The notes beneath the pieces are model-generated. The model made no database searches. It was given only the letters and a program-made list of their open reading frames with translations, and was not told the DNA's origin. 64,000 nt of DNA from Alcanivorax sp. S71-1-4 (GTDB taxonomy: Bacteria; Pseudomonadota; Gammaproteobacteria; Pseudomonadales; Alcanivoracaceae): positions 124,001-188,000 of the forward strand of contig NZ_AQOR01000003.1 in NCBI RefSeq assembly GCF_009846755.1. Reading direction: 5' to 3'. Both the position numbers and the translations under genes were made by a program. Below, piece after piece: positions 1-64,000 of the stretch (position 1 is the stretch's first letter; each line of letters opens with the position of its first letter).

Positions 1-1475
1 GCAGCCGTCATCAGCGCCGGGTCGCGATAATCCGCCAGCGTGTCGATACCCGTGGGGCGGGCGCCCTGCACAGTGAAGGCGCCATCCATATCGAACACGG
101 AACGGATATCCAGCACGCCGCTGAGCTGTTCGAACAGCAGCGGGTCCAGCCCGGCACCGGGTTGCCCGTCGGCGAGCACCGGCGGCAACGAGCGCGGCGC
201 CATGACTGCCACGTCGCTGATGATGCGCTCCGCCTGCGGCAGCACGACGGGACGCTGGGTGCCGCTGACACGATCAAAAATCCACAGGCCATAGGCCGGC
301 GGGGCTTCTTCAGCCTCCGGGTTTGCCAGCACATCGTCGTCGCAGGCTCGCAGGCTGTTGCCCACCTGCGCCCGGCACGGCGACCAGGCCACCAGATAGC
401 GGTCGGTGCCATCAAACAGCGGCGCCAGCGCGGCCACGCGCCCGCCGGCGGAGAGTGTTTCCATGGTCGGCGCCAGCGGCAGGCCCAGCACCTCGGTTTC
501 GGCACCGTCAGCACTTTCGCCCGGCAGTGGCTGCGAGGCGCGCTGAAAACGCTGGACGGCCAGCCGGCGCGGCACACCGGCCCAGCCGCCGCCGTTTTCG
601 CGCGCCATCACCAGCAGGTCGCCATTCGGCAACCAGCGCGGGCGGGTGAATTGCAGGCCATCCGGGTCCGGGTTCTGGCGGTCGCTGCCGTACAGCAATC
701 CGGTGGCCGTGCCGTCCGGGTGCAGGGCAAAGAAATCCAGGCTGTTGCGGTTCTGCTTGTTGTCCCAGCGCAGCGTCAGCACACGGCCGTCGTCCATCAC
801 CATGGGCGCGAGATCGTGGCTGGGATTGAAACTGATCTGGCGCAGTTCGGTGCCGTCGGCATTCATCACATGCAGCGCCACGGCAAATTCGCGCCGCGTT
901 TCTTCCAATGGCGCGAACTGCGGCTTGCCTTCATCGAGCAGCCGCGCACGGGCCTGCCGCTGGCGGGTGGAGACGAACAGGATGCGACCGTCCGGCAGGT
1001 AGCGTGGCGCCAGGTCCTGGCCTTCCTCGGCGATCAGGTCGTTGCCGATCACCCGGCGCAGTTGCTGGCTGTCGACGTCATATTCCCAGATATTCCAGGT
1101 CGGCTGCTCGTCGTCATCGGCGTTGGGAATTTCCGGTGCGCGCAGCGCGAACAGCAGACGGCGGCCATCGAAGCTCACGGACAGGTCGCGGATGTCGACC
1201 GGGCCATCGAACAGGTTTGCAGTGAGCACCCGCTCACGGGCATTCGGTGAGGCAAGGTCTCGCAGATGCAGCACGGCGCCGGGCAGGAACGCCGCCGGCT
1301 CGCGCAGCACGGGCGACAACGGCGCACCGTCGTCATCCAGTGCCTCGCCACGGCTGACATACGCCACCGGCCGGTCCAGCAGCGCCACATCACCGCTACC
1401 ACCGTCACCACTGCCACCCAGATCACAGCCCGACAGCCACAGCGCAGCCGCCAGCATCATGCCGGCACGGATCAA
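1..1475 (-). CDS. HzsA-related beta-propeller lipoprotein, 3' end beyond window
   Basis: A continuous leftward reading frame enters from the left edge of the window, so the C-terminus is missing. It begins with a lipoprotein signal (MIRAGMMLAAALWLSGC from the TTG at 1475) with lipobox LSGC. A Gly/Ser/Asp-rich linker follows, then repeated beta-propeller-like units such as DGRRLLFALRAPE, WNIWEYDVDSQQLRRV and YLPDGRILFVSTR. These resemble TolB/WD-type blades and the exported proteins annotated as HzsA-related. Alternative starts are the ATG at 1460 and the ATG at 1535; the TTG gives the most normal lipoprotein signal (charged residue, then hydrophobic core), but no start has a strong ribosome site. 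It is divergent from the cytochrome operon at 1744 and probably belongs to the same exported system. Hydrazine synthesis is not implied; only the fold resembles that family. Confidence 0.6.
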   Translation of the reverse strand, partial: MIRAGMMLAAALWLSGCDLGGSGDGGSGDVALLDRPVAYVSRGEALDDDGAPLSPVLREPAAFLPGAVLHLRDLASPNARERVLTANLFDGPVDIRDLSVSFDGRRLLFALRAPEIPNADDDEQPTWNIWEYDVDSQQLRRVIGNDLIAEEGQDLAPRYLPDGRILFVSTRQRQARARLLDEGKPQFAPLEETRREFAVALHVMNADGTELRQISFNPSHDLAPMVMDDGRVLTLRWDNKQNRNSLDFFALHPDGTATGLLYGSDRQNPDPDGLQFTRPRWLPNGDLLVMARENGGGWAGVPRRLAVQRFQRASQPLPGESADGAETEVLGLPLAPTMETLSAGGRVAALAPLFDGTDRYLVAWSPCRAQVGNSLRACDDDVLANPEAEEAPPAYGLWIFDRVSGTQRPVVLPQAERIISDVAVMAPRSLPPVLADGQPGAGLDPLLFEQLSGVLDIRSVFDMDGAFTVQGARPTGIDTLADYRDPALMTA

Positions 1476-1535
1476 CCGAGGTGTAAACGTTTCCCCTGAC
1501 ACGGTCTCTGATCGCCCCCGAACCCTGCTTGTCAT

Positions 1536-1743
1536 GATCGACCGCCCGTTTCCCCGACGGGCGGTCAGACCGCCAGTATCAACAACTTTGCATTGTAAAT
1601 CTGGGCGGCGGTTCACTATACGGGGGTGCATCAGTAGCGCAAACCCGCGTTGCCGGGCCGTTATAGTGGGTGCCGGAACGACAACAAAGACCACAGACGT
1701 TCGCCGCAATGGCGGGCTGCGACCTCGTCGGGGGGATGAGGGG
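1536..1743. promoter_or_regulatory. divergent intergenic region of exported cytochrome cluster
   Basis: This is the 208-bp space between the leftward propeller lipoprotein and the rightward cytochrome operon, so both promoters should lie here. A -10-like TATAGT at 1662-1667 faces rightward without a clear -35. A G-rich ribosome site (gaggggATG) decides the cytochrome start at 1744. Confidence 0.3.
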
Positions 1744-2964
1744 ATGAAACGAATCAAACGCGTCACTGCACTGATGCTGTGCCTGGGTGGCCTTGTGGCT
1801 GCCAGCGAGGCAGCGGCGAATGCGCGTGACCAGGCGCAACGGATGCACAATCGGCTGACCGGCACACCCGCCTCAGACGCGCTGCTGACCACCATGGCCA
1901 ACCTGATCGACACCGGGCAGGCCCGCGAGGCTGCGCTGATGGCGACCGGGCAGGACGGCTTCTACAACGTGGTGCTGAAGAACTTCGCCACACCCTGGAC
2001 CAATCGCGAGCGCGACGTGTTCGCGCCGCTGAACGATTACACCGCCACTGTCATCGGGCTGGTGCGCGATGATCGCGACTTCCGCCAGGTCCTGTACGCC
2101 GATGTGGTCTACACCGGTGACCAGGGCGAACTCAGCGCACTCGGCCACACCAATGTGCCGGCGCCATCGGGCACCAGCAACGCGCACTTTGAAGCCATGG
2201 AAGCCGCCCATGTGCCGCTGCAGCAAGTACTCACCCCGCGCTCGCAATCGGCGCTGTATGGCCTGCCCGCTGACGCCACCGCCGGCATCATGACCAGCCG
2301 CGCTGCCGCGAAGTCGTTTTTCTACGCCGGCACCAACCGCGCCATGCTGCGCTTTACCCTGATGAACCACCTCTGCCACGACCTGGAACAACTCAAGGAC
2401 GCCACCCGGCCGGCCGACCGCATTCGCCAGGACATCACCCGCAGCCCCGGCGGCGACAGCCGCATCTTCCTGAACAACTGCATCGCCTGCCACGCGGGGA
2501 TGGACCCGATGGCCGGCGCCTTCGCCTACTACAACTGGAGTGGCCCGGAAGGCTCACCGGCCGGCGAGATCCTGTACAACCGCGAAGGCCAGACCGACCC
2601 CGCCACCGGCACCCGTGTGCAGGCGAAGTCCCGCATCAACGCGAACAATTTCATCCACGGTTTTGAAACCGGCGACGATACCTGGCTCAACTACTGGCGC
2701 GAGGGCCAGAACGCTGTGCTCGGCTGGGACGGCAGCCTGCCCGGTCACGGACAGGGCGCAAAAAGTCTTGGCCAGGAACTCGCCCACAGCGAGGCGTTCG
2801 CCACCTGCCAGGCAGAGAAGACGTTCCGCACCGTGTGCCTGCGCAGCCCCGCGTCCACGGCAGACCTGTCGCAGGTCGAGAGCATGCGCGCCGCGTTCAG
2901 CGCCAACGGCCACCGGTTGCGCGACCTGTTCGTCGACGCCGCCGTCTACTGCATGGGGGACTGA
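1744..2964 (+). CDS. exported c-type cytochrome-domain protein
   Basis: The protein has 406 residues and a cleavable signal peptide (MKRIKRVTALMLCLGG... ending AAANA). One haem-c attachment motif, CIACH, lies at about residues 246-250, in FLNNCIACHAGMDPMAG. The rest has no domain I recognise. Residues near 130-200 are Ala/His-rich, with a conserved-looking NHLCHDLEQLKD segment. The reading frame is open upstream of 1744, but the ATG there follows a good purine-rich ribosome site and is the only start that yields a signal peptide. The stop is separated by 3 nt from the next gene, so it is co-transcribed with the LamG/cytochrome lipoprotein. Its expected role is periplasmic electron transfer or a haem-bearing subunit; the substrate is unknown. 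Confidence 0.75.
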   Translation: MKRIKRVTALMLCLGGLVAASEAAANARDQAQRMHNRLTGTPASDALLTTMANLIDTGQAREAALMATGQDGFYNVVLKNFATPWTNRERDVFAPLNDYTATVIGLVRDDRDFRQVLYADVVYTGDQGELSALGHTNVPAPSGTSNAHFEAMEAAHVPLQQVLTPRSQSALYGLPADATAGIMTSRAAAKSFFYAGTNRAMLRFTLMNHLCHDLEQLKDATRPADRIRQDITRSPGGDSRIFLNNCIACHAGMDPMAGAFAYYNWSGPEGSPAGEILYNREGQTDPATGTRVQAKSRINANNFIHGFETGDDTWLNYWREGQNAVLGWDGSLPGHGQGAKSLGQELAHSEAFATCQAEKTFRTVCLRSPASTADLSQVESMRAAFSANGHRLRDLFVDAAVYCMGD

Positions 2965-2967
2965 GCA

Positions 2968-5475
2968 ATGCGCCATTTACGACTGGGCCTGCCCCTGCTG
3001 CTGCTTGTGCTCGCCGGCTGCGGTGGCAGCGGCGGCAGTGGTGCGCCGGTGACACAAAACCCGCCGCCGAACAATGACGATGACGTGAACTACACCGGCC
3101 CGGTGGCCCGCACCAGCGATGTGGTCGCGTTCAAGCTCAATGTGTGGGACAACTTGGTGCGTGCCGACCGCTGTGGCGCCTGCCACGGCACCGGGGGCCA
3201 GGCCCCCTCCTTTGTACGCGACGACGACATCAACCTGGCCTACACCGCTGCCAACGGCGTGGTGAACCTGCGCCAGCCGGGCAATTCGCAGATGGTCAGC
3301 AAGATTCGCGGCGGCCACCACTGCTGGATCGGCAATGACAACATCGCAGCCAATGCCTGCGCGGACCAGATCACGGTATGGATCGACAATTGGGCTGGCC
3401 AGAGCATCGACGGCAATGCCGGCGAAGTGGAGTTTGTGCCGCCACCGATTCGTGATCCGGGCAGCAGCCGTACTTTCCCGGCCTCCGCCGCCCTGTTCGA
3501 GCAACACCTGCACCCGATCCTCGCCGCGCATTGCAGCGAGTGCCATGTGCCGAACGCCGCCGGCACACCGATCTCGCCCTATTTTGCCGCCAGCGACGTG
3601 GACAACGCCTACAAGGCGGTGCAGAACAGCGTCAACCTGGATAACCCGGACGGCTCGCGGCTGGTGGCACGGTTGCGCGAGGATTTGCACAACTGCTGGA
3701 GCGTCTGTGGGGATGACGCCATCGTGCTGCGCGACGCCATCATCGCCATGGCCGAAGGCATTCCGGTCAGCGAGCCGGACACGGCGCTGGTACTGAGCAA
3801 GGCACTGCGGCTGGACGACGGCATTCTCGCCGCCAGTGGCGGCCGCCATGACGCCAACGTGATCGCCCGCTATGAATTCCGCAGCGGCACCGGCAATACC
3901 GCATTCGACAATAGCGGCGTGGAGCCGCAACTGAACCTGACGCTCTCCGGCGATGTGGAATGGGTCGGTGGCTGGGGCATCCGCATCAACAGCGGCAAAG
4001 CGCAGGGCAACACCGCTGCCAGCCGCAAGCTCAGCGACCTGATCACCGGCAGCGGCGAATTCACGCTGGAAGCCTGGGTGATCCCGGCCACCACCGGACA
4101 GGAAAACGCGCACATCGTCAGCTACGCGGCCGGCGCCGATGCGCGCAATCTGACCTTGAGCCAGCAACAGTCGAGTTACGGTTTTGCGCTGCGCCACAAC
4201 AACACCAATGCCAACGGCGAGCCGTTGCTGGACAGCCCGGCGGAAAGCCTGCAAGCCAGCCTGCAACACGTCGTGCTGACGTTTGATGCGGTCAATGGCC
4301 GGCGCCTGTATATCAACGGCACCGACACAGGCATCACCGACCCGGTGGCGCCCTCGGCACTGGAAAGCTGGAACGACACCTACGCGCTGGTGCTGGGCAA
4401 CGAAGCCTCCGGCAACCGTCTCTGGCAGGGCGTGATCCGGTTTGTCGCGGTGCACAACCGCGCGCTCAACGCCACCCAGATTGCACAGAACTTCGCCGCC
4501 GGCGTGGGCGAGCGCTTTTATCTGCTGTTCAGCATCGGCGAGCTGATCAACACGCCGGAATCCTACATCGGTTTTGAAGTCTCGCGGTTCGACAATTATG
4601 CCTACCTGTTTGCCGAGCCGTTCTTCATCAATCTGGACAACACGGCACCGCCGGCCACCACGTTGCAGGGCCTGCGCGTCGGCATCAACGGCCGCGAAAT
4701 CACCGTCGGCCAGACCTGGCGCCAGCTCGACACGGAAATCGGCGGCCCTGGCTACACCGGCGGGGTGCAGCCCCTGTCGCGGCTGGGCACCATCATCGCG
4801 CTCGATGTCGGCCAGGAGCAGGATGAATTCTTCCTGTCGTTCGCCCGGCTGGGCAGCCACACCCACGTCTACACCGAGCCCACTCCCGTGCCGATTCCGA
4901 AAGTACCGGCGGCGCCGCAGCCGGATATCGGCGTGCGCACCTTCGATGAAATCAACGCCACCATGAGCACGCTCACTGGCGTACCCGCCACCTGGGGCGA
5001 TGTGCCGGAAACCTTCTCACTGGTGCGGCAGCAGTTGCCGATCAGTGACGGTTTCGGCGGCTTCCTCACCGCACACCAGATCGGCGTGGCGCAGTTGGCG
5101 ATTGAATACTGCAATGCTCTGGTGGAAGCCGAGATGGCGGGCAATGCCGCCATCGCGCCGCTGTTCACCGGCTTCGACTATCACGCCAACGCGCAATCAA
5201 TCAGCGATCAGGACTGGCAGGACCAGATCATCACCCCGCTGCTTGAGCGCATGCTCGGCACCGGGCTGGATTCGCAGCCGGCCCACGCCAGCGTACGCAC
5301 CGAACTGACGCAGTTGCTGCTGTCCACCGGCGACGTGAAACCGGTCAGCGCCCCCGACGGTGTGCCCGACGGCCTGGCCCGCTGCAATGGCGCCTGCCCC
5401 GCCGGGCAGACTCAAACCGCGGTGAAAGCCGCCTGCGCCGCTGCCCTCGGCGGCGCCACCATGCTGATCAAATAA
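2968..5475 (+). CDS. LamG-domain lipoprotein with two CXXCH motifs
   Basis: This is an 835-residue lipoprotein (MRHLRLGLPLLLLVLAGC, lipobox LAGC, Cys18) with a Gly/Ser linker. Two haem-type motifs are visible: CGACH at about 69 and CSECH at about 189. The second sits in a segment (LHPILAAHCSECH) typical of DUF1592/PSD1-like cytochromes of planctomycete type. Residues of about 295-510 form a concanavalin/LamG fold (FTLEAWVIPATT, LYINGTDTG, YALVLGNEA, WQGVIRFVAVHNRAL). The C-terminal 300 residues are unassigned. It is the second gene of the operon and 11 nt precede the next gene. The haem plus carbohydrate-type LamG combination suggests a large outer-surface or periplasmic redox protein; no substrate can be deduced. 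Confidence 0.75.
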   Translation: MRHLRLGLPLLLLVLAGCGGSGGSGAPVTQNPPPNNDDDVNYTGPVARTSDVVAFKLNVWDNLVRADRCGACHGTGGQAPSFVRDDDINLAYTAANGVVNLRQPGNSQMVSKIRGGHHCWIGNDNIAANACADQITVWIDNWAGQSIDGNAGEVEFVPPPIRDPGSSRTFPASAALFEQHLHPILAAHCSECHVPNAAGTPISPYFAASDVDNAYKAVQNSVNLDNPDGSRLVARLREDLHNCWSVCGDDAIVLRDAIIAMAEGIPVSEPDTALVLSKALRLDDGILAASGGRHDANVIARYEFRSGTGNTAFDNSGVEPQLNLTLSGDVEWVGGWGIRINSGKAQGNTAASRKLSDLITGSGEFTLEAWVIPATTGQENAHIVSYAAGADARNLTLSQQQSSYGFALRHNNTNANGEPLLDSPAESLQASLQHVVLTFDAVNGRRLYINGTDTGITDPVAPSALESWNDTYALVLGNEASGNRLWQGVIRFVAVHNRALNATQIAQNFAAGVGERFYLLFSIGELINTPESYIGFEVSRFDNYAYLFAEPFFINLDNTAPPATTLQGLRVGINGREITVGQTWRQLDTEIGGPGYTGGVQPLSRLGTIIALDVGQEQDEFFLSFARLGSHTHVYTEPTPVPIPKVPAAPQPDIGVRTFDEINATMSTLTGVPATWGDVPETFSLVRQQLPISDGFGGFLTAHQIGVAQLAIEYCNALVEAEMAGNAAIAPLFTGFDYHANAQSISDQDWQDQIITPLLERMLGTGLDSQPAHASVRTELTQLLLSTGDVKPVSAPDGVPDGLARCNGACPAGQTQTAVKAACAAALGGATMLIK

Positions 5476-5486
5476 CGGAGGCCAGG

Positions 5487-7046
5487 ATGAGACGCTTACC
5501 GCCACTGCATCCGGACATGCCGCTGACGCGGCTGCACCATGGCCGGCCAATGACCCGGCGTGACTTTCTCGCGCGCGGCCTGCTGCGCGGCGCCGGGCTG
5601 GTCAGCAGCCTGGGCGTGTTCAGTCTGTTCAGTAATCCGCGCGCGGCCATGGCCGCGCTCGCGCCCGATCTGGAAAACCTGAAGGCCGGCTGCGGCATTC
5701 AGGTGGCCGGTGCCGGCAAAATTCCTTTCATCTGCTTCGATCTGGCTGGCGGCGCCAGCATGGCCGGCTCGAACGTGCTGGTGGGCCGCGAAGGCGGGCA
5801 GGAGGCGTTTCTCTCTGCTGCCGGCTATTCGATGCAGGGCCTGCCGGGCAACATGCTACCGTCACTGGGCAGCCCGTTCATTGATCGCAGCCTGGGCCTG
5901 GCCTTCCATACCGACTCCGGCTTTTTGCAGGGCATTCTGGAAAAAACCAGCGCCGGTGCCCGCGCCGGCACCAACGGCTGCGTGATCCCGGCCCGTTCGG
6001 AAAACGACACCGCCAACAATCCGCACAACCCGCTGTACGGCATCTTCAAGGCCGGCGCCAACGGCGAACTGCTGGCGCTGGCGGGCTCCTCCAGTTCCGA
6101 TTCCGGCGGCAACTCCATGGCGCCCGCCTGGCTGATCGACCCGAGCGTGCGGCCGACCAAGGTGGACCGCCCTTCGGATGTCACTGGCCTGGTCAATACC
6201 GGCAAGCTGGTCGGCCTGCTGGACCAGTCCGATGCCGTAGCAGTGATGGAAGCGGTGGCACGTATCAGCCACAGCAAACTCGGCCAGGTGGATACCGCCG
6301 TGACCCAGGATGCCGTGCTGAAAGAGCTGATGCGCTGCGGGTATATCGAAGCGGCGGATATCACCGACCGCTACGGGGATCCGTCCGCGCTGAACCCGGT
6401 GCTGGATACACACATCGTCGGCGAGGGCGGTATTTTTACCGAAGCCGAATTCAACAGTGACAGCGAATTCCGCAAAACCGCGTCGATCATGAAACTGGTC
6501 ATCGGCGGTTATGCAGGCGCTGGCTGCGTCACCATCGGCGGCTACGATTACCACACCGGCGAACGCGGCACCGGCGAGCTGCGCGACCTTCGCGCCGGCC
6601 GGTGCATGGGCGCCTGCCTGGAATATGCCGCACGCATGGGCACGCCGCTGATGCTGTACGTGTTCAGTGACGGCTCGGTGTCGAGCAATGGCCGCATCGA
6701 CGATTCCATCAATGGCCGGGGCAAAGGCGAATGGACCGGCGACAGCAGTGGCACGGCGGCGTCGTTCTTTCTGGTCTACAATCCTGGCGGGCGGCCGCAA
6801 CTGCTCGGCGGTTCGCCGGATGAACAGGCACGTCACCAGCAGCTTGGCTGGATGCGCGCCAACGGGTCGGTGGAAACCGCCAGTTCGCCGGCCGCCAACA
6901 ACGTCAATCTGCTGGTGGAAACCGTGTTGCTGAACTACATGGCCTTGCATGGCGAGGCCGGCATGTTCCCCGGCCGCTTCCCGCTGCACAGCCTGGGCAA
7001 CGCCACCATGATGGAACGCCTGACGGCTTTCCAGCCGATTGTCTGA
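5487..7046 (+). CDS. Tat-exported DUF1501-like protein
   Basis: The protein has 519 residues. The start at 5487 is set by a strong GGAGG site 5 nt upstream. It gives a long n-region followed by a twin-arginine motif TRRDFLARG at about residues 23-31 and a hydrophobic stretch, i.e. a Tat signal, implying a folded or cofactor-bearing periplasmic protein. The mature part resembles the exported alkaline-phosphatase-fold DUF1501 family in layout (FICFDLAGGASMAGSN near the N-terminus, GGYDYHTG, and LMLYVFSDGSVSSNG near 390). In databases relatives are often mislabelled as GspF. The family assignment is moderate. It lies between the LamG/cytochrome lipoprotein and ApbE, so it probably works with them as one periplasmic complex. 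Confidence 0.6.
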   Translation: MRRLPPLHPDMPLTRLHHGRPMTRRDFLARGLLRGAGLVSSLGVFSLFSNPRAAMAALAPDLENLKAGCGIQVAGAGKIPFICFDLAGGASMAGSNVLVGREGGQEAFLSAAGYSMQGLPGNMLPSLGSPFIDRSLGLAFHTDSGFLQGILEKTSAGARAGTNGCVIPARSENDTANNPHNPLYGIFKAGANGELLALAGSSSSDSGGNSMAPAWLIDPSVRPTKVDRPSDVTGLVNTGKLVGLLDQSDAVAVMEAVARISHSKLGQVDTAVTQDAVLKELMRCGYIEAADITDRYGDPSALNPVLDTHIVGEGGIFTEAEFNSDSEFRKTASIMKLVIGGYAGAGCVTIGGYDYHTGERGTGELRDLRAGRCMGACLEYAARMGTPLMLYVFSDGSVSSNGRIDDSINGRGKGEWTGDSSGTAASFFLVYNPGGRPQLLGGSPDEQARHQQLGWMRANGSVETASSPAANNVNLLVETVLLNYMALHGEAGMFPGRFPLHSLGNATMMERLTAFQPIV

Positions 7047-7070
7047 CGCCGCTGACGGATGGAGCAACGC

Positions 7071-8036
7071 GTGCCACGACTGCTGCTGACCTGCCTGCTG
7101 TCACTGTGCTGGCTGGCCGCCGACGCACACGCCGACTGGGTGCAGGCGCAGTGGAACGTGATGGGCACCCGCGCCACGCTGGAGTTCTGGCCTGGCGAGC
7201 AGGACAGCCGCGATACCGTGGCACTGATCCAGGCGGAGTTTGATCGCATCAATGGGCAGTATTCGCCCTGGCGGGAAGGCAGCGAGCTGTATCGGGTCAA
7301 CCACACGGCCACGCACACCTCCGTCACGCTGTCGGAAGAATTTGCGCAACTGATCGAGACGTCGCGTTACTACACCACCCTGACGGACGGCGCCTTCGAC
7401 ATCAGCTTTGCCAGCGTCGGCCACCTGTACGACTATCGCGCCGGCATCGCACCGGATGACGACACCCTGGCCCATGCCAGGGACGGCGTCGGCATGGACA
7501 AGGTCACGCTGGATGAACAGCGCCGGCTACGTCTGCACCATCCGGCCACGCGCATTGATCTCGGCGGCATCGCCAAGGGGTACGCCATTGACCGCGCCGT
7601 GGCCATCCTGCGGCAGGCGGGCGTACGCCATGCGTATGTCAGCCTCGGTGGCGACAGCTACGTACTCGGCGACCGGCGCGGGCGCGCCTGGCAGGTCGGT
7701 ATCCGCCATCCACGCCTCGAGGAAGCGGTGGCGATTTCCCTGCCCCTGGCGGATATCGCCGTCTCCACGTCCGGCGACTACGAACGTTTCTTTATCCGCG
7801 ACGGGGAGCATGTGCATCACATCCTCAGCCCGGCCAGCGGCAAGCCGGCCGGTGAACTGGTCAGCGTCACCGTGCTGGCCGAGCGCGGTATCGATGCCGA
7901 CGCCCTGTCCACCAGCCTGTTCGTGCTGGGGCGGGAACAGGGCCTGGCACTGGCGAATCGGCTGCCGGGCATTTCGGCCATCCTGATCGACCGGCACGGC
8001 GAAGTGTTTTATTCGGACGATCTGATGGCCCCGTAG
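7071..8036 (+). CDS. FAD:protein FMN transferase (ApbE family)
   Basis: A 321-residue exported flavin transferase that covalently attaches FMN to Thr/Ser of target proteins using FAD and Mg2+. Family landmarks are visible: NGQYSPWREGSEL, DGAFDISFASVGHLY, IDLGGIAKGYAIDRAV (the best-conserved ApbE signature), VSLGGDSY, and HILSPASGKPA followed by DADALSTSLFVLG. The N-terminus is a signal peptide ending ADAHA. I chose the GTG at 7071 because GGATGGAG lies 6 nt upstream; an in-frame ATG at 7059 is the alternative. It closes the operon begun at 1744. I did not find a clear D-x-x-(S/T)-G-A-(S/T) flavinylation site in its operon partners, so its target is open. Confidence 0.88.
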   Translation: MPRLLLTCLLSLCWLAADAHADWVQAQWNVMGTRATLEFWPGEQDSRDTVALIQAEFDRINGQYSPWREGSELYRVNHTATHTSVTLSEEFAQLIETSRYYTTLTDGAFDISFASVGHLYDYRAGIAPDDDTLAHARDGVGMDKVTLDEQRRLRLHHPATRIDLGGIAKGYAIDRAVAILRQAGVRHAYVSLGGDSYVLGDRRGRAWQVGIRHPRLEEAVAISLPLADIAVSTSGDYERFFIRDGEHVHHILSPASGKPAGELVSVTVLAERGIDADALSTSLFVLGREQGLALANRLPGISAILIDRHGEVFYSDDLMAP

Positions 8037-8106
8037 CTGCGGCGGCTGTCTTTCCCCGACCCGCAACAGGTACACTGCGGCCTTGATCCACAACCTGCCC
8101 CTACGC

Positions 8107-8865
8107 ATGACTGCACACCCGGTTCTGGTCTTCGATTCCGGTGTCGGTGGCCTGAGCGTCGCCGCGGAAATCCGTCGCCGTTTGCCGACCCAGCCGCTGC
8201 ATTATCTGATGGACAGTGCCGGCTTTCCCTACGGCACCAAGGATGACGCCACCCTGACCGCCCGGGTGGTGCAGGTGTGCCGTGACGCCGTGGCGGCACA
8301 ACAGCCGCGCATGCTGGTGGTGGCCTGCAATACCGCCAGCACGCTGGCGCTGCCGGCGTTGCGCGAGGCGCTCGCCATTCCCGTGGTGGGCGTGGTGCCG
8401 GCACTGAAAGTCGCGGCCAGCGCCTGCCCCGGCGGCGAGATCGGCCTGCTGGCCACGCCCGCCACCGTGAACCGTCCCTATACCGACAACCTGATTCGCG
8501 AATTCGCCGCCGGCTGTCGCGTCCGCCGACTCGGCAGCCGCGAGTTGGTGCAGTGGGCGGAAGACTGGGTTGCGTCAGGCCGCGCGCCGGATGGCCTGTT
8601 CGCCCACCTGGATGGCTGGCTGACGCAACCGGCCCCGGTCAGTCATGTGGTGCTGGGCTGCACGCATTTCCCGCTGCTGCGGCCGATGCTGGAGCGGCTG
8701 TGGCCGTCGGTAACCTGGGTGGATTCCGGCGAGGCGATTGCACGCCGGGTGGCGCAGTTGCTCGGTGACGACGTACCCGCCACAGGCCACCCCGAAGCGC
8801 AGCTGTTCTGGACAGGCGAGCGCGCCCCCGCAGACGGCGTAGCGCGATACCTGACTGCGCTTTAA
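8107..8865 (+). CDS. murI: glutamate racemase
   Basis: MurI interconverts L- and D-glutamate in the cytoplasm for peptidoglycan. The protein has 252 residues from the ATG at 8107; a TTG at 8083 would add 8 residues but has no better ribosome site. The racemase core is complete: FDSGVGGLSV with the substrate Asp/Ser at residues 10-11, VVACNTAST containing catalytic Cys74, and VVLGCTHFPLL containing catalytic Cys185 and its neighbouring His. It lies 70 nt after apbE. It is followed by a dispersed inverted repeat starting 25 nt past the stop, whose palindromic ends may act as a transcript 3' hairpin. Confidence 0.95.
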   Translation: MTAHPVLVFDSGVGGLSVAAEIRRRLPTQPLHYLMDSAGFPYGTKDDATLTARVVQVCRDAVAAQQPRMLVVACNTASTLALPALREALAIPVVGVVPALKVAASACPGGEIGLLATPATVNRPYTDNLIREFAAGCRVRRLGSRELVQWAEDWVASGRAPDGLFAHLDGWLTQPAPVSHVVLGCTHFPLLRPMLERLWPSVTWVDSGEAIARRVAQLLGDDVPATGHPEAQLFWTGERAPADGVARYLTAL

Positions 8866-8890
8866 CGTTGCCGGCCGTCACAAGAGCGCC

Positions 8891-9153
8891 GTAGGGTGGG
8901 TAGAGCCAACGGCGAAACCCACCACGCCCATGCCGCACACTGCTCGCACAAAAACAGCGAAACTACCGACCTCCGCAAAAGGAAATTTCAGCCATTTCGC
9001 AACCCCGAACTGCTCACCTTCGTAAAAGGCCGTTTTCGGTAATGCTTCAAATCGGAAATGCCGGCCTGTGGAGAGGGCAGTTTCGATGATTTTGCGGGAG
9101 TGAATAACAGGCATGGACACGGTGGGTTTCGCCGTTGGCTCTGCCCACCCTAC
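8891..9153. repeat. dispersed inverted-repeat element, copy A
   Basis: This is an approximately 263-bp element bounded by long terminal inverted repeats: GTAGGGTGGGTAGAGCC... at the left, and the complement ...GGCTCTGCCCACCCTAC at the right. Each arm continues with GAAACCCACC / GGTGGGTTTC. Internal conserved blocks include CGCACACTGCTCGCACAAAA and TGATTTTGCGGGAGTGAATAA, which recur in copies B and C. There is no coding capacity. It looks like a REP/MITE-type non-autonomous element. The right arm supplies the TAG stop of the leftward gene ending at 9150. Confidence 0.8.
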
Positions 9154-10979
9154 CGCGCAGCGCGCGCTTGTACATCACTCAGCGCCATCCAGGCCTGCGC
9201 CGCCAGCCCGTTCAGCCGCGGGCGTTCGCGCGCAATCCACTCCAGCGCCAGCGTTTCAATCGCGGCCTGCTGGCGTTGCATCAACTGTTCGCCACGGGCG
9301 TCCAGTTCATCCACGGCCTGGGTCAGGTCGGTGAGTGCGCTGCGCCACTGGGCCAGCCGGCCACTGTCGTCGGTGGCGGCGCGCGCGACGCGCCCGCGCA
9401 GGGCATCGGTATCCTGCAATAGCCGCTGCGCTTCATTCAGCACCTTGCGGTGCTGCCACTGGCGCGGCACCTGATCATCCTGCAGATCCCAGGCCAGAAG
9501 CCCTTCGTAGAAGGCCAGTTTTTCGCGCACGTTCGGTCGCACCCGGTCGCCCCATTTTTCCGCCAGGGCACGCGCTTCTGTCAGGGCCGCCAACAGCCGC
9601 GTTTCCTGTTCATCGCCCAAAGCACGCCAGTCGTTATCCAGCACCGCCGCATCCAGACGCTCGAACAGATGCTGAAGCTGCTGGTCCAGCCGCGCCGCGT
9701 CCACCTCTGCCAGCAGCGCGTGGGCCTGGGGCACCCGTTCCTGATGGCGCGTTTCGTGCGCGGCAAGCAGTTGCTCCATGGCCGGCAGCGCGGCGCGCCA
9801 GCGCGTCAGCAGGCGGCGCTGGCGCAGCAGTTCGTGATAATTGCGCCAGGCAGAGTGGAAGGCATGCGAGGCAAACAGCGCACGAAACGAGACGAAACTG
9901 TCCGCGCGCTCTGGCACCAGCGGCGGCAACGGGTCCATCGCCGTGCTCCAGGGCACCTCGCCGAGCAGTTCGGTGAACCAGTCACCGGCACGGATCTGTT
10001 CAGACAGCGTTCCCAGGTAACGATAGTGTGCGGTGTAACCCTCGATGGCGTTGCGATAACCCTGTTCGGCGGCGGCGTAGTCACCCAGGTCTTCATACAC
10101 ACCGGGCAGCAACAACGCACCTTCCTGCACCGGTTCATACTGCATCGGCCGTGCCACCAGCTGTTGCAACGAACCGAGTGCGCGCGCCGGCGCCCCCTGA
10201 TCCAGCGCTGCGCGCGCGTGCAGCAACAGCGACAGTTCTGCATACGGCCCGTCGAGCCGCGCAAAGCCCATGTAGTAGGCAGCCTGCTGCGGCTCGCCCT
10301 GGCGCAGGTGGTGCACCCCCAGCGCCAGCAGGGCACGGTCCTTGATGGCATTGATTTCCGCATCGCCGGGCGGCAAGGCGGTCAGTTCGCGCAATGACAG
10401 CAGGCCAGCCTCGCCCTGCCCGGCGTTGATGCGGCTCACCGCCAGGTTGTATTTGAGGTAGGCATTCAGGCGGCTGCCGGCGTCCAGTTGGGCGAGTGCC
10501 GCCAGCGTCTCGTCGTAGCGCCCCAGCCGCATCAGGATGCGGGTGCGCAAGGCATGATAGTGCTCACGCAGATCGTCCGGCACCTGCGTGACGCGCTGAT
10601 CAAGCAGGGCCAGCGCCTGCGCAGGCCGGGCGCGTCGATAGTACAGTTCGGCCAGATGTATCCAGATGCGCGTCGACAGGGACGGATCGATGTCTTCCGT
10701 GAGCAGGGCATCAAACAGCACCTCGGCGTCCTGCGGCATGTCGTAGGCGATATACAGCACACCCAGCATCACCCGTGCCCGATCCCGTTGGGTCGGCAGG
10801 GCGTTGCTGTCCAGCGCCACCAGCGTGGTGGTCAGCGCCGCGAAATACTGCTGCTGGAAATAGTCGTAGAGGATCTGCCCGTAGGCCGGGTCTTCGACGC
10901 GGTGGGGCGCGTGCAGCGGCGTCGCCGGCGCGACAGCCGGCCACATCACGAGCAGCAGCAATGACAGGACGCGGCGCAT
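9150..10979 (-). CDS. exported tetratricopeptide-repeat protein
   Basis: A 609-residue protein with a signal peptide (MRRVLSLLLLVMWPAVAPATP) and multiple TPR-like helical pairs over residues of about 30-330 (TRIWIHLAELYYRRARPAQALALLDQ, YDETLAALAQLDAGSRLNAYLKYNLAVSRI, YEDLGDYAAAEQGYRNAIEGY). A coiled, Gln/Arg/Ala-rich C-terminal half follows. The ATG at 10979 overlaps the upstream stop as TGATG, which favours it over the GTG one codon earlier and implies translational coupling. The stop codon TAG is provided by the end of the dispersed repeat. Function is unknown; the TPRs suggest a periplasmic scaffold, perhaps for envelope assembly with its operon partner. Confidence 0.75.
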   Translation of the reverse strand: MRRVLSLLLLVMWPAVAPATPLHAPHRVEDPAYGQILYDYFQQQYFAALTTTLVALDSNALPTQRDRARVMLGVLYIAYDMPQDAEVLFDALLTEDIDPSLSTRIWIHLAELYYRRARPAQALALLDQRVTQVPDDLREHYHALRTRILMRLGRYDETLAALAQLDAGSRLNAYLKYNLAVSRINAGQGEAGLLSLRELTALPPGDAEINAIKDRALLALGVHHLRQGEPQQAAYYMGFARLDGPYAELSLLLHARAALDQGAPARALGSLQQLVARPMQYEPVQEGALLLPGVYEDLGDYAAAEQGYRNAIEGYTAHYRYLGTLSEQIRAGDWFTELLGEVPWSTAMDPLPPLVPERADSFVSFRALFASHAFHSAWRNYHELLRQRRLLTRWRAALPAMEQLLAAHETRHQERVPQAHALLAEVDAARLDQQLQHLFERLDAAVLDNDWRALGDEQETRLLAALTEARALAEKWGDRVRPNVREKLAFYEGLLAWDLQDDQVPRQWQHRKVLNEAQRLLQDTDALRGRVARAATDDSGRLAQWRSALTDLTQAVDELDARGEQLMQRQQAAIETLALEWIARERPRLNGLAAQAWMALSDVQARAAR

Positions 10980-11491
10980 CACTGCCAGTTGCGGAAGACG
11001 ATATTGGGTTGCTGCGCCGCCGCATCATCTTCCAGGCGCACCTGGATATAGTGCTGGCCGCTGGCCTTCTCGAACGTCAGCGTGCCGGCGCGGCGAATTT
11101 CACGGCCGTTCGGGCCGATGCCGGTGACAAAGGCGGTGAGTTCATGCTCGCCATTGCGCAGGTTGGTGGTGTGCAGCCGCTGCACTGCGCCGTTTCTGAG
11201 CGCGCGAATTTCGCGTTCGGTATAGAGGTGGCTCACCAGGGTGTCGCCGTCCAGCTTCAGCGTGACCGCGTCCGGCGTGAAAAAGCGGCCCACATCCAGA
11301 GAGAGAAACAGCGTCACGCGCGTGTCGGCGGGGAACAGCAGTTCCTCCTCCATCAGCAGCATACGCTTGTTGATATCCAGTATGTCGCGCCGGAACTGCG
11401 CGCTGTCGTCGCTCAGTTCGCCGGCCACGGCCACGCCGCTGCACAGCAGCAACACCGCACACAGCAGGCGGCGCCATAAAGTCAGGCTCAC
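10979..11491 (-). CDS. exported protein of unknown function, partner of TPR protein
   Basis: A 170-residue protein with a signal peptide (VSLTLWRRLLCAVLLLCSGVAVAG) and a short helical stretch rich in charged residues (RRDILDINKRMLLMEEELLFP). A predicted beta-rich domain follows, carrying VTLKLDGDTLVSHLYTEREIRAL and GEHELTAFVTGIGPNGREIRR. The GTG start is set by a GGGGA site 6 nt upstream. It is translationally coupled (TGATG) to the TPR gene, so the two proteins are probably made together. I do not recognise a named family. Confidence 0.65.
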   Translation of the reverse strand: MSLTLWRRLLCAVLLLCSGVAVAGELSDDSAQFRRDILDINKRMLLMEEELLFPADTRVTLFLSLDVGRFFTPDAVTLKLDGDTLVSHLYTEREIRALRNGAVQRLHTTNLRNGEHELTAFVTGIGPNGREIRRAGTLTFEKASGQHYIQVRLEDDAAAQQPNIVFRNWQ

Positions 11492-11565
11492 GATGATTCC
11501 CCAATCAGGCGTTCCCCAGTGATACCGAATCTAGCACGGGCGCCCGACGCCTGGCGCGCACCCGG

Positions 11566-12585
11566 TCACAGCCCTGCACGGGCATGGCGGGCAAAGGCGC
11601 CGGGTGTGATGCCGGTCCAGCGGCGAAACGCATGGATAAAGCTGGCCACTTCGGCGTAGCCCAGCCGGGCCGCCACCTCTTCCACGTTAAAGCCCCCGGC
11701 CCGCAGCATCTCTTCCGCCAGGGTCTGGCGGACTTCCTCCACCAGCGCGCGGAAGCTGGTGTCCTGGGCCTCAAGTTGCCGGCGCAGGGTACGGGAGCTG
11801 ACGTGCAGTGCCCGGGCCACCTGCTCCATGTCCGGCATGTTGGCCGCCGACGCTAGCAACTGCTCGCGCACCTGCCCGGCAAGACCGGCGCGGGCGCGGC
11901 GGCGGGCCAGCAGGTCGCGGCACTGGGCTTCGCACAACCGGCGCGTATGGCTGTTGGCCTGCGGGAGCGGCAGGTCCAGCAGGCGAGCATCGAACGCGGC
12001 CATGTCCAGCGGCTGGCTGAACATCGGCATGATGCTGAAAATCTGTTCATACGGCGTCAGGTCGGCCGGGGCCGCATGACGGAAACAGACGCGCCGCTGC
12101 GGCAGCGGCGTATCGAACAACTCTCGCTGGAGCGTGGCGATGGCGGCCGCGTCGCGCTCCAGCAGAAACACGCGCACATCCTCTGGCAGGTGGCTGCCGT
12201 CCAGACGCAGGCGCGCCTCCCCGCCGGCCTCTTCCAGCCAGATGCGGGCAAAGGCGAAAGTCAGGTCCAGATAGTGGATGCCGAGTTCCACCGCACTGCG
12301 CAGGCTGGGGCTGCTGACCAGGCCAAAGCCCCAGATACCATAGCTGGTCAGGTGGTACCGCTGCCCGGCCAGCACGCCAGGGCCGGGGCCGCTGCCGATC
12401 TGCGCGACCAGATTGCGGACCAGATGCAGTTCTTGCCCGGCAGTAATCTCGGCCAGCGGATCGCCCAGCAGCGCGTCGGTGAGCCCGGTGTCACGCAGGC
12501 AGGTCGCCACAGGGACGCCCAGCTCCTCACCAAGCTGACAAAGCAGTTGTACCGAGGCGGTGCCACGCCGCGCCTGAAGATCCAT
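11566..12585 (-). CDS. AraC-family regulator with arabinose-binding-like N domain
   Basis: A 339-residue regulator. The N-terminal part (about 20-200) matches the arabinose-binding-type domain of OruR/ArgR-like AraC regulators (YGIWGFGLVSSPSLRSAVELGIHYLDLT). The C-terminus carries two helix-turn-helix units, MEQVARALHVSSRTLRRQLEAQ and VEEVAARLGYAEVASFIHAFRRWTGITPGAFAR, the latter being the classic AraC signature. It is divergent from the BVMO-esterase-SDR operon with a 115-bp shared promoter region containing a perfect palindrome. By analogy with such arrangements it is the likely activator of that operon in response to its substrate. Confidence 0.9.
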   Translation of the reverse strand: MDLQARRGTASVQLLCQLGEELGVPVATCLRDTGLTDALLGDPLAEITAGQELHLVRNLVAQIGSGPGPGVLAGQRYHLTSYGIWGFGLVSSPSLRSAVELGIHYLDLTFAFARIWLEEAGGEARLRLDGSHLPEDVRVFLLERDAAAIATLQRELFDTPLPQRRVCFRHAAPADLTPYEQIFSIMPMFSQPLDMAAFDARLLDLPLPQANSHTRRLCEAQCRDLLARRRARAGLAGQVREQLLASAANMPDMEQVARALHVSSRTLRRQLEAQDTSFRALVEEVRQTLAEEMLRAGGFNVEEVAARLGYAEVASFIHAFRRWTGITPGAFARHARAGL

Positions 12586-12622
12586 GATGCCACTCGACCG
12601 GATGTCCGAAAATCACAATCTA

Positions 12623-12639
12623 ATGGCCGCTGCGGCCAT
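12623..12639. promoter_or_regulatory. palindrome in AraC/BVMO divergent promoter region
   Basis: ATGGCCGCTGCGGCCAT is a perfect 17-bp palindrome in the 115-bp space between the divergent araC-type gene and the monooxygenase. Its position suits an operator, although AraC proteins usually bind direct repeats, so another regulator could be involved. Confidence 0.35.
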
Positions 12640-12700
12640 AAACAAGCCGCCCGGCCTGCACTAGCATCCCCAGCATCAGGGACTGTGATCGGGATATGTC

Positions 12701-14161
12701 ATGCAGAACACATTTGAAGTGGCCATCATCGGCGCCGGCTTTGGCGGCCTGGGCATGGCCATCAACCTCAAGAAAGCGGGCCGGGAGTCGCTGGTGCTGC
12801 TGGAAAAGGCCGATGACGTCGGCGGCTGCTGGCGTGAGAACAGCTACCCGGGCGCCGCCTGCGATGTGCCCTCGTACCTGTATTCCTATTCCTTCGAGCG
12901 CAAGCCGGACTGGTCGCGGCGCTTCGCCCCGCAGGCGGAAATCTTCGATTACCTCAGGCATTGTGCGCGCAAGTATGACCTGTACCGGCATATCCGCTTC
13001 GGCACCGAAGTGGCCGGCGCCCGCTTCGATGAGACGGCGGGCCTGTGGCGTATCGAGACCCACGGTGGCGAGACGGTCAGCGCCCGTTACCTGATCACCG
13101 CCACGGGCCAGCTCAATCGCCCGGCCATTCCCCACCTGCCTGGCATCGACCACTTCCAGGGCCCGGCCTTTCATTCGGCACAGTGGCGTCACGACCTCGA
13201 CCTGACCGGAAAAAAGGTTGCCGTCATCGGCACCGGCGCCAGCGCGATCCAGTTCGTACCGGCCATTGCGCCGCAGGTCAGCCGGCTAACGCTGTTCCAG
13301 CGCTCCGCGCCCTATGTGATCCCCAAGGCCGACCGCCCCTACACACGGCTGGAAAAAGCCCTGATCGCACGCTCACCGCTGCTCCAGAAAATCAGCCGTG
13401 GCGGCATTTATTCGCTGTACGAAACCCGCGTGCTCGGTTTCACCGCGCTACAGCAAATATTGACCCTGTACACCCGCAAGGCCCGCTCGCTGATGCACAG
13501 GCACATCAAGGACCCGGTGTTGCGCCGCAAGCTGACCCCGGATTATCCGATCGGCTGCAAACGGGTGCTGATCTCCAACGACTATTATCCGGCGCTGGCC
13601 CGCGACAATGTCGAAGTGATCGATACCGGTATCGAGTGCATCACCGCCACCGGCGTGCGGACCCGCGACGGCGCCGAGCATCCTGCCGAGGTGCTGATCT
13701 ACGGCACCGGCTTCCAGGCCACCGAGTTCCTGTCACCAATGCAGATCACCGGCCGCGACGGCATTGAACTGAACCAGGCCTGGCGCGATGGCGCCGAAGC
13801 CTACCTGGGCATCACCGTGCACGGTTTTCCGAACCTGTTCATGCTGTACGGCCCGAACACGAACCTCGGCCACAGCTCGATCGTCTATATGCTGGAAAGC
13901 CAGATCCAGTATGTGATGGACAGCCTCAGGACGATGGACGAACGCAACGCGCGCTCACTGGAAGTGCACGAGGCGTCACAACAGGTCTTCAATCTGGCGT
14001 TGCAGCAGCAGATCCGCAACACCGTCTGGGACAAGGGCTGCACAAGCTGGTACAAGACCGACAGCGGCAAAAACACCAATAACTGGCCGGGCTTCACCTT
14101 CCGCTACCGGCAACTGACGAGACGGATCAATCCGGATGACTACCACTTTACTGCCCGCTGA
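12701..14161 (+). CDS. flavin-dependent Baeyer-Villiger-type monooxygenase
   Basis: A 486-residue FAD/NADPH class B monooxygenase that would insert oxygen next to a ketone, giving an ester or lactone. Visible motifs in order are: FAD Rossmann GAGFGGLG (residues 11-18); VGGCWRENSYPGAACDVPS; the BVMO fingerprint F-x-G-x-x-x-H-x-x-x-W (FQGPAFHSAQW, starting at about 152); the NADPH Rossmann GTGASA (about 177); and a C-terminal HGFPNLFMLYGPNTNLGH. The length fits type I BVMOs. Alternatives within the family are AlmA-like alkane hydroxylases or EthA. The downstream esterase overlaps by 26 nt and an SDR follows, the logical order ketone to ester to alcohol/acid. Confidence 0.9.
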   Translation: MQNTFEVAIIGAGFGGLGMAINLKKAGRESLVLLEKADDVGGCWRENSYPGAACDVPSYLYSYSFERKPDWSRRFAPQAEIFDYLRHCARKYDLYRHIRFGTEVAGARFDETAGLWRIETHGGETVSARYLITATGQLNRPAIPHLPGIDHFQGPAFHSAQWRHDLDLTGKKVAVIGTGASAIQFVPAIAPQVSRLTLFQRSAPYVIPKADRPYTRLEKALIARSPLLQKISRGGIYSLYETRVLGFTALQQILTLYTRKARSLMHRHIKDPVLRRKLTPDYPIGCKRVLISNDYYPALARDNVEVIDTGIECITATGVRTRDGAEHPAEVLIYGTGFQATEFLSPMQITGRDGIELNQAWRDGAEAYLGITVHGFPNLFMLYGPNTNLGHSSIVYMLESQIQYVMDSLRTMDERNARSLEVHEASQQVFNLALQQQIRNTVWDKGCTSWYKTDSGKNTNNWPGFTFRYRQLTRRINPDDYHFTAR

Positions 14162-15065
14162 CACCCGGCGCGGCCAGCAACTGGCGGCGGCGGCGCTGCG
14201 GCTGGCGCTGCGCACGCTGGTCAAACCGATGTTCCACCCGGCAGTGCCGGTCACGATGCTGCGCCGCGGCCTGCGGCTGTCGGCGCTGACCACCCTGACC
14301 GCGCGCGGCGTCGAGCGCAGCGCAGTATCGCTCGACGGTGTCCCGGCCGAATACCTGCGTGTCCGCGACAGCGAACCTGCCCGGGCACTGCTGTACCTGC
14401 ACGGCGGCGCTTACGTGGTCGGCGGCCCCGGCACCCACCGGGCGCTGACCAGCCATCTGGCGCAGATCAGCGGGGCGGGGGTGTTCGTAGCCGATTACCG
14501 GCTGGCACCGGAGCATCCGTTCCCGGCGGCACAGGACGACGCCGTGACGGCCTACCAGGGCCTGCTGGCGCAGGGCTATGCGCCGGAGAACATCCTCATC
14601 GGCGGCGACTCTGCCGGCGGCGGGCTGACGCTTTCCACGGCACTGCGCCTGCGCGACAGCGGCCTGCCCCTGCCAGCCGGCCTGATCCTGATTTCGCCCT
14701 GGGCGGACCTCACACACCCGGCCGCGCAGCATGCCCGGCAGCCGGATGAGGTGATGCTGAGCTGGCGCACGCTGGAGCACGCTGCCGACCTGTACGCGCC
14801 GGCCCGGCGCGAACTGCCGTATGTCTCGCCGCTGCGCGCCGACCTGCGCGGCCTGCCGCCGTGCCTGACCATTGGCGCCACCGATGAAATCCTGGCCGAC
14901 GACACCTTGCGGCTTACCGAGGCGCTGGCCAGCGCCGGCGTCGCACACCACACCGTGATCTACCAGACCATGTGGCACGTCTTTGCCGTGCACGCGGGTG
15001 TCCTCAGCAGCGCTGACGACGCCATCGCGCGCATGGCGGCCTTTATTCAACGGGGACTGCAATGA
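14136..15065 (+). CDS. HSL-family alpha/beta hydrolase (esterase)
   Basis: A 309-residue carboxylesterase of the hormone-sensitive-lipase type. The oxyanion motif is HGGAYVVGG (His89 onward) and the nucleophile elbow GDSAGG carries Ser159. The acid is likely Asp250 in ATDEIL and the base His281 in MWHVF. YRLAPEHPFPAAQDD is the usual family stretch. It starts inside the end of the monooxygenase gene (26-nt overlap) and overlaps the SDR gene by ATGA, so all three are translationally coupled. It probably hydrolyses the ester formed by the BVMO. Confidence 0.9.
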   Translation: MTTTLLPADTRRGQQLAAAALRLALRTLVKPMFHPAVPVTMLRRGLRLSALTTLTARGVERSAVSLDGVPAEYLRVRDSEPARALLYLHGGAYVVGGPGTHRALTSHLAQISGAGVFVADYRLAPEHPFPAAQDDAVTAYQGLLAQGYAPENILIGGDSAGGGLTLSTALRLRDSGLPLPAGLILISPWADLTHPAAQHARQPDEVMLSWRTLEHAADLYAPARRELPYVSPLRADLRGLPPCLTIGATDEILADDTLRLTEALASAGVAHHTVIYQTMWHVFAVHAGVLSSADDAIARMAAFIQRGLQ

Positions 15066-15832
15066 GCAACAGCATTCTGATCACCGGTGCCGCTTCCGGC
15101 ATCGGCCTGGCCACCGCGCAACTGTTCCACCAGAAGGGCTGGCGCGTGGGCTTGCTGGATATCAATCACCGCGATCTGGAGCGCATCGCGGGCGGCCTGC
15201 GCGGCACCGACGGCGCGCCGGCCTGGCACCGGGCGCTGGATGTCAGCGACAGCGAGGCGGCACAGGCCGCGGTGGATGATTTCGCCCGGGATCATGGGCT
15301 GAGGGTGCTGTTCAATTGCGCCGGCATCCTGCGCACCGGGCATTTCGATGACGTACCGCTGGCCGAGCACGAACAGACCCTGCGCATCAATGTGCTCGGC
15401 CTGATCATCATGACCCGTGCCGCCCTGCCCTGGCTGAAACAGGCCGAGCGCCCCGTGGTGATCAACATGAGTTCCGCCTCGGCCGTGCACGGCATCCCGC
15501 ACCTGGCCAGCTATTCTGCCTCCAAGTTTGCGGTACGCGGGCTGACCGAGGCGCTGAACCTGGAATGGCGCGAGCAGGGCATCCACGTCTGCGACCTGAT
15601 GCCGCCGTTCGTGAACACGCCAATGCTGTCACAACAGGCGTTCATCCCGCCGGTGCTGCGCAAGCTGGGCGTCAACATGGGCCCGGAGAAAGTCGCCCGC
15701 GCAGCCTGGCGGGCAGTGGACAGCAAGGCGGTGCATCACGCCATCGGCCTGCAGTTCAACGGGCTGGTCACGATGGAGAAGCTGGCGCCGAAGGCGGTGA
15801 CACGGCAGTTGATCGGCTGGTTGAGCCGCTGA
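15062..15832 (+). CDS. short-chain dehydrogenase/reductase
   Basis: A 256-residue classical SDR with cofactor motif TGAASGIG (residues 8-15), NAG-type NCAG, catalytic Ser in MSSASAVHG and active-site Y151-S-A-S-K155. The Asp after beta-2 (LLDINHRD) suggests NAD(H) preference. It is the last gene of the BVMO operon, with a 4-nt overlap with the esterase. Its plausible role is oxidising the alcohol to the ketone substrate of the BVMO, or the alcohol released by the esterase. Confidence 0.9.
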   Translation: MSNSILITGAASGIGLATAQLFHQKGWRVGLLDINHRDLERIAGGLRGTDGAPAWHRALDVSDSEAAQAAVDDFARDHGLRVLFNCAGILRTGHFDDVPLAEHEQTLRINVLGLIIMTRAALPWLKQAERPVVINMSSASAVHGIPHLASYSASKFAVRGLTEALNLEWREQGIHVCDLMPPFVNTPMLSQQAFIPPVLRKLGVNMGPEKVARAAWRAVDSKAVHHAIGLQFNGLVTMEKLAPKAVTRQLIGWLSR

Positions 15833-15841
15833 CGGCGCGCC

Positions 15842-16189
<348 letters not shown>

Positions 16190-16439
16190 TCACTGCGGAA
16201 AAAAGGATCCGGCGTGCCGCCCGCCCTGCCAGGGCCACCGCACGCCACGGGAGGATCACCTTAATCCAGCGCCACCGGCATGGCCAGTGTCTACGAGCCG
16301 TCACTGCCGGCGTGGCACGGTTCACACCTGTAACGTTAATAATCAACAAATCGCCCGACGGTAGGATGAGCCGGCTGGCCGCAACTGTCATAATATCCGC
16401 CGCTTTATTCTCGTGGTGACGACCGACAAGCAGGCAGAC

Positions 16440-17321
16440 ATGGCAACCCTCTTCGTAGATAACCTGACAGTGCTCGATTTCTCCTACCTGCACGGCAAAC
16501 GCGGCATGGTGGGCGAATCCTGGATCGTTGATCTGGAACTGACCGGCGATCTCGACGATCAGGGCATGGTGTTCGACTTTGGCCTGATCAAGAAAGCCGT
16601 GAAACGGGCTGTGGACGCCACCGTGGACCACAAGCTGGTGGTACCCGCCGACAGCGATCACCTGGTGTCCGGCCAGCCGGGCGGTGACGTCAATCTGGAG
16701 TGGGTCTATCAGGGCGGCACCCTGCGCATGAAGGCGCCCGAGTGCAGCACCGTGTTCCTGCCAGGCTCGGAGGTCACCAAAAGCACCCTGACCCTGTTCC
16801 TGCTGGATATCGTCCAGCCCGTGCTGCCCGCCAACGTGCGCGAGCTGGTGCTGACGCTGCGCGAAGAAGATATCGGCACCGCACCGAGCTACCACTACTC
16901 CCACGGCCTGAAGAAACACGACGGCAACTGCCAGCGCATCGCCCACGGCCACCGTTCCTGCATCCAGATTTTCGAGAACGGCCGTCGCAGCCGCTATTGG
17001 GAGAAACTCTGGGCCGACCGCTGGGAAGATATCTACATCGGCACCCGCGAAGACCTGGAAGGCACCTATTACATTGATGAAGTGCCACACCACCGCTTCC
17101 GCTATGAAGCCGAGCAGGGCCTGTTCGAGCTGCTGATCCCCGAGGATCACTGCTACCTGATCGACACCGACTCCACCGTGGAGCACCTGGCCGAGCACAT
17201 CGCCCGCCAGCTCGCCGACGAGGCGCCCGGCAAGCACTTTCGCGTGCGTGCCTTTGAAGGGGTGGCGAAAGGGGCGCTGGCGGAAGCAGGGTCGCTGGGG
17301 CCAAGGGGGCCGGTGGGTTGA
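16440..17321 (+). CDS. two-domain 6-carboxytetrahydropterin/6-pyruvoyl-tetrahydropterin synthase-like protein
   Basis: A 293-residue protein, about twice the length of QueD/PTPS. The N-terminal half is a degenerate copy (FSYLHGKRGMVGESW with no HGH). The C-terminal half keeps the metal-binding pattern, YSHGLKKHDGNCQRIAHGH near residues 152-170, where HGH and an upstream His would bind zinc and the Cys could act in catalysis. The ATG at 16440 starts the conserved domain; GTG codons at 16413 and 16416 are less likely. Family members convert dihydroneopterin triphosphate in folate/queuosine/biopterin routes. No queuosine neighbour is present, so the substrate is uncertain. Confidence 0.75.
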   Translation: MATLFVDNLTVLDFSYLHGKRGMVGESWIVDLELTGDLDDQGMVFDFGLIKKAVKRAVDATVDHKLVVPADSDHLVSGQPGGDVNLEWVYQGGTLRMKAPECSTVFLPGSEVTKSTLTLFLLDIVQPVLPANVRELVLTLREEDIGTAPSYHYSHGLKKHDGNCQRIAHGHRSCIQIFENGRRSRYWEKLWADRWEDIYIGTREDLEGTYYIDEVPHHRFRYEAEQGLFELLIPEDHCYLIDTDSTVEHLAEHIARQLADEAPGKHFRVRAFEGVAKGALAEAGSLGPRGPVG

Positions 17322-17351
17322 GAAGCCGACCGAACGCTTAGCGTCACCCGC

Positions 17352-18323
17352 TCAAATATCCTGTTCGCGCTCGTCCGGGTCCTCGCGCAGGATATTCCCG
17401 GCCTCTTCCTGAATCAGCTTGCGCAGCCAGCGGTGCGCCGCGTTGTGATGCAGCAGCGGTGACCAGGCCATCTTCAGTTCAAAACGCGGAATCACGAACG
17501 GCGGGTCCTTGATCACCAGCCGGGGGTTCTGGGCCTGCATGCGCGCCACCCGGCTTGGCAGCGTCGCCACCAGGTCGTTGTTCATCGCCAGCAACGCCGG
17601 CATCTGATAGTGCCGGGTAAAGATGGAGATGCGCCGGGTCTTGCCGATCCGCGCCAGCGCCTGGTCGATCCAGCCCAGCCCACCGAGTTTCTCCGGGTTC
17701 ATGCCGAAGCCGACACCAAAGCCGGTCTTGGACACCCAGATGTGCTGGGCACTGAGGTAGGCATCCAGATTGAAATCCCGCGCCAGCGGGTTGCCACGGT
17801 TCAGCAGGCAGGAGAAATAGTCCTTCCACAGGGTGACCTGATGGAAGGAACGGGGAATCTCGTTGAAGCGGTTGATCGCCAGGTCCACCCTGCCCTGCTC
17901 CATGTCGGCATAGCTGACGTCGGAGGGCGTCAGAAAGTCGAGCACCACATTCGGCGCCTCCAGCCGCAGGCGGCGCACCAGATGTGGCACCAGCGTCGCT
18001 TCGGCGTAGTCACTGGTCATGATGCGGAACACCCGGCGGCTGCTGTCGGGCAGGAATTCTTCGTCCGGGGTCAGCATCGCCTCTGTCTGCGCGAGCACCT
18101 GACGCACCAGCGGCTGCAGCTCCAGCGCCCGCTCAGTGGGGTTCATGCCATTGGAGGTGCGGATCAGCAGCGGGTCCCCGAACAGTTCCCGCAGACGCTT
18201 GAGGCCGTTGCTCATGGCCGGCTGGGAGATGCCGAGCTGGTCGGCGGCACGGGTGACGTTCAGCTCGCGCAGCAGAACATCGAGATACTTAAGCAGGTTG
18301 AGATCAACGCGACCTATGTTCAT
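17352..18323 (-). CDS. LysR-family transcriptional regulator
   Basis: A 323-residue regulator from the ATG at 18323 (MNIGRVDLNLLKYLDVLLRE), preceded by an AGAG site. An upstream in-frame start at 18371 would add 16 residues that look non-native. The N-terminal winged helix is LNVTRAADQLGISQPAMSNGLKRLRELFGDPLLIRT, followed by a periplasmic-binding-protein-like effector domain (FRIMTSDYAEATLVPHLVRRL, DLAINRF). It resembles the NodD/LinR-like branch. Its own promoter and that of amrZ share the 323-bp intergenic region; its target is not evident. Confidence 0.92.
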   Translation of the reverse strand: MNIGRVDLNLLKYLDVLLRELNVTRAADQLGISQPAMSNGLKRLRELFGDPLLIRTSNGMNPTERALELQPLVRQVLAQTEAMLTPDEEFLPDSSRRVFRIMTSDYAEATLVPHLVRRLRLEAPNVVLDFLTPSDVSYADMEQGRVDLAINRFNEIPRSFHQVTLWKDYFSCLLNRGNPLARDFNLDAYLSAQHIWVSKTGFGVGFGMNPEKLGGLGWIDQALARIGKTRRISIFTRHYQMPALLAMNNDLVATLPSRVARMQAQNPRLVIKDPPFVIPRFELKMAWSPLLHHNAAHRWLRKLIQEEAGNILREDPDEREQDI

Positions 18324-18646
18324 GATGGAACTCTCTGGACGGGCTTGCCGGCAGGGCTTCCTGCCAGTCATTCGTTCTGTGAATGAGAATGCCGAGATTA
18401 TAATCAGGGCGAATTATGTCACTTGCCCCGGCACAGGTCACTTGACCCGTCAGGCCGCGTCAGCCGGTGGAATCCGCCCTCGGGCTTGGCCCCGGAGACG
18501 CCGCCAGAATGCGCTGCAGCCACACCATGATGCTAATCAGTACTGAGGCACGCTCCTGTTTGGGGTGTAGTATCATCGGGTTGGCATGCAGCACAGACTG
18601 CTATCATTATGATATTTAAGTGTTTTTGTCGGGAGGATGGAGTGTG
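18324..18646. promoter_or_regulatory. divergent lysR/amrZ intergenic region with palindromic operator candidate
   Basis: A 323-bp space without genes. The last 60 bp before amrZ are AT-rich. They hold a perfect 13-bp palindrome TATCATTATGATA (18602-18614) and a related half-site TATCAT (18571-18576). The spot is suitable for autoregulation of amrZ or control by the neighbouring LqsS/R system. A GGGAGGATGGAG tract precedes the amrZ start. Confidence 0.4.
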
Positions 18647-18994
18647 ATGGACAACAGAAAGGCATCCGTACAAACAAGACAAGAAGTGGAAAAATTCGTG
18701 GTGCGCCTGCCGAAAGGCATTCGCGGCATGATCTCGGAAATTTCCCGTATCAACCATCGCAGCATGAATTCGGAAATTGTTGCACGACTGGAAGAAAGTC
18801 TGGGCCTGTCGGCGCCGGTAGATGGCGTCAGCGAAGCCCCGCCGGAGCTGTACGCCGTCAATGGCGATCATCCGCGTCCGGACATGCAACTGACCGACGA
18901 ACAGACTGCCGCCCAGCAGGAAGAACGTCTGCTCGAGCGCTTCCGTCGTCTTTCCGGCGACCGTCGTCGCGCATTGCTGGAACTGCTGCGCTGA
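18647..18994 (+). CDS. amrZ: AmrZ/AlgZ-like ribbon-helix-helix regulator
   Basis: A 115-residue Arc-type DNA-binding protein. The segment EKFVVRLPKGIRGMISEI followed by HRSMNSEIVARLEESL is nearly identical in pattern to Pseudomonas AmrZ/AlgZ (beta strand FVVRLP, then helices with the RSMNSEI signature). The C-terminal ERLLERFRRLSGDRRRALLELL matches the AmrZ tetramerisation tail. Compared with AmrZ (about 108 residues) it has a slightly longer acidic linker. The ATG at 18647 follows a GGAG site. In Pseudomonas AmrZ controls alginate, motility and diguanylate cyclase genes; here it sits beside quorum-sensing and GGDEF genes, suggesting a similar job. A terminator follows it. Confidence 0.85.
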   Translation: MDNRKASVQTRQEVEKFVVRLPKGIRGMISEISRINHRSMNSEIVARLEESLGLSAPVDGVSEAPPELYAVNGDHPRPDMQLTDEQTAAQQEERLLERFRRLSGDRRRALLELLR

Positions 18995-19024
18995 TCCAGC
19001 GGGCAACCGCTTCAGTGCTTCACC

Positions 19025-19053
19025 AAGGCTGGCCAACAGGCCAGCCTTTTTAT
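19025..19053 (+). terminator. intrinsic terminator after amrZ
   Basis: A 10-bp perfect stem AAGGCTGGCC / GGCCAGCCTT with loop AACA is followed by a T-tract (TTTTTAT). It separates amrZ from lqsS, so the kinase gene needs read-through or a promoter in the 20 bp that follow. Confidence 0.85.
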
Positions 19054-19073
19054 GTCATGCGTGCCGATACCTG

Positions 19074-20360
19074 ATGATTGTCTCCCGTCTCAACCAGTCG
19101 ATCAGCGAAAGCGCACATTTTTCTCGCCACAATGCGCCCATGGTCGGCGTCCTTGGTCTGGTGAGCTTTCCGCTTTACTACTTCATCTGGCAGTTTGTCT
19201 TCCCGCAGCCGTATGAAAGCGTGTGGCTGCGTATCGGCGGCGTGCTGGTCTGTATCCCGCTGCTGTTCTATCGCCTGTGGCCGGCACGCATGCAGCGCTA
19301 TTTTGCCGGCTACTGGGTCTTTGCCCTGAGCTACGCCCTGCCGTTCTTCTTTACCTACATGCTGTTGCGCAACGACCTGTCGCTGGTCTGGAGCATGAGT
19401 ACCATGGCGGCGCTGTTCATGCTGGTGCTGGCCGTGTACGACTGGCTGCTGGTGATCTGCATTGCCGTACTCGGCTCGTTGCTGGGCTGGATGGCTTTCC
19501 TGCTGACGGCAGACAGCGCCGCTGCCTTTTCCGCCTACATGCAGCAATTGCCGATCTACGCGTTTGTGGTCATAGCCGGCAGCATCTTCAACTACACCGC
19601 GAATATGGTGAAGGAAGAAAAACTCAACGCCCACGCCGCCATTGGCCGCAATATCGCCCACGAGCTGCGTACGCCCCTGTCAGGCATGAAAGGCGCCACC
19701 TCCGGCCTGGTCCAATACCTGCCGCACCTGGTCACAGCACACCGCGCGGCCATGGAAGCCGGCCTGGACGTGCGCCGTATTCGCAGCACACGCCTGGACC
19801 AGCTCAGCGACGCGGCCAACCGTATCCAGGAAGAGATCGACTTTTCCCATACCATCATCGACATGCTGTTGCTCAGTGCCGGGCAGACCACCATCAAGCA
19901 GGACAACTTCCGCAATCACTCGATCAACGACACGATCCGCCGGGCGCTGGAACGGTACCCGTTCAAATCCGAGCGCGAGCGGCATCTGGTACAGTGGCAG
20001 GAAGGCGAGGACTTTGAATATTATGGGTCTGACCTTCTGGTGACGCATGTGCTGTTCAACCTGACCAAGAACGCCCTGCACAGTGTCATCAGCGCCGGCA
20101 AGGGTGTGATCCACATCAGCAGCAGCCGCGGCGTGGACACCAACCGGCTGATTTTCATGGACACCGGGCCGGGCATTCCGCGCGCCCAGGTGAAACATAT
20201 CTTCGACTACTTTTACACGTCGAAAACCGTTGATCAGGGTACCGGGCTCGGGCTGTCATTCTGCCGGCTGGTGATGCAGAGCCTGCACGGCGGCATCCGC
20301 TGCGAGTCCAGGCTCGGCGAATACACACTGTTCGAATTGTCTTTTCCCCGGGGTCGCTAA
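19074..20360 (+). CDS. lqsS: LqsS/CqsS-like membrane sensor histidine kinase
   Basis: A 428-residue kinase. The first 190 residues contain about six hydrophobic segments (VGVLGLVSFPLYYFIWQFVF, LRIGGVLVCIPLLFY, FALSYALPFFFTYML, and others), the layout of the alpha-hydroxyketone sensors CqsS and LqsS. The H-box is IGRNIAHELRTPLSG with His196. The ATPase domain has the N-box (LFNLTKNALHSV), G1 (DTGPGIP) and G2 (GTGLGLSFC). There is no fused receiver, as in LqsS and unlike Vibrio CqsS. The stop is 2 nt from lqsR and the autoinducer synthase converges from the other side, which supports ligand sensing of an LAI-1/CAI-1-type molecule. The start lacks a clear ribosome site. Confidence 0.82.
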   Translation: MIVSRLNQSISESAHFSRHNAPMVGVLGLVSFPLYYFIWQFVFPQPYESVWLRIGGVLVCIPLLFYRLWPARMQRYFAGYWVFALSYALPFFFTYMLLRNDLSLVWSMSTMAALFMLVLAVYDWLLVICIAVLGSLLGWMAFLLTADSAAAFSAYMQQLPIYAFVVIAGSIFNYTANMVKEEKLNAHAAIGRNIAHELRTPLSGMKGATSGLVQYLPHLVTAHRAAMEAGLDVRRIRSTRLDQLSDAANRIQEEIDFSHTIIDMLLLSAGQTTIKQDNFRNHSINDTIRRALERYPFKSERERHLVQWQEGEDFEYYGSDLLVTHVLFNLTKNALHSVISAGKGVIHISSSRGVDTNRLIFMDTGPGIPRAQVKHIFDYFYTSKTVDQGTGLGLSFCRLVMQSLHGGIRCESRLGEYTLFELSFPRGR

Positions 20361-20362
20361 TC

Positions 20363-21373
20363 ATGTTGAAGCCTGTCATTCAGCCCTATTTTCACCCCAC
20401 CACCGTGGTGATGGTGGATGACAACGAACGGTTTCTCGATAATTTCAGCCTGCAGCTGGATGAGAAACTGGCCTGCGTCTTTTATTCCTCGGCGGTGGAA
20501 TGTCTGGCGATGCTCAACGGCCGTGCCAAGCGCACGCCGCTGGACCAGCGCTGCTTCTCCTACTACCAGCAGCCGTCCAATACCGCTTCGAACCGGGTGA
20601 TCCGGCTGGACCTGACTCTGATCGAGCAGGAGATCAGCAACCCGGAGCGCTTCCGCGACATTTCCGTGGTGGTGGTCGACTACGACATGCCGGAGATGAC
20701 CGGCCTGGAGTTCTGCCAGCGCATTCGCAACCACCGCATCAAGAAAATCCTGCTGACCGGCGTGGCGGACGAAAAGATCGCCGTGGAAGCCTTCAATGCC
20801 GGCATCATTGATCACTTCATGATGAAGAGCGATCCGCAGATCACGATGCGCATCAACAAGACCATCAATGACCTGCAGCGGCGTTACTTCTCCGAGATTT
20901 CCTCGCTGATCCAGAGCACGCTGGCACTGGAAGCGCCAGACTTCCTCTACGATGGCGACTTCATCCGCTATTTCTTCGATCTGGTCACCCGGCACCATGT
21001 CGCCGAGTACTACTACGTCGAAGACCCCACCGGTTTTCTGATGGTGAGCGAAACCGGCCAGCTCTGGCGCCTGGTGGTCTACAGCGAAACCGACCTGCAA
21101 CGCACCCTGTTCAACCTGCGCGGCCTGAAGCCGCCGGCGGCTCTGATGAAACGCATTTCGTCCGGCAAGGCGGTGCCGTGGCTGTGGGCATCACCGGACG
21201 AATTCGACGAGGACGAGGATTTCTTCTGGGACGATTACGTCCATGCAGCGACGCGGGTCAGTGGCGAGCAGACCTGGTTCTGTGCGCTGGTGGAAAGCCC
21301 ACCGGCAGACATTGAATACGACAGCGAGACCTCCAGCTACATGGCGTACCTGGAAGAACTCGACAAGCAGTAA
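20363..21373 (+). CDS. lqsR: LqsR-like response regulator
   Basis: A 336-residue response regulator. The acidic pair DD lies at 19-20, but the phospho-acceptor pattern DYDMPEMTG places the Asp at about 106, about 50 residues later than in ordinary receivers. An insertion (about 52-96) sits between the first helix and the beta-3 strand. Legionella LqsR has the same unusual spacing, with its acceptor near 108. The conserved Thr and Lys follow (ILLTGVAD, MMKSD). The C-terminal 190 residues are acidic and carry no known DNA-binding motif (PDEFDEDEDFFWDDYV), again as in LqsR. It is co-transcribed with lqsS and convergent with lqsA. Confidence 0.82.
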   Translation: MLKPVIQPYFHPTTVVMVDDNERFLDNFSLQLDEKLACVFYSSAVECLAMLNGRAKRTPLDQRCFSYYQQPSNTASNRVIRLDLTLIEQEISNPERFRDISVVVVDYDMPEMTGLEFCQRIRNHRIKKILLTGVADEKIAVEAFNAGIIDHFMMKSDPQITMRINKTINDLQRRYFSEISSLIQSTLALEAPDFLYDGDFIRYFFDLVTRHHVAEYYYVEDPTGFLMVSETGQLWRLVVYSETDLQRTLFNLRGLKPPAALMKRISSGKAVPWLWASPDEFDEDEDFFWDDYVHAATRVSGEQTWFCALVESPPADIEYDSETSSYMAYLEELDKQ

Positions 21374-21416
21374 GCCCTTCAGCATAGCTCTGCCGCCCGA
21401 ACTGCGGCGGCCGGAC

Positions 21417-21464
21417 CCAGGGAAAGTGCCCGGAAAAGCCGAGGCTTTTCCAGGCCTTCCCTGG
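21417..21464. terminator. bidirectional hairpin between lqsR and lqsA
   Basis: A long imperfect stem: outer CCAGGGAA (21417-21424) pairs with TTCCCTGG (21457-21464). It encloses a perfect inner hairpin GGAAAAGCC-GA-GGCTTTTCC (21432-21451). It lies between the convergent lqsR and lqsA genes and probably ends transcripts from both sides. There is no long T-tract outside the stem. Confidence 0.55.
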
Positions 21465-21481
21465 CTCAGGCCCGGGGTCTA

Positions 21482-22741
21482 TCAGCCGACAGCACGCTGA
21501 CGTGCGCCCACGTCACGGTGCAGACGCCGGGTCGACGCCCAGTCCCACATACCCACTTCATCACGAATCTCCGCGCACACATCAAGCACATGCCCGACCT
21601 GATTGAGCGTCAGGCCGGCGTTGATGCTCAGGCGAATCATCGAGCGGTTCTTGGCGGTCGCGGGGGCACAGAACACCGAGCCGAACACGTCGCGCTCCTC
21701 CAGCGCCTCGCGCAGTTTCAGGGTCAGGTTCTCCGGCCCGGCTTCCAGCGAGATGATCTGCGACTGGCTGGCCGAGACGTTGTAGCCCAGTTCGGTCAGA
21801 CCGTTGCGCAGGAAATCAGCGTTCATCCGCATTGCCTCACGCCGCCAGCCATCACGAATGATGATATCCAGCGTTTTGTCGAGACCGGCGATTTCATACG
21901 GCAGCAGGCAGGAACTGAAAATCGCGGTTCGCGCGGTGCACCAGAAGTACTCCTCGAAGGTCTTGCTGCAGAGGATAATGCCGGCACGCCCGGAAAACGC
22001 CTTGGCCAGGCTGGCCGTCACAAAATGCACCCGGTCATTCAGACCATATTCGCGCACCATGCCACTGCCAAACGGCCCATGCGTCCCCAGAGAGTGGGAT
22101 TCATCGACGATGATCAGGCAGCCGAATTCGGTGGCCACATCCACCACCCCCTCCAGCTCGCACAGCGCGCCCATGGTGCTGTACACCGAGTCCACGCAGA
22201 CGATGCCCTGGCCGTACGTCTTCAGCTGCCGCCGCAGGTGCTCCAGGTCGTTATGGCGGAATGGCCGCACCTGGGCGCCGGCGCTGATCACCCCTTCCCA
22301 CATGGAAGCGTGGGCGTTCATATCCATGTAGACCGGCACGCCGTCGCTCGCCAGTACCTGGATCAGCCCGACATTGGCGGCGTACCCGGACTGCGCCAGG
22401 ATCGACGATTCATAGCCGGTGTAATCCGCCATGCGCCGCTCGAACCGGCGCTGGTGGTTGTCACCGCGCAGGAACGAACCGGACATCAGCACGCTTTGGG
22501 TATCGCCCAGCAGACAGTCCACCTGCGCCTTCACGATTTCCTCGTGTCCGGCAATGCTCAGATAGTCGTTGCTCAACAACTGGATCGACTGCCGGTCAGG
22601 AATGCGACCCCGGAGGATATGCTTGCCCCCCCACAGCTTCCCCCACCGCTCCAGGAAAAATTCATCCATACGGCGTTTCAGAAAATCCGGCATCTCGGCG
22701 ATTTTCGTCTGTACGGACAGTTCGTTGAGTTTGATATTCAT
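21482..22741 (-). CDS. lqsA: LqsA/CqsA-like alpha-hydroxyketone autoinducer synthase
   Basis: A 419-residue PLP enzyme of the alpha-oxoamine synthase family, which condenses an acyl-CoA with an amino-acid-derived donor. CqsA/LqsA members make the quorum signals CAI-1/LAI-1. Visible features are LLSNDYLSIAGHEEIV, the substrate loop GSFLRGDNHQRRFERRMADYTG, DESHSLGTHGPFGSGM (PLP-stacking His and Asp) and the Schiff-base Lys in TASLAKAFSGRAG. The SLAKAF and FLRGDN patterns, the lack of biotin/haem neighbours and the convergent LqsS/LqsR pair favour CqsA/LqsA over KBL, BioF or HemA. The start has a TCGGAGA site 8 nt upstream. Confidence 0.85.
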   Translation of the reverse strand: MNIKLNELSVQTKIAEMPDFLKRRMDEFFLERWGKLWGGKHILRGRIPDRQSIQLLSNDYLSIAGHEEIVKAQVDCLLGDTQSVLMSGSFLRGDNHQRRFERRMADYTGYESSILAQSGYAANVGLIQVLASDGVPVYMDMNAHASMWEGVISAGAQVRPFRHNDLEHLRRQLKTYGQGIVCVDSVYSTMGALCELEGVVDVATEFGCLIIVDESHSLGTHGPFGSGMVREYGLNDRVHFVTASLAKAFSGRAGIILCSKTFEEYFWCTARTAIFSSCLLPYEIAGLDKTLDIIIRDGWRREAMRMNADFLRNGLTELGYNVSASQSQIISLEAGPENLTLKLREALEERDVFGSVFCAPATAKNRSMIRLSINAGLTLNQVGHVLDVCAEIRDEVGMWDWASTRRLHRDVGARQRAVG

Positions 22742-23311
22742 GCATTTGTCTCCGATTAATACTGATTTGGTTTATCAGCAACACGTCATGGCTTGCTGAT
22801 GGCAGAACGTGACGCGCTATGTTTGTTTTTTCACGCCACGTTTCTAAGATAGAGCAAAGGTGATGGCTCTTTTACATCCGCTGATATCGAACGAATGTGA
22901 GGCAAAGGCTGCAAAAAACAGGTCAGATATCGGCCTGATATCAAGCTGATTGTCTTTTGATACCCAGGGATTTTTTTGTTTTTGAGGATCGCGAGAGAAC
23001 GCCGCAACACGCAGCATAAAAACCACTTTTCGACGATGTTTTTCTGACAGAGAAATTTCTCCGCACAGCAAAACCTGAATGCCATTCAGCGGTCATGTGT
23101 AAACTCTATGACCGTTCACTGCCCCGCCATCGGGCAGGGAGGCCGGAACAGGGCAGCGTCTCTTTCGGCCACCATGATTGCAGAATGCCGTCACAGCCTG
23201 TCGGCCAGCCGCGCCCGGCAACTGGTGGCGGCCTGCCCGCCGGTGGTAATCTATTGAGCCGCAAGGGGTTGTTTGCGCTACCCGGGACCCACCGGGACGT
23301 CAGGGGCAGGG
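22742..23311. promoter_or_regulatory. AT-rich divergent region between lqsA and diguanylate cyclase gene
   Basis: A 570-bp stretch with no convincing gene. The part 22742-23095 is clearly AT-richer than the surroundings. It contains an inverted repeat ATCAGCAA-(11 nt)-TTGCTGAT at 22774-22800, just upstream of lqsA. It also holds GATATC at 22926-22931, the palindrome TGATATCA at 22936-22943 and TTTGATAC at 22956-22963. These share TATCA/TGATA with the palindrome ahead of amrZ. An 84-codon leftward frame (22831-23085) has atypical composition and no ribosome site. Confidence 0.4.
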
Positions 23312-24547
23312 ATGAACAGTCAGCAGGCAGTACAAGAAGACCAGTCATTACCCAATGGACGCGACCTGGCCCTGCCGTGGCACCTGACGTTGCCGGCACG
23401 GCTGGAAAGCGCCTTCCGTGAACAGTTCCGCGACGATGCCGCCCGGCTGATCCCCGCTGCCACCATTCTGATGCTACTGGTGTATCTCGTGGCCTTTGTG
23501 GTCGAGCACCATGTGGCCCCGCAAGCCACCGAGATCAGTTGGCGGCCGCGTCTGCTGGCGGCCATGGCGACAGTCGGGGTGCTGCTGGCAAGCCGCCATG
23601 CCCTGCGCTGGCTGCAACCGGCAGTGGCCGGCATGGCACTGGTGTCGGCCTGCATCCACCTGTACCTGGGGCTCAAGGTCGACCATCCGCTGCAGGATGC
23701 CTACTTCTATGTCCCGTTCCTGGCCATCCTGTTGCTCGGCAGCCTGTTTCGCATTCAGCTCTACTGGGCGTTGCCCACCAGCCTGGCCATCCTCGGTGCG
23801 CTGGCGGCGACCCTGTTTGGCCTCAGCCACCTCAGCTATGCCGAAGCACTGGTGATTACCGCTTTTACTACCTGCGCCACGGTCATGAGCCTGTTCGGCC
23901 AGTATTTCTTTGAGCGTCTGCAAAGGCAGCATTTCCTTTCCGACCGGGTACTGCATCTGCACCGCAGCGAACTGCATGCCGCCAACCGGTCCCTGGAAAG
24001 CCAGGCCACCGAGGATGGCCTGACCGGCGCCGTCAACCGGCGAGGCATGGACGTGCGCCTGAGCAACCTGCTGCACAATATGCAGCACCAGGCGCGCGGC
24101 GCCCCGGACAGCGTTGCCGTGCTGCTGTTCGATATCGACTACTTCAAGCAATACAACGACACCTATGGCCACCAGGCCGGTGATGAATGCCTGAAAGCGG
24201 TCGCCGAGGTGCCCAAGGCCATGGTGCAGCGGGCCACCGACTTCGTCGCCCGCTACGGCGGCGAGGAGTTCGTGATCGTGCTCGGCGGCACCCGGTTGCG
24301 AGACGCGCTGGTGTTTGCCGAACGCATGCGCGCCCGCATCGAACGGCTCGGCATCCCGCACCGCAATTCAAAAAGCAACAGCGTGGTCACCATCAGTATC
24401 GGCGTGGCCTGTACCGCCGAAGGCGTCGACTCCGCAGAGCAACTGATCCACCTGGCCGACGAAGCGCTCTATCAGGCCAAGGGCGCCGGCCGCAACCGTG
24501 TCGCCTGCGTCGATGAAGACGGTTCGGTAAGGGTGCTCTCTCCATGA
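23312..24547 (+). CDS. membrane diguanylate cyclase (active-looking GGEEF)
   Basis: A 411-residue protein from the ATG at 23312, which follows a CAGGGGCAGGG ribosome site. Residues 45-210 contain about six hydrophobic segments (IPAATILMLLVYLVAFVV, LLAAMATVGVLLASRHAL, AILLLGSLFRI and others). The C-terminal GGDEF domain (about 235-405) carries FDIDYFKQYNDTYGHQAGD, the signature RYGGEEF (316-320) and an inhibitory-site R-x-x-D (RATD) five residues before it, so c-di-GMP synthesis with product feedback is expected. The 3' end overlaps the next gene by 4 nt. It lies divergent from lqsA, suggesting that the signal system and c-di-GMP are connected. Confidence 0.9.
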   Translation: MNSQQAVQEDQSLPNGRDLALPWHLTLPARLESAFREQFRDDAARLIPAATILMLLVYLVAFVVEHHVAPQATEISWRPRLLAAMATVGVLLASRHALRWLQPAVAGMALVSACIHLYLGLKVDHPLQDAYFYVPFLAILLLGSLFRIQLYWALPTSLAILGALAATLFGLSHLSYAEALVITAFTTCATVMSLFGQYFFERLQRQHFLSDRVLHLHRSELHAANRSLESQATEDGLTGAVNRRGMDVRLSNLLHNMQHQARGAPDSVAVLLFDIDYFKQYNDTYGHQAGDECLKAVAEVPKAMVQRATDFVARYGGEEFVIVLGGTRLRDALVFAERMRARIERLGIPHRNSKSNSVVTISIGVACTAEGVDSAEQLIHLADEALYQAKGAGRNRVACVDEDGSVRVLSP

Positions 24548-25788
24548 CGACACTGCCCGGGAAGGCCCCTGCGCAGCACCGCCCAGCCCCCGACACGCCG
24601 GTGGCACAACTCGACCGCCTTAACGCCTTGCTGCACCGCCCTCTCTGGCAACTGCGCTTCCCGACCAGCCTGGAACAGGCCTTCTGGCATCGCCAGCACG
24701 CAGCCCAGGTGCTGGCCACCCGGATCGGTGTCCTGGTGGCGATCCCCTTGTATGCCATCACCACGCTGATTGAATGGCGCACAGACCTGGACCTGCTGCG
24801 TATCACCCTGCCGGCGCGGGCGCTGGTGACCGGCGTGTTGCTGCTGGTGGGCCTGCTGCTGAGTTGCACCCTGGCCCGTCGCCATGTGGCACTCATGGTG
24901 CCGCTGGTGGTCCTGCTGATGAACGGGTTGCAACTGTATATCTGCCGTTTCAGCGCGCCGGTTTACCAGACCATGACGCTGCTGTGGATGCTGCTGCCGC
25001 TGACGTTCATGAGCACCGTGTCGCGCGTGCCTTTTCGCTGTGCGCTGACCGTGGCGCTGGGTTCGGCCGGCGGTTTTCTGGTCTGCGCCGTCGGTTTCTC
25101 GGCCCTGCAGGGCATGCAGCTTTACCACACCACGTTTTTCTTTCTCTCGTTCATCCTGATCCTGCTGCTGAGCCATTTCTTCAACGAGCGGTTGCAGCGC
25201 CAGCGTTTCCTGCAGGCCAGCCTGCTGAACCTGCACCGGCGGGGCCTGTATCCGTCCCTGGACCCCGGCCAGCCGGACGTGCTGCAACCGGACCAGGAAC
25301 TTGGCGTGGTCAGCCGCACCGCACTGGATCAGCGGCTGCGCAACCACTTTGCCTATCATCAGCCGCCACGTGTCGCTGTGGTGATCTGCACGCTGGATCA
25401 CTTCGACGCACTGGAGGCCACCTACAGCCAACAGGAAGCGCTGTTCTGCCTGGCCACCGTGGCACGCACCGCGCAACGGATCGTGGCAAGCAGCGGCGAC
25501 TTCGTGGCCCGGCGCGGCGACCGTTCGCTGGCACTGGTGCTGGAAGGAGGCAATGGTTTCGATGCCCTGCACCTGGCCGAGCGGCTGCGCCGGCAGGTGG
25601 AGGCGATGGGCATTCCGCACTTCGGCAGCCCGCACCAGATCGTGACGCTCAGTTGTGGCGTGGCGGCTGCGGAGGGCCTGCGGGAACCCAGTGCGGATTC
25701 ACTGCTGCAGGCCGCCGACCAGGCGCTGTCACACGCGCTGGCAGCCGGCGGCAATCGCAGCGAAGCACACCGGCCGGGGAACCGGTGA
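24544..25788 (+). CDS. membrane protein with degenerate GGDEF domain
   Basis: A 414-residue paralogue of the preceding cyclase: same size, six hydrophobic segments in the first 215 residues and the same juxtamembrane pattern (HFFNERLQRQRFLQASLLNLHRR versus FFERLQRQHFLSDRVLHLHR). The catalytic loop is lost: GGEEF is replaced by GDRSL (325-329), the metal Asp in FDID is replaced in ICTLDHFDALEATY, and the RxxD inhibitory site has become SSGD. It cannot be an ordinary cyclase. It probably acts as a receptor, a regulator or a heterodimer partner of its neighbour. ATGA overlap couples translation. Confidence 0.85.
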   Translation: MTTLPGKAPAQHRPAPDTPVAQLDRLNALLHRPLWQLRFPTSLEQAFWHRQHAAQVLATRIGVLVAIPLYAITTLIEWRTDLDLLRITLPARALVTGVLLLVGLLLSCTLARRHVALMVPLVVLLMNGLQLYICRFSAPVYQTMTLLWMLLPLTFMSTVSRVPFRCALTVALGSAGGFLVCAVGFSALQGMQLYHTTFFFLSFILILLLSHFFNERLQRQRFLQASLLNLHRRGLYPSLDPGQPDVLQPDQELGVVSRTALDQRLRNHFAYHQPPRVAVVICTLDHFDALEATYSQQEALFCLATVARTAQRIVASSGDFVARRGDRSLALVLEGGNGFDALHLAERLRRQVEAMGIPHFGSPHQIVTLSCGVAAAEGLREPSADSLLQAADQALSHALAAGGNRSEAHRPGNR

Positions 25789-25808
25789 ATCCCTCCCCGG
25801 TGGCGCCC

Positions 25809-26630
25809 TCAGCGTGATGGCATGGGGCCGACCACCGTGGTCGGGTCCAGCCGCTCCTGGAACCAGTTGATGCGCCAGTCCAGATGGGGGCCGGTCGCGC
25901 GTCCGGTCGCGCCGACACGGGCGACGGCCTGCCCCTGTGTCACCTCATCGCCTGCCTGCACCAGCATTTCGCTCAGATGAATGAACGTGGTCGAGACACC
26001 GTAGCCGTGGTCTATGATCAGGGTGCCGCCGGAATAGAACATGTCGTCATGCACCAGCGTCACCACGCCGCTCGCCGGCGCCACCACCGGCGTCCCGGTG
26101 GGCGCGGCGATGTCCAGGCCCAGGTGCGGGCTGCCGGGCACACCGTTGTAGACACGCTGGCTGCCGTACACACCACTGATGCGGCCGGTCAGCGGCCAGA
26201 TGAAATCGCCGGCGAAAAAATCCAGCCTGCTGTCGGTGTCACGCGCCTTGCGCACCTGCGCCGTTTCTTCCCGGATGCGCGCCAGCACTTCCGGTGGTGG
26301 CGGGTCCACCGTGCGTTGCGGCACCCCCTCAATGCGCTGGATATTCCATTCCCGCGGCGACAGCGGCAGACGGACCTGTTCTTCGCGCGCGCCCCGCTTC
26401 AGCCGCAACACCGCCTCGCCCTCTGCGTCGCGCCCGAAGCCGAACGGCACCTGGCCCGCCGGGCTGACACGCAATGGCGTATCGCCCAGCCACACCTGCG
26501 TACCCGGCACCACCTCCGCCCGTAGCAGGGCGCCGGGCGCCGGGTCACCATGCAAGGTGATCAGCAGGGAATCCGCCGCCTGGGCGGCCACAGACAACAA
26601 CAGACACAGACTACAGATAAGAACTCGCAT
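25809..26630 (-). CDS. M23-family peptidase (LytM domain)
   Basis: A 273-residue exported protein with a signal peptide (MRVLICSLCLLLSVAAQAA), an N-terminal beta domain, and a C-terminal M23 endopeptidase domain. The zinc site is intact: HLGLD (His169, Asp173), His218 in FIHLS and HLDW (His249). It probably cleaves peptidoglycan cross-links or regulates amidases. It starts within the last 20 nt of the HD-GYP gene, so it is coupled to it; the ATG at 26630 or the GTG at 26633 may serve. It converges on the degenerate GGDEF gene. Confidence 0.9.
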   Translation of the reverse strand: MRVLICSLCLLLSVAAQAADSLLITLHGDPAPGALLRAEVVPGTQVWLGDTPLRVSPAGQVPFGFGRDAEGEAVLRLKRGAREEQVRLPLSPREWNIQRIEGVPQRTVDPPPPEVLARIREETAQVRKARDTDSRLDFFAGDFIWPLTGRISGVYGSQRVYNGVPGSPHLGLDIAAPTGTPVVAPASGVVTLVHDDMFYSGGTLIIDHGYGVSTTFIHLSEMLVQAGDEVTQGQAVARVGATGRATGPHLDWRINWFQERLDPTTVVGPMPSR

Positions 26631-28176
26631 CACTCACATCCAGTTGCGCCGGGTCGAGGATCTGGCGCGCATAGTCTTCCCAGACCCGGGCGCGGACAAA
26701 CAGTTCATACAGCCCCGCGTCGATATGCCGGGCATCGCGCATGCGTCGCAGGATACCCAGCGCTTCGGAAATTTTCATCGGTGACTTGTAAGGGCGGTCG
26801 TGCGCAGTGAGCGCCTCGAACACATCAGCGATCGCCATCATCCGCGCCGGCAGCGACATCTGCTCGCCGGTCAGGCCACGCGGAAAACCCGTGCCGTCGA
26901 TACGCTCGTGATGGCCGCCAGCGTATTCCGGCACCCGGCGCAGCTTGCGCGGGAACGGCAGTGATTCGAGCATGTCCAGCGTGACCTGGATATGGTTGTT
27001 GATGACGTCCCGTTCAGCAGGTGTCAGCGTACCCCTGACGATACACAGCGTGGCCACCTCCTCATCACTGAGCAGCGGTTGCAGCACACCGTCGGCATCA
27101 CGCCACTCGCGCATGGCGATCTCGCGGACGCGCTGCTGGTCGGCCTCGGCCATGCGCTCGCTGCCGACATTGATGCGGCGCAAGAACGCCAGTTCGTCTG
27201 CCAGCGTTTCCAGCGTACGTGCCAGCACCGCTGTCAGGGTCTCTTCTGCCTGCGGCGCCGCCGCCACGGCGGCAGCGCACTCCGCCTGATACTGCGCGCG
27301 CAGCACGGCAAAGCGCGTCGCCACCTGCTCAATGCGGTCATGCAGGGTGTGCAGCTTGGTGGATTTGTCCAGCACCGAGTCCGGCGTGGTCAGCTTGCCA
27401 CAATCATGCAGCCAGGCGGCCACACGCAGTTCATACCACTCATCGTCGTTCAGGCTGAAGTCAGCGTAGCGCTGCTGGTCCTCGCAGGCGGCCCGGGCCA
27501 GCAGTTCGGTCAGCAACGGCACCCGCTGGCAGTGGCCGGAGGTGTGCGAGCTTTTCTCGTCCACGGCGCGCGCAATCACCTTGATAAAGGCATCGAGCAA
27601 CTGCTCCATCTCCTGCACCAGCAGCACATTATGCAGGGCGATGGCGGCGTAATTGGCCACGCCGGAGACCAGCGCCAGAAGACGCGGCGGGAAATCCGTC
27701 ACTTCACCGGTCTCGCCGTCCCGGGCATTGAACAGCTGCAACACGCCGAGCACTTCGCGACCATGATTGAGCAGTGGCACCACCAGGCTGTTCTCCACCT
27801 GATCACGCATGTCCGGCGGCACCCCCGCCAGTTCGCCCGGCTGTGGACCGACCAGCACTTCGCCGCTGAGCACCGCGCGGGCAGCAGGATGCGAGCTGCC
27901 TGCGCCCACCGGCACCGGCGCCGCCGTGACCGGCACACCGCCTGCGCCCCCCTGGCAGAGCACCAGGGCCGGCCAGCGCAGCAGCACGCACTCCAGTTGC
28001 GGTGCGCGCCCGCCGGCACCGTCGTCCAGCAGATACAACATGCCGCCGTCCGCCTGCGCCAGCAGGCGTGCTTCGTCGAGAATCACCTCACACAGGCGCA
28101 GCGTGTCACGCTGCATGGTGATGCGCTGCGCGACACGCAAAAGACGCTGATAATGCTGCGGGCTGAACTGGTCCAT
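26611..28176 (-). CDS. GAF and HD-GYP domain protein (c-di-GMP phosphodiesterase type)
   Basis: A 521-residue cytoplasmic protein from the ATG at 28176 (AGGATGG ribosome site). The open frame upstream is palindromic repeat sequence and is not coding. A GAF domain occupies about 15-190 (ALVSGVANYAAIALHNVLLVQEMEQLL at its end). The HD-GYP phosphodiesterase has HTSGH (211-215), the metal pair HD (257-258, WLHDCGKL), then HHERIDGTGFP and DRPYK. The signature reads GFP instead of GYP, a conservative change. An extra segment of about 80 residues (290-370) separates the HD and GYP halves. It likely degrades c-di-GMP in response to a GAF ligand and is the counterpart of the nearby cyclase. Confidence 0.88.
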   Translation of the reverse strand: MDQFSPQHYQRLLRVAQRITMQRDTLRLCEVILDEARLLAQADGGMLYLLDDGAGGRAPQLECVLLRWPALVLCQGGAGGVPVTAAPVPVGAGSSHPAARAVLSGEVLVGPQPGELAGVPPDMRDQVENSLVVPLLNHGREVLGVLQLFNARDGETGEVTDFPPRLLALVSGVANYAAIALHNVLLVQEMEQLLDAFIKVIARAVDEKSSHTSGHCQRVPLLTELLARAACEDQQRYADFSLNDDEWYELRVAAWLHDCGKLTTPDSVLDKSTKLHTLHDRIEQVATRFAVLRAQYQAECAAAVAAAPQAEETLTAVLARTLETLADELAFLRRINVGSERMAEADQQRVREIAMREWRDADGVLQPLLSDEEVATLCIVRGTLTPAERDVINNHIQVTLDMLESLPFPRKLRRVPEYAGGHHERIDGTGFPRGLTGEQMSLPARMMAIADVFEALTAHDRPYKSPMKISEALGILRRMRDARHIDAGLYELFVRARVWEDYARQILDPAQLDVSDASSYL

Positions 28177-28304
28177 GACGCCATCCTGGGCTGTAACTCG
28201 GGGCAGAATAGCCCCGGCATCAGGGGGCGCATAGCATCGCTTTGTTACTGCATGAGGGCAGCATGTAACCCTGCTGGCACCCTGCCAGCGCAGGCACTTT
28301 CCTT

Positions 28305-28569
28305 GGGAACCCCTGAATAGCTCCCCGGCATTTCTGGCTTTCCGGGCGGCTTGCGAACAAGGCGCAATTTTGAAGGCATAGCGTGCTACGTCGAGAAATT
28401 GCAACGCAGTGCGCAAGCCGCCCGGAAAGCCCCAAAGGGCGAGCGCTAGAGCATGCCCTGCCTGCGTTGCGCCGCTTGCCAAGGGCTACGGCCATTGGCG
28501 GCACGTCGCGCCTTGCCAGGACACGCTCTAGCGCTCGCAGAAGTGCCGGGGAGCTATTCAGGGGTTCCC
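28305..28569. repeat. 265-bp palindromic MITE-like element with two internal hairpins
   Basis: A perfect 26-bp inverted repeat forms the ends (28305-28330 and 28544-28569; begins GGGAACCCCTGAATAGC). Inside lie two adjacent hairpins. The first has a perfect 20-bp stem (28336-28355 with 28412-28431, GGCTTTCCGGGCGGCTTGCG). The second has an 11-bp stem GAGCGCTAGAG (28441-28451) with 28526-28536. Together they form a three-way junction. There is no coding capacity. It fills most of the 469-bp gap between the HD-GYP gene and thrS and could place promoter or RNA structure ahead of thrS. Confidence 0.85.
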
Positions 28570-28645
28570 TTGCAGCCCCCCGGCTGATTGCCTACCATCA
28601 GCCGGCTATCCAACCCTATTAGCCACAAGCCGACGACCTGATCCC

Positions 28646-30559
28646 ATGAGCATAGCGTACCGGCTGCCCGACGGGGCGGCCCTGGAATTTGAGCAGCCCG
28701 TGTCCGGCAGCGAGATCGCCGAACGCATCAGTAAAAAGCTGGCCAAACAGGCCCTGGCCGTAAAAGTGGATGGCCAGTTGCGGGACGTCTATCTGACCGT
28801 CCCGGCGGGCGCCACCGTCCAGATCATCACCCGTGAGGACGCCGATGCGCTGGAGCTGATCCGCCACGATGCCGCACACGTCATGGCCGAAGCCGTGCAG
28901 GAACTGTTCCCCGGCACCCAGGTCACCATCGGCCCGACCATCGAAAATGGCTTCTATTACGACTTCCACCGCGAGCAGCCGTTCACGCCGGAGGACCTCA
29001 AGGCCATCGAGAAGCGCATGCAGGATATCGTGCGCCGCAACGAAGAGATCCGCCGCGAAGTCTGGGACCGCGATGAGGCCATCGCCTTCTTCCTGGAAAA
29101 GGGCGAGACCTTCAAGGCCGAGATCATTCGCGAGCTGCCGGCAGGCGAGGACGTCAGCCTGTACCGCCAGGGCGACTTCATCGACCTGTGCCGTGGCCCG
29201 CACCTGCCCGCCACCAGCAAGCTCGGCGACGGCTTCAAGCTGACCAAAGTCGCCGGCGCCTACTGGCGCGGCGACAGCAACAATGCGCAACTGCAGCGCA
29301 TCTACGGCACCGCCTGGCGCGACAAGAACGAGCTGAACGATCACTTGAAACAGCTTGAGGAAGCCGCCAAGCGCGACCACCGCAAGCTGGGCCGCGAGAT
29401 GGACCTGTTCCACCAGCAGGAAGAAGCCCCCGGCATGGTGTTCTGGCACCCGCGCGGCTGGGCCATCTGGCAGAAGGTCGAGCAGTATGTGCGGCAGGTG
29501 TACCGCCAGAGCGGCTATCAGGAAGTGCGCGGGCCGCAGATCATGGACGTGAGCCTGTGGAAAAAATCCGGCCACTGGGACAACTACCAGGACAATATGT
29601 TCTTCACCGAGTCCGAGAAGCGCATCTACGCGGTGAAGCCGATGAACTGCCCGGGCCATGTGCAGATCTACAACGCTGCGCTGCACAGCTACCGTGACCT
29701 GCCGATCCGCTACGCGGAATTCGGCGGCTGCCACCGCAATGAGCCGTCCGGCGCGCTGCACGGCATCATGCGGGTACGCGCCTTCACCCAGGACGACGGC
29801 CATATTTTCTGTACCGAAGAACAGGTGCAGGAAGAAGTCACCGCCTTCCACCAGCAAGCCATGCAGGTGTACGCGAATTTCGGCTTCGAGAATATTTCCG
29901 TGAAGCTGGCACTGCGGCCGGAAAAACGCATCGGCACCGATGAGGCCTGGGACAAGGCCGAAGCCGGCCTGCGCGCCGCACTGGCCAGCGCCGGGGTGGA
30001 ATGGGAAGAAATGCCGGGCGAAGGCGCCTTCTACGGGCCAAAGATCGAGTATCACCTGAAGGATTCCATCGGCCGCTCCTGGCAGATGGGCACCGTGCAG
30101 TTCGATCCGATGATGCCGGAGCGGCTGGACGCCGAGTACGTGGATGAGCACTCCCAGCGCAAGCGCCCGATCATGCTGCACCGCGCCATCCTCGGCTCCA
30201 TGGAGCGTTTCATCGGCATCCTGATCGAACACCACGCCGGCCACCTGCCACTGTGGCTGGCGCCGGTGCCGGTGGTCATCGCCACCATCACCAATGCGGC
30301 CGACGATTACGCCTATCGCGTCAAGGCCGATCTGGAAGCCGCTGGCGTACGGGTGGAAATGGACCTGCGCAACGAGAAGATCGGCTACAAGGTGCGCGAG
30401 CACTCGTCCATGAAAGTGCCGGTGATCTTCGTCATCGGCGAGCAGGAAGCAAGCGACGAGAAGGTGGCGATTCGCCGCCTGGGCAGCCGCGACACCGAGG
30501 TCGTGAGCCTGGCCGAGGCGATCACACTGATGCAGGACGGCACCCGCACACCGGGTTGA
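28646..30559 (+). CDS. thrS: threonine--tRNA ligase
   Basis: ThrRS charges tRNA-Thr in the cytoplasm. The protein has 637 residues, the normal full length. Order: TGS domain (1-60, [24 protein letters not shown]), editing domain with [11 protein letters not shown] and the downstream Cys/His site (LCRGPHLP), and the class II catalytic core with motif 2 ([29 protein letters not shown]) and the zinc Cys in MNCPGH. The C-terminal anticodon-binding domain ([17 protein letters not shown] onward) is complete. It heads an operon with hisI and cysS rather than the common thrS-infC-rpmI-rplT order. Confidence 0.97.
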
Positions 30560-30566
30560 GGACATC

Positions 30567-31001
30567 ATGTTCAAGGACAACGAGCAGCAACCAAACGGTT
30601 TCACCCTGCCGCTGGCGCAGGCGCTGGATCACCTGCGCTGGAACGAAGCAGGCCTGGTGCCTGCCATCGCCCGCCAGCATGACACCGGCGAAGTGCTGAT
30701 GATGGCCTGGATGAACCGCGAGGCGCTGGAGGACACCCTGCGCACCGGCCGCGTGTGCTATTACTCACGCTCACGCGGCGGCCTGTGGCGCAAGGGGGAA
30801 TCCTCCGGCCAGACACAGACACTGATCGAGCTGCGCATCGACTGCGACGGCGACACCGTGCTGGTGAACGTGGACCAGACCGGCCCGGCCTGCCACACCG
30901 GCCGCCGCGACTGCTTCTACTGGCGCGCCGACGGCGAGCAACTGGTGCTCGACAAGGCCCCGCTCATCGACCCTGCTGACCTGTACCCGGACAAACACTG
31001 A
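30567..31001 (+). CDS. hisI: phosphoribosyl-AMP cyclohydrolase
   Basis: A 144-residue HisI, which opens the adenine ring of PR-AMP in histidine synthesis. Family motifs are [54 protein letters not shown] (metal Asp cluster and Cys) and RRDCFY. There is no fused HisE domain. It lies 7 nt after thrS, with its AGGA ribosome site next to the thrS stop, and 5 nt before cysS. An N-terminal extension of about 15 residues is slightly longer than usual. Confidence 0.95.
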
Positions 31002-31006
31002 CCGCC

Positions 31007-32395
31007 ATGCCGACACTGACCCTGCACAACACGCTTTCCGGCCGGAAAGAAATCTTTACCCCGATCGACCCGGAGCGGATCACGCTGTATGTGTGCGGCC
31101 CCACCGTCTACAACTATGTGCATATCGGCAACGCACGCCCGGTGGTGGCGTTCGACGTGCTGTTCCGGCTGTTGCAGCGCCTGTATCCGCAGGTCGTGTA
31201 TGCCCGCAACATTACCGATATCGACGACAAGATCATCAACGCCGCCCGCGACAACGGCGAACCGATCAGCGCGCTGACCGCACGTTTCACCGAGGCGTTC
31301 GAGCAGGACATGGCCGCACTGAACGCGCTGCCACCGACCCTCACACCGCATGCCACCGAGCACGTCGGCGACATGATCGGCATGATCGAGACACTGGTGG
31401 AAAAGGGCCACGCCTACGCGGCCGAAGGCCATGCCCTGTTCGATGTGCAGAGCATGCCCGACTACGGGCGCCTGTCGAAGCGTTCACTGGACGACATGCT
31501 GGCCGGCGCACGGGTGGAAGTGGCGCCCTATAAAAAATACCCCGGCGATTTCGTACTGTGGAAACCAAGCAGCGATGACCAGCCGGGCTGGGAATCCCCG
31601 TGGGGTCGTGGCCGCCCGGGCTGGCATATCGAGTGCTCGGCGATGATTGCGCGCCATCTCGGCCCGTTGATCGATATTCACGGTGGCGGCCAGGACCTGA
31701 TCTTCCCGCACCACGAGAACGAAATCGCCCAGGGCTGCTGCGCGCACGGCACCGACTATGTGCGCTACTGGCTGCACAATGGCTATATCAATATCGACGG
31801 CGAGAAGATGTCCAAGTCGCTGGGCAATTTCCGTCTGGTGCGCGAGCTGCTGAAAGTCTACCCCGGCGAAGTGCTGCGCTTTGCCCTGCTGTCGGCGCAT
31901 TACCGCTCCCCACTGAACTTCAGCGAAGAGGTGTTGCAACAGGCGCGCTCAACGCTGGACAGCCTCTATTACGCTCTGCTGGGCCGGGGAGAGCAGGTGA
32001 CACCGCAGGCCGGTTACCGGTTAGCCGAAGATCATCCGGTGAACCTCGCGCTGTGCGACGACCTGAACACGCCCGAAGCGATCAGCGAACTGCACCGCAT
32101 CGCCGCTGCATTGAACAAGGCCGATGACACCGACAAACCGGCACTGAAAGCGGAATTGCTGGCCGCCGCCGACCTGCTCGGCCTGCTGACGCATGAGCCG
32201 TCCGCGTGGTTCCAGCAAGGCAGTGGCGACAATGATCTGGGCAGCGAGGACATCGACGCCCTGATCACCGAACGCGCCGAAGCAAAAAAAGCCCGCGACT
32301 TCGCCCGCGCCGACGCCATCCGCCAGCAACTGGACGAGGCCGGCATCGTGCTCGAAGACACCCGCGAGGGGACGCGCTGGTCCCGCAAGATGTGA
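31007..32395 (+). CDS. cysS: cysteine--tRNA ligase
   Basis: A 462-residue class I aminoacyl-tRNA synthetase. The zinc-ligand Cys lies in [10 protein letters not shown], the ATP motif is HIGN, zinc binding continues in ECSAM and HHENEIAQ, and the KMSKS loop is [10 protein letters not shown]. The length is standard (E. coli 461). It is the third gene of thrS-hisI-cysS. Its stop is followed 2 nt later by the first arm of a dispersed inverted repeat, which probably forms the mRNA 3' hairpin. Confidence 0.97.
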
Positions 32396-32396
32396 C

Positions 32397-32691
32397 GTAG
32401 GGTGGGTAGAGCGAACGCGAAACCCACCGGGTCCGTGTCCATTATTCACTCCCGCAAAATCATCGAAACCACCCACTTCCAAAGGTGGGCAATTTCGATG
32501 CCGTAGGGTGGGTAGAGCGAATGCGAAACCCACCGGGTCCATGCCCATTATTCACTCCCGCAAAATCATCGAAACTGCCTGATTTGGGTGACAGGTAGCC
32601 TGATTTGGGTGACAGGTAGTTTCGCTGGTTTTGTGGGAGCAGTGCGGCGCATGGACATGGTGGGTTTCGCCTTTGGCTCTACCCACCCTAC
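32397..32691. repeat. dispersed inverted-repeat element, composite copy B
   Basis: This has the same terminal arms as copy A (GTAGGGTGGGTAGAGCGAA at the left; the complement TCTACCCACCCTAC at the right). The left module occurs twice, from 32397 and from 32503, each followed by the conserved TTCACTCCCGCAAAATCATC block. A 21-bp unit (CCTGATTTGGGTGACAGG...) is tandemly duplicated at 32578-32598 and 32599-32619. There are no genes. It fills the gap between cysS and the FUSC gene. Confidence 0.8.
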
Positions 32692-32736
32692 GGCACTTTG
32701 TCGCGGTTTTTTGGGCAAGTGAAGGTCGCGCCGTTT

Positions 32737-34914
32737 TTAATCGGCGGGCTTCAGGCTGTCGTAAAGCGCCATCACCTGCCGGCAGATCAGCGCCAGTTGC
32801 GACTGCACCCGGCGATGGCCCTCGTCGATGTCATCGGGAATATCCTCCAGCGCCTGCGCCAGCGTGTCCACGCGCTCACCGCCCGCCGGTAACCGCTGCC
32901 CCTGCAACAGGGCTCGCGCCATGGCGTCCAGCCAGTCCGCCAGCGTCTCCACAGCGTCGTCAATCAGTGCATCACTGGCGTGCGCCTGCAGCAGGTCACG
33001 GTGCGCGCCCAGCGCGGACAGGTAATTCAGCAGCGCGTGGGACAGCGCAAGAAAACGCAGCCCGCTTTCCACATCACCGCGCACGCCACCCGGCTCCTCC
33101 GCCATATTCGCCAGCATGGCCGCCAGGGCAGCATCGGCGTTGTGGGCCTCGCGCCGGGCAATGCGATAGTTCAGGTCGTCCCGCTTGCCAGTATCGTACT
33201 GGTGCATGATCTGCCTCAGGTAACGCCCGTGGCTGGCAAGGATCGCGGCCAGCAGGCGATCCAGCCGGCGTCCCTGCCAGTCAGGCAAAATCAGCAGCAC
33301 CGCGCTGCCCGCCAGCAGGCAGCCGAGCAGCGTGTCCATCAGCCGGGGCCAGAACAGTGCATAGCCGTCGCCCACCTGATTGAAACAGAACAGCACCAGC
33401 AGCGTGATCGCCGCTGTGGCCACCCGGTAACGCCGGTGCCGCGTGGCAAAGAACAGCACACCTGCCGCCACGGCAAACAGTGCCTGCAATAGAGATGACG
33501 GGAACAGATCCAGCAACGCCCACCCCAGCGCCAGCCCGAGCAGAGTGCCTGTGACACGCTGACCGAGCCGGCGCCGCGTGGCGCCAAAACTGGGCTGGCA
33601 GACAAACAGCGTGGTCAGCAATATCCAGTAACCCTGCTCAGCATGTATCGCATGCATCAGGCCGTAGCCGGCTGGCAGGGCCAGCGCCAGCCGCACGGCG
33701 TGACGGAACACCGAGGACGCCGGTGTCAGATGGCTGCGCAAACGCGCCAGTATTTCCCGTGTCGTGCGTGGCGAATGATCCAGCAGCGTGCTGTCCTGCT
33801 CCGCCGCCAGCGCATCGGGACGGCCGGCACGGGTGAGCAGATCTTCCAGATAGGTGAGGTTGTCCATCAGCGCGCCAAGCAGCCGCAGCAGACCGCGCCG
33901 TGCCGGATCACCTTGCGACGTCAGCCACGCCATGGAGGTACGCAGGTCATCGAAGGCGGGGTTGGGCGCGGCGCCGTAATCGAACGGCTGCCGCTGTCGC
34001 AATGCGCGGCCCAGCGCTTTGCAGGCGCTGCCCTGCTGGCGCAAAACACGCTGAAAGCGAAACATCACGTCGCTGTGGAAAAAGGCTTCCGCCAGACGGT
34101 GGTAGGGATAGTGCGACGAACTGGCGCGCTCATGAATGTCCTGCGCCAGAAAATACAGTTTCAGGTAGCGATTCACACGCTGCCCGGCACGACGCCGCGC
34201 CAGCCGGTGCAGGATCACATCACGGGCATCGTTCATGGCGTCGACAACGCGCCGGTTCTGCTGTGCCAGCGCCAGCCGGTGGCTTTCCACATCCAGTTGC
34301 GTGAGGGGTTCGAACAGGCGTGACTTCAGCTTCAGGTATTCACCGAGTTCGATAAATACCCGCGACAGCACCTGTTGCACGGCCTGTTGCGTGAACAGGG
34401 CCTGCCACAGCACCGACAGCAGTCCGTACCAGGCCGCGCCGGCCAGCAGCCGCAGCGGTTCCTGCCACAGCGCCAGCGTCTCACCACCGCGCTGGTCGAC
34501 ACCAATCATGCTGTAGATAGACAGGATCAGTGTCGCCGAACCAATGCTCGCGTAGCGGCCACCCAGCGCACCGAGCATCACCAGCACGAAACTGGCGAGC
34601 GAGAGCGCCAGCACAAAAGGCAGCGGCCAGGGAAACAGGATTTCCACCGTCAGCGATGCCGCCGCGAAACACAGCAACGTCACCAGCAACGCGCGCAGCC
34701 GGCCGCGCCAGTTATCGTCGGTTTCCGCCAGCGCACTGGCGATGACACCGAGAAACAGGGGGATCAGCCAGTCAGGCCGCGCGGCAAAATGGCTCCAGAG
34801 CAGCGCGCCGGACAACGCCAGCAGAATACGCAGGCTGTCACCAAAGGCCTCCTGCCCCCACAGGCGCCCGAACGCGCGGCGAAACGGAGAAAGCAGAGTG
34901 GCGACATCGGGCAT
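32737..34914 (-). CDS. YccS-like FUSC-family inner membrane protein
   Basis: A 725-residue membrane protein. It has an N-terminal block of about six membrane segments (30-170, YccS-N type), a soluble helical region (about 180-390) and a second membrane block (410-530, YGLMHAIHAEQGYWILLTTLFVCQPSFGATRRRLGQRVTGT, the FUSC signature). A cytoplasmic helical tail ends the protein. The family includes YccS/YhfK and aromatic-acid efflux relatives; the transported substrate is not known. It is divergent from yidD across 139 bp. Confidence 0.88.
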   Translation of the reverse strand: MPDVATLLSPFRRAFGRLWGQEAFGDSLRILLALSGALLWSHFAARPDWLIPLFLGVIASALAETDDNWRGRLRALLVTLLCFAAASLTVEILFPWPLPFVLALSLASFVLVMLGALGGRYASIGSATLILSIYSMIGVDQRGGETLALWQEPLRLLAGAAWYGLLSVLWQALFTQQAVQQVLSRVFIELGEYLKLKSRLFEPLTQLDVESHRLALAQQNRRVVDAMNDARDVILHRLARRRAGQRVNRYLKLYFLAQDIHERASSSHYPYHRLAEAFFHSDVMFRFQRVLRQQGSACKALGRALRQRQPFDYGAAPNPAFDDLRTSMAWLTSQGDPARRGLLRLLGALMDNLTYLEDLLTRAGRPDALAAEQDSTLLDHSPRTTREILARLRSHLTPASSVFRHAVRLALALPAGYGLMHAIHAEQGYWILLTTLFVCQPSFGATRRRLGQRVTGTLLGLALGWALLDLFPSSLLQALFAVAAGVLFFATRHRRYRVATAAITLLVLFCFNQVGDGYALFWPRLMDTLLGCLLAGSAVLLILPDWQGRRLDRLLAAILASHGRYLRQIMHQYDTGKRDDLNYRIARREAHNADAALAAMLANMAEEPGGVRGDVESGLRFLALSHALLNYLSALGAHRDLLQAHASDALIDDAVETLADWLDAMARALLQGQRLPAGGERVDTLAQALEDIPDDIDEGHRRVQSQLALICRQVMALYDSLKPAD

Positions 34915-34976
34915 GGTGCAGCGTCACGGCAATCGGAAAGCGCTCACTATATCACCCCGTGACCGGCTGGACTTTT

Positions 34977-34994
34977 GTTACAACATATCATAAC
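34977..34994. promoter_or_regulatory. candidate Zur operator upstream of yidD/zinc operon
   Basis: GTTACAACATATCATAAC lies 60 bp before yidD. Its first 13 bases agree with the Zur-box pattern GTTATAATATAAC at 10 of 13 positions, and the outer GTTA/TAAC are dyad-symmetric. The downstream genes look zinc-related, which supports this reading. Confidence 0.4.
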
Positions 34995-35053
34995 CTGCCC
35001 GGCACACTCGGCCACCTTCCCGGCCACGTCTACGACACGTCCTCATAGGGTGC

Positions 35054-35317
35054 ATGGTGAAACCCCTGCTGCTCGGCATGATCCGGCTGTACCAGTTCCT
35101 GCTCAGTCCCTGGGTGGGCAACCAGTGCCGTTTCTACCCGACCTGCTCGGAATACGCCCGCCTGGCCATCGTGCATCACGGCAGCCTGCAGGGCAGCTGG
35201 CTGGCAACGAAACGCATCTGCCGCTGCCATCCCTGGCACCCCGGCGGCTTTGATCCGGTACCCGGCGTACCACTGCCGGACGACGCGCAACCCGAGTCAC
35301 CCGACGATGCGCGCTAG
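35054..35317 (+). CDS. yidD: membrane protein insertion efficiency factor YidD
   Basis: An 87-residue YidD, a small membrane-associated protein helping YidC-dependent insertion. The signature [31 protein letters not shown] and the [17 protein letters not shown] end are fully conserved. It usually sits between rnpA and yidC near the replication origin; here it heads a probable zinc-uptake operon and its 3' end overlaps the next gene by 11 nt. This may be a Zur-linked or relocated copy. Confidence 0.93.
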
Positions 35318-35654
35318 AGGTCCCCTGCGCGCACTGCCCTGGCTGCTGGCGCTAATGATGGTGGTGGGCCAGGCCCACGCCGTCGTGCATGCGCTCAGCC
35401 ACATCGATTTCGGCACCAGCCACTCACTGCACAGCGATCACCACAGCGACCACACGCTGCCCGGCCATGCCGGCGTGTCGCATTCCGATCTCACCTGCAA
35501 GCTCTGCGCCGCCGGCCACGCCACCCTGCCGACCGCCGCCTTGCCGCAGATTCCGCAACACGACAGCCACACCTGGTGTGCGCCACCGCGCCACCACAGC
35601 CTCGTCGCACCCCGCGAGCAATACCTCTGCCGGGACCCACCCCGCGCCGGCTGA
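35307..35654 (+). CDS. small His/Cys-containing exported protein (DUF2946-like)
   Basis: A 115-residue protein from the ATG at 35307, inside the end of yidD. It has an N-terminal hydrophobic segment ([21 protein letters not shown]) then a His-rich stretch ([21 protein letters not shown]) and a CKLCAAGH motif. The layout is that of DUF2946-type proteins found beside metal TonB receptors. It is probably a periplasmic zinc or other metal handling protein. The family call is tentative. Confidence 0.6.
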
Positions 35655-35740
35655 CCGCCGGCATTGCTGACCACTTCTGATCCGCGTGCCGGCGGTCGTT
35701 TCCCGTATTCCGGAAACCGACTGCACACGAGGGTAATCGC

Positions 35741-37852
35741 ATGTTGAGCAAATACCGCCAGCTCGCGCTGGCGACGGGGACCGCGATGGTCGCCACACTG
35801 GCCTGTGCCAGCGTGCGCGCCGACGCGGAGGACACCGGCACCACACACCAGCTCGCGCCGGTGCGGGTGTCGGCCATGGCACTGGACGAAGACGCCGACA
35901 AACTGGCCGCGCCCTACAGCGTGATCGAAGAGGATGAAACGTTCCGCCGCAGCGCGGCCACACTCGGGGAGACCCTCAACGGTGAACCGGGTGTGCACGT
36001 GGACACCTTCGGCGCCGGCGCCGGCCGGCCCGTGATTCGCGGGCAGACCGCGCCACGGGTCAGTGTGCTGTCTGACGGCGCGGCGCTGGTGGATGCCTCG
36101 GCGATTTCGCCGGACCACGCCATTACCGCCGAGCCGCTGCTGGTACGCCGGGTGGAAATCCTGCGCGGCCCCTCGACGCTGCTGTATGGCGGGGGCGCCA
36201 TCGGCGGTGTCGTGAATCTGCTCGACGACAAGATCCCCACCACGATGCCGGAAGACGGCGTGGATGGTTTCGTCGCTCTGCGCGGCAATACCGTCGCCAA
36301 CGAGCGCGCCGGGGCCGCCGGCCTCACCGCACGCGCCAGCGAGCATCTGGCGGTGCATGTGGAAGGCGCCACCCGCGACGCCAATGACTACGAAGTGCAC
36401 GGCTTCGACACGCTGCGCGTGGACGGCACCTTTGCCGAAAGTCACAACGGCAGCGCCGGGTTTTCCTGGATCACACCCAGCGGCTATATCGGCATGGCCT
36501 ACAGCTACCGCAAGGACAAATACGGCCTGCCGGGACACAGCCATGCATACGAAGGCTGCCACGCCCACGGCAACAGCCTGCACTGCGATGATCATGACCA
36601 CGATCACGACCACGGCCACGATCATGGCCACGATCATGATCATGCCCATGGCGTGCCCTGGGTGGATCTGGAAAGCGAACGCGTCGACCTGCGTGGCGAG
36701 TACCGGGAACCGATGGCCGGTTTCGAGCGCGTGCGGTTTCGCGCCAGCTATACCGACTATGCCCACGATGAAATCGAGGGCGGCGTGGTCGGCACCCGCT
36801 TCGAGAATCTCGGCTATGACGCCCGGGTCGAGGCCGAGCATGTGCCGCTGGCCGGCCTGCACGGTGTGATCGGGGCGCAGTATGGCTTCAGCCGGCTGAC
36901 CACCGAAGGCACCGAGGCGTTCCTGCCGCAGACCGAAACCGAAACCCTCGGCGTGTTCATCCTCGAGCATTACGAACTCAACGAGCAGTGGCACTTCGAA
37001 GCTGGCGCGCGCCAGGATTACCAGAAAATCAGCCCACGCAACGATGCGGAGAACCTGCCGCATTCGCGCATGTACGGCACCTCAGCCTCGGCAGCGGCCA
37101 CCTGGCAGTTCCAGCCGCGCTACAGCCTGTCGCTGTCGGCCTCCCGGTCGCAGCGGCTGCCGCATGCGCAGGAGCTGTATGCCCGCGGCGTGCACCTGGC
37201 CACCAACACCTACGAGTGCGGTCTGTTTCCGAGTGCCATGACCTGCGGCGGCGCAGCAGACGATGAGCGCATCCACGCGGAAACCTCCAACAACATTGGC
37301 CTGACGCTGCGCCGCACCATGGGCGAGCTGACCTTCAATGTCGGCGTGTTCCACAACCGCGTGAATGATTACATCTACGCCCGCACGCTGGACCAGTTCG
37401 AAGATTTCCGGCTGATCAAATACACCCAGGCCGACGCCGAATTCACCGGCGCCGAGGCGGAAGCCACCTGGTTCCTGTCAGACCAGTATTCCGTCACGGC
37501 CTTTGGCGACACGGTGCGCGCCACCTTCGTCGATGGCGGCAACCTGCCGCGCATCCCGGCCTACCGTGCCGGCGCACGGGTCAACCGCTACTGGGACACC
37601 CTGACCGGCGAAGTGGAGATGTATCACGTCGGCAGCCAGGACGACATTGCCGACTACGAACAACGCACACCCGGCCACAACATGCTGAACGCGTCATTGA
37701 CCTGGCACCCGGCCGGCGATGATCGCTACAGCCTGTTCGTGCGCGGCACCAATTTGCTGCGCGAAAAAATCTGGCATCACAGCTCGTTCCTGGCCAACAA
37801 CGTGCCGGAACCGGGTCGCAATCTCAGCGTCGGCGTCCGGCTGACGTTTTGA
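35741..37852 (+). CDS. znuD: ZnuD-like TonB-dependent receptor
   Basis: A 703-residue outer-membrane receptor with a signal peptide. The plug domain spans about 55-170 (GRPVIRGQTAPRVSVLSDGA, VEILRGPSTLLYGGGAIGGVVNLL), followed by a 22-strand-type barrel ending in VGVRLTF with a terminal Phe. A long external-loop segment at about 266-304 is packed with His-Asp repeats (HDHDHDHGHDHGHDHDHAHG), as in the zinc receptor ZnuD of Neisseria/Acinetobacter. The start has a GAGGG site. It is followed 43 nt later by a His-rich lipoprotein; together they suggest high-affinity zinc capture under zinc limitation. Confidence 0.88.
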   Translation: MLSKYRQLALATGTAMVATLACASVRADAEDTGTTHQLAPVRVSAMALDEDADKLAAPYSVIEEDETFRRSAATLGETLNGEPGVHVDTFGAGAGRPVIRGQTAPRVSVLSDGAALVDASAISPDHAITAEPLLVRRVEILRGPSTLLYGGGAIGGVVNLLDDKIPTTMPEDGVDGFVALRGNTVANERAGAAGLTARASEHLAVHVEGATRDANDYEVHGFDTLRVDGTFAESHNGSAGFSWITPSGYIGMAYSYRKDKYGLPGHSHAYEGCHAHGNSLHCDDHDHDHDHGHDHGHDHDHAHGVPWVDLESERVDLRGEYREPMAGFERVRFRASYTDYAHDEIEGGVVGTRFENLGYDARVEAEHVPLAGLHGVIGAQYGFSRLTTEGTEAFLPQTETETLGVFILEHYELNEQWHFEAGARQDYQKISPRNDAENLPHSRMYGTSASAAATWQFQPRYSLSLSASRSQRLPHAQELYARGVHLATNTYECGLFPSAMTCGGAADDERIHAETSNNIGLTLRRTMGELTFNVGVFHNRVNDYIYARTLDQFEDFRLIKYTQADAEFTGAEAEATWFLSDQYSVTAFGDTVRATFVDGGNLPRIPAYRAGARVNRYWDTLTGEVEMYHVGSQDDIADYEQRTPGHNMLNASLTWHPAGDDRYSLFVRGTNLLREKIWHHSSFLANNVPEPGRNLSVGVRLTF

Positions 37853-37895
37853 ACCCATTGCTGTGATCAGCACACCTATCATGGAGCAGAACAGA

Positions 37896-39149
37896 ATGAA
37901 TACTTTTTCCAATGGCTTTGCGCGCCCAATGGCGCTTTCCCTCCTCGCGGCCAGCGTCGCCCTGAGCGGCTGCGGCAATGACAGCAACCCACGGCCGGGC
38001 GCCGGGGATGATCACGATCACGGCGGCCTGCGCGGCCGGCTGGTGTTCACCAACCCCGGCAGCCACGCGCACGCCTACGTGTATGATCTGGATGCTGGCG
38101 CAATGCTGCCGGACCTGCACCTGGACTATCCTGCGCACAGTATTTATACCAGCCCTGGCAACCGTTTCGCCGTCATCACCCAGCGCGACACCGGCGCCAA
38201 CCCGAATCAGGTGCAGTTCGTCGACGCCGGCCTGTTCGCCCATGATGATCACATCGACGCGGTAAACCCGTCGCTGGTCAACCTGACGCTGTCCGGCGAG
38301 ACCCCGGCCCACTACCGCACCGTGGAAGACCAGGCCGCACTGTTCTTCGACGGCGCCACCGCCAGCAACCGCTTCGTGCTGTTCACCGACGAAAGCCTGG
38401 AAGCCGCCAGCATCGTTGCTGCCGACAGCACCCTGGCCGCGCACCACGGCATCGCCGAGCCACGCGGCGAGTTTGTGCTGACCAGCAATGCCACCCGTGA
38501 CGCCATTGAAGTGCATGAACTGCACGGCGATCACTTCCATCTGGAAGAGACACTGGCGGAACCCTGCACCGGCCTGCACGGCGGCGCCTCGCTGGAAGAC
38601 TTCGCAGCGTTCGGCTGTGATGACGGCGTATTGGTCGTAGAACAGACCAGCACGGGCTTCATCGCCAGCAAGGTCACCACGCCGCTGCGCGTGACACAGG
38701 TCAGCGGCCACCATGCGCTGTCACAGTTCGCCACTTTCGCGACCGGCAATCAGGTGATGTACGCCGTGGATCCGGTCGCCGGCACCCAGCAGGAGATCGA
38801 CTGGTCCAACGGCGCCGGCGCCACACGCAGCCAGCACCTGATCGACGCCCACGGCGAGCATCTGCTGGTACTCGATACCACCGGCACCTTGCACGTACTG
38901 GAAGCCGATGACTGGTCCTATAAAGGCAGCGTCGCAGTACTGGGCAACATCACTGGCGCGAAGATCGCCACCAGCGGCACGGAAGACATTGCCTACATCA
39001 CGGACCCGGCCAATGAGGCAATCCTGGCCGTGGACCTGGAGACGGTAACCCTGCTGGACGATGAACGCATCGAACCCGGTTTTGCGCCGGTGGGCCTGGC
39101 CTGGACCGGCGTTGTCGAGGCGGCTGACGAACACGATCACGAGCACTGA
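37896..39149 (+). CDS. His-rich lipoprotein of zinc operon
   Basis: A 417-residue lipoprotein from the ATG at 37896 (GGAG 9 nt upstream; lipobox LSGC). It is rich in His: DDHDHGG just after the lipid anchor, repeated single His throughout and EHDHEH at the C-terminus. The body looks like a beta-propeller of repeated 40-50-residue units (FTNPGSHAHAYVYDLDAG, GNRFAVITQRDTG, HLLVLDTTGTLHVLE). Its position directly after the ZnuD-like receptor suggests that it hands over zinc or stores it in the periplasm. I know no characterised homologue. Confidence 0.65.
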   Translation: MNTFSNGFARPMALSLLAASVALSGCGNDSNPRPGAGDDHDHGGLRGRLVFTNPGSHAHAYVYDLDAGAMLPDLHLDYPAHSIYTSPGNRFAVITQRDTGANPNQVQFVDAGLFAHDDHIDAVNPSLVNLTLSGETPAHYRTVEDQAALFFDGATASNRFVLFTDESLEAASIVAADSTLAAHHGIAEPRGEFVLTSNATRDAIEVHELHGDHFHLEETLAEPCTGLHGGASLEDFAAFGCDDGVLVVEQTSTGFIASKVTTPLRVTQVSGHHALSQFATFATGNQVMYAVDPVAGTQQEIDWSNGAGATRSQHLIDAHGEHLLVLDTTGTLHVLEADDWSYKGSVAVLGNITGAKIATSGTEDIAYITDPANEAILAVDLETVTLLDDERIEPGFAPVGLAWTGVVEAADEHDHEH

Positions 39150-39157
39150 GACTGAAC

Positions 39158-39182
39158 GGCGAAGGGGCCTGGCCCCTTCGCC
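39158..39182 (+). terminator. hairpin after zinc operon
   Basis: A 12-bp inverted repeat GGCGAAGGGGCC-T-GGCCCCTTCGCC begins 8 bp past the lipoprotein stop. There is no T-tract, so it may be a weak terminator or a 3'-end stabiliser. Confidence 0.5.
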
Positions 39183-39279
39183 TGTGTCCGCCTGCACACC
39201 CTCGGACAGCCGGCGAGCGAGGTGCAAATGAATCCGCTACAATGCGTCGCATTCGAGATTCATGACCTCAGGAGCCACC

Positions 39280-39828
39280 ATGAAAGCAGTCCTGCGCACC
39301 CTTGCTGTTGCCGGCCTCACCCTGGGCAGCCTCATCGCCCTCCCCGCCCAGGCGCAATCCGGTTATGTGACCATGGGCTATGTATTGAGCGACCTGGAGC
39401 CCAAGCGTGCGCGCAGCAGCGCAGACGTGGATGCGCTGCAATTCGGCTTCGGTGGCTGGTTCAACCCGGAGCAGACGTTCGCCGCCGAAGGCCGCATCGC
39501 GCTCGGCTTGGGCGATGACACCTTCACCAACCAGAACGGCATTCGTGGCAAGGTCGAGATCGACCGCTACTACGGCGGCTACCTGCGCGCCCAGTTCCCG
39601 AACACGGTACCGGTCCGCCCCTACGGCCTGGTGGGTGTTACCCGTGTGGAAACCACCGAAAAGACCAATGGCAGCCGCGGCCGCAGCTACAGCGATGTCT
39701 CGCTGGGCTTTGGTGTGGACGTGCGCCTGGACCGCAACATCTTCGTGACGCTGGAATACCTGCGCGCCACCGACAGCAGCAGCAGCGAAGTCACCAACCT
39801 GACCCTCGGCATCGGCGGTCGTTTCTGA
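39280..39828 (+). CDS. small outer-membrane beta-barrel protein
   Basis: A 182-residue porin-like protein from the ATG at 39280 (AGGAG 6 nt upstream). It has a signal peptide ending PAQAQ and alternating beta strands (GYVTMGYVLSDLEP, LQFGFGGWFNPEQTFAAEGRIALG, YYGGYLRAQFP, VSLGFGVDVRLDRNIFVTLEYL). It ends in LGIGGRF with the C-terminal Phe needed by the BAM machinery. It resembles the eight-stranded OmpA/Opa-type barrels. A TACAAT -10 box lies at 39238-39243. It is translationally coupled to the thioesterase (TGATG). Confidence 0.8.
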   Translation: MKAVLRTLAVAGLTLGSLIALPAQAQSGYVTMGYVLSDLEPKRARSSADVDALQFGFGGWFNPEQTFAAEGRIALGLGDDTFTNQNGIRGKVEIDRYYGGYLRAQFPNTVPVRPYGLVGVTRVETTEKTNGSRGRSYSDVSLGFGVDVRLDRNIFVTLEYLRATDSSSSEVTNLTLGIGGRF

Positions 39829-40241
39829 TGACCCGGGGAGACTTCCCCTACTGCCACCGCCTGCGCGTCCGCTATTCGGAAGTGGACGCGCAGAATGTGG
39901 TGTTCAATGCCCATTACCTGACCTACTTCGACGTTGCGCTGAACGAATACCTGCGCGACCTTGGCTACGACTACCATGCCCTGGTGAAACAGCAGGGGCT
40001 GGATTTTCATCTGGTGAAATCCACCGTCGAGTACCTGGCCCCGATTCATTTCGATGACGAACTGGTCATCGGCGTGCGCGCCGGCCGCCTCGGCAACAGC
40101 AGCCTGACCTGGGAGCTGGGCGTGTTTCGCCGTGACCAGGACGCCTGCCTGAGCCGCGGCGAGATCATCTGGGTGTGTGCGGCGGTAGGCACGCACAAGG
40201 CGCATCCGCTGCCGGATGAGCTGGTGCGATTGCTGTCATAA
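39828..40241 (+). CDS. acyl-CoA thioesterase of the 4HBT/YbgC type
   Basis: A 137-residue hot-dog fold thioesterase. The conserved YSEVDAQNVVFNAHYLTYFDVALNEYLRDLG carries the catalytic Asp in the usual place and VEYLAPIHFDDELVIGVRAGRLG completes the hot-dog core. It hydrolyses acyl-CoA; the chain length is not predictable. It overlaps the preceding barrel gene by 1 nt, an odd partnership, and is followed 13 bp later by a dispersed repeat. Confidence 0.88.
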   Translation: MTRGDFPYCHRLRVRYSEVDAQNVVFNAHYLTYFDVALNEYLRDLGYDYHALVKQQGLDFHLVKSTVEYLAPIHFDDELVIGVRAGRLGNSSLTWELGVFRRDQDACLSRGEIIWVCAAVGTHKAHPLPDELVRLLS

Positions 40242-40254
40242 CCGAAAGCGTCAC

Positions 40255-40421
40255 GTAGGGTGGGTAGAGCGAATGCGAAACCCACCAGGTCCATGTCGCA
40301 CACTGCTCGCACAAAACCAGCGAAACTACCCACCTCCATATGTAGGCAGTTTCGATGGTTTTGCGGGAGTGAATAACAGGCATGGACACGGTGGGTTTCG
40401 CATTCGCTCTACCCACCCTAC
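40255..40421. repeat. dispersed inverted-repeat element, copy C
   Basis: A 167-bp copy with both arms (GTAGGGTGGGTAGAGCGAAT and its complement ATTCGCTCTACCCACCCTAC) and the same inner blocks (CGCACACTGCTCGCACAAAA, GTTTTGCGGGAGTGAATAA). It is the shortest and cleanest copy and closely matches the arms of copy B. Confidence 0.85.
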
Positions 40422-40427
40422 TCCAAC

Positions 40428-40455
40428 AAAAAGGAGAGCCGCAGCTCTCCTTTTT
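40428..40455. terminator. bidirectional terminator between thioesterase/repeat and folE2
   Basis: AAAAAGGAGAGC-CGCA-GCTCTCCTTTTT forms a perfect 12-bp stem with A-tract and T-tract on both sides. It can end rightward transcripts from the thioesterase and leftward transcripts from folE2. Confidence 0.85.
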
Positions 40456-40477
40456 CTGGCACCGACAGCCCCCGTCG

Positions 40478-41431
40478 TTACGGAATCGGCAGGTAACCCC
40501 CGTCCACATTCTTGGTCACAATCGCCACCGCATTGTGTGCGTGCAGGCTTTCCAGGTGGTTCACCCGCAGCCAGAAATCCTTGTACTGCGGGTCCTGGTC
40601 CATGACCACCTGCAGGCGCCGCGCGGCATCTTCGCAGAACATCAGGTTCTGGCCGTTGAGACGGGCGAATTCCTGTTCGTCCTCGCGTTTCACTGCGGTT
40701 TGCACTGGCGTCTTCAGGGCACCCTCGATCAGGTCGATCAGGGCAGTAATCGGGAACGCGTCATCCTGCGCGTGATCCAGCAGCACCCGCACCTGGGCGA
40801 TGGAGCGCTGGCTGTGCGGTGTGGCCACAATGCCCTGCTCGGTGCCGAGCCATTCGGCGGCATCTTCCGCATCAATGGTGCCCACATCACCGAACTTCTC
40901 GCGGAAGGCATCCTGGATCAGCTGGCGTGCCAGCGCAGCCGAACACGGGCAGGTGGAGGAATACGGCACTTCCACGGACAGCTCGATACGCAGGCCCTGT
41001 TCGCACAGGGTACCGGCAATGCGTACCGGGTAGCTCTTCCAGCCGGCGTACTGGCTCTTCAGCGACGGGCGCCGCACCGAGTACTCGAAGTCCAGTTCGA
41101 CAAAGGCACGGCTGCTGAGGCCGTCGTGGGTGTGCAGGAAGTTCTCCAGCAGCGTGCGGATAGACGCCGTGCTGACGGAATGATCACCGAAGGTTTCTTC
41201 CAGCATCAGATACAGGCGCGACATATGAATACCGCGCGCGTTGGTGTCCGCCAGGTTCACATACGCCTGTATTCTGGAACTGATCGGACGCTCACCGTGC
41301 ACACTGTCGCTGACCCGCGCCGGCAGGTGGATTTCACTCATGCCCACCCAGTCCAGCTTTGGCCCTTTATGGCGGCTGGCCATGCTGGCGACATCCGGCA
41401 TGCTGTGGGGCGCTGCGTCTTCGCGTTTCAT
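40478..41431 (-). CDS. folE2: GTP cyclohydrolase FolE2 (type IB)
   Basis: A 317-residue metal-flexible GTP cyclohydrolase making dihydroneopterin triphosphate, the first step of folate synthesis. Recognisable parts are [34 protein letters not shown] and [19 protein letters not shown] with the catalytic Cys, then VRVLLDH. The ATG at 41431 has GGAG upstream and starts the family's N-terminus; upstream codons in frame are rejected. FolE2 works without zinc and often replaces FolE under zinc limitation. That is interesting next to a zinc-uptake operon, although no Zur site was found ahead of it. Confidence 0.93.
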
Positions 41432-41807
41432 CAGGATCTCCATCTTGCACGGGCACGCCCGTGGGATGCGGCGGTCAGGGCGGCAGCCCATGACGCCTCG
41501 GGGCGGGCAAGTCTAGCAGAAAAGCCCGGGGTAATTGACCGACTTTCCGTGAGGAATATCGCCCTTCCTGTGCACCTGTGCCCGACGCTGCGCCTGGCGC
41601 AGATCTCCGCACTGTCTCTCCCGTCGTCAGGGTCGGAAGTGTAGCCGCCAGGCCCGTTCTTCAAGCGTGAAAGCCCCCTATGGCCTTCATAGCCCATCAC
41701 TTTCAGTGACCACCCGTTCATTTCCTGAACACCCCACAGCGCGGGGCTTTGCGGCATAGGCGCAGCCGCCCTGACTGCCCGCGCAAAGCATTTTTACGCC
41801 TTAAATT
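41432..41807. other. long untranslated region upstream of folE2
   Basis: This is most of the 479-bp gap between folE2 and ectR. Read leftward it is a possible folE2 leader. The hairpin TGAAAG-CCCC-CTATG-gcctt-CATAG-cccatca-CTTTCA (41669-41707) is the clearest structure. No riboswitch family was recognised and no gene is visible. Confidence 0.3.
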
Positions 41808-41894
41808 TTGACATCTAAAGTTTCGGGCGCTATGGTTTACGCCACATCTAACGGACAGATATTCATATTTATCAACATATTAAGTATGGATATC
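41808..41894 (+). promoter_or_regulatory. ectR-ectABC promoter and candidate EctR operator
   Basis: A consensus -35 TTGACA (41808-41813), a 17-bp spacer and TATGGT (41831-41836) form a sigma-70 promoter. Downstream is a dyad GATATTCAT (41858-41866) / ATGGATATC (41886-41894), matching at 8 of 9 positions. It lies in a very AT-rich segment just before the GAGGAG ribosome site, so an autorepressing MarR protein could bind there. Confidence 0.6.
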
Positions 41895-41910
41895 GAGGAG
41901 CGGACGCGAA

Positions 41911-42516
41911 ATGAGTAGCTCACGCCCTCATCACTTTTACTTACTGTCGAGAGTATCAGCGGACATGGCGAGGCATGACGAAGTGTTGATTGCATTACGC
42001 AGAATCATTCGCGCGACTGATATGTACTCGCGCCATCTGAGCAAAGTCGCCGGGCTGACGGCGCCGCAACTGCTGGTGATGCAGTCCATCGCCAACCGCG
42101 GCGAAATGACCATGGGCGATATCGCCGACGAGGTGTCTCTCAGCCAGGCCACCATCACCACCATTCTCGACCGGCTGGAGAAACGGGAGCTGATCCAGCG
42201 CACCCGTGGCTCCACCGACAAACGCCGGGTGTACGCACGTCTCACCGAGGCCGGCGCCACGCTGCTGGAGAAGGCACCGACGCCACTGCAGGAAGAGTTC
42301 ATCGAGCGCTTCGCCGAGCTCAATGACTGGGAACAGTCCCTGATCCTGAGTTCGCTGCAACGCGTCGCCGCCATGATGAACGCCGGCGATATCGACGCCT
42401 CGCCGGTGCTGGATCTCGGCGCCATGGACCGGGCCCAGCCGACCGTGGATCTCAGCGACCGGCGGGCGCGCGCCACCCCGTCCAACCCCACTATTTCCGA
42501 GGCCAACAGAAAGTAA
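41911..42516 (+). CDS. ectR: MarR-family regulator of ectoine synthesis
   Basis: A 201-residue EctR-like regulator. Winged-helix elements are TAPQLLVMQSIANRGEMTMGDIADEVSLSQATITTILDRLEKRELIQRTRGSTDKRRVYARLTEAG, with the MarR wing (RGSTDKRR). The C-terminal 40 residues are a polar tail not shared with typical MarR. The ATG at 41911 has GAGGAG upstream; a second in-frame ATG at 41965 begins the conserved domain. The gene is in the same direction as ectABC and only 5 nt ahead of ectA, so regulator and pathway form one transcript. EctR1 represses ectABC at low salinity in methylotrophs. Confidence 0.88.
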   Translation: MSSSRPHHFYLLSRVSADMARHDEVLIALRRIIRATDMYSRHLSKVAGLTAPQLLVMQSIANRGEMTMGDIADEVSLSQATITTILDRLEKRELIQRTRGSTDKRRVYARLTEAGATLLEKAPTPLQEEFIERFAELNDWEQSLILSSLQRVAAMMNAGDIDASPVLDLGAMDRAQPTVDLSDRRARATPSNPTISEANRK

Positions 42517-42521
42517 ACGCT

Positions 42522-43061
42522 ATGCTTGCAGAGAAAACGGACACCCAACAGGACCAGGACAGCACACCGCAGATCGCGCTGCGCACGCCGGAGAGTCAGG
42601 ACGGCGCCCGTCTGCACAAGCTGATCAGCGAGTGCAAGCCCCTGGACGAGAACTCCACTTACTGCAACCTGCTGCAGTGCACCCATTTCGCCGACACCTG
42701 CGTGGCAGCGGAAATGGACGGTGACCTGGTCGGCTTCATCTCCGGCTACATTCCGCCGAAACAGCAGAACACGCTGTTTGTGTGGCAGGTGGCGGTGCAC
42801 GAGAAAGCGCGCGGCCAGGGCCTGGCCAAGCGCATGCTGGCCGAAATCCTGAGCCGCGACGAGTGCGCCAACGTGCAGTTCATCGAAACCACCATCACGC
42901 CGGACAACGAGGCGTCATGGGGCATGTTCCGCAGCTTTGCCTATGCACGCCGCATGCCCACCGAGCAGTTCATCCTGTTCGACAGCCGGTTGCACTTTTC
43001 CGGCGAGCACAAAGATGAGCATTTGCTGCGCATTGGCCCGTTCAATCGCGACAACGCCTGA
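42522..43061 (+). CDS. ectA: L-2,4-diaminobutyrate acetyltransferase
   Basis: EctA acetylates diaminobutyrate with acetyl-CoA (step 2 of ectoine synthesis). The protein has 179 residues and is a GNAT fold: acceptor loop KPLDENSTYCNLLQCTHFADTC, acetyl-CoA motif VAVHEKARGQGLAKRML, and ETTITPDNEASWGMFRSFA, all characteristic of EctA. It is the second gene of ectR-ectABC, 109 nt before ectB. Confidence 0.96.
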   Translation: MLAEKTDTQQDQDSTPQIALRTPESQDGARLHKLISECKPLDENSTYCNLLQCTHFADTCVAAEMDGDLVGFISGYIPPKQQNTLFVWQVAVHEKARGQGLAKRMLAEILSRDECANVQFIETTITPDNEASWGMFRSFAYARRMPTEQFILFDSRLHFSGEHKDEHLLRIGPFNRDNA

Positions 43062-43071
43062 TCTGCCCTGA

Positions 43072-44463
<1,392 letters not shown>

Positions 44464-44504
44464 CGGCCCGGCAAGCCACTCAAGCACGTCAGCCGAGTTA
44501 CACC

Positions 44505-44596
44505 GCCTCTCCCGTAACCAGCGGGCCGCGCCGGCCGGTTACCTCCCCGGGAGAGGCCCTATTCCCTGCCCGCGCCCCGTTACCGGCGCGGGCTGT
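44505..44596 (+). terminator. two hairpins between ectB and ectC (possible attenuator)
   Basis: Hairpin 1: GCCTCTCCCG (from 44505) pairs with CGGGAGAGGC (to 44557), extended by TAACC/GGTTA. Hairpin 2: GCCCGCGCC (44568-44576) pairs with GGCGCGGGC (44585-44593), followed by TGTTTTG. The short U-run suggests partial termination or RNA protection inside the operon. Confidence 0.5.
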
Positions 44597-44633
44597 TTTG
44601 CCGGAGGACCGGCACCGCCCAGAGGAGAGTTCA

Positions 44634-45038
44634 ATGATTGTTCGTACGCTTGAAGAAACCCGCAATACGGATCGCGCCGTGCGTGCCGAGAATGGCAACT
44701 GGGAATCCGTGCGCCTGTCCCTGAAAGACGATGGCATGGGTTTCTCATTCCACATCACGACCATTTTTGCCGGCACCGAAACCCACATCTGGTATCAGAA
44801 CCACTTTGAGACGGTGTATTGCATTTCCGGCGAGGGCGAAGTGGAAACACTGGATGACGGCAAGATCTGGCCCATCAAGCCAGGCACTGTGTACATCCTG
44901 AACAAGCACGACAATCATCTGTTGCGCGCCAAAACTGACATGCAACTGGCCTGCGCTTTCAACCCGCCGCTGCATGGCAAAGAGCAACACGACGAGAACG
45001 GCGTGTATGCCCTGGAAGCGGAAGCCATCGAAGGCTGA
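44634..45038 (+). CDS. ectC: L-ectoine synthase
   Basis: EctC cyclises N-gamma-acetyl-diaminobutyrate to ectoine. It has 134 residues from the ATG at 44634 (AGAGGAGAG upstream). Cupin fold: [54 protein letters not shown] (metal-binding Glu/His region) and [19 protein letters not shown]. The length is normal. No ectD hydroxylase and no dedicated aspartokinase follow; a strong terminator lies 17 bp after the stop. Confidence 0.96.
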
Positions 45039-45054
45039 TCATCACGTACGCCAC

Positions 45055-45093
45055 AAAAAAACGGGAGCCCTGTCACCAGGCCTCCCGTTTTTT
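45055..45093. terminator. bidirectional terminator ectC / porin
   Basis: AAAAAAACGGGAG...CTCCCGTTTTTT: a 7-bp core ACGGGAG/CTCCCGT extended by GC pairs (GGCC region), with an A-tract upstream and a T-tract downstream. It ends ectABC rightward and the porin gene leftward. Confidence 0.85.
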
Positions 45094-45144
45094 GCGTCCG
45101 GCGCCTGCTCAATTACGCCGGACGCCCTCCCTTGGTATGGTTGA

Positions 45145-46332
45145 TCAGAATGCCAGCTTGGCGGAGAACTGGAAGCGCTCTACGTCGCCTTTGTCTCCAC
45201 TTTCATTTTCCCGCTCGCCCCAGATCAGTTCGCCACCGAGTTCCAGACGCGCCACCGGCGTGTAGATCAGGTTGACGTGCGCGGTGCGGTAGGCTTTTGC
45301 GACACCGGCTGCCACGGTATCCGGGTTATCGGCTTCCACCACGGACGCGGACACACTGGAACGCCACTGATCACTCCACAGGTGACGGTACGCCAGCATG
45401 GCGCCCCAGGTATCGATCGGCTCGATGGAACCGTCGGCCTCGATTTCGCCGGAACGGAAACCGTTCAGTGCAATGTAGCGGCCGATGGCATTGCCCCCGG
45501 TCAACTGCAGGCGAATGTCGTTGCCGCGATCACCCACCGGGATCTTGCCGGAGAAGTTCACGCCGTAACCGTATTCGCTTTCACGGCTGCCGGTGCCATC
45601 ACGGTAGGCCAGCTCGCGACCCATGACAGCCAGGCTGTAGTGGGCTTTACCGACAGGCATCCTGTAACGGACGATCATGTCCGGCACACGGTTATCATCG
45701 AAGGAGCTCGGGTTGCCCACCAGGCCATTGGTGTCATACAGCGTGGTAGACGGATTCTCCAGCGCGAAATCCCACTGGCCCGGGCTATAGCGAATCTGCG
45801 CCTGGCGGCCAAAGGTCGTGCCGGCCGGCCCGACGAAATCAAGCAGATCTGGCAGCGCGGCGACGTCAAAGAACGTCGTCCAGGTCTGCCCCATCAGCCA
45901 GTCGTTGAAGGTCAGGTAGGCGTGGCGGATACGCGGCGAATAGCTGTTGCTGATCCGCTCATCCCCCATGCCCTGAGTGGAGAAATCCACTTCGATATGA
46001 GTACCGAGTTTGCCGTAGTCTGTCTGCGTGGTGGTCTTCAGCCAGAAACGACTTTCCTTGGCGCTGAAATCAGTGTGGGCGCCACCGCTGTCGCCGCCAA
46101 CCGGTATGGTACTGGGCACGAGATAATCATCGCCCACCGCTGACGTGGCCCGGTTGCCGTCACTGAAACGGCTGACCTGAGCGTCCAGCTTGATATAGCC
46201 GCCGATATCCACCTTGGTGCCGGATTGCAGCCTCGACTCCAGTGCGGAAATTCTTTCTTCCAGGGTTTGCGCGCTTGCAACGCTAGCGCTGAGTGCAGCC
46301 GCGAGTACGGCGAGTGACAGCCTTGTTTTCAT
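45145..46332 (-). CDS. DcaP-like trimeric outer-membrane porin
   Basis: A 395-residue protein from the ATG at 46332, which has a perfect AGGAGG site. The signal peptide ends ASVASAQ. It is followed by a short coiled-coil (TLEERISALESRLQ) and a barrel beginning DIGGYIKLDAQVSRF, as in DcaP porins of Acinetobacter (dicarboxylate/alkanoate uptake). The end is RFQFSAKLAF. It is divergent from acs over a 355-bp region carrying two GGTCTAA motifs, which ties it to acetate/organic-acid regulation. Confidence 0.88.
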   Translation of the reverse strand: MKTRLSLAVLAAALSASVASAQTLEERISALESRLQSGTKVDIGGYIKLDAQVSRFSDGNRATSAVGDDYLVPSTIPVGGDSGGAHTDFSAKESRFWLKTTTQTDYGKLGTHIEVDFSTQGMGDERISNSYSPRIRHAYLTFNDWLMGQTWTTFFDVAALPDLLDFVGPAGTTFGRQAQIRYSPGQWDFALENPSTTLYDTNGLVGNPSSFDDNRVPDMIVRYRMPVGKAHYSLAVMGRELAYRDGTGSRESEYGYGVNFSGKIPVGDRGNDIRLQLTGGNAIGRYIALNGFRSGEIEADGSIEPIDTWGAMLAYRHLWSDQWRSSVSASVVEADNPDTVAAGVAKAYRTAHVNLIYTPVARLELGGELIWGERENESGDKGDVERFQFSAKLAF

Positions 46333-46687
46333 TATTAAGTCCTCCTGAGCAGTAACCCGCACAGCGTGAACCCGCGTGAGCAAAAGGTGATATTGGCAAA
46401 AGGTCTAACATAATTGTCACAAAGCAGTTCCCCGCTGAAATGCCCTGCTGGGCCACCAATAAGAAAAAACACTGAGCCGCGCCACAAATGCCTACCAAGG
46501 TCTAATTCAGAGCCTGGACCGTGGCGCGCACACTGCAGACACGTCATGACCCCGTGACAGTCAGCTGTGCCGGATACCCCGGCCACTCCGTGTCTCCGAC
46601 ATGCGCTGCCGGGCACCACCATCCCTGGTACCCGCCGCATCGGGCATGGAACGAATAACAACAGGGCACGCTCAGGGAGAGCCCCTC
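46333..46687. promoter_or_regulatory. porin/acs divergent control region
   Basis: A 355-bp gene-free region. Two matching motifs are visible: AAAGGTCTAACAT (46399-46411) and CCAAGGTCTAATTC (46495-46508). A similar CTAAAGTCATGAT lies upstream of the DUF4212/symporter operon (complement of 59535-59547). They may be sites for the response regulator encoded downstream of acs. Confidence 0.4.
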
Positions 46688-48661
46688 ATGTCCGCTACAC
46701 ACGCCGCCGTTGCGCCCAGTGATATCCAGCCTGTCGCGGTCAAGCCGCGCTTTCGCGACAGCGCCTGGATTGATGCCCCCACCTACGATGCCCTGTATGC
46801 CCGCAGCATTGAGCAGCCGGACACGTTCTGGCGGGAACAGAGCCAGCGTCTGCGCTGGCACCGCGCGCCAACACAGATCCGCGACATCAACTGGGACAGG
46901 CATGACCTGCACATCCGCTGGTTCGCCGACGGGCAACTCAACGCCGCAGACAACTGCATCGACCGCCACCTGCCCGAACAGGCCGAGCGCGTGGCGCTGT
47001 ACTGGGAACCCGACACCCCCGGCGACGCGCGCGTCATCACCTACGGCGAGTTGCATCGGCAGGTCTGCAAACTGGCCAATGTGCTCAAGCACCTGGGCGT
47101 GCGCAAAGGCGACCGCGTCACCCTTTACCTGCCGATGATTCCCGAAGCGGTCTTCGCGATGCTGGCCTGCGCGCGCATCGGTGCGATTCATTCGGTGGTG
47201 TTCGGCGGCTTCTCGCCCGAGGCCCTGGCCGGTCGCATCGCCGACTGCGGCAGCTCACTGGTCATTACCGCCGATGCCGGCCTGCGTGGCGGCCGCGACA
47301 TTCCCCTGAAGGCGAACGTGGACGCGGCCCTGGCCCGCCCGGAAGCCAAGGCCGCCAGCAAGGTGCTGGTGGTGCAACATACCGGCAGTGCCGTGGACTG
47401 GCATGACGGCCGCGATCTCTGGTACCACGACCTGATGGCCAGCGCAGCCGACCAGTGCGAGCCGGCCGTGATGAACGCGGAAGACCCGCTGTTCATCCTC
47501 TATACCTCCGGCTCCACCGGCAAACCGAAGGGCGTGCTGCACACCACCGGCGGCTACCTCACCTACGCCTCGCTGACCCACCAGATGGTGTTCGACTACC
47601 ACCCCGACGATGTGTACTGGTGCACCGCCGACGTCGGCTGGATCACCGGCCATACTTATCTGGTCTATGGCCCGCTCGCCAACGGCGCGACCTGCGTCAT
47701 GAGCGAAGGCCTGCCGAACTGGCCCGACGCCGCGCGCCTGGGCCAGATCATCGACAAGTTCAACGTCAACACGCTTTACACTGCGCCCACCGCAATACGT
47801 GCCCTGATGGCTGCCGGCGACGGACCGCTGGCGCAGAGCCGTCGTGACTCACTGAAACTGCTGGCCACCGCTGGCGAGCCCATCAACCCGGCCGCCTGGC
47901 ACTGGTTCCATGACAGCGTTGGCCACGGCCGCAGCGCCGTGGTGGACACCTGGTGGCAGACCGAAACCGGCGGCGTGATGATCACACCGCTGCCGGGGGC
48001 GCACGCGACCAAGCCCGGTGCCGCCATGCGGCCCTTCTTCGGCATCCGCCCGGCGCTGGTGGACAACGAAGGCTCCCTGATCGACGGCCCCGGCGAGGGG
48101 AACCTGGTCATTCTGGACAGCTGGCCTGCACAGGCGCGCACGCTGTGGGGGGACCACCAACGCTTCATCGACACCTATTTCACCACCTTCCCCGGCACCT
48201 ATTGCTCCGGCGACGGCGCGCGCCGTGACGCCGATGGCGACTACTGGATTACCGGGCGGGTGGACGACGTGATCAATGTCTCCGGCCACCGCATGGGCAC
48301 AGCGGAGATCGAGAGCGCGCTGGTATCACACCCCGCGGTCGCCGAGGCGGCCGTGGTCGGCTACCCGCACGAGATCAAGGGCCAGGGGATTTACGTGTAT
48401 GTCTCGCTGACCTGCGACCACAGCCCGAGCGATGAGCTGTATGCCGAGCTGAGGCAGTGGGTGCGCCGCGAGATCGGCGCCATTGCCACACCTGATCTGA
48501 TCCACTGGGCGCCGGGGCTGCCGAAGACCCGCTCCGGCAAGATCATGCGCCGCATCCTGCGCAAGATCGCCGCGAACGAGCACGACAGCCTGGGCGATGT
48601 GTCCACGCTGGCCGAGCCGGCGGTAGTGCCCCAGTTGGTCGAAACCCGCATGAATCGCTGA
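46688..48661 (+). CDS. acs: acetyl-CoA synthetase
   Basis: A 657-residue AMP-forming acetate--CoA ligase from the ATG at 46688. The ATP-binding P-loop is [12 protein letters not shown], then [26 protein letters not shown] and [17 protein letters not shown]. The acetylation site is the Lys in [13 protein letters not shown]. The length matches Acs (about 650) rather than propionyl-CoA synthetase (about 630). It is followed 133 bp later, in the same direction, by the CrbR-like regulator, with a strong terminator in between. Confidence 0.93.
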
Positions 48662-48697
48662 TTCTGCGTTTGTCCCCATGGGCGATATTGCCTGGAC

Positions 48698-48774
48698 AGC
48701 TGCCATGCCGGCATGGGCACGTGACCGACCGTCACCCCGGTCACCAGCCTGGCATGGCAGCTTTTTCTTTTTTA
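48698..48774 (+). terminator. intrinsic terminator after acs
   Basis: A perfect 12-bp stem AGCTGCCATGCC (48698-48709) / GGCATGGCAGCT (48751-48762) encloses a second hairpin, GTGACC/GGTCAC. It is followed by TTTTCTTTTTT. Confidence 0.88.
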
Positions 48775-48781
48775 ACGTGCC

Positions 48782-48787
48782 TATAAT
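48782..48787 (+). promoter_or_regulatory. TATAAT -10 box for crbR
   Basis: A perfect TATAAT ends 6 bp before the crbR ATG, which would place the transcription start at or very near the start codon, i.e. a leaderless mRNA. No ribosome site precedes the ATG. No clear -35 is visible. Confidence 0.5.
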
Positions 48788-48793
48788 CAGCCC

Positions 48794-49462
48794 ATGGACC
48801 CGATACTGATCGCCGACGACCACCCCCTGTTCCGCGCGGCCCTGCGCCAGGCCGTGGCGGGCTGCTTTACCGATGCGCCCATCACCGAGGCTGATTCGCT
48901 GGCCGCCGTGCAGCATCTGGTCGAGGCACAGCGCAGCTTCAGCCTGTTGCTGCTGGATTTGCACATGCCGGGCACACACGGGTTCTCGGGCCTGATCTAT
49001 CTGCGCGAGCAGTATCCCCAGACACCGCTGGTGGTGATCTCTGCCAGTGACGAACCGGATATCATGCAGCGCGCAGTCAATTTCGGCGCCAACGGCTTTA
49101 TCCCCAAATCCACCAGCCTGGACACCATGACCGACGCGCTGAAAGCCGTGCTCAAGGGCGACACCTGGCTGCCCGTCACCGCCCGCCAGAGCAGCGCCAC
49201 CGCCGCCTCGGCCAGTGAGCAGGAACTGGCCCGGCGCATCACCAGCCTCACACCGCAGCAGTTCCGGGTGCTCGGCATGCTGCTGGAAGGCATGGCCAAC
49301 AAGGTGATCGCCATTGAACTGAACGTGTCCGAGGCCACGGTGAAAGCCCACATGACCGCCATCCTGCGCAAGCTCGGCGCCCGCAATCGCACCCAGGCCG
49401 TGCTGCTGCTGCGCGACATTGCCATCGACACCGCCCACGCGGAGTCCACCTCCGGCGCCTGA
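48794..49462 (+). CDS. crbR: CrbR/ErdR-like LuxR-type response regulator
   Basis: A 222-residue NarL-type response regulator: acidic residues ADDHPLFRAALRQAV, phospho-Asp in LLLLDLHMPGTHGF, Lys in NGFIPKST, and a C-terminal LuxR helix-turn-helix (LTPQQFRVLGMLLEGMANKVIAIELNVSEATVKAHMTAILRKLGARNRTQA). The adjacent acs and the SSS-sensor kinase at 50852 match the CrbS/CrbR (Vibrio) and MxtR/ErdR (Pseudomonas) pair, which activates acs. It converges on the MHS transporter gene. Confidence 0.85.
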   Translation: MDPILIADDHPLFRAALRQAVAGCFTDAPITEADSLAAVQHLVEAQRSFSLLLLDLHMPGTHGFSGLIYLREQYPQTPLVVISASDEPDIMQRAVNFGANGFIPKSTSLDTMTDALKAVLKGDTWLPVTARQSSATAASASEQELARRITSLTPQQFRVLGMLLEGMANKVIAIELNVSEATVKAHMTAILRKLGARNRTQAVLLLRDIAIDTAHAESTSGA

Positions 49463-49478
49463 CCCCGGGCGGCCGGCA

Positions 49479-50774
49479 TCAGACCTGATTCAGGTCGTCA
49501 TCCTTCGTTTCACGCGTCAGCACCAGGGCCGCCAGCGTCAGCAGCGCTGCCACCGCCAGGTAATAACCGACGTACTGCAGCCCATAGTGCGTGGCCAGCC
49601 AGGTGGCGATATAAGGCGCCAGCGAGGCACCGAAAATGCCGGCCATGTTGAAGGTCAGCGAGGCGCCAGTGTAGCGCACCGCGGTGGGGAACAACTCGGA
49701 GAGCACCGTGCCCAGTGGCCCGTAGGTCATGCCCATCAGCCCCAGGCCGAGCGTCAGGAACGCCACCACGCCAAACAGGCTGCCACTGCCGAACATCGGC
49801 TGGAACAGCAGCCCGAACAGGGCAATGCACGACGTCACCAGGATCAGCGTGCGACGGCGGCCATAGCGGTCTGCCGCCAGCGCCGCCACCGGGATCATCA
49901 GCGCAAAAAACAGCACCGCGAACAGCTGGATAGTGAGGAACTCATCGCGCGCATAACCCAGTTGCGAGACACCCCAGGTCAGGCTGAACACCGTCGTCAG
50001 GTAAAACAGCACGAACGTGGCCAGCGCGATCAGTGTGCCCAGCACCAGCGCGCGGGGATGGCTGCGGATCACTTCCAGCATCGGCAGCTTCACCTGCTCT
50101 TTGCGGTCCAGCGTCTGCCGGAACACCGGTGTTTCCTCGATCTGCAGGCGAATATACAGGCCAATGCCCACCAGCAGGGCACTGGCCAAAAACGGAATCC
50201 GCCAGCCCCAGCTGAAGAATTGCGCTTCGTTGAGCGTCTCGGCGAGGATCAGAAACGACAACCCGGACAACAGGAAGCCCAGTGGCGCACCCAGTTGCGG
50301 GAACATGCCATACCAGGCGCGCTTGCCCGGTGGTGCGTTCTCCGTCGCCAGCAGCACCGCGCCGCCCCATTCACCGCCCAGCCCCAGGCCCTGGCCGAAA
50401 CGGCACAGCGCCAGCAGCAGCGGCGCCACCATGCCGATCTGTGCGTAAGTGGGCAGCAGGCCGATCACCACGGTAGACAGCCCCATGGTCAGCAACGCCG
50501 CCACCAGCGTCGCCTTGCGGCCGACCCGGTCACCAAAGTGACCGAACACCGCCGAACCGAGCGGCCGGGCAAAGAAGGCCAGCGCAAAAGTGGCCAGCGA
50601 TTGCAGGGTGGCGGTAGTCGGGTCCGAGCCGGGGAAGAACAGCTGCGGGAATACCAGCACGGCAGCGGTGGCGTAGATATAGAAATCGTAGAACTCGATC
50701 GTGGTGCCCACCAGGCTGGCGAACAGGACGCGGGCCGGCGAGTTGATCGGGCGCTCTGCGGTGGCAGTGCTCAT
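49479..50774 (-). CDS. MHS-family MFS metabolite:H+ symporter
   Basis: A 431-residue 12-TM transporter. Signatures are ASLVGTTIEFYDFYIYATAAVLVFPQLFFP at the N-terminus, ARPLGSAVFGHFGDRVGRKATLV (MFS loop 2-3) and GGEWGGAVLLATENAP, all typical of the metabolite:H+ symporter group (ShiA, KgtP, ProP). The substrate is probably a small organic acid or osmolyte, given acs and ectoine nearby. It is the last gene of the leftward crbS operon, 77 bp after it. Confidence 0.9.
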   Translation of the reverse strand: MSTATAERPINSPARVLFASLVGTTIEFYDFYIYATAAVLVFPQLFFPGSDPTTATLQSLATFALAFFARPLGSAVFGHFGDRVGRKATLVAALLTMGLSTVVIGLLPTYAQIGMVAPLLLALCRFGQGLGLGGEWGGAVLLATENAPPGKRAWYGMFPQLGAPLGFLLSGLSFLILAETLNEAQFFSWGWRIPFLASALLVGIGLYIRLQIEETPVFRQTLDRKEQVKLPMLEVIRSHPRALVLGTLIALATFVLFYLTTVFSLTWGVSQLGYARDEFLTIQLFAVLFFALMIPVAALAADRYGRRRTLILVTSCIALFGLLFQPMFGSGSLFGVVAFLTLGLGLMGMTYGPLGTVLSELFPTAVRYTGASLTFNMAGIFGASLAPYIATWLATHYGLQYVGYYLAVAALLTLAALVLTRETKDDDLNQV

Positions 50775-50851
50775 GTGGCGTCCCCCCAGGGGCTTGTGCG
50801 GAAAGCAGCAGATGCTGCCAGCTTCGCGCCGGCCACGCCAGCGCCGACGGC

Positions 50852-53800
50852 TCAGAGGCCGGTCAGCGCGTTGTACAGGGCCTGGGCATCCACCGGCTTC
50901 TGCAGGAAGCCCAGCCCCTGGTCCAGCGCCCGCTGGCGTACACGGGGGTCGTGATTGGCCGTCATCAGTACCGCCGGCACGGCATCCTCCCAGCGCGCGT
51001 CCAGCGCCGTCACCACATCAAAACCGTCTTCGTCGTCGAGTTGGTAATCCACCAGCAGCATGTCCGGGACCGTGCCGTCGGCCAGCAGCGCCTCGGCCTC
51101 GGCCAGTGAACGGGCGCAGAGCACATCACAGCCCCAGTCCCCCAGCAGCGCAGCAATGCCGGCCAGAATAGTGCTGTCGTTATCCACACACAGCAGCCGC
51201 ATGCCGTCCAGGCGACGTGGCGCGAAGGACGGTGCCGGCCGCTCCACCGGACGCACGGTCTGCTCATCCGCCAGCGGCATGGTCACCGTGAACACGGTGC
51301 CCTGGCCCGGCCAGGAACGCACCGACAACTCATGCTTCAGCAGTTTGCAGATCCGCTCGGCAATGGCCAGCCCCAGGCCCAGGCCGTTGCCGTGCTGCTC
51401 ACTGTTGGGCAGGCGGCGGAATTCGCGAAAGATTTCTTTCTGCTCGGCCGGGTCGATGCCGCTGCCGGTGTCCCAGACCTCGATCCGCACCGCACCGGGC
51501 AGCCGCCGGCAACCCAGCAGGATGCGCCCTTCGCGGGTATATCGCACTGCATTGGCAAGCAGGTTCTGCAGCACGCGGCGCAGCAGTTTTTCGTCGGTGT
51601 AGACCAGCGCATCGCACGGCACCCAGTCCAGCGTCAGCTGGCGGGATTCCGCCAGCACCGAGAACTCACCGGCCAGGTTCGCCAGCAGACGTTTCAAGGG
51701 CAGCGGCCGTTCGTCCACCGGCATGGCGCCGGTATCCAGGCGACTGATGTCGAGCAGATCGCTGATCAACCCTTCTGCGGCTTCAAGTGCCCCGCTGATG
51801 TTGGCCACCATTTCGCGGGCGCGCGGCACATCATCCAGTGTGTCGGCCTGCATGCGCTGCTGCAGCGACGAACAGAACAGGTGCGCCGCGTTCAGCGGTT
51901 GCATCAGGTCATGGCCGGCCGCCGCCAGGAACAGCGTCTTGCCCTGGTTTGCCCGCTGCGCTTCGGCAATGGCGTGCTGCAGGCGCTCGTTCACTTCCGA
52001 CAGGCGCCGTGTGCGGTCAGCGACAATCTGCTCCAGGTTTTCGTTGATCTCCCGCAGCACCCACTCGTCGCGCTTGCGCGCGGTAATGTCGAGGAAGGTG
52101 CTGACAAAGCCGCCACCGGGCATCGGCATGCCCGAGACCTCCACCACCGTACCATTGGGCAGGACACGCTCGAAGTTGTGCGCGGACCCTTCGCGCAACA
52201 GTGTCACACGACGGCCGACCTGTTCATGCAGGTCACCTTCCCCGTAAAACCCGCGCTGGGCGTTGTAGCGGTACACATCGGCAATCGGCCGCCCCAGGCG
52301 GATCAGCCCTTCCGGGTAATCGAACAACCGCTCGTAGGCCCGGTTCCACGCGACGATATTGAGGTCGCGATCCACCACGCAGATACCCTGGGAAATGGTC
52401 TCGATGGTGGTCCGCAGCAACTGATGATTGAACTGGATCAGCTTCGACGCCTCATCCATGATGCGCGCCACTTCGTGGCGGTCGGCTTCCTGTTTCGTCA
52501 ACAGCGTACCGAGCAGGATGCGGGCGGAACTGGCCCCCATGGCGCCGGCCAGCAGCCGCTCGGTGAAGCGCACCAGATGCAGCGGCGCCGGCAATTCCGG
52601 CTGCCAGAAAAACTGCTGTTTGTCAGCGTGCTCGCGGAACAGCACTTCCGCACGATAGGCCCCCAGGCAGCGGCCGGCGAGATCCAGCAGTTCCCCTTGC
52701 GTGACCAGCCCGGAGGTCCCGGCGTCACGCCACCAGTCCAGCGGCATGTCGACAAACAGCGTCGCCTGTGACTGGTCCAGTGCCGTAGGCCGCGCACGGC
52801 GCGAGACCCAGATATAGGCCAGGGTATTCAGCGACAGGCTCCAGATCACGCCATGCGCCAGCGGCGTCAGCCCTTGCAGGCCGAACAGTTGCTGTGGCCG
52901 CAGCACACCAAAACCGAGCAGCCCGTCCTGGTTCAGCATTGCCACCCATTGCGGGTCCGCAATGGCCGGCAGCAACAGACAGAACGCCCACACCACAATG
53001 CCCACCGCCAGGCCGCTCGCTGCACCGCGCACGTGGCCGCCGCGCCAGTACAGGCCGCCAAACAGCGCCGGGGCAAACTGGGCCACCGCCGCGAACGACA
53101 ACAACCCGATGCTGGTCAGGCGCACGTAATCCACCATCAATTGATGGAACAGGAACGCCAGCAACAGGATCAGCACAATGGCCAGCCGCCGCAGGCTGCG
53201 CACATTGCTGCCCAGCTCTTCCAGGTCATCACGCAGGTTCACGCGACGACGCAGCCATAACGGCAACAGCACTTCGTTGGTGACCATGATCGCCACCGCG
53301 ATGGTGGACACGATCACCATGCCGGTGGCGGCCGCAATGCCGCCGATAAACACCAGCAGCGTCAGCCAGGCCGGGCCTTCCATCATCGGCAGGGTAAGCA
53401 CATACACGTCGGCGTAGGCTGCAAACTGCGGCTGGCGGATCAGGCCGGCCAGGGCAATCGGTATCACCAGCACGGCAAAGATGGCGAGATAGACCGGCAG
53501 CACCCAGCGCGCAGTGCGCAGGTGGCGCAAGTCGTTATTCTCCACCACTGCCGCGTGAAACTGGCGCGGCAGGCAGACAATCGCCGCCATCGCCAGCAGC
53601 ATCTGCGCGACGAAATCCTGTTCGGGCCAGCCGATGGCAAACAGGTCACCGGCGAGCGACGCCACGGTCTCGTTGGTGAAGAACCCCAGCCGCCCCTCGA
53701 ACACATAGAACAGACAGAACACGCCGACCGCGATATAGGCGACCAGCTTGATGAACGACTCGAAGGCCACCGCCAGCATCAACCCGGACTGGTGCTCGGT

Positions 53801-54343
53801 GGCGTCCAGATGACGGGTGCCGAACAGCAGCGTGAAGGCCGCCATCAGCATCGCCACCACCAGCGCACTGTCGGCCATGCCGTCCAGTTCCGCCGTGCCC
53901 GGCGCCAGCACATCGAAGGCCAGCGTGACGGCTTTCAGTTGCAGCGCAATGTAGGGCAACACGCCAATCACCGCGATCAGGGTGATCAGCATTGCCAGCC
54001 GTTGTGATTTGCCGTAGCGGGCCGCGATGAAGTCGGCAATGGAGGTAATGCGCTGCTGCTTGCCAAGCGTGATCAGCTTCAGCAACACGGTGCCACCGAG
54101 CCCGACCAGCAGGATCGGGCCGAGATAAATGGGCAGATAGCTCCAGCCCCGGTTGGCGGCTTCGCCCACCGCACCGAAGAAGGTCCAGGAAGTGCAATAG
54201 ACACCCAGCCCGAAGCTGTAGGTCCAGGGATTGTTGACCAGCTTCGAGCCGCGCCGCGCCGCGCGGTCCCCCCACCAGGCGATTACGAACAGCACCAGCA
54301 CATACAGCAGCGCCAGGCCACCAAGCTGTAACAGTGAGAACAC
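50852..54343 (-). CDS. crbS: CrbS/MxtR-like hybrid sensor kinase with Na+/solute-symporter domain
   Basis: A 1163-residue protein (GTG start with GGAG upstream). Residues 1-500 form an SSS-type transporter with about 13 hydrophobic segments (ADFIAARYGKSQRLAMLITLIAVIGVLPYIALQLKAVT is family-typical). Then come a linker and a PAS (about 660-760; ISQGICVVDRDLNIVAWNRAYERLF), a coiled-coil, HisKA (FLAAAGHDLMQPLNAAHLF), an ATPase (NLLANAVRYT, DTGSGIDP, GNGLGLGLAI) and a C-terminal receiver (MLLVDYQLDDEDGFD). CrbS/MxtR sense acetate-related signals and activate CrbR/ErdR. The leftward operon links it to the symporter genes. Confidence 0.92.
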   Translation of the reverse strand: MFSLLQLGGLALLYVLVLFVIAWWGDRAARRGSKLVNNPWTYSFGLGVYCTSWTFFGAVGEAANRGWSYLPIYLGPILLVGLGGTVLLKLITLGKQQRITSIADFIAARYGKSQRLAMLITLIAVIGVLPYIALQLKAVTLAFDVLAPGTAELDGMADSALVVAMLMAAFTLLFGTRHLDATEHQSGLMLAVAFESFIKLVAYIAVGVFCLFYVFEGRLGFFTNETVASLAGDLFAIGWPEQDFVAQMLLAMAAIVCLPRQFHAAVVENNDLRHLRTARWVLPVYLAIFAVLVIPIALAGLIRQPQFAAYADVYVLTLPMMEGPAWLTLLVFIGGIAAATGMVIVSTIAVAIMVTNEVLLPLWLRRRVNLRDDLEELGSNVRSLRRLAIVLILLLAFLFHQLMVDYVRLTSIGLLSFAAVAQFAPALFGGLYWRGGHVRGAASGLAVGIVVWAFCLLLPAIADPQWVAMLNQDGLLGFGVLRPQQLFGLQGLTPLAHGVIWSLSLNTLAYIWVSRRARPTALDQSQATLFVDMPLDWWRDAGTSGLVTQGELLDLAGRCLGAYRAEVLFREHADKQQFFWQPELPAPLHLVRFTERLLAGAMGASSARILLGTLLTKQEADRHEVARIMDEASKLIQFNHQLLRTTIETISQGICVVDRDLNIVAWNRAYERLFDYPEGLIRLGRPIADVYRYNAQRGFYGEGDLHEQVGRRVTLLREGSAHNFERVLPNGTVVEVSGMPMPGGGFVSTFLDITARKRDEWVLREINENLEQIVADRTRRLSEVNERLQHAIAEAQRANQGKTLFLAAAGHDLMQPLNAAHLFCSSLQQRMQADTLDDVPRAREMVANISGALEAAEGLISDLLDISRLDTGAMPVDERPLPLKRLLANLAGEFSVLAESRQLTLDWVPCDALVYTDEKLLRRVLQNLLANAVRYTREGRILLGCRRLPGAVRIEVWDTGSGIDPAEQKEIFREFRRLPNSEQHGNGLGLGLAIAERICKLLKHELSVRSWPGQGTVFTVTMPLADEQTVRPVERPAPSFAPRRLDGMRLLCVDNDSTILAGIAALLGDWGCDVLCARSLAEAEALLADGTVPDMLLVDYQLDDEDGFDVVTALDARWEDAVPAVLMTANHDPRVRQRALDQGLGFLQKPVDAQALYNALTGL

Positions 54344-54423
54344 CGCCCCGTCTCCGTTGTTATCTGATCAGGCACCCGCCGCCGTTCATAGTGCGGCAGA
54401 ACACCTGCGCCGGGAACCCGGCA

Positions 54424-54648
54424 TCATGCCAGCCAGATACTGCTGACCAGGCGCAACACCACGGCCAGGAACATCACCACGATGCCGGCGCGCTGCAGCT
54501 TGAACTCCGGCACCGACAGCGCCAGCCGCCGGCGCCAGAACACCAGCACCCCGTGCCAGTCGCCGGTACGGCGGACATAGCGACCGTAGGCGAACAATAC
54601 CATCAGCAATCCGATCACCAGCAGCAGTACTTCCAGACGTGCAATCAC
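54424..54648 (-). CDS. small two-TM membrane protein beside crbS
   Basis: A 74-residue protein (GTG start, GGGAG 7 nt upstream). It has two hydrophobic segments (LEVLLLVIGLLMVLFAYGRYV and GIVVMFLAVVLRLVSSIWLA) with a basic middle (WRRRLALSVPEFKLQR). It is positioned between the exonuclease and crbS in the operon with small gaps. No family was recognised; it may be an accessory of the CrbS transporter domain. Confidence 0.65.
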   Translation of the reverse strand: MIARLEVLLLVIGLLMVLFAYGRYVRRTGDWHGVLVFWRRRLALSVPEFKLQRAGIVVMFLAVVLRLVSSIWLA

Positions 54649-54710
54649 GCTTGTCTCCCGTCATGTAGGTTGTTGTTCTGCGCGCGCATGGCACGAGGGG
54701 TCACAGCCAG

Positions 54711-55334
54711 TCAGTTCGTCGAAGCCACCGCACCGAGTTTCTTCAGCCGAAGATACATCAGCGCCGTGGTGGTGGCGTCGCCTTTTGCCGAATGACGTTC
54801 CAGCTCCGGCACGGACAATGCCTTCGCAATGGCCTCAAAGCGCAGGTCCGGCGTCACGTCCGGCTGGGTGCGGCGCAGGTAACGCTGGTACAGCGCCGAC
54901 ACCTCGATGGTGGCATTCGGCAGCTCAAAGCCGAAACGCGGTCGCAAGTGCCGGTTGATCACCGCCACGTCAAAGTCGATGCACCAGCCCAGCAGCGGCC
55001 GGTTGCCTATGAAATCCAGCAGCGCGACCAGGGCATCCTCTACCGACAACCCATCGCTGAGATCCATCGGCCGCAACCGGTGGATGCGAATCGAGTCACC
55101 GCTCAGCCCGGCGGGGCGCCGCAGCCGGATATCCAGTGCACTGCCGCTGAGCGCGCGCTCTTCCCGGACCGGCACCGCCGCGATGGAGACCAGTTCCGCA
55201 CTGCGCGGATCCAGGCCGGTGGTCTCGCAGTCCAGAGCGATCACCTCGTCGCCCTGGTAGCGCTCGAACAGGTGCGCGTAGGCACCCTGCCCATGACGAT
55301 GACGGTCCACTGCACGTCGTATCGCTTTCAGCAT
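54711..55334 (-). CDS. DEDDh 3'-5' exonuclease (DnaQ-like)
   Basis: A 207-residue exonuclease. The DEDDh motifs are ALDCETTGLD (Asp/Glu), GWCIDFDVAVINRHL (Asp) and the HxAxxDA form RHSAKGDATTTAL. The ATG at 55334 has GGAG 7 nt upstream; a GTG at 55355 is also in frame. Close relatives occur with CrbS and DUF294 genes in Vibrio and Pseudomonas, and their role in acetate control is not known. It probably acts on RNA or DNA ends. Confidence 0.9.
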   Translation of the reverse strand: MLKAIRRAVDRHRHGQGAYAHLFERYQGDEVIALDCETTGLDPRSAELVSIAAVPVREERALSGSALDIRLRRPAGLSGDSIRIHRLRPMDLSDGLSVEDALVALLDFIGNRPLLGWCIDFDVAVINRHLRPRFGFELPNATIEVSALYQRYLRRTQPDVTPDLRFEAIAKALSVPELERHSAKGDATTTALMYLRLKKLGAVASTN

Positions 55335-55375
55335 AATCCACTCCACTTCTTCCACGCCGTTCCGGCGTGGAGACT

Positions 55376-57187
55376 TCAGTATTCCAGATGAAACCGGCGC
55401 GAAAGATGCTGGCGAAAATCACTCACCACATGCAGCGCGTCACGCAGCATGTCACGCTCCAGCGACGGCAGTTTCTGCACCACCAGCAGGCTGCCCTCGC
55501 CGGGCTCGCCATCGGCCATGCGCTGCAGTTGCTGGTGCAGGCGCAGTTCGGCAAACAGCGACATCGCCTCGCCCAGGTCTTCGGCCATTTCGCGACTCAG
55601 CACACCGCTGGCGGCAAGCCGCTCCAGCCGCACAAAGGTCGAGGTGGCATCGATGCGCGCCTGCAGCGCCAGCGTGCGCACGCCATGGACAATCGGGAAA
55701 ATGCCGCCTTTCTTGATATCAATGCCGTGCTGCGGCTTTTTCAATGAGCCGAACAGCGTCAGCGGCGTGGAAAACTTGAGCACACTGCGGGCAAACTGCG
55801 ACAGTAGCAGCTCATCGCGACTGCACTGATCGAACAGCGCTGCGCGCACCTTGTCCAGCAGTGTCAGATCACCCGCGATGGCGTGCGCGTCCAGCATGAT
55901 GGCCAGTTTCATCATGGAGGCGCCGTCGCGTAACAGGGCCCAGCGGGCGATGCGCGCACGCCAGCCGGCAACGCTGTGTACCCATTCCGGGTTGTTCACC
56001 ATTACATGACCCGGGCACGGAGGGTAACCCAGCGTCAGCAGGGTATCGCTGAACCGGGCCAGCACCGGCTCGCGGTCCGGCCAGTCAACGTCATCGGCGA
56101 GGATCAGCCCGTTGTCCTGATCGGTTTTCAGTATCTGCTCGCCGCGCCCTTCACTGCCCATGACAATCAGGCAGCTCTGCGCCTGCCGCGCCGCAGGCAC
56201 GACAAACCCGAACGCCTTGCTCATGATGCGACCGTTCAACGCCGCCAGCAGATCCATGGCGAAGCGCAGCTTCACCCCCTGCGCCATCAAGGCCCTGACC
56301 AGCTCGGGCAACCGTGCACTGGCCAGTGCCAACGCCTCCAGATCACCGGCTTTTTCCACTTCCAGCCCGACCACGTACGAGCGGCTGGAAAAATAACTGA
56401 GCACATCCGGCAGCTCGACCACACCCACCGGCCGCCCCTGCCGCAGCACCACCACACGTGCCACTTCATGGCGCGTCATCTTGACCAGTGCAGCAAACAG
56501 GAATTCATCCGGGGCCACCGTCACCAGCCGGTACTCGGCCACGTCGCCCAGTGCGGCACCCACATCACGACCCTGCAACACCATGGCATTGAGCATGTCG
56601 GTCTTGGTAACGATGCCCAGTTCGCCTTCGCGGAAGACCAGCACGCTGTCGGCGCGCTGTTTGTTCAATGCCCGCACCGCGTCCTGGATGGTATCGCCCG
56701 CTTCCAGCAACAGCGGCGCACGCATGCATTCCGAGACGCGAGCGAGCATGAAACCGGCCATGGTCACACCGCCTTCGCGCTGCTCTGTCAGCAAACGGCT
56801 TTTTTCCGCCAGCCGCTGGCGGAAATAATCCGCGAACGGTGCACTGGCCTCGCACAGCCTGGAAAACAGCACACCGGGAATCAGGTAGCAGAGTGTTTCC
56901 TGGTCAGCCACAAAGCGATACCGGCTGTGCCCGTTGAGCACACTGATGGCACCAAACAGATCACCATGGGTATACAGCCCGATGCGGGCCCTGGCGCTGG
57001 GCGCACTGAGGTCCAGTTCTTCCACTGCCCCCTTCTCAATCACGAAGACATGCTGGCCCACATCACCGGCATCCAGGATCACTTCGCCGCGATCGTAATA
57101 GGCAACATCCGCACCCTGGCGCAACTGCGCGAGCGCGTCGTCATCCAGCAATGAAAAAGGCAGCTGGGCGAGATCCAGACGGATCAT
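55376..57187 (-). CDS. cyclic-nucleotide-binding/CBS/DUF294 nucleotidyltransferase protein
   Basis: A 603-residue cytoplasmic protein. Residues 1-130 form a cNMP-binding fold (GEVILDAGDVGQHVFVIEKGAVEEL). Two CBS domains follow (about 145-260, ADSVLVFREGELGIVTKTDML). DUF294 then has a nucleotidyltransferase site GSEGRGEQILKTDQDNGLI and a substrate-binding C-terminal part (FGSLKKPQHGIDIKKGGIFPIVHGVR). The order is standard for DUF294 proteins next to actP/crbS. It may be a GlnD-like modifier responding to nucleotides. It is operonic with the symporter upstream. Confidence 0.92.
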   Translation of the reverse strand: MIRLDLAQLPFSLLDDDALAQLRQGADVAYYDRGEVILDAGDVGQHVFVIEKGAVEELDLSAPSARARIGLYTHGDLFGAISVLNGHSRYRFVADQETLCYLIPGVLFSRLCEASAPFADYFRQRLAEKSRLLTEQREGGVTMAGFMLARVSECMRAPLLLEAGDTIQDAVRALNKQRADSVLVFREGELGIVTKTDMLNAMVLQGRDVGAALGDVAEYRLVTVAPDEFLFAALVKMTRHEVARVVVLRQGRPVGVVELPDVLSYFSSRSYVVGLEVEKAGDLEALALASARLPELVRALMAQGVKLRFAMDLLAALNGRIMSKAFGFVVPAARQAQSCLIVMGSEGRGEQILKTDQDNGLILADDVDWPDREPVLARFSDTLLTLGYPPCPGHVMVNNPEWVHSVAGWRARIARWALLRDGASMMKLAIMLDAHAIAGDLTLLDKVRAALFDQCSRDELLLSQFARSVLKFSTPLTLFGSLKKPQHGIDIKKGGIFPIVHGVRTLALQARIDATSTFVRLERLAASGVLSREMAEDLGEAMSLFAELRLHQQLQRMADGEPGEGSLLVVQKLPSLERDMLRDALHVVSDFRQHLSRRFHLEY

Positions 57188-57314
57188 GCAGAATCCTCAG
57201 TCTTCAAAAAGCAAAATCGGGACACCGCCCCGCGATGCCCCGTTCTTGTGTGTACCACATTCATCATCACTGTGGCATCACCGGCCCGGCGGATGCCGGG
57301 CCGGGATACGCGAC

Positions 57315-59117
57315 TCAGTGATCCACGGCTGCACCGGCACCACGCGGAACACGGATGTCCTCGACGATGTGCTGGATGTGCTCCGGCGGTGGCGGCGTGA
57401 AGCGCGATACCGCAAACGCCACGGCAAAGTTCAGGATCATGCCCAGTGTGCCAATGCCTTCCGGCGACACACCCAGCCACCAGTGCTCGGCGGTGTTCAT
57501 TTCCGGCGAGATGAACTTGAAGTAGACGATGTAGGCGAAGGTGAAGGCGAGACCCACCACCATGCCGGAGATCGCGCCCTCCTTGTTCATGCGCTTGTAG
57601 AAAATGCCCATGATGATGACCGGGAAGAAACTTGCCGCCGCCAGGCCGAACGCGAACGCAACCACCTGCGCCACGAAGCCGGGTGGATTGACCCCGAAGT
57701 AGCCGGCGATACAGATCGCCACCACTGCAGACAGACGGGCTGCCAGCAACTCCTGTTTCTCGGAGATGTTCGGCATCAGTGTTTTCTTCAGCAGGTCATG
57801 CGAGATGGCTGCGGAAATCACCAGCAGCAAGCCCGCCGCGGTAGACAGCGCCGCGGCGATGCCGCCGGCCGCCACCAGGGCGATCACCCAGGCAGGCAGG
57901 TTACCGATTTCCGGGTTGGCCAGTACGATGATGTCGCGGTCGATGTACACCTCGCCACTGTTGTCGGTCGGCGCGTTGTTCAGCAAGCGCTCACCGTGGC
58001 TGCCGCGCGCTGCCGGATCGTCATTGGCGCCGACATAGTTCGGTGCACCGGCAAACGGGTTACCGGCACGCATCTGCACCAGGCCGTCGTCGTTCTTGTC
58101 GACCCAGGCAATCAGACCGGAGTTTTCCCAGTTGTAGAACCAGGCCGGCAGTTCTTCGTAGGCCGTTTCGTTCACGGTATCGATCAGGTTGGTACGGGCA
58201 AAGGCACCCACAGCCGGTGCGGTGGTGTACAACAAGGCAATGAAGAACAGCGCCCAGCCAGCAGAAACCCGTGCATCACGTACTTTCGGCACGGTAAAGA
58301 AACGCACGATCACGTGCGGCAGGCCCGCCGTGCCACACATCAGTGCTGCGGTGATGAAAAAGATATCAATGGTGGATTTGGTGCCGTCGGTATAAGTGCC
58401 GAAGCCGAGGTCGGTCACCACCTGATCCAGCTTGTTGAGCAAATAGACACCCGTGTCATTGCCGGCACTGTCCAGCAGCGTGGCGCCGAAACCGGTCTGG
58501 GGCAGCACATGGCCCGTCATCATGATCGACAGGAAAATCGCCGGCACCAGGTAGGCGAAGATCAGCACGCAGTACTGCGCAACCTGTGTATAGGTAATCC
58601 CCTTCATGCCACCGAGTACGGCGTAGAAGAACACCACCGCCATGCCGATGATCACCCCCACATTCACATCCACTTCCAGGAAGCGGGCAAACACGATGCC
58701 GGTACCGCGCATCTGGCCGGCCACATAGGTGAAGGAGACGAACAGAACGCAGATGACCGCCACGGTCCGGGCCGTGCTTGAGTAGTACCGGTCACCGACA
58801 AAGTCCGGCACGGTGAATTTGCCGAACTTGCGCAGATAGGGCGCCAGCAGCATGGCCAGCAATACATAACCGCCAGTCCACCCCATCAGATATACCGACG
58901 CGTCATAGCCGGAATAGGCGCTGATCCCCGCCATGGAGATAAACGATGCGGCGGACATCCAGTCAGCGGCGGTGGCGGCGCCGTTGGCCAGCGGCGATAC
59001 ACCGCCACCGGCAATATAGAATTCCTTGGTTGACGCGGCGCGGCTCCAGATCGCGATACCGATATAGAGCGCGAATGACCCGCCAACAAAGAGATAGGTG
59101 AGCAGTTGCACATCCAT
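57315..59117 (-). CDS. cation/acetate-type Na+:solute symporter (SSS family, DUF4212-associated)
   Basis: A 600-residue symporter with about 13 TM segments. Typical parts are FYIAGGGVSPLANGAATAADWMSAASFISMAG, DASVYLMGWTGGYVLLAMLLAPYLRKFGKFTVPDFVGDRYYS and GLPHVIVRFFTVPKVRDARVSAGWALFF. It lies with a DUF4212 subunit 70 bp upstream, the recurrent two-gene transporter arrangement (VC_2705 type). It probably imports acetate or another small carboxylate. A non-membrane insertion (about 310-420) is the usual periplasmic loop of this subgroup. Confidence 0.92.
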   Translation of the reverse strand: MDVQLLTYLFVGGSFALYIGIAIWSRAASTKEFYIAGGGVSPLANGAATAADWMSAASFISMAGISAYSGYDASVYLMGWTGGYVLLAMLLAPYLRKFGKFTVPDFVGDRYYSSTARTVAVICVLFVSFTYVAGQMRGTGIVFARFLEVDVNVGVIIGMAVVFFYAVLGGMKGITYTQVAQYCVLIFAYLVPAIFLSIMMTGHVLPQTGFGATLLDSAGNDTGVYLLNKLDQVVTDLGFGTYTDGTKSTIDIFFITAALMCGTAGLPHVIVRFFTVPKVRDARVSAGWALFFIALLYTTAPAVGAFARTNLIDTVNETAYEELPAWFYNWENSGLIAWVDKNDDGLVQMRAGNPFAGAPNYVGANDDPAARGSHGERLLNNAPTDNSGEVYIDRDIIVLANPEIGNLPAWVIALVAAGGIAAALSTAAGLLLVISAAISHDLLKKTLMPNISEKQELLAARLSAVVAICIAGYFGVNPPGFVAQVVAFAFGLAAASFFPVIIMGIFYKRMNKEGAISGMVVGLAFTFAYIVYFKFISPEMNTAEHWWLGVSPEGIGTLGMILNFAVAFAVSRFTPPPPEHIQHIVEDIRVPRGAGAAVDH

Positions 59118-59187
59118 GACTTATGGCCTCTCGTTATTGTTAGTGCCGGGCCTGAAGACCCGTGCAGTTGCAGCGCTGATCCGGGTC

Positions 59188-59445
59188 TCAGTCCTCATGT
59201 ACATCGAACCTGCGGTCGAGCTTGTTCATCGACCTGGCGTACATCACGATCAGCACCAGAAAGGCATAGATCGAGCCTTGTTGCGCAAACCAGAAACCGA
59301 GCTTGAAACCGAAGAACTGAACATTGTTGAGGACATCTACCAACAGGATGCCGAAGCCATACGACACGACAAACCAGATGGCGATATAGGTGAGGATCAA
59401 CCTCACATTCGCGGCCCAGTAGGCACGGGCATTTTCTTGTTTCAT
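59188..59445 (-). CDS. DUF4212 small transporter subunit
   Basis: An 85-residue protein with two membrane segments (LILTYIAIWFVVSYGFGILLVDVLN and QGSIYAFLVLIVMYARSMNKLDRRF), and a WFAQQGS junction characteristic of DUF4212. It is the partner of SSS solute symporters; function is unknown but always paired. The ATG at 59445 has AAAGGGGTAAG upstream. It is the first gene of the leftward acetate operon; a motif related to those before acs lies about 90 bp upstream. Confidence 0.92.
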   Translation of the reverse strand: MKQENARAYWAANVRLILTYIAIWFVVSYGFGILLVDVLNNVQFFGFKLGFWFAQQGSIYAFLVLIVMYARSMNKLDRRFDVHED

Positions 59446-59639
59446 ATGCTTACCCCTTTGCATACCTGATATGCCTGTCCACCGGATATGGACGGGTTAC
59501 CCGTGAACTTAAAACAAGGGGGCAAGCGCGCACATCATGACTTTAGTCGAAGGCGTGGCGCGGAAAGGCGGGTCAGGCTAGAGGGAAGAGAGAGGGAAGA
59601 GAGAGGGAGGAAGAGAGAAGAAGAGAGAAGGACAGGCAC
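59446..59639. promoter_or_regulatory. promoter region of DUF4212/symporter operon with purine tract
   Basis: Gene-free 194 bp. CTAAAGTCATGAT is on the minus strand (complement of 59535-59547). A GA-only tract of about 50 bases lies at 59581-59630 (GAGGGAAGAGAGAGGGAAGA...), followed by GGACAGGCA. It separates the operon from the dusC 3' end. Confidence 0.4.
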
Positions 59640-60575
59640 TCAGGCGGCGTGATCCGCCGCCAGCAGCGCAAGCATTGTACGCGGATCGCGTTCACGGCGG
59701 ACCCGGGCCAGCAGCGCCGCCGCCTGCGGATAATCCCGGCGCAGGTAATTGAGCCACTGTTTCACCCGGCCGGCTTCCTGGTCCGGCTTGCCGGTACCCA
59801 GCAGCATGCGCACATAGGCATCCAGATGCGGCGCGACGTCATCCCAGCCATGGCGTGTGCCGGTACGGATGGCGTGCGCCAGATACGGGTCACTGACTGC
59901 GCCGCGCCCCAGCATCAGGGCCTGGCAGCCGCTTTCCGCCTGGCAGCGGCGCGCATCTTCCGGGGTCCAGATTTCGCCGTTGGCGATCACCGGCAGGCTG
60001 ACAGCCGCCTGCACGTCCTGAATGCGATCCCAGAACGCGGGCGGGCGGTAACCCTGGGCCTTGGTGCGGCCATGCACTGTCAGCCAGCTCGCACCGGCCG
60101 CCGCCACGGCGCGGGCATTGTCCAGCGCCCGGGCGTCATCGGCATTGCCCAGCCGCATCTTGGCAGACACCGGGACCGCCGCCGGCACCGCGCGGCGCAC
60201 GGCGGCCACCACCGCGTGCACCAGTTCCGGCTCGTCCAGCAGCACTGCACCACCGCGGTGCCGGTTCACGGTCTTGGCCGGGCAGCCGAAGTTGAGGTCG
60301 ATCGCCGGCGCGCCCAGCGACACCGCCAGCGCTGCGTTCTCGGCCATACAGGCCGGGTCAGAGCCGAGCAGCTGCACATGCACCGGGGTGCCGGCACGGG
60401 TCCGCGCGCCCAGTTTCAGCTCCGGACACCAGCGATAGAACACCTTGGGCGGCAACAACAACCCGCTGACACGGACAAACTCCGTGACACACCAGTCGTA
60501 ACCACCGATATCCGTGAGTACCTGACGCAACCAGAAGTCGGCCAGACCCTCCATGGGGGCAAGTATCAGTTTCAT
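59640..60575 (-). CDS. dusC: tRNA-dihydrouridine synthase DusC-type
   Basis: A 311-residue flavoenzyme that reduces specific uridines in tRNA (DusC acts on U16). Start ATG 60575, MKLILAPMEGLADFWLRQVL. Family parts are TEFVRVSGLLLPPKVFYRWCPEL (DusC-like), VQLLGSDPACMAENAALA, NFGCPAKTVNRHRGGA with the catalytic Cys, VSAKMRLG, VHGRTKAQGYRPP, IANGEIWTPEDARRC and LMLGRGAVSDPYL. The MEGLADF and TEFVRV features and KQWLNYLRR near the C-terminus point to DusC over DusA/B. The reading frame extends upstream but the extension lacks similarity. Confidence 0.92.
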   Translation of the reverse strand: MKLILAPMEGLADFWLRQVLTDIGGYDWCVTEFVRVSGLLLPPKVFYRWCPELKLGARTRAGTPVHVQLLGSDPACMAENAALAVSLGAPAIDLNFGCPAKTVNRHRGGAVLLDEPELVHAVVAAVRRAVPAAVPVSAKMRLGNADDARALDNARAVAAAGASWLTVHGRTKAQGYRPPAFWDRIQDVQAAVSLPVIANGEIWTPEDARRCQAESGCQALMLGRGAVSDPYLAHAIRTGTRHGWDDVAPHLDAYVRMLLGTGKPDQEAGRVKQWLNYLRRDYPQAAALLARVRRERDPRTMLALLAADHAA

Positions 60576-60986
60576 GGGGGGCGATGATAAGGCCGCCCCG
60601 GTGGAGCGGCCAGCTGAAACAAAAAACGCTGCCAATGGCAGCGTCTCGATTTGCTCGTAGCCCGTCGCTCGCGGCTCGTAGCTGGCCGAAGGCCTGAAAA
60701 GGCCCCCGTCGGGGGGTGCGGGCATGAATACCAAGGGTTTAGGAGATCTCGGGAATCCGGAATGCCCGCACGGCCGACGAGGCCCACCAATATAGCCCTG
60801 GCGAGGCTGTTCAGGAAATAGCCGCCTTATGCCGATTTGGAATGCACCCACCCGTAGCAAGCGCCCACTCACTTCGCAAGGGCCGTACAGATTGACTCTG
60901 CCCCGGCTCTCTTTTAGTGTTCTGCCCGCCACCGCCCTGGCGTGTCACAATGCCTGTCCGCCCCGCCACCGAGGAACCCGCCCGCT
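60576..60986. other. intergenic region dusC-xseB
   Basis: A 411-bp gap. Apart from the hairpins described for the candidate small RNA, it holds GCTACGAG-type direct/inverted motifs (complement of 60655-60683) and the weak promoter area for xseB-ispA. I see no gene. Confidence 0.4.
60616..60783 (-). ncRNA. candidate structured small RNA upstream of dusC
   Basis: Read leftward, a TATATT box (complement of 60789-60794) would start a transcript near 60783. It would fold into a long rod: GTGCGGGCAT/ATGCCCGCAC (60762-60771 with 60716-60725) plus an outer GGGCCTCGTCGG arm. It would end at a perfect terminator, ACGCTGCC-ATT-GGCAGCGT followed by TTTTT (60621-60644). The apical loop contains CTCCT, an anti-ribosome-site sequence. 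No RNA family is recognised; it could also be the dusC leader. Confidence 0.4.
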
Positions 60987-61238
60987 ATGGCCGCAAAGCA
61001 GAAGCAAGCCCGCCTCGAGGATGCGCTGGCCACCCTGGAGAGTCTGGTCGAGCGCATGGAATCCGGCGAGTTGTCACTGGAGGAGTCCCTCAAGGCGTTC
61101 GAGGATGGCATCCGCCTGACCCGCGAGTGCCAGCAGGCGCTGCAACAGGCCGAGCAAAAGGTGCGTATCCTGCTGGACCAGCATCAGGACGCCGAACCAC
61201 AACCCTTCAGTGATGGCGACGATGCAGACAACGCCTGA
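60987..61238 (+). CDS. xseB: exodeoxyribonuclease VII small subunit
   Basis: An 83-residue XseB, which joins XseA to degrade single-stranded DNA. The ATG at 60987 (MAAKQKQARLEDALATLESLVERMESGELSLEESLKAFEDGIRLTRECQQALQQAEQKV...) gives the standard coiled-coil subunit; the upstream in-frame ATG at 60942 is rejected. The 3' end overlaps ispA by 17 nt, the conserved order xseB-ispA-dxs of gammaproteobacteria. Confidence 0.95.
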   Translation: MAAKQKQARLEDALATLESLVERMESGELSLEESLKAFEDGIRLTRECQQALQQAEQKVRILLDQHQDAEPQPFSDGDDADNA

Positions 61239-62130
61239 TTTCACCCGCCTTGAGCAGTTCATGCAGGCGCATCGTGCGCGCCTGGAAGCGCAACTGAACC
61301 TGGCCGTGCCCGCCGACCTGGGCGCCTCCCCGCGGCTGGCCGACGCCATGCGCTACGCCGCCCTCGGCGGCGGCAAACGGATTCGCCCGGTGCTCACCTA
61401 CGCCGCCTGCGCCCTGTGCGGCGGCACCGATGAGCAGGCCGACGCCCCGGCAGTGGCGGTGGAACTGATCCACGCCTACTCGCTGGTGCATGACGACCTG
61501 CCCGCAATGGACGACGATGAACTGCGCCGTGGCCGCGCCACCTGCCACATCGCCTACGACGAAGCCACCGCCATTCTGGCCGGCGATACCCTGCAGACAC
61601 GCGCTTTCGAAGTGCTTGCCAGCGGCGGCGGCCACAGCGACACCGCCCGCCTGGCGATGGTGCGCACCCTGGCCCATGCCGCCGGCGCCAGCGGCATGGC
61701 GGGCGGCCAGATGCAGGACATGCAGGCCCACGGCCAGATGCTGACACTGCCGGCGCTGGAAGAAATCCACTACCTGAAGACCGGCCGGCTGATCACCGCC
61801 GCGCTGGTGATGGGCGCGCTGGCCGCCAACGCCCCGCCGCCGCTGCGCGACACCTTGCGCCAGTACGGCGACCTGATCGGGCTGGCATTCCAGATTCAGG
61901 ACGATATCCTTGATGTCACCGCCGCCACCGAGCAACTGGGCAAGCCCAGCGGCTCGGATGAACGCCACGGCAAGAGCACCTTCCCCGGCCTGATCGGCCT
62001 GGAAGCCAGCCGTGACCGTGCCACTCAACTCTGCCAGCAGGCCCATGCACTGCTGGATAGCGTCGCCATGGACCGCGACGTGACCCTGCTCAAGGACCTG
62101 GCCAGCTACATCGTGGCCCGCGCACACTGA
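61222..62130 (+). CDS. ispA: farnesyl diphosphate synthase (IspA)
   Basis: A 302-residue polyprenyl synthase that elongates DMAPP with two IPP to FPP. The first Asp-rich motif is VHDDLPAMDDDELRRG (DDxxxxD bacterial type) and the second QDDILD, with GGGKRIRP at the N-terminus. Start ATG 61222; GTG 61210 and ATG 61213 are in frame. It overlaps xseB and lies 78 bp before dxs. Confidence 0.94.
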   Translation: MQTTPDFTRLEQFMQAHRARLEAQLNLAVPADLGASPRLADAMRYAALGGGKRIRPVLTYAACALCGGTDEQADAPAVAVELIHAYSLVHDDLPAMDDDELRRGRATCHIAYDEATAILAGDTLQTRAFEVLASGGGHSDTARLAMVRTLAHAAGASGMAGGQMQDMQAHGQMLTLPALEEIHYLKTGRLITAALVMGALAANAPPPLRDTLRQYGDLIGLAFQIQDDILDVTAATEQLGKPSGSDERHGKSTFPGLIGLEASRDRATQLCQQAHALLDSVAMDRDVTLLKDLASYIVARAH

Positions 62131-62150
62131 CCCGACATCCGCAGGGCGGC

Positions 62151-62156
62151 TATAAT
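62151..62156 (+). promoter_or_regulatory. -10 box for dxs
   Basis: A perfect TATAAT with CTGACC (62128-62133) at a 17-bp spacing upstream (4 of 6 to TTGACA). The 53-bp leader before the dxs ATG contains three ACGCAA repeats. Confidence 0.5.
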
Positions 62157-62170
62157 GCCGCCCTGACATG

Positions 62171-62200
62171 ACGCAACTTAACGCAACACAACGCAATTTG
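62171..62200. repeat. three 10-bp phased ACGCAA repeats upstream of dxs
   Basis: The sequence reads acgcaactta-acgcaacaca-acgcaatttg: three copies of ACGCAA at exactly 10-bp intervals (62171, 62181, 62191), one helical turn apart. They lie in the dxs 5' leader, downstream of the -10 box. Confidence 0.6.
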
Positions 62201-62208
62201 AGCCCCGC

Positions 62209-64000
62209 ATGGCGAAGACGTTTGACGAGATACCGCTGACCCGGCCGTCCACGCCGCTTCTGGACCGCATCGACCGCCCCGCGGACCTGCGCGCCCTGCC
62301 CCGTGAGCAACTGCATCAGGTCGTGGATGAACTGCGCGCCTATCTGCTGTATGCCGTGGGCCAGTGCGGCGGGCACTTCGGTGCCGGGCTGGGCGTGGTC
62401 GAGCTGACCGTAGCGCTGCATTACCTGTTCGAGACCCCGGACGACCGGCTGGTATGGGACGTGGGCCACCAGACCTACCCACACAAGATCCTCACAGGCC
62501 GGCGCGAGCAACTGACCAGCATCCGCCAGCAGGGCGGACTGTCCGGTTTCCCCAAGCGCAGTGAATCCGACTACGACACCTTTGGCGTGGGCCACTCCTC
62601 CACCTCGATCAGCGCAGCACTGGGCATGGCGCTCGGTGCAGAGATGGCCGGCAAACAACGCCGCGCCGTGGCCGTGATCGGCGATGGCGCAATGACCGCC
62701 GGCCAGGCGTTCGAAGCGCTCAATCACGCTGCGCATACCAAATCGAACCTGCTGGTGATCCTCAACGACAACAACATGTCGATTTCCCACAACGTGGGCG
62801 GGCTGGCGAATTATTTCGCGCGTATCTGGGCGTCGAAGACCTATATCGCGCTGCGCGAAGGCGGCAAGAAAGTGCTCTCTGCGATGCCGGCGGCGTGGGA
62901 TTTCCTGCGTCGCACGGAAGAGAGCATGAAGAACATGGTCAGCCCGGACGCGCTGTTTGAATCCATCGGCTTCAACTATATCGGCCCGCTGGATGGCCAC
63001 GATATCGACGAGTTGCTCGACACGCTGGGCAACATCCGGGATCTCAAAGGCCCGCAGTTGCTGCACGTCTATACCACCAAGGGCAAGGGCTTCGCGCCAG
63101 CGGAAGCCGACCCGGTGGGCTACCATGCCATCAACAAGATCGAGCCGAAGAAAAAGCTCGAACAAGCGGTGCCGAAGCCTGGCCCGCAACTGAAATACCA
63201 GGATATTTTCGGCGGCTTCCTGTGCGATGCCGCTGCCCGCGATGCGCGGCTGGTGGCCATCACGCCGGCCATGTGCGAAGGCTCCGGCATGGTGGAATTC
63301 AGCCGCCGCTTCCCCGAGCGGTTCCACGATGTCGCCATCTGCGAACAACACGCGCTGACACTCGCTGCCGGCCTGGCGTGCGAAAACCAGAAACCCGTGG
63401 TGGCGATCTATTCCACGTTCCTGCAACGCGCCTATGACCAGCTGATCCACGACATCGCGCTGCAGAACCTGGACGTGACCTTCGGCATCGACCGCGCCGG
63501 CATCGTCGGCGAAGACGGGGCCACCCATGGTGGCGTGTTCGACATCGGCTATCTGCGCTGCGTGCCAAACATGATCATCGCCGCGCCGGCAGACGAAAAC
63601 GAATGCCGCCAACTGCTGTACACCGCCTGGCAACACCCCGGCCCGGCAGCGGTGCGCTACCCGCGCGGCACCGGGCCCGGTGTGCCACTGGTGGATCGCT
63701 TCAACGCACTGCCCATCGGCAAGGGCCGGCAGGTCCGGTCGGGCCGCCAGGTAGCCATCCTGTCGTTCGGCGTGCTGCTGCCGGCCGCCCAGGCCGCCGC
63801 CGAGGCACTGGATGCCACCGTGGTCGACATGCGCTGGGTGAAGCCGCTGGATGAAGTGCTGATCCGCGAGCTGGCCACCACGCACAGTCTGCTGGTGACA
63901 CTGGAAGATCATCAGCTGATGGCCGGTGCCGGCAGCGCGGTGAACGAGTATCTCGCCGCCAGCGCACTGACCGTGCCCGTGCTCAACCTCGGCCTGCCGG
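62209..64000 (+). CDS. dxs: 1-deoxy-D-xylulose-5-phosphate synthase, 3' end beyond window
   Basis: The first 597 residues of Dxs, which condenses pyruvate and glyceraldehyde-3-phosphate (first step of the MEP pathway). ATG 62209, [24 protein letters not shown]. Key parts are [39 protein letters not shown], the TPP motif [17 protein letters not shown] with NDNNMSIS, and [16 protein letters not shown] in the transketolase centre. About 20-30 residues are missing at the right edge (normal length about 620-640). Confidence 0.96.

Follow-up and report, generated by a model that had tools for sequence, protein, structure and literature searches.

Within the window (the whole 64,000-nucleotide stretch of DNA analysed here), a gene encoding an AmrZ-like ribbon-helix-helix protein of the Arc family (here denoted RHH) is followed by lqsS, lqsR and lqsA, with lqsA converging on the lqsSR pair (Table 1). 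All four genes are intact, and a search of the genome's contigs yielded this one locus only. Next to lqsA lies a gene for a diguanylate cyclase (DGC) with an intact GGEEF motif and an I-site of the RxxD type; the search fragment of this protein begins at 23336, and its ATG is inferred from the reading frame. Between RHH and lqsS we noticed a terminator-like hairpin, which is weak, such matches being no more numerous in the region than in shuffles; it was counted against the circuit proposed below.

Table 1. Features of the RHH-lqs locus, with positions in the window, strand and supporting evidence.
Feature	Position	Strand	Evidence
Predicted RHH operator, RHH promoter, TGCTATCATTATGATATTT	18599..18617	.	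second-best site in 64 kb, held-out-family model
amrZ-like ribbon-helix-helix (RHH; Arc family) regulator, 115 aa	18647..18994	+	PF03869 E 1.9e-15, 56.9 bits; PDB 3qoq E 4e-12
Terminator-like hairpin between RHH and lqsS	19025..19048	+	10-bp stem followed by a T run
lqsS, sensor histidine kinase with six TM segments and no receiver, H-box His196	19074..20360	+	HATPase_c, HisKA, hydropathy, motifs
lqsR, response regulator, phospho-acceptor D106	20363..21373	+	PDB 6sy9 full-length match E 6e-62
lqsA, PLP-dependent alpha-hydroxyketone autoinducer synthase (predicted), Schiff-base K247	21482..22741	-	NF005526, 3hqt, tree
Predicted RHH operator, lqsA/DGC divergent intergenic region, AGATATCGGCCTGATATCA	22925..22943	.	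best site in 64 kb, held-out-family model
Weaker operator-like site TGATTGCAGAATGCCGTCA, some 120 bp ahead of the DGC start	23175..23193	.	fourth-best in window
Diguanylate cyclase (DGC)	23312..24547	+	PF00990 161.7 bits; motif RATDFVARYGGEEF; synteny

The best solved relative of LqsA is CqsA, the CAI-1 synthase (PDB 3hqt, E 2.7e-105). The lysine of the LqsA SLAKAF motif, K247, aligns with the lysine of TASLAKTF in CqsA, and SFLRGD is also present. Scored against the NCBI hydroxyketone autoinducer synthase model NF005526, LqsA reached 573.5 bits and passed the cut-off of 428; the models for BioF, KBL and serine palmitoyltransferase all remained under their own cut-offs. A tree of 51 enzymes demonstrated that LqsA falls within the CqsA/LqsA clade, from which BioF and KBL are split off at 100 support. 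The same clade includes the synthases of the Vibrio-like loci that have a hybrid CqsS (L087-L089, L094, L095 and L098).

LqsS contains six hydrophobic segments (residues 21-42, 50-68, 80-98, 115-133, 136-154 and 161-179), HisKA, His196 and HATPase_c, and neither the domain search nor motifs revealed a receiver domain in it. LqsR aligns over its full length with residues 29-355 of PDB 6sy9, which we take to be L. pneumophila LqsR, the record being titled only 'Response regulator'. Its layout consists of the acidic pair D19/D20, an insertion, and then D106, T132 and K155; D19, D20, D106 and K155 are invariant in 78/78 aligned LqsR homologues and T132 is found in 77/78. No DNA-binding domain was detected in LqsR, and a GG(D/E)EF string is absent from the window protein. 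Its output domain presumably has a GGDEF-like fold, as judged only from homology to 6sy9 and from PMC10653808, where the family is described as a phospho-receiver joined to a degenerate cyclase-like output domain with no activity detected.

The first-pass annotation had proposed that a CqsA/LqsA-type PLP synthase, a six-TM kinase without receiver and a response regulator with the displaced phospho-aspartate of LqsR type lie together behind an AmrZ-like gene. All of this was confirmed at the position claimed, with an insertion between D19/D20 and the phospho-acceptor D106. The annotation had named placement of the synthase in a KBL/BioF/HemA clade as a refutation; the phylogeny did not refute it, giving the placement apart from BioF and KBL reported above. 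The product of the enzyme could still be a different alpha-amino or alpha-hydroxy ketone, or LqsS could sense something else, leaving no quorum-sensing circuit. Substrates are not readable from sequence, and JqsA of Janthinobacterium failed to complement a V. cholerae cqsA mutant (PMC3566124); therefore, products differ among members. We nevertheless consider this reading very unlikely, given the score against the curated equivalog model, the position in the CqsA/LqsA clade and the six-TM LqsS, whose gene adjoins lqsR and lqsA in all Lqs-positive relatives.

The best solved relative of RHH is P. aeruginosa AmrZ (PDB 3qoq, E 4e-12), and RHH is the sole Arc-family gene found in its own genome. 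The residues of the base-contacting strand are kept, with K16, V18 and R20 of RHH corresponding to K18, V20 and R22 of AmrZ, of which K18 and R22 make base contacts (PMC3325190). In the RHH tree, which rests on a short alignment, the Pseudomonas-family genes form a separate branch, and the tree does not establish RHH as a strict orthologue of P. aeruginosa AmrZ; in the Pseudomonas-family genomes read, no RHH gene lies next to lqs genes.

To follow the locus through the family of the window, we searched 46 genomes and found a true LqsA in 13. These Lqs-positive genomes are spread over five genera, and the two largest genera are devoid of LqsA. The order RHH-lqsS-lqsR followed by convergent lqsA occurs in 13/13 of them (in one, G044, the locus is split over two contigs), so that the search for the four-gene neighbourhood proposed in the first-pass annotation recovered it throughout. 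A LysR gene borders the locus at one end and the diguanylate cyclase at the other. In Lqs-less sister genera RHH sits between the same LysR gene and the same cyclase, with lqsSRA cleanly absent and the RHH and cyclase matches about 90-160 bases apart. The family scores, together with the retention of the entire arrangement across 13 genomes, exclude chance. Judged by its sequence, the locus is a genuine set of hydroxyketone quorum-sensing genes, of the Legionella/Vibrio kind, in a bacterium of the marine oil-degrader type. The first-pass annotation also contrasted the gene order with that of Legionella. Convergence of lqsSR with lqsA and the missing hdeD are both correct; convergent lqsSR/lqsA without RHH is, however, common in Lqs loci elsewhere and is the usual order outside Legionella, and hdeD is confined to L. 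pneumophila (PMC3376566). Thus, the order itself is not special, and we rejected it as a novelty.

Another family of the same order (denoted f41) carries LqsR in 37/151 genomes. Here RHH lies directly upstream of lqsSR or of a lone lqsR in 29/32 loci read; of the remaining loci, two are truncated at contig ends, and L217 is a true exception. In twenty of the 29 RHH-linked loci RHH precedes lqsR, and neither lqsS nor lqsA appears in the stretch that was read. RHH-lqsS-lqsR is found in two loci, one further such locus ends at a contig end, and six RHH-linked loci also have lqsA, in one case only as a fragment at a contig end. Outside both families we found no RHH near LqsR in about 35 loci, for many of which 1.5 kb was covered on each side.

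All 43 LqsRs from these two families group in a single clade of the LqsR tree, with 96 support. The simplest history, from an unrooted tree, is that the RHH-LqsR link arose once and that lqsS and lqsA were lost later, with the Lqs-less genera losing lqsSRA. The gene thrS was in conflict with other genes and was left out of the species tree. Insertion of lqs genes into an ancestral amrZ-cyclase pair was the history favoured first, from the empty-site comparison. Loss then came to be judged more probable, since the second family has the RHH-LqsR link too and the LqsRs are one clade; with an unrooted tree this preference is not a proof.

From dyads in RHH promoters we derived a 19-bp palindrome, TGAT(GG/AT)CA-N3-TG(CC/AT)ATCA, which was found after looking, the tests on held-out sets coming afterwards. 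Its GG form contains the core GGC-N5-GCC, the half-site arrangement of P. aeruginosa AmrZ in the crystal (PMC3325190). An operator matrix was trained solely on f41 RHH promoters, and a score above the 99th percentile of shuffles was taken as a hit (1% expected). In the family of the window, hits were obtained at the RHH promoters of 10/13 Lqs-positive and 8/13 Lqs-less genomes. The lqsA promoters of both families carried the predicted operator, with hits at 12/13 and 6/6. These genomes are related and hence not independently sampled, so that the counts overstate the number of independent events, although each family and the RHH-free controls stand as separate lineages. Among Lqs loci without RHH, hits were found at 1/28 lqsA, 0/33 lqsS and 0/38 lqsR promoters, and the cyclase promoters of Lqs-less genomes yielded 0/12. 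When whole loci were scanned, 12/12 had their top site at one of two places, the promoter of RHH or that of lqsA (0.42 expected). Three relatives, L050, L051 and L054, yielded no good site in front of RHH, which counts against the circuit proposed below.

In the window, the plain pattern with up to three mismatches detected the RHH-promoter site and the lqsA/DGC site and nothing else (0.06 expected), and the IUPAC pattern gave five matches in 64 kb against a mean of 1.58, modestly above chance, three of them in the lqsA/cyclase region. The two main sites are degenerate, differing from the TGATATCA form by 2 mismatches in one case and 3 in the other. The site in front of RHH overlaps a -10-like hexamer and precedes the ATG by 30 bp. 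Together, the placement of these sites suggests that RHH appears to bind the promoters of its own gene and of lqsA. The window's own genome contains 26 operator sites, compared with 0 for the reversed pattern, and RHH therefore looks like a global regulator with lqsA as one target. One further site was found in 400 kb of genome G035. Other sites include one at a relative's diguanylate cyclase promoter and one at a thioesterase gene adjoining a second kinase pair.

At many sites GATATC replaces the GGC half-sites while the base-contacting residues of RHH are constant, as would be expected if the palindrome belonged to another regulator. This is unlikely to be the case: RHH promoters carry the sites whether or not Lqs is present, Lqs loci without RHH lack them, mixed sites that join one GGC-type half to one GAT-type half are common, and the core is that of the known AmrZ site (PMC3325190). 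The mixed half-sites point to a single motif, and for this reason we rejected the idea that TGATATCA is a site peculiar to Lqs and distinct from that of AmrZ.

A related question is whether RHH is a housekeeping AmrZ that neighbours the lqs genes by chance, these being a cassette parked between amrZ and the diguanylate cyclase with no functional tie. Such a cassette would fit with RHH standing alone beside the cyclase in the Lqs-less sister genera, with the many RHH sites elsewhere in the genome and with the GC content of the lqs genes, 58-61% against a window average of 64%. It does not fit with the lqsA promoters of both families carrying the predicted operator, with the RHH-LqsR pair persisting without lqsS and lqsA in the second family, or with the single clade of RHH-linked LqsRs, and we give it little credence. 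The AmrZ link proposed in the first-pass annotation is much stronger than could be told at that stage, being conserved in two families that share the predicted lqsA operator.

We propose that the locus probably encodes an alpha-hydroxyketone quorum-sensing circuit of the Lqs type that is connected to a regulator of the AmrZ type. Family membership, conserved linkage, the single clade of RHH-linked LqsRs and operator placement are read directly from the sequence. LqsA with PLP would join an acyl-CoA to an amino-acid-derived unit to give a hydroxyketone precursor, the structure of the signal being presumed. LqsS would sense the signal through its six-TM domain and, by a presumed phosphotransfer, pass phosphate to or from D106 of LqsR. 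RHH, as the putative operator binder, would occupy the palindrome at its own promoter and in the lqsA/DGC intergenic region; acting at both predicted sites, it would thereby govern how much RHH and how much signal are made, and probably also the expression of the cyclase. Whether it would repress or activate itself, lqsA and the cyclase is a matter of inference; autorepression is favoured for RHH because its promoter site overlaps the -10-like hexamer. P. aeruginosa AmrZ represses its own gene (PMC3325190) and a diguanylate cyclase (PMC3946381).

Because LqsR has no recognisable DNA-binding domain and RHH still accompanies lqsR in loci without lqsS and lqsA, RHH is a likely candidate for the DNA-binding arm of the LqsR pathway. 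More tentatively, and with somewhat more doubt than confidence, we suggest that RHH is the dedicated DNA-binding output of LqsR and that the phosphorylation state of LqsR modulates how RHH acts on the 19-bp operators, for instance through a putative direct contact or via c-di-GMP. If so, this would explain how an LqsR without DNA-binding domain alters gene expression in these bacteria. RHH, fixed beside LqsR over two families, would be a candidate answer to how LqsR-family regulators act. Through the predicted operator at the signal-synthase promoter, beside a diguanylate cyclase, hydroxyketone quorum sensing would be concretely tied to AmrZ-type control and to c-di-GMP, and the locus suggests a signalling system for an Alcanivoracaceae-like family.

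The first-pass annotation regarded an AmrZ-linked Lqs system as undescribed. In the searched literature, which excluded most subscription papers, we found neither LqsR together with AmrZ or a ribbon-helix-helix protein nor a mention of Alcanivorax in connection with Lqs, and this part of the claim stands. The occurrence of Lqs outside Legionella is not new, as clusters in many Proteobacteria have been published (PMC3376566, PMC3566124 and PMC10653808). Hence the components are known, and the coupling of RHH to Lqs is the new part.

Comparison with known systems places the locus among several relatives. Vibrio Cqs (CqsA/CqsS) has the same synthase family and also a six-TM sensor, but CqsS is a hybrid kinase that feeds LuxU/LuxO, and LqsR is lacking. 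In Jqs of Janthinobacterium sp. HH01 the synthase, kinase and LqsR-type regulator are adjacent in a non-pathogen, as here, and the synthase gene is required for normal violacein production; unlike in the window, an RHH partner is not described (PMC3566124). PhcX of Ralstonia is likewise an LqsR-family regulator that persists without LqsA and LqsS, but it is linked to phc genes, and RHH is not mentioned in the part of the source available (PMC10653808). Lqs of Legionella pneumophila comprises the same three protein families, LqsA, LqsS and LqsR, and its LqsR resembles that of the window in the full-length alignment (6sy9), the displaced phospho-aspartate and the lack of a DNA-binding domain; the window differs from it in gene order, in having no hdeD, in the linked AmrZ-type RHH and in the predicted operator at the lqsA promoter. 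Pseudomonas AmrZ differs in lying away from lqs genes in the Pseudomonas-family genomes read and in its separate branch of the RHH tree, yet it shares with RHH the fold and the K-V-R base-contacting strand (3qoq; PMC3325190, PMC3946381), as well as a link to a diguanylate cyclase; its GGC-N5-GCC site core and autoregulatory site have predicted counterparts for RHH (PMC3325190, PMC3946381).

The second GGDEF protein encoded beside the Lqs locus carries a degenerate signature, RGDRS, and was found, among the loci compared, only in the window and in the sister genome G035. The neighbourhood of the HD-GYP-type gene holds many c-di-GMP genes. Further along, the window thrS is 86-87% identical to thrS of two relatives, G032 and G020, whereas identity to most other relatives is near 70%, and this sequence comparison suggests a thrS exchange behind its divergent history.

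Features of the window and of L218, a second locus of the same genome
Feature	Position	Remark
Second GGDEF protein	24544-25788	directly 3' of the first GGDEF protein
HD-GYP-type (HD_5) protein with GAF domain	26611-28482	near the cyclases
thrS	28646-30559	history unlike that of neighbouring genes
7TM histidine kinase, then receiver-kinase protein	L218:6301-10326 (G000:C2, about 56-60 kb)	own genome

Among the genomes compared, G176 (99% complete) carries RHH-lqsS-lqsR (L167:7111-9777), no LqsA was found in the stretch read around these genes, and this organism may be a listener without a signal of its own. LqsA was likewise not found beside many LqsR genes of the class in the stretch read at each; one genome of the class, G532, has five LqsR-type genes (L245, L265). 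Besides an ordinary LqsA, G459 encodes a second, divergent synthase-like protein (L071:9455-10663). Its score of 371 bits falls short of the family cut-off, and its gene has no LqsS nearby.

The kinase part of the L218 receiver-kinase protein is 45% identical to LqsS. A 4HBT-type thioesterase gene adjoins the kinase pair and is preceded by a predicted RHH operator with one mismatch (L218:10433-10451); the predicted operator before the thioesterase gene of the relative G036 (L285) is perfect. The L218 kinase pair is PhcS/PhcR-like.
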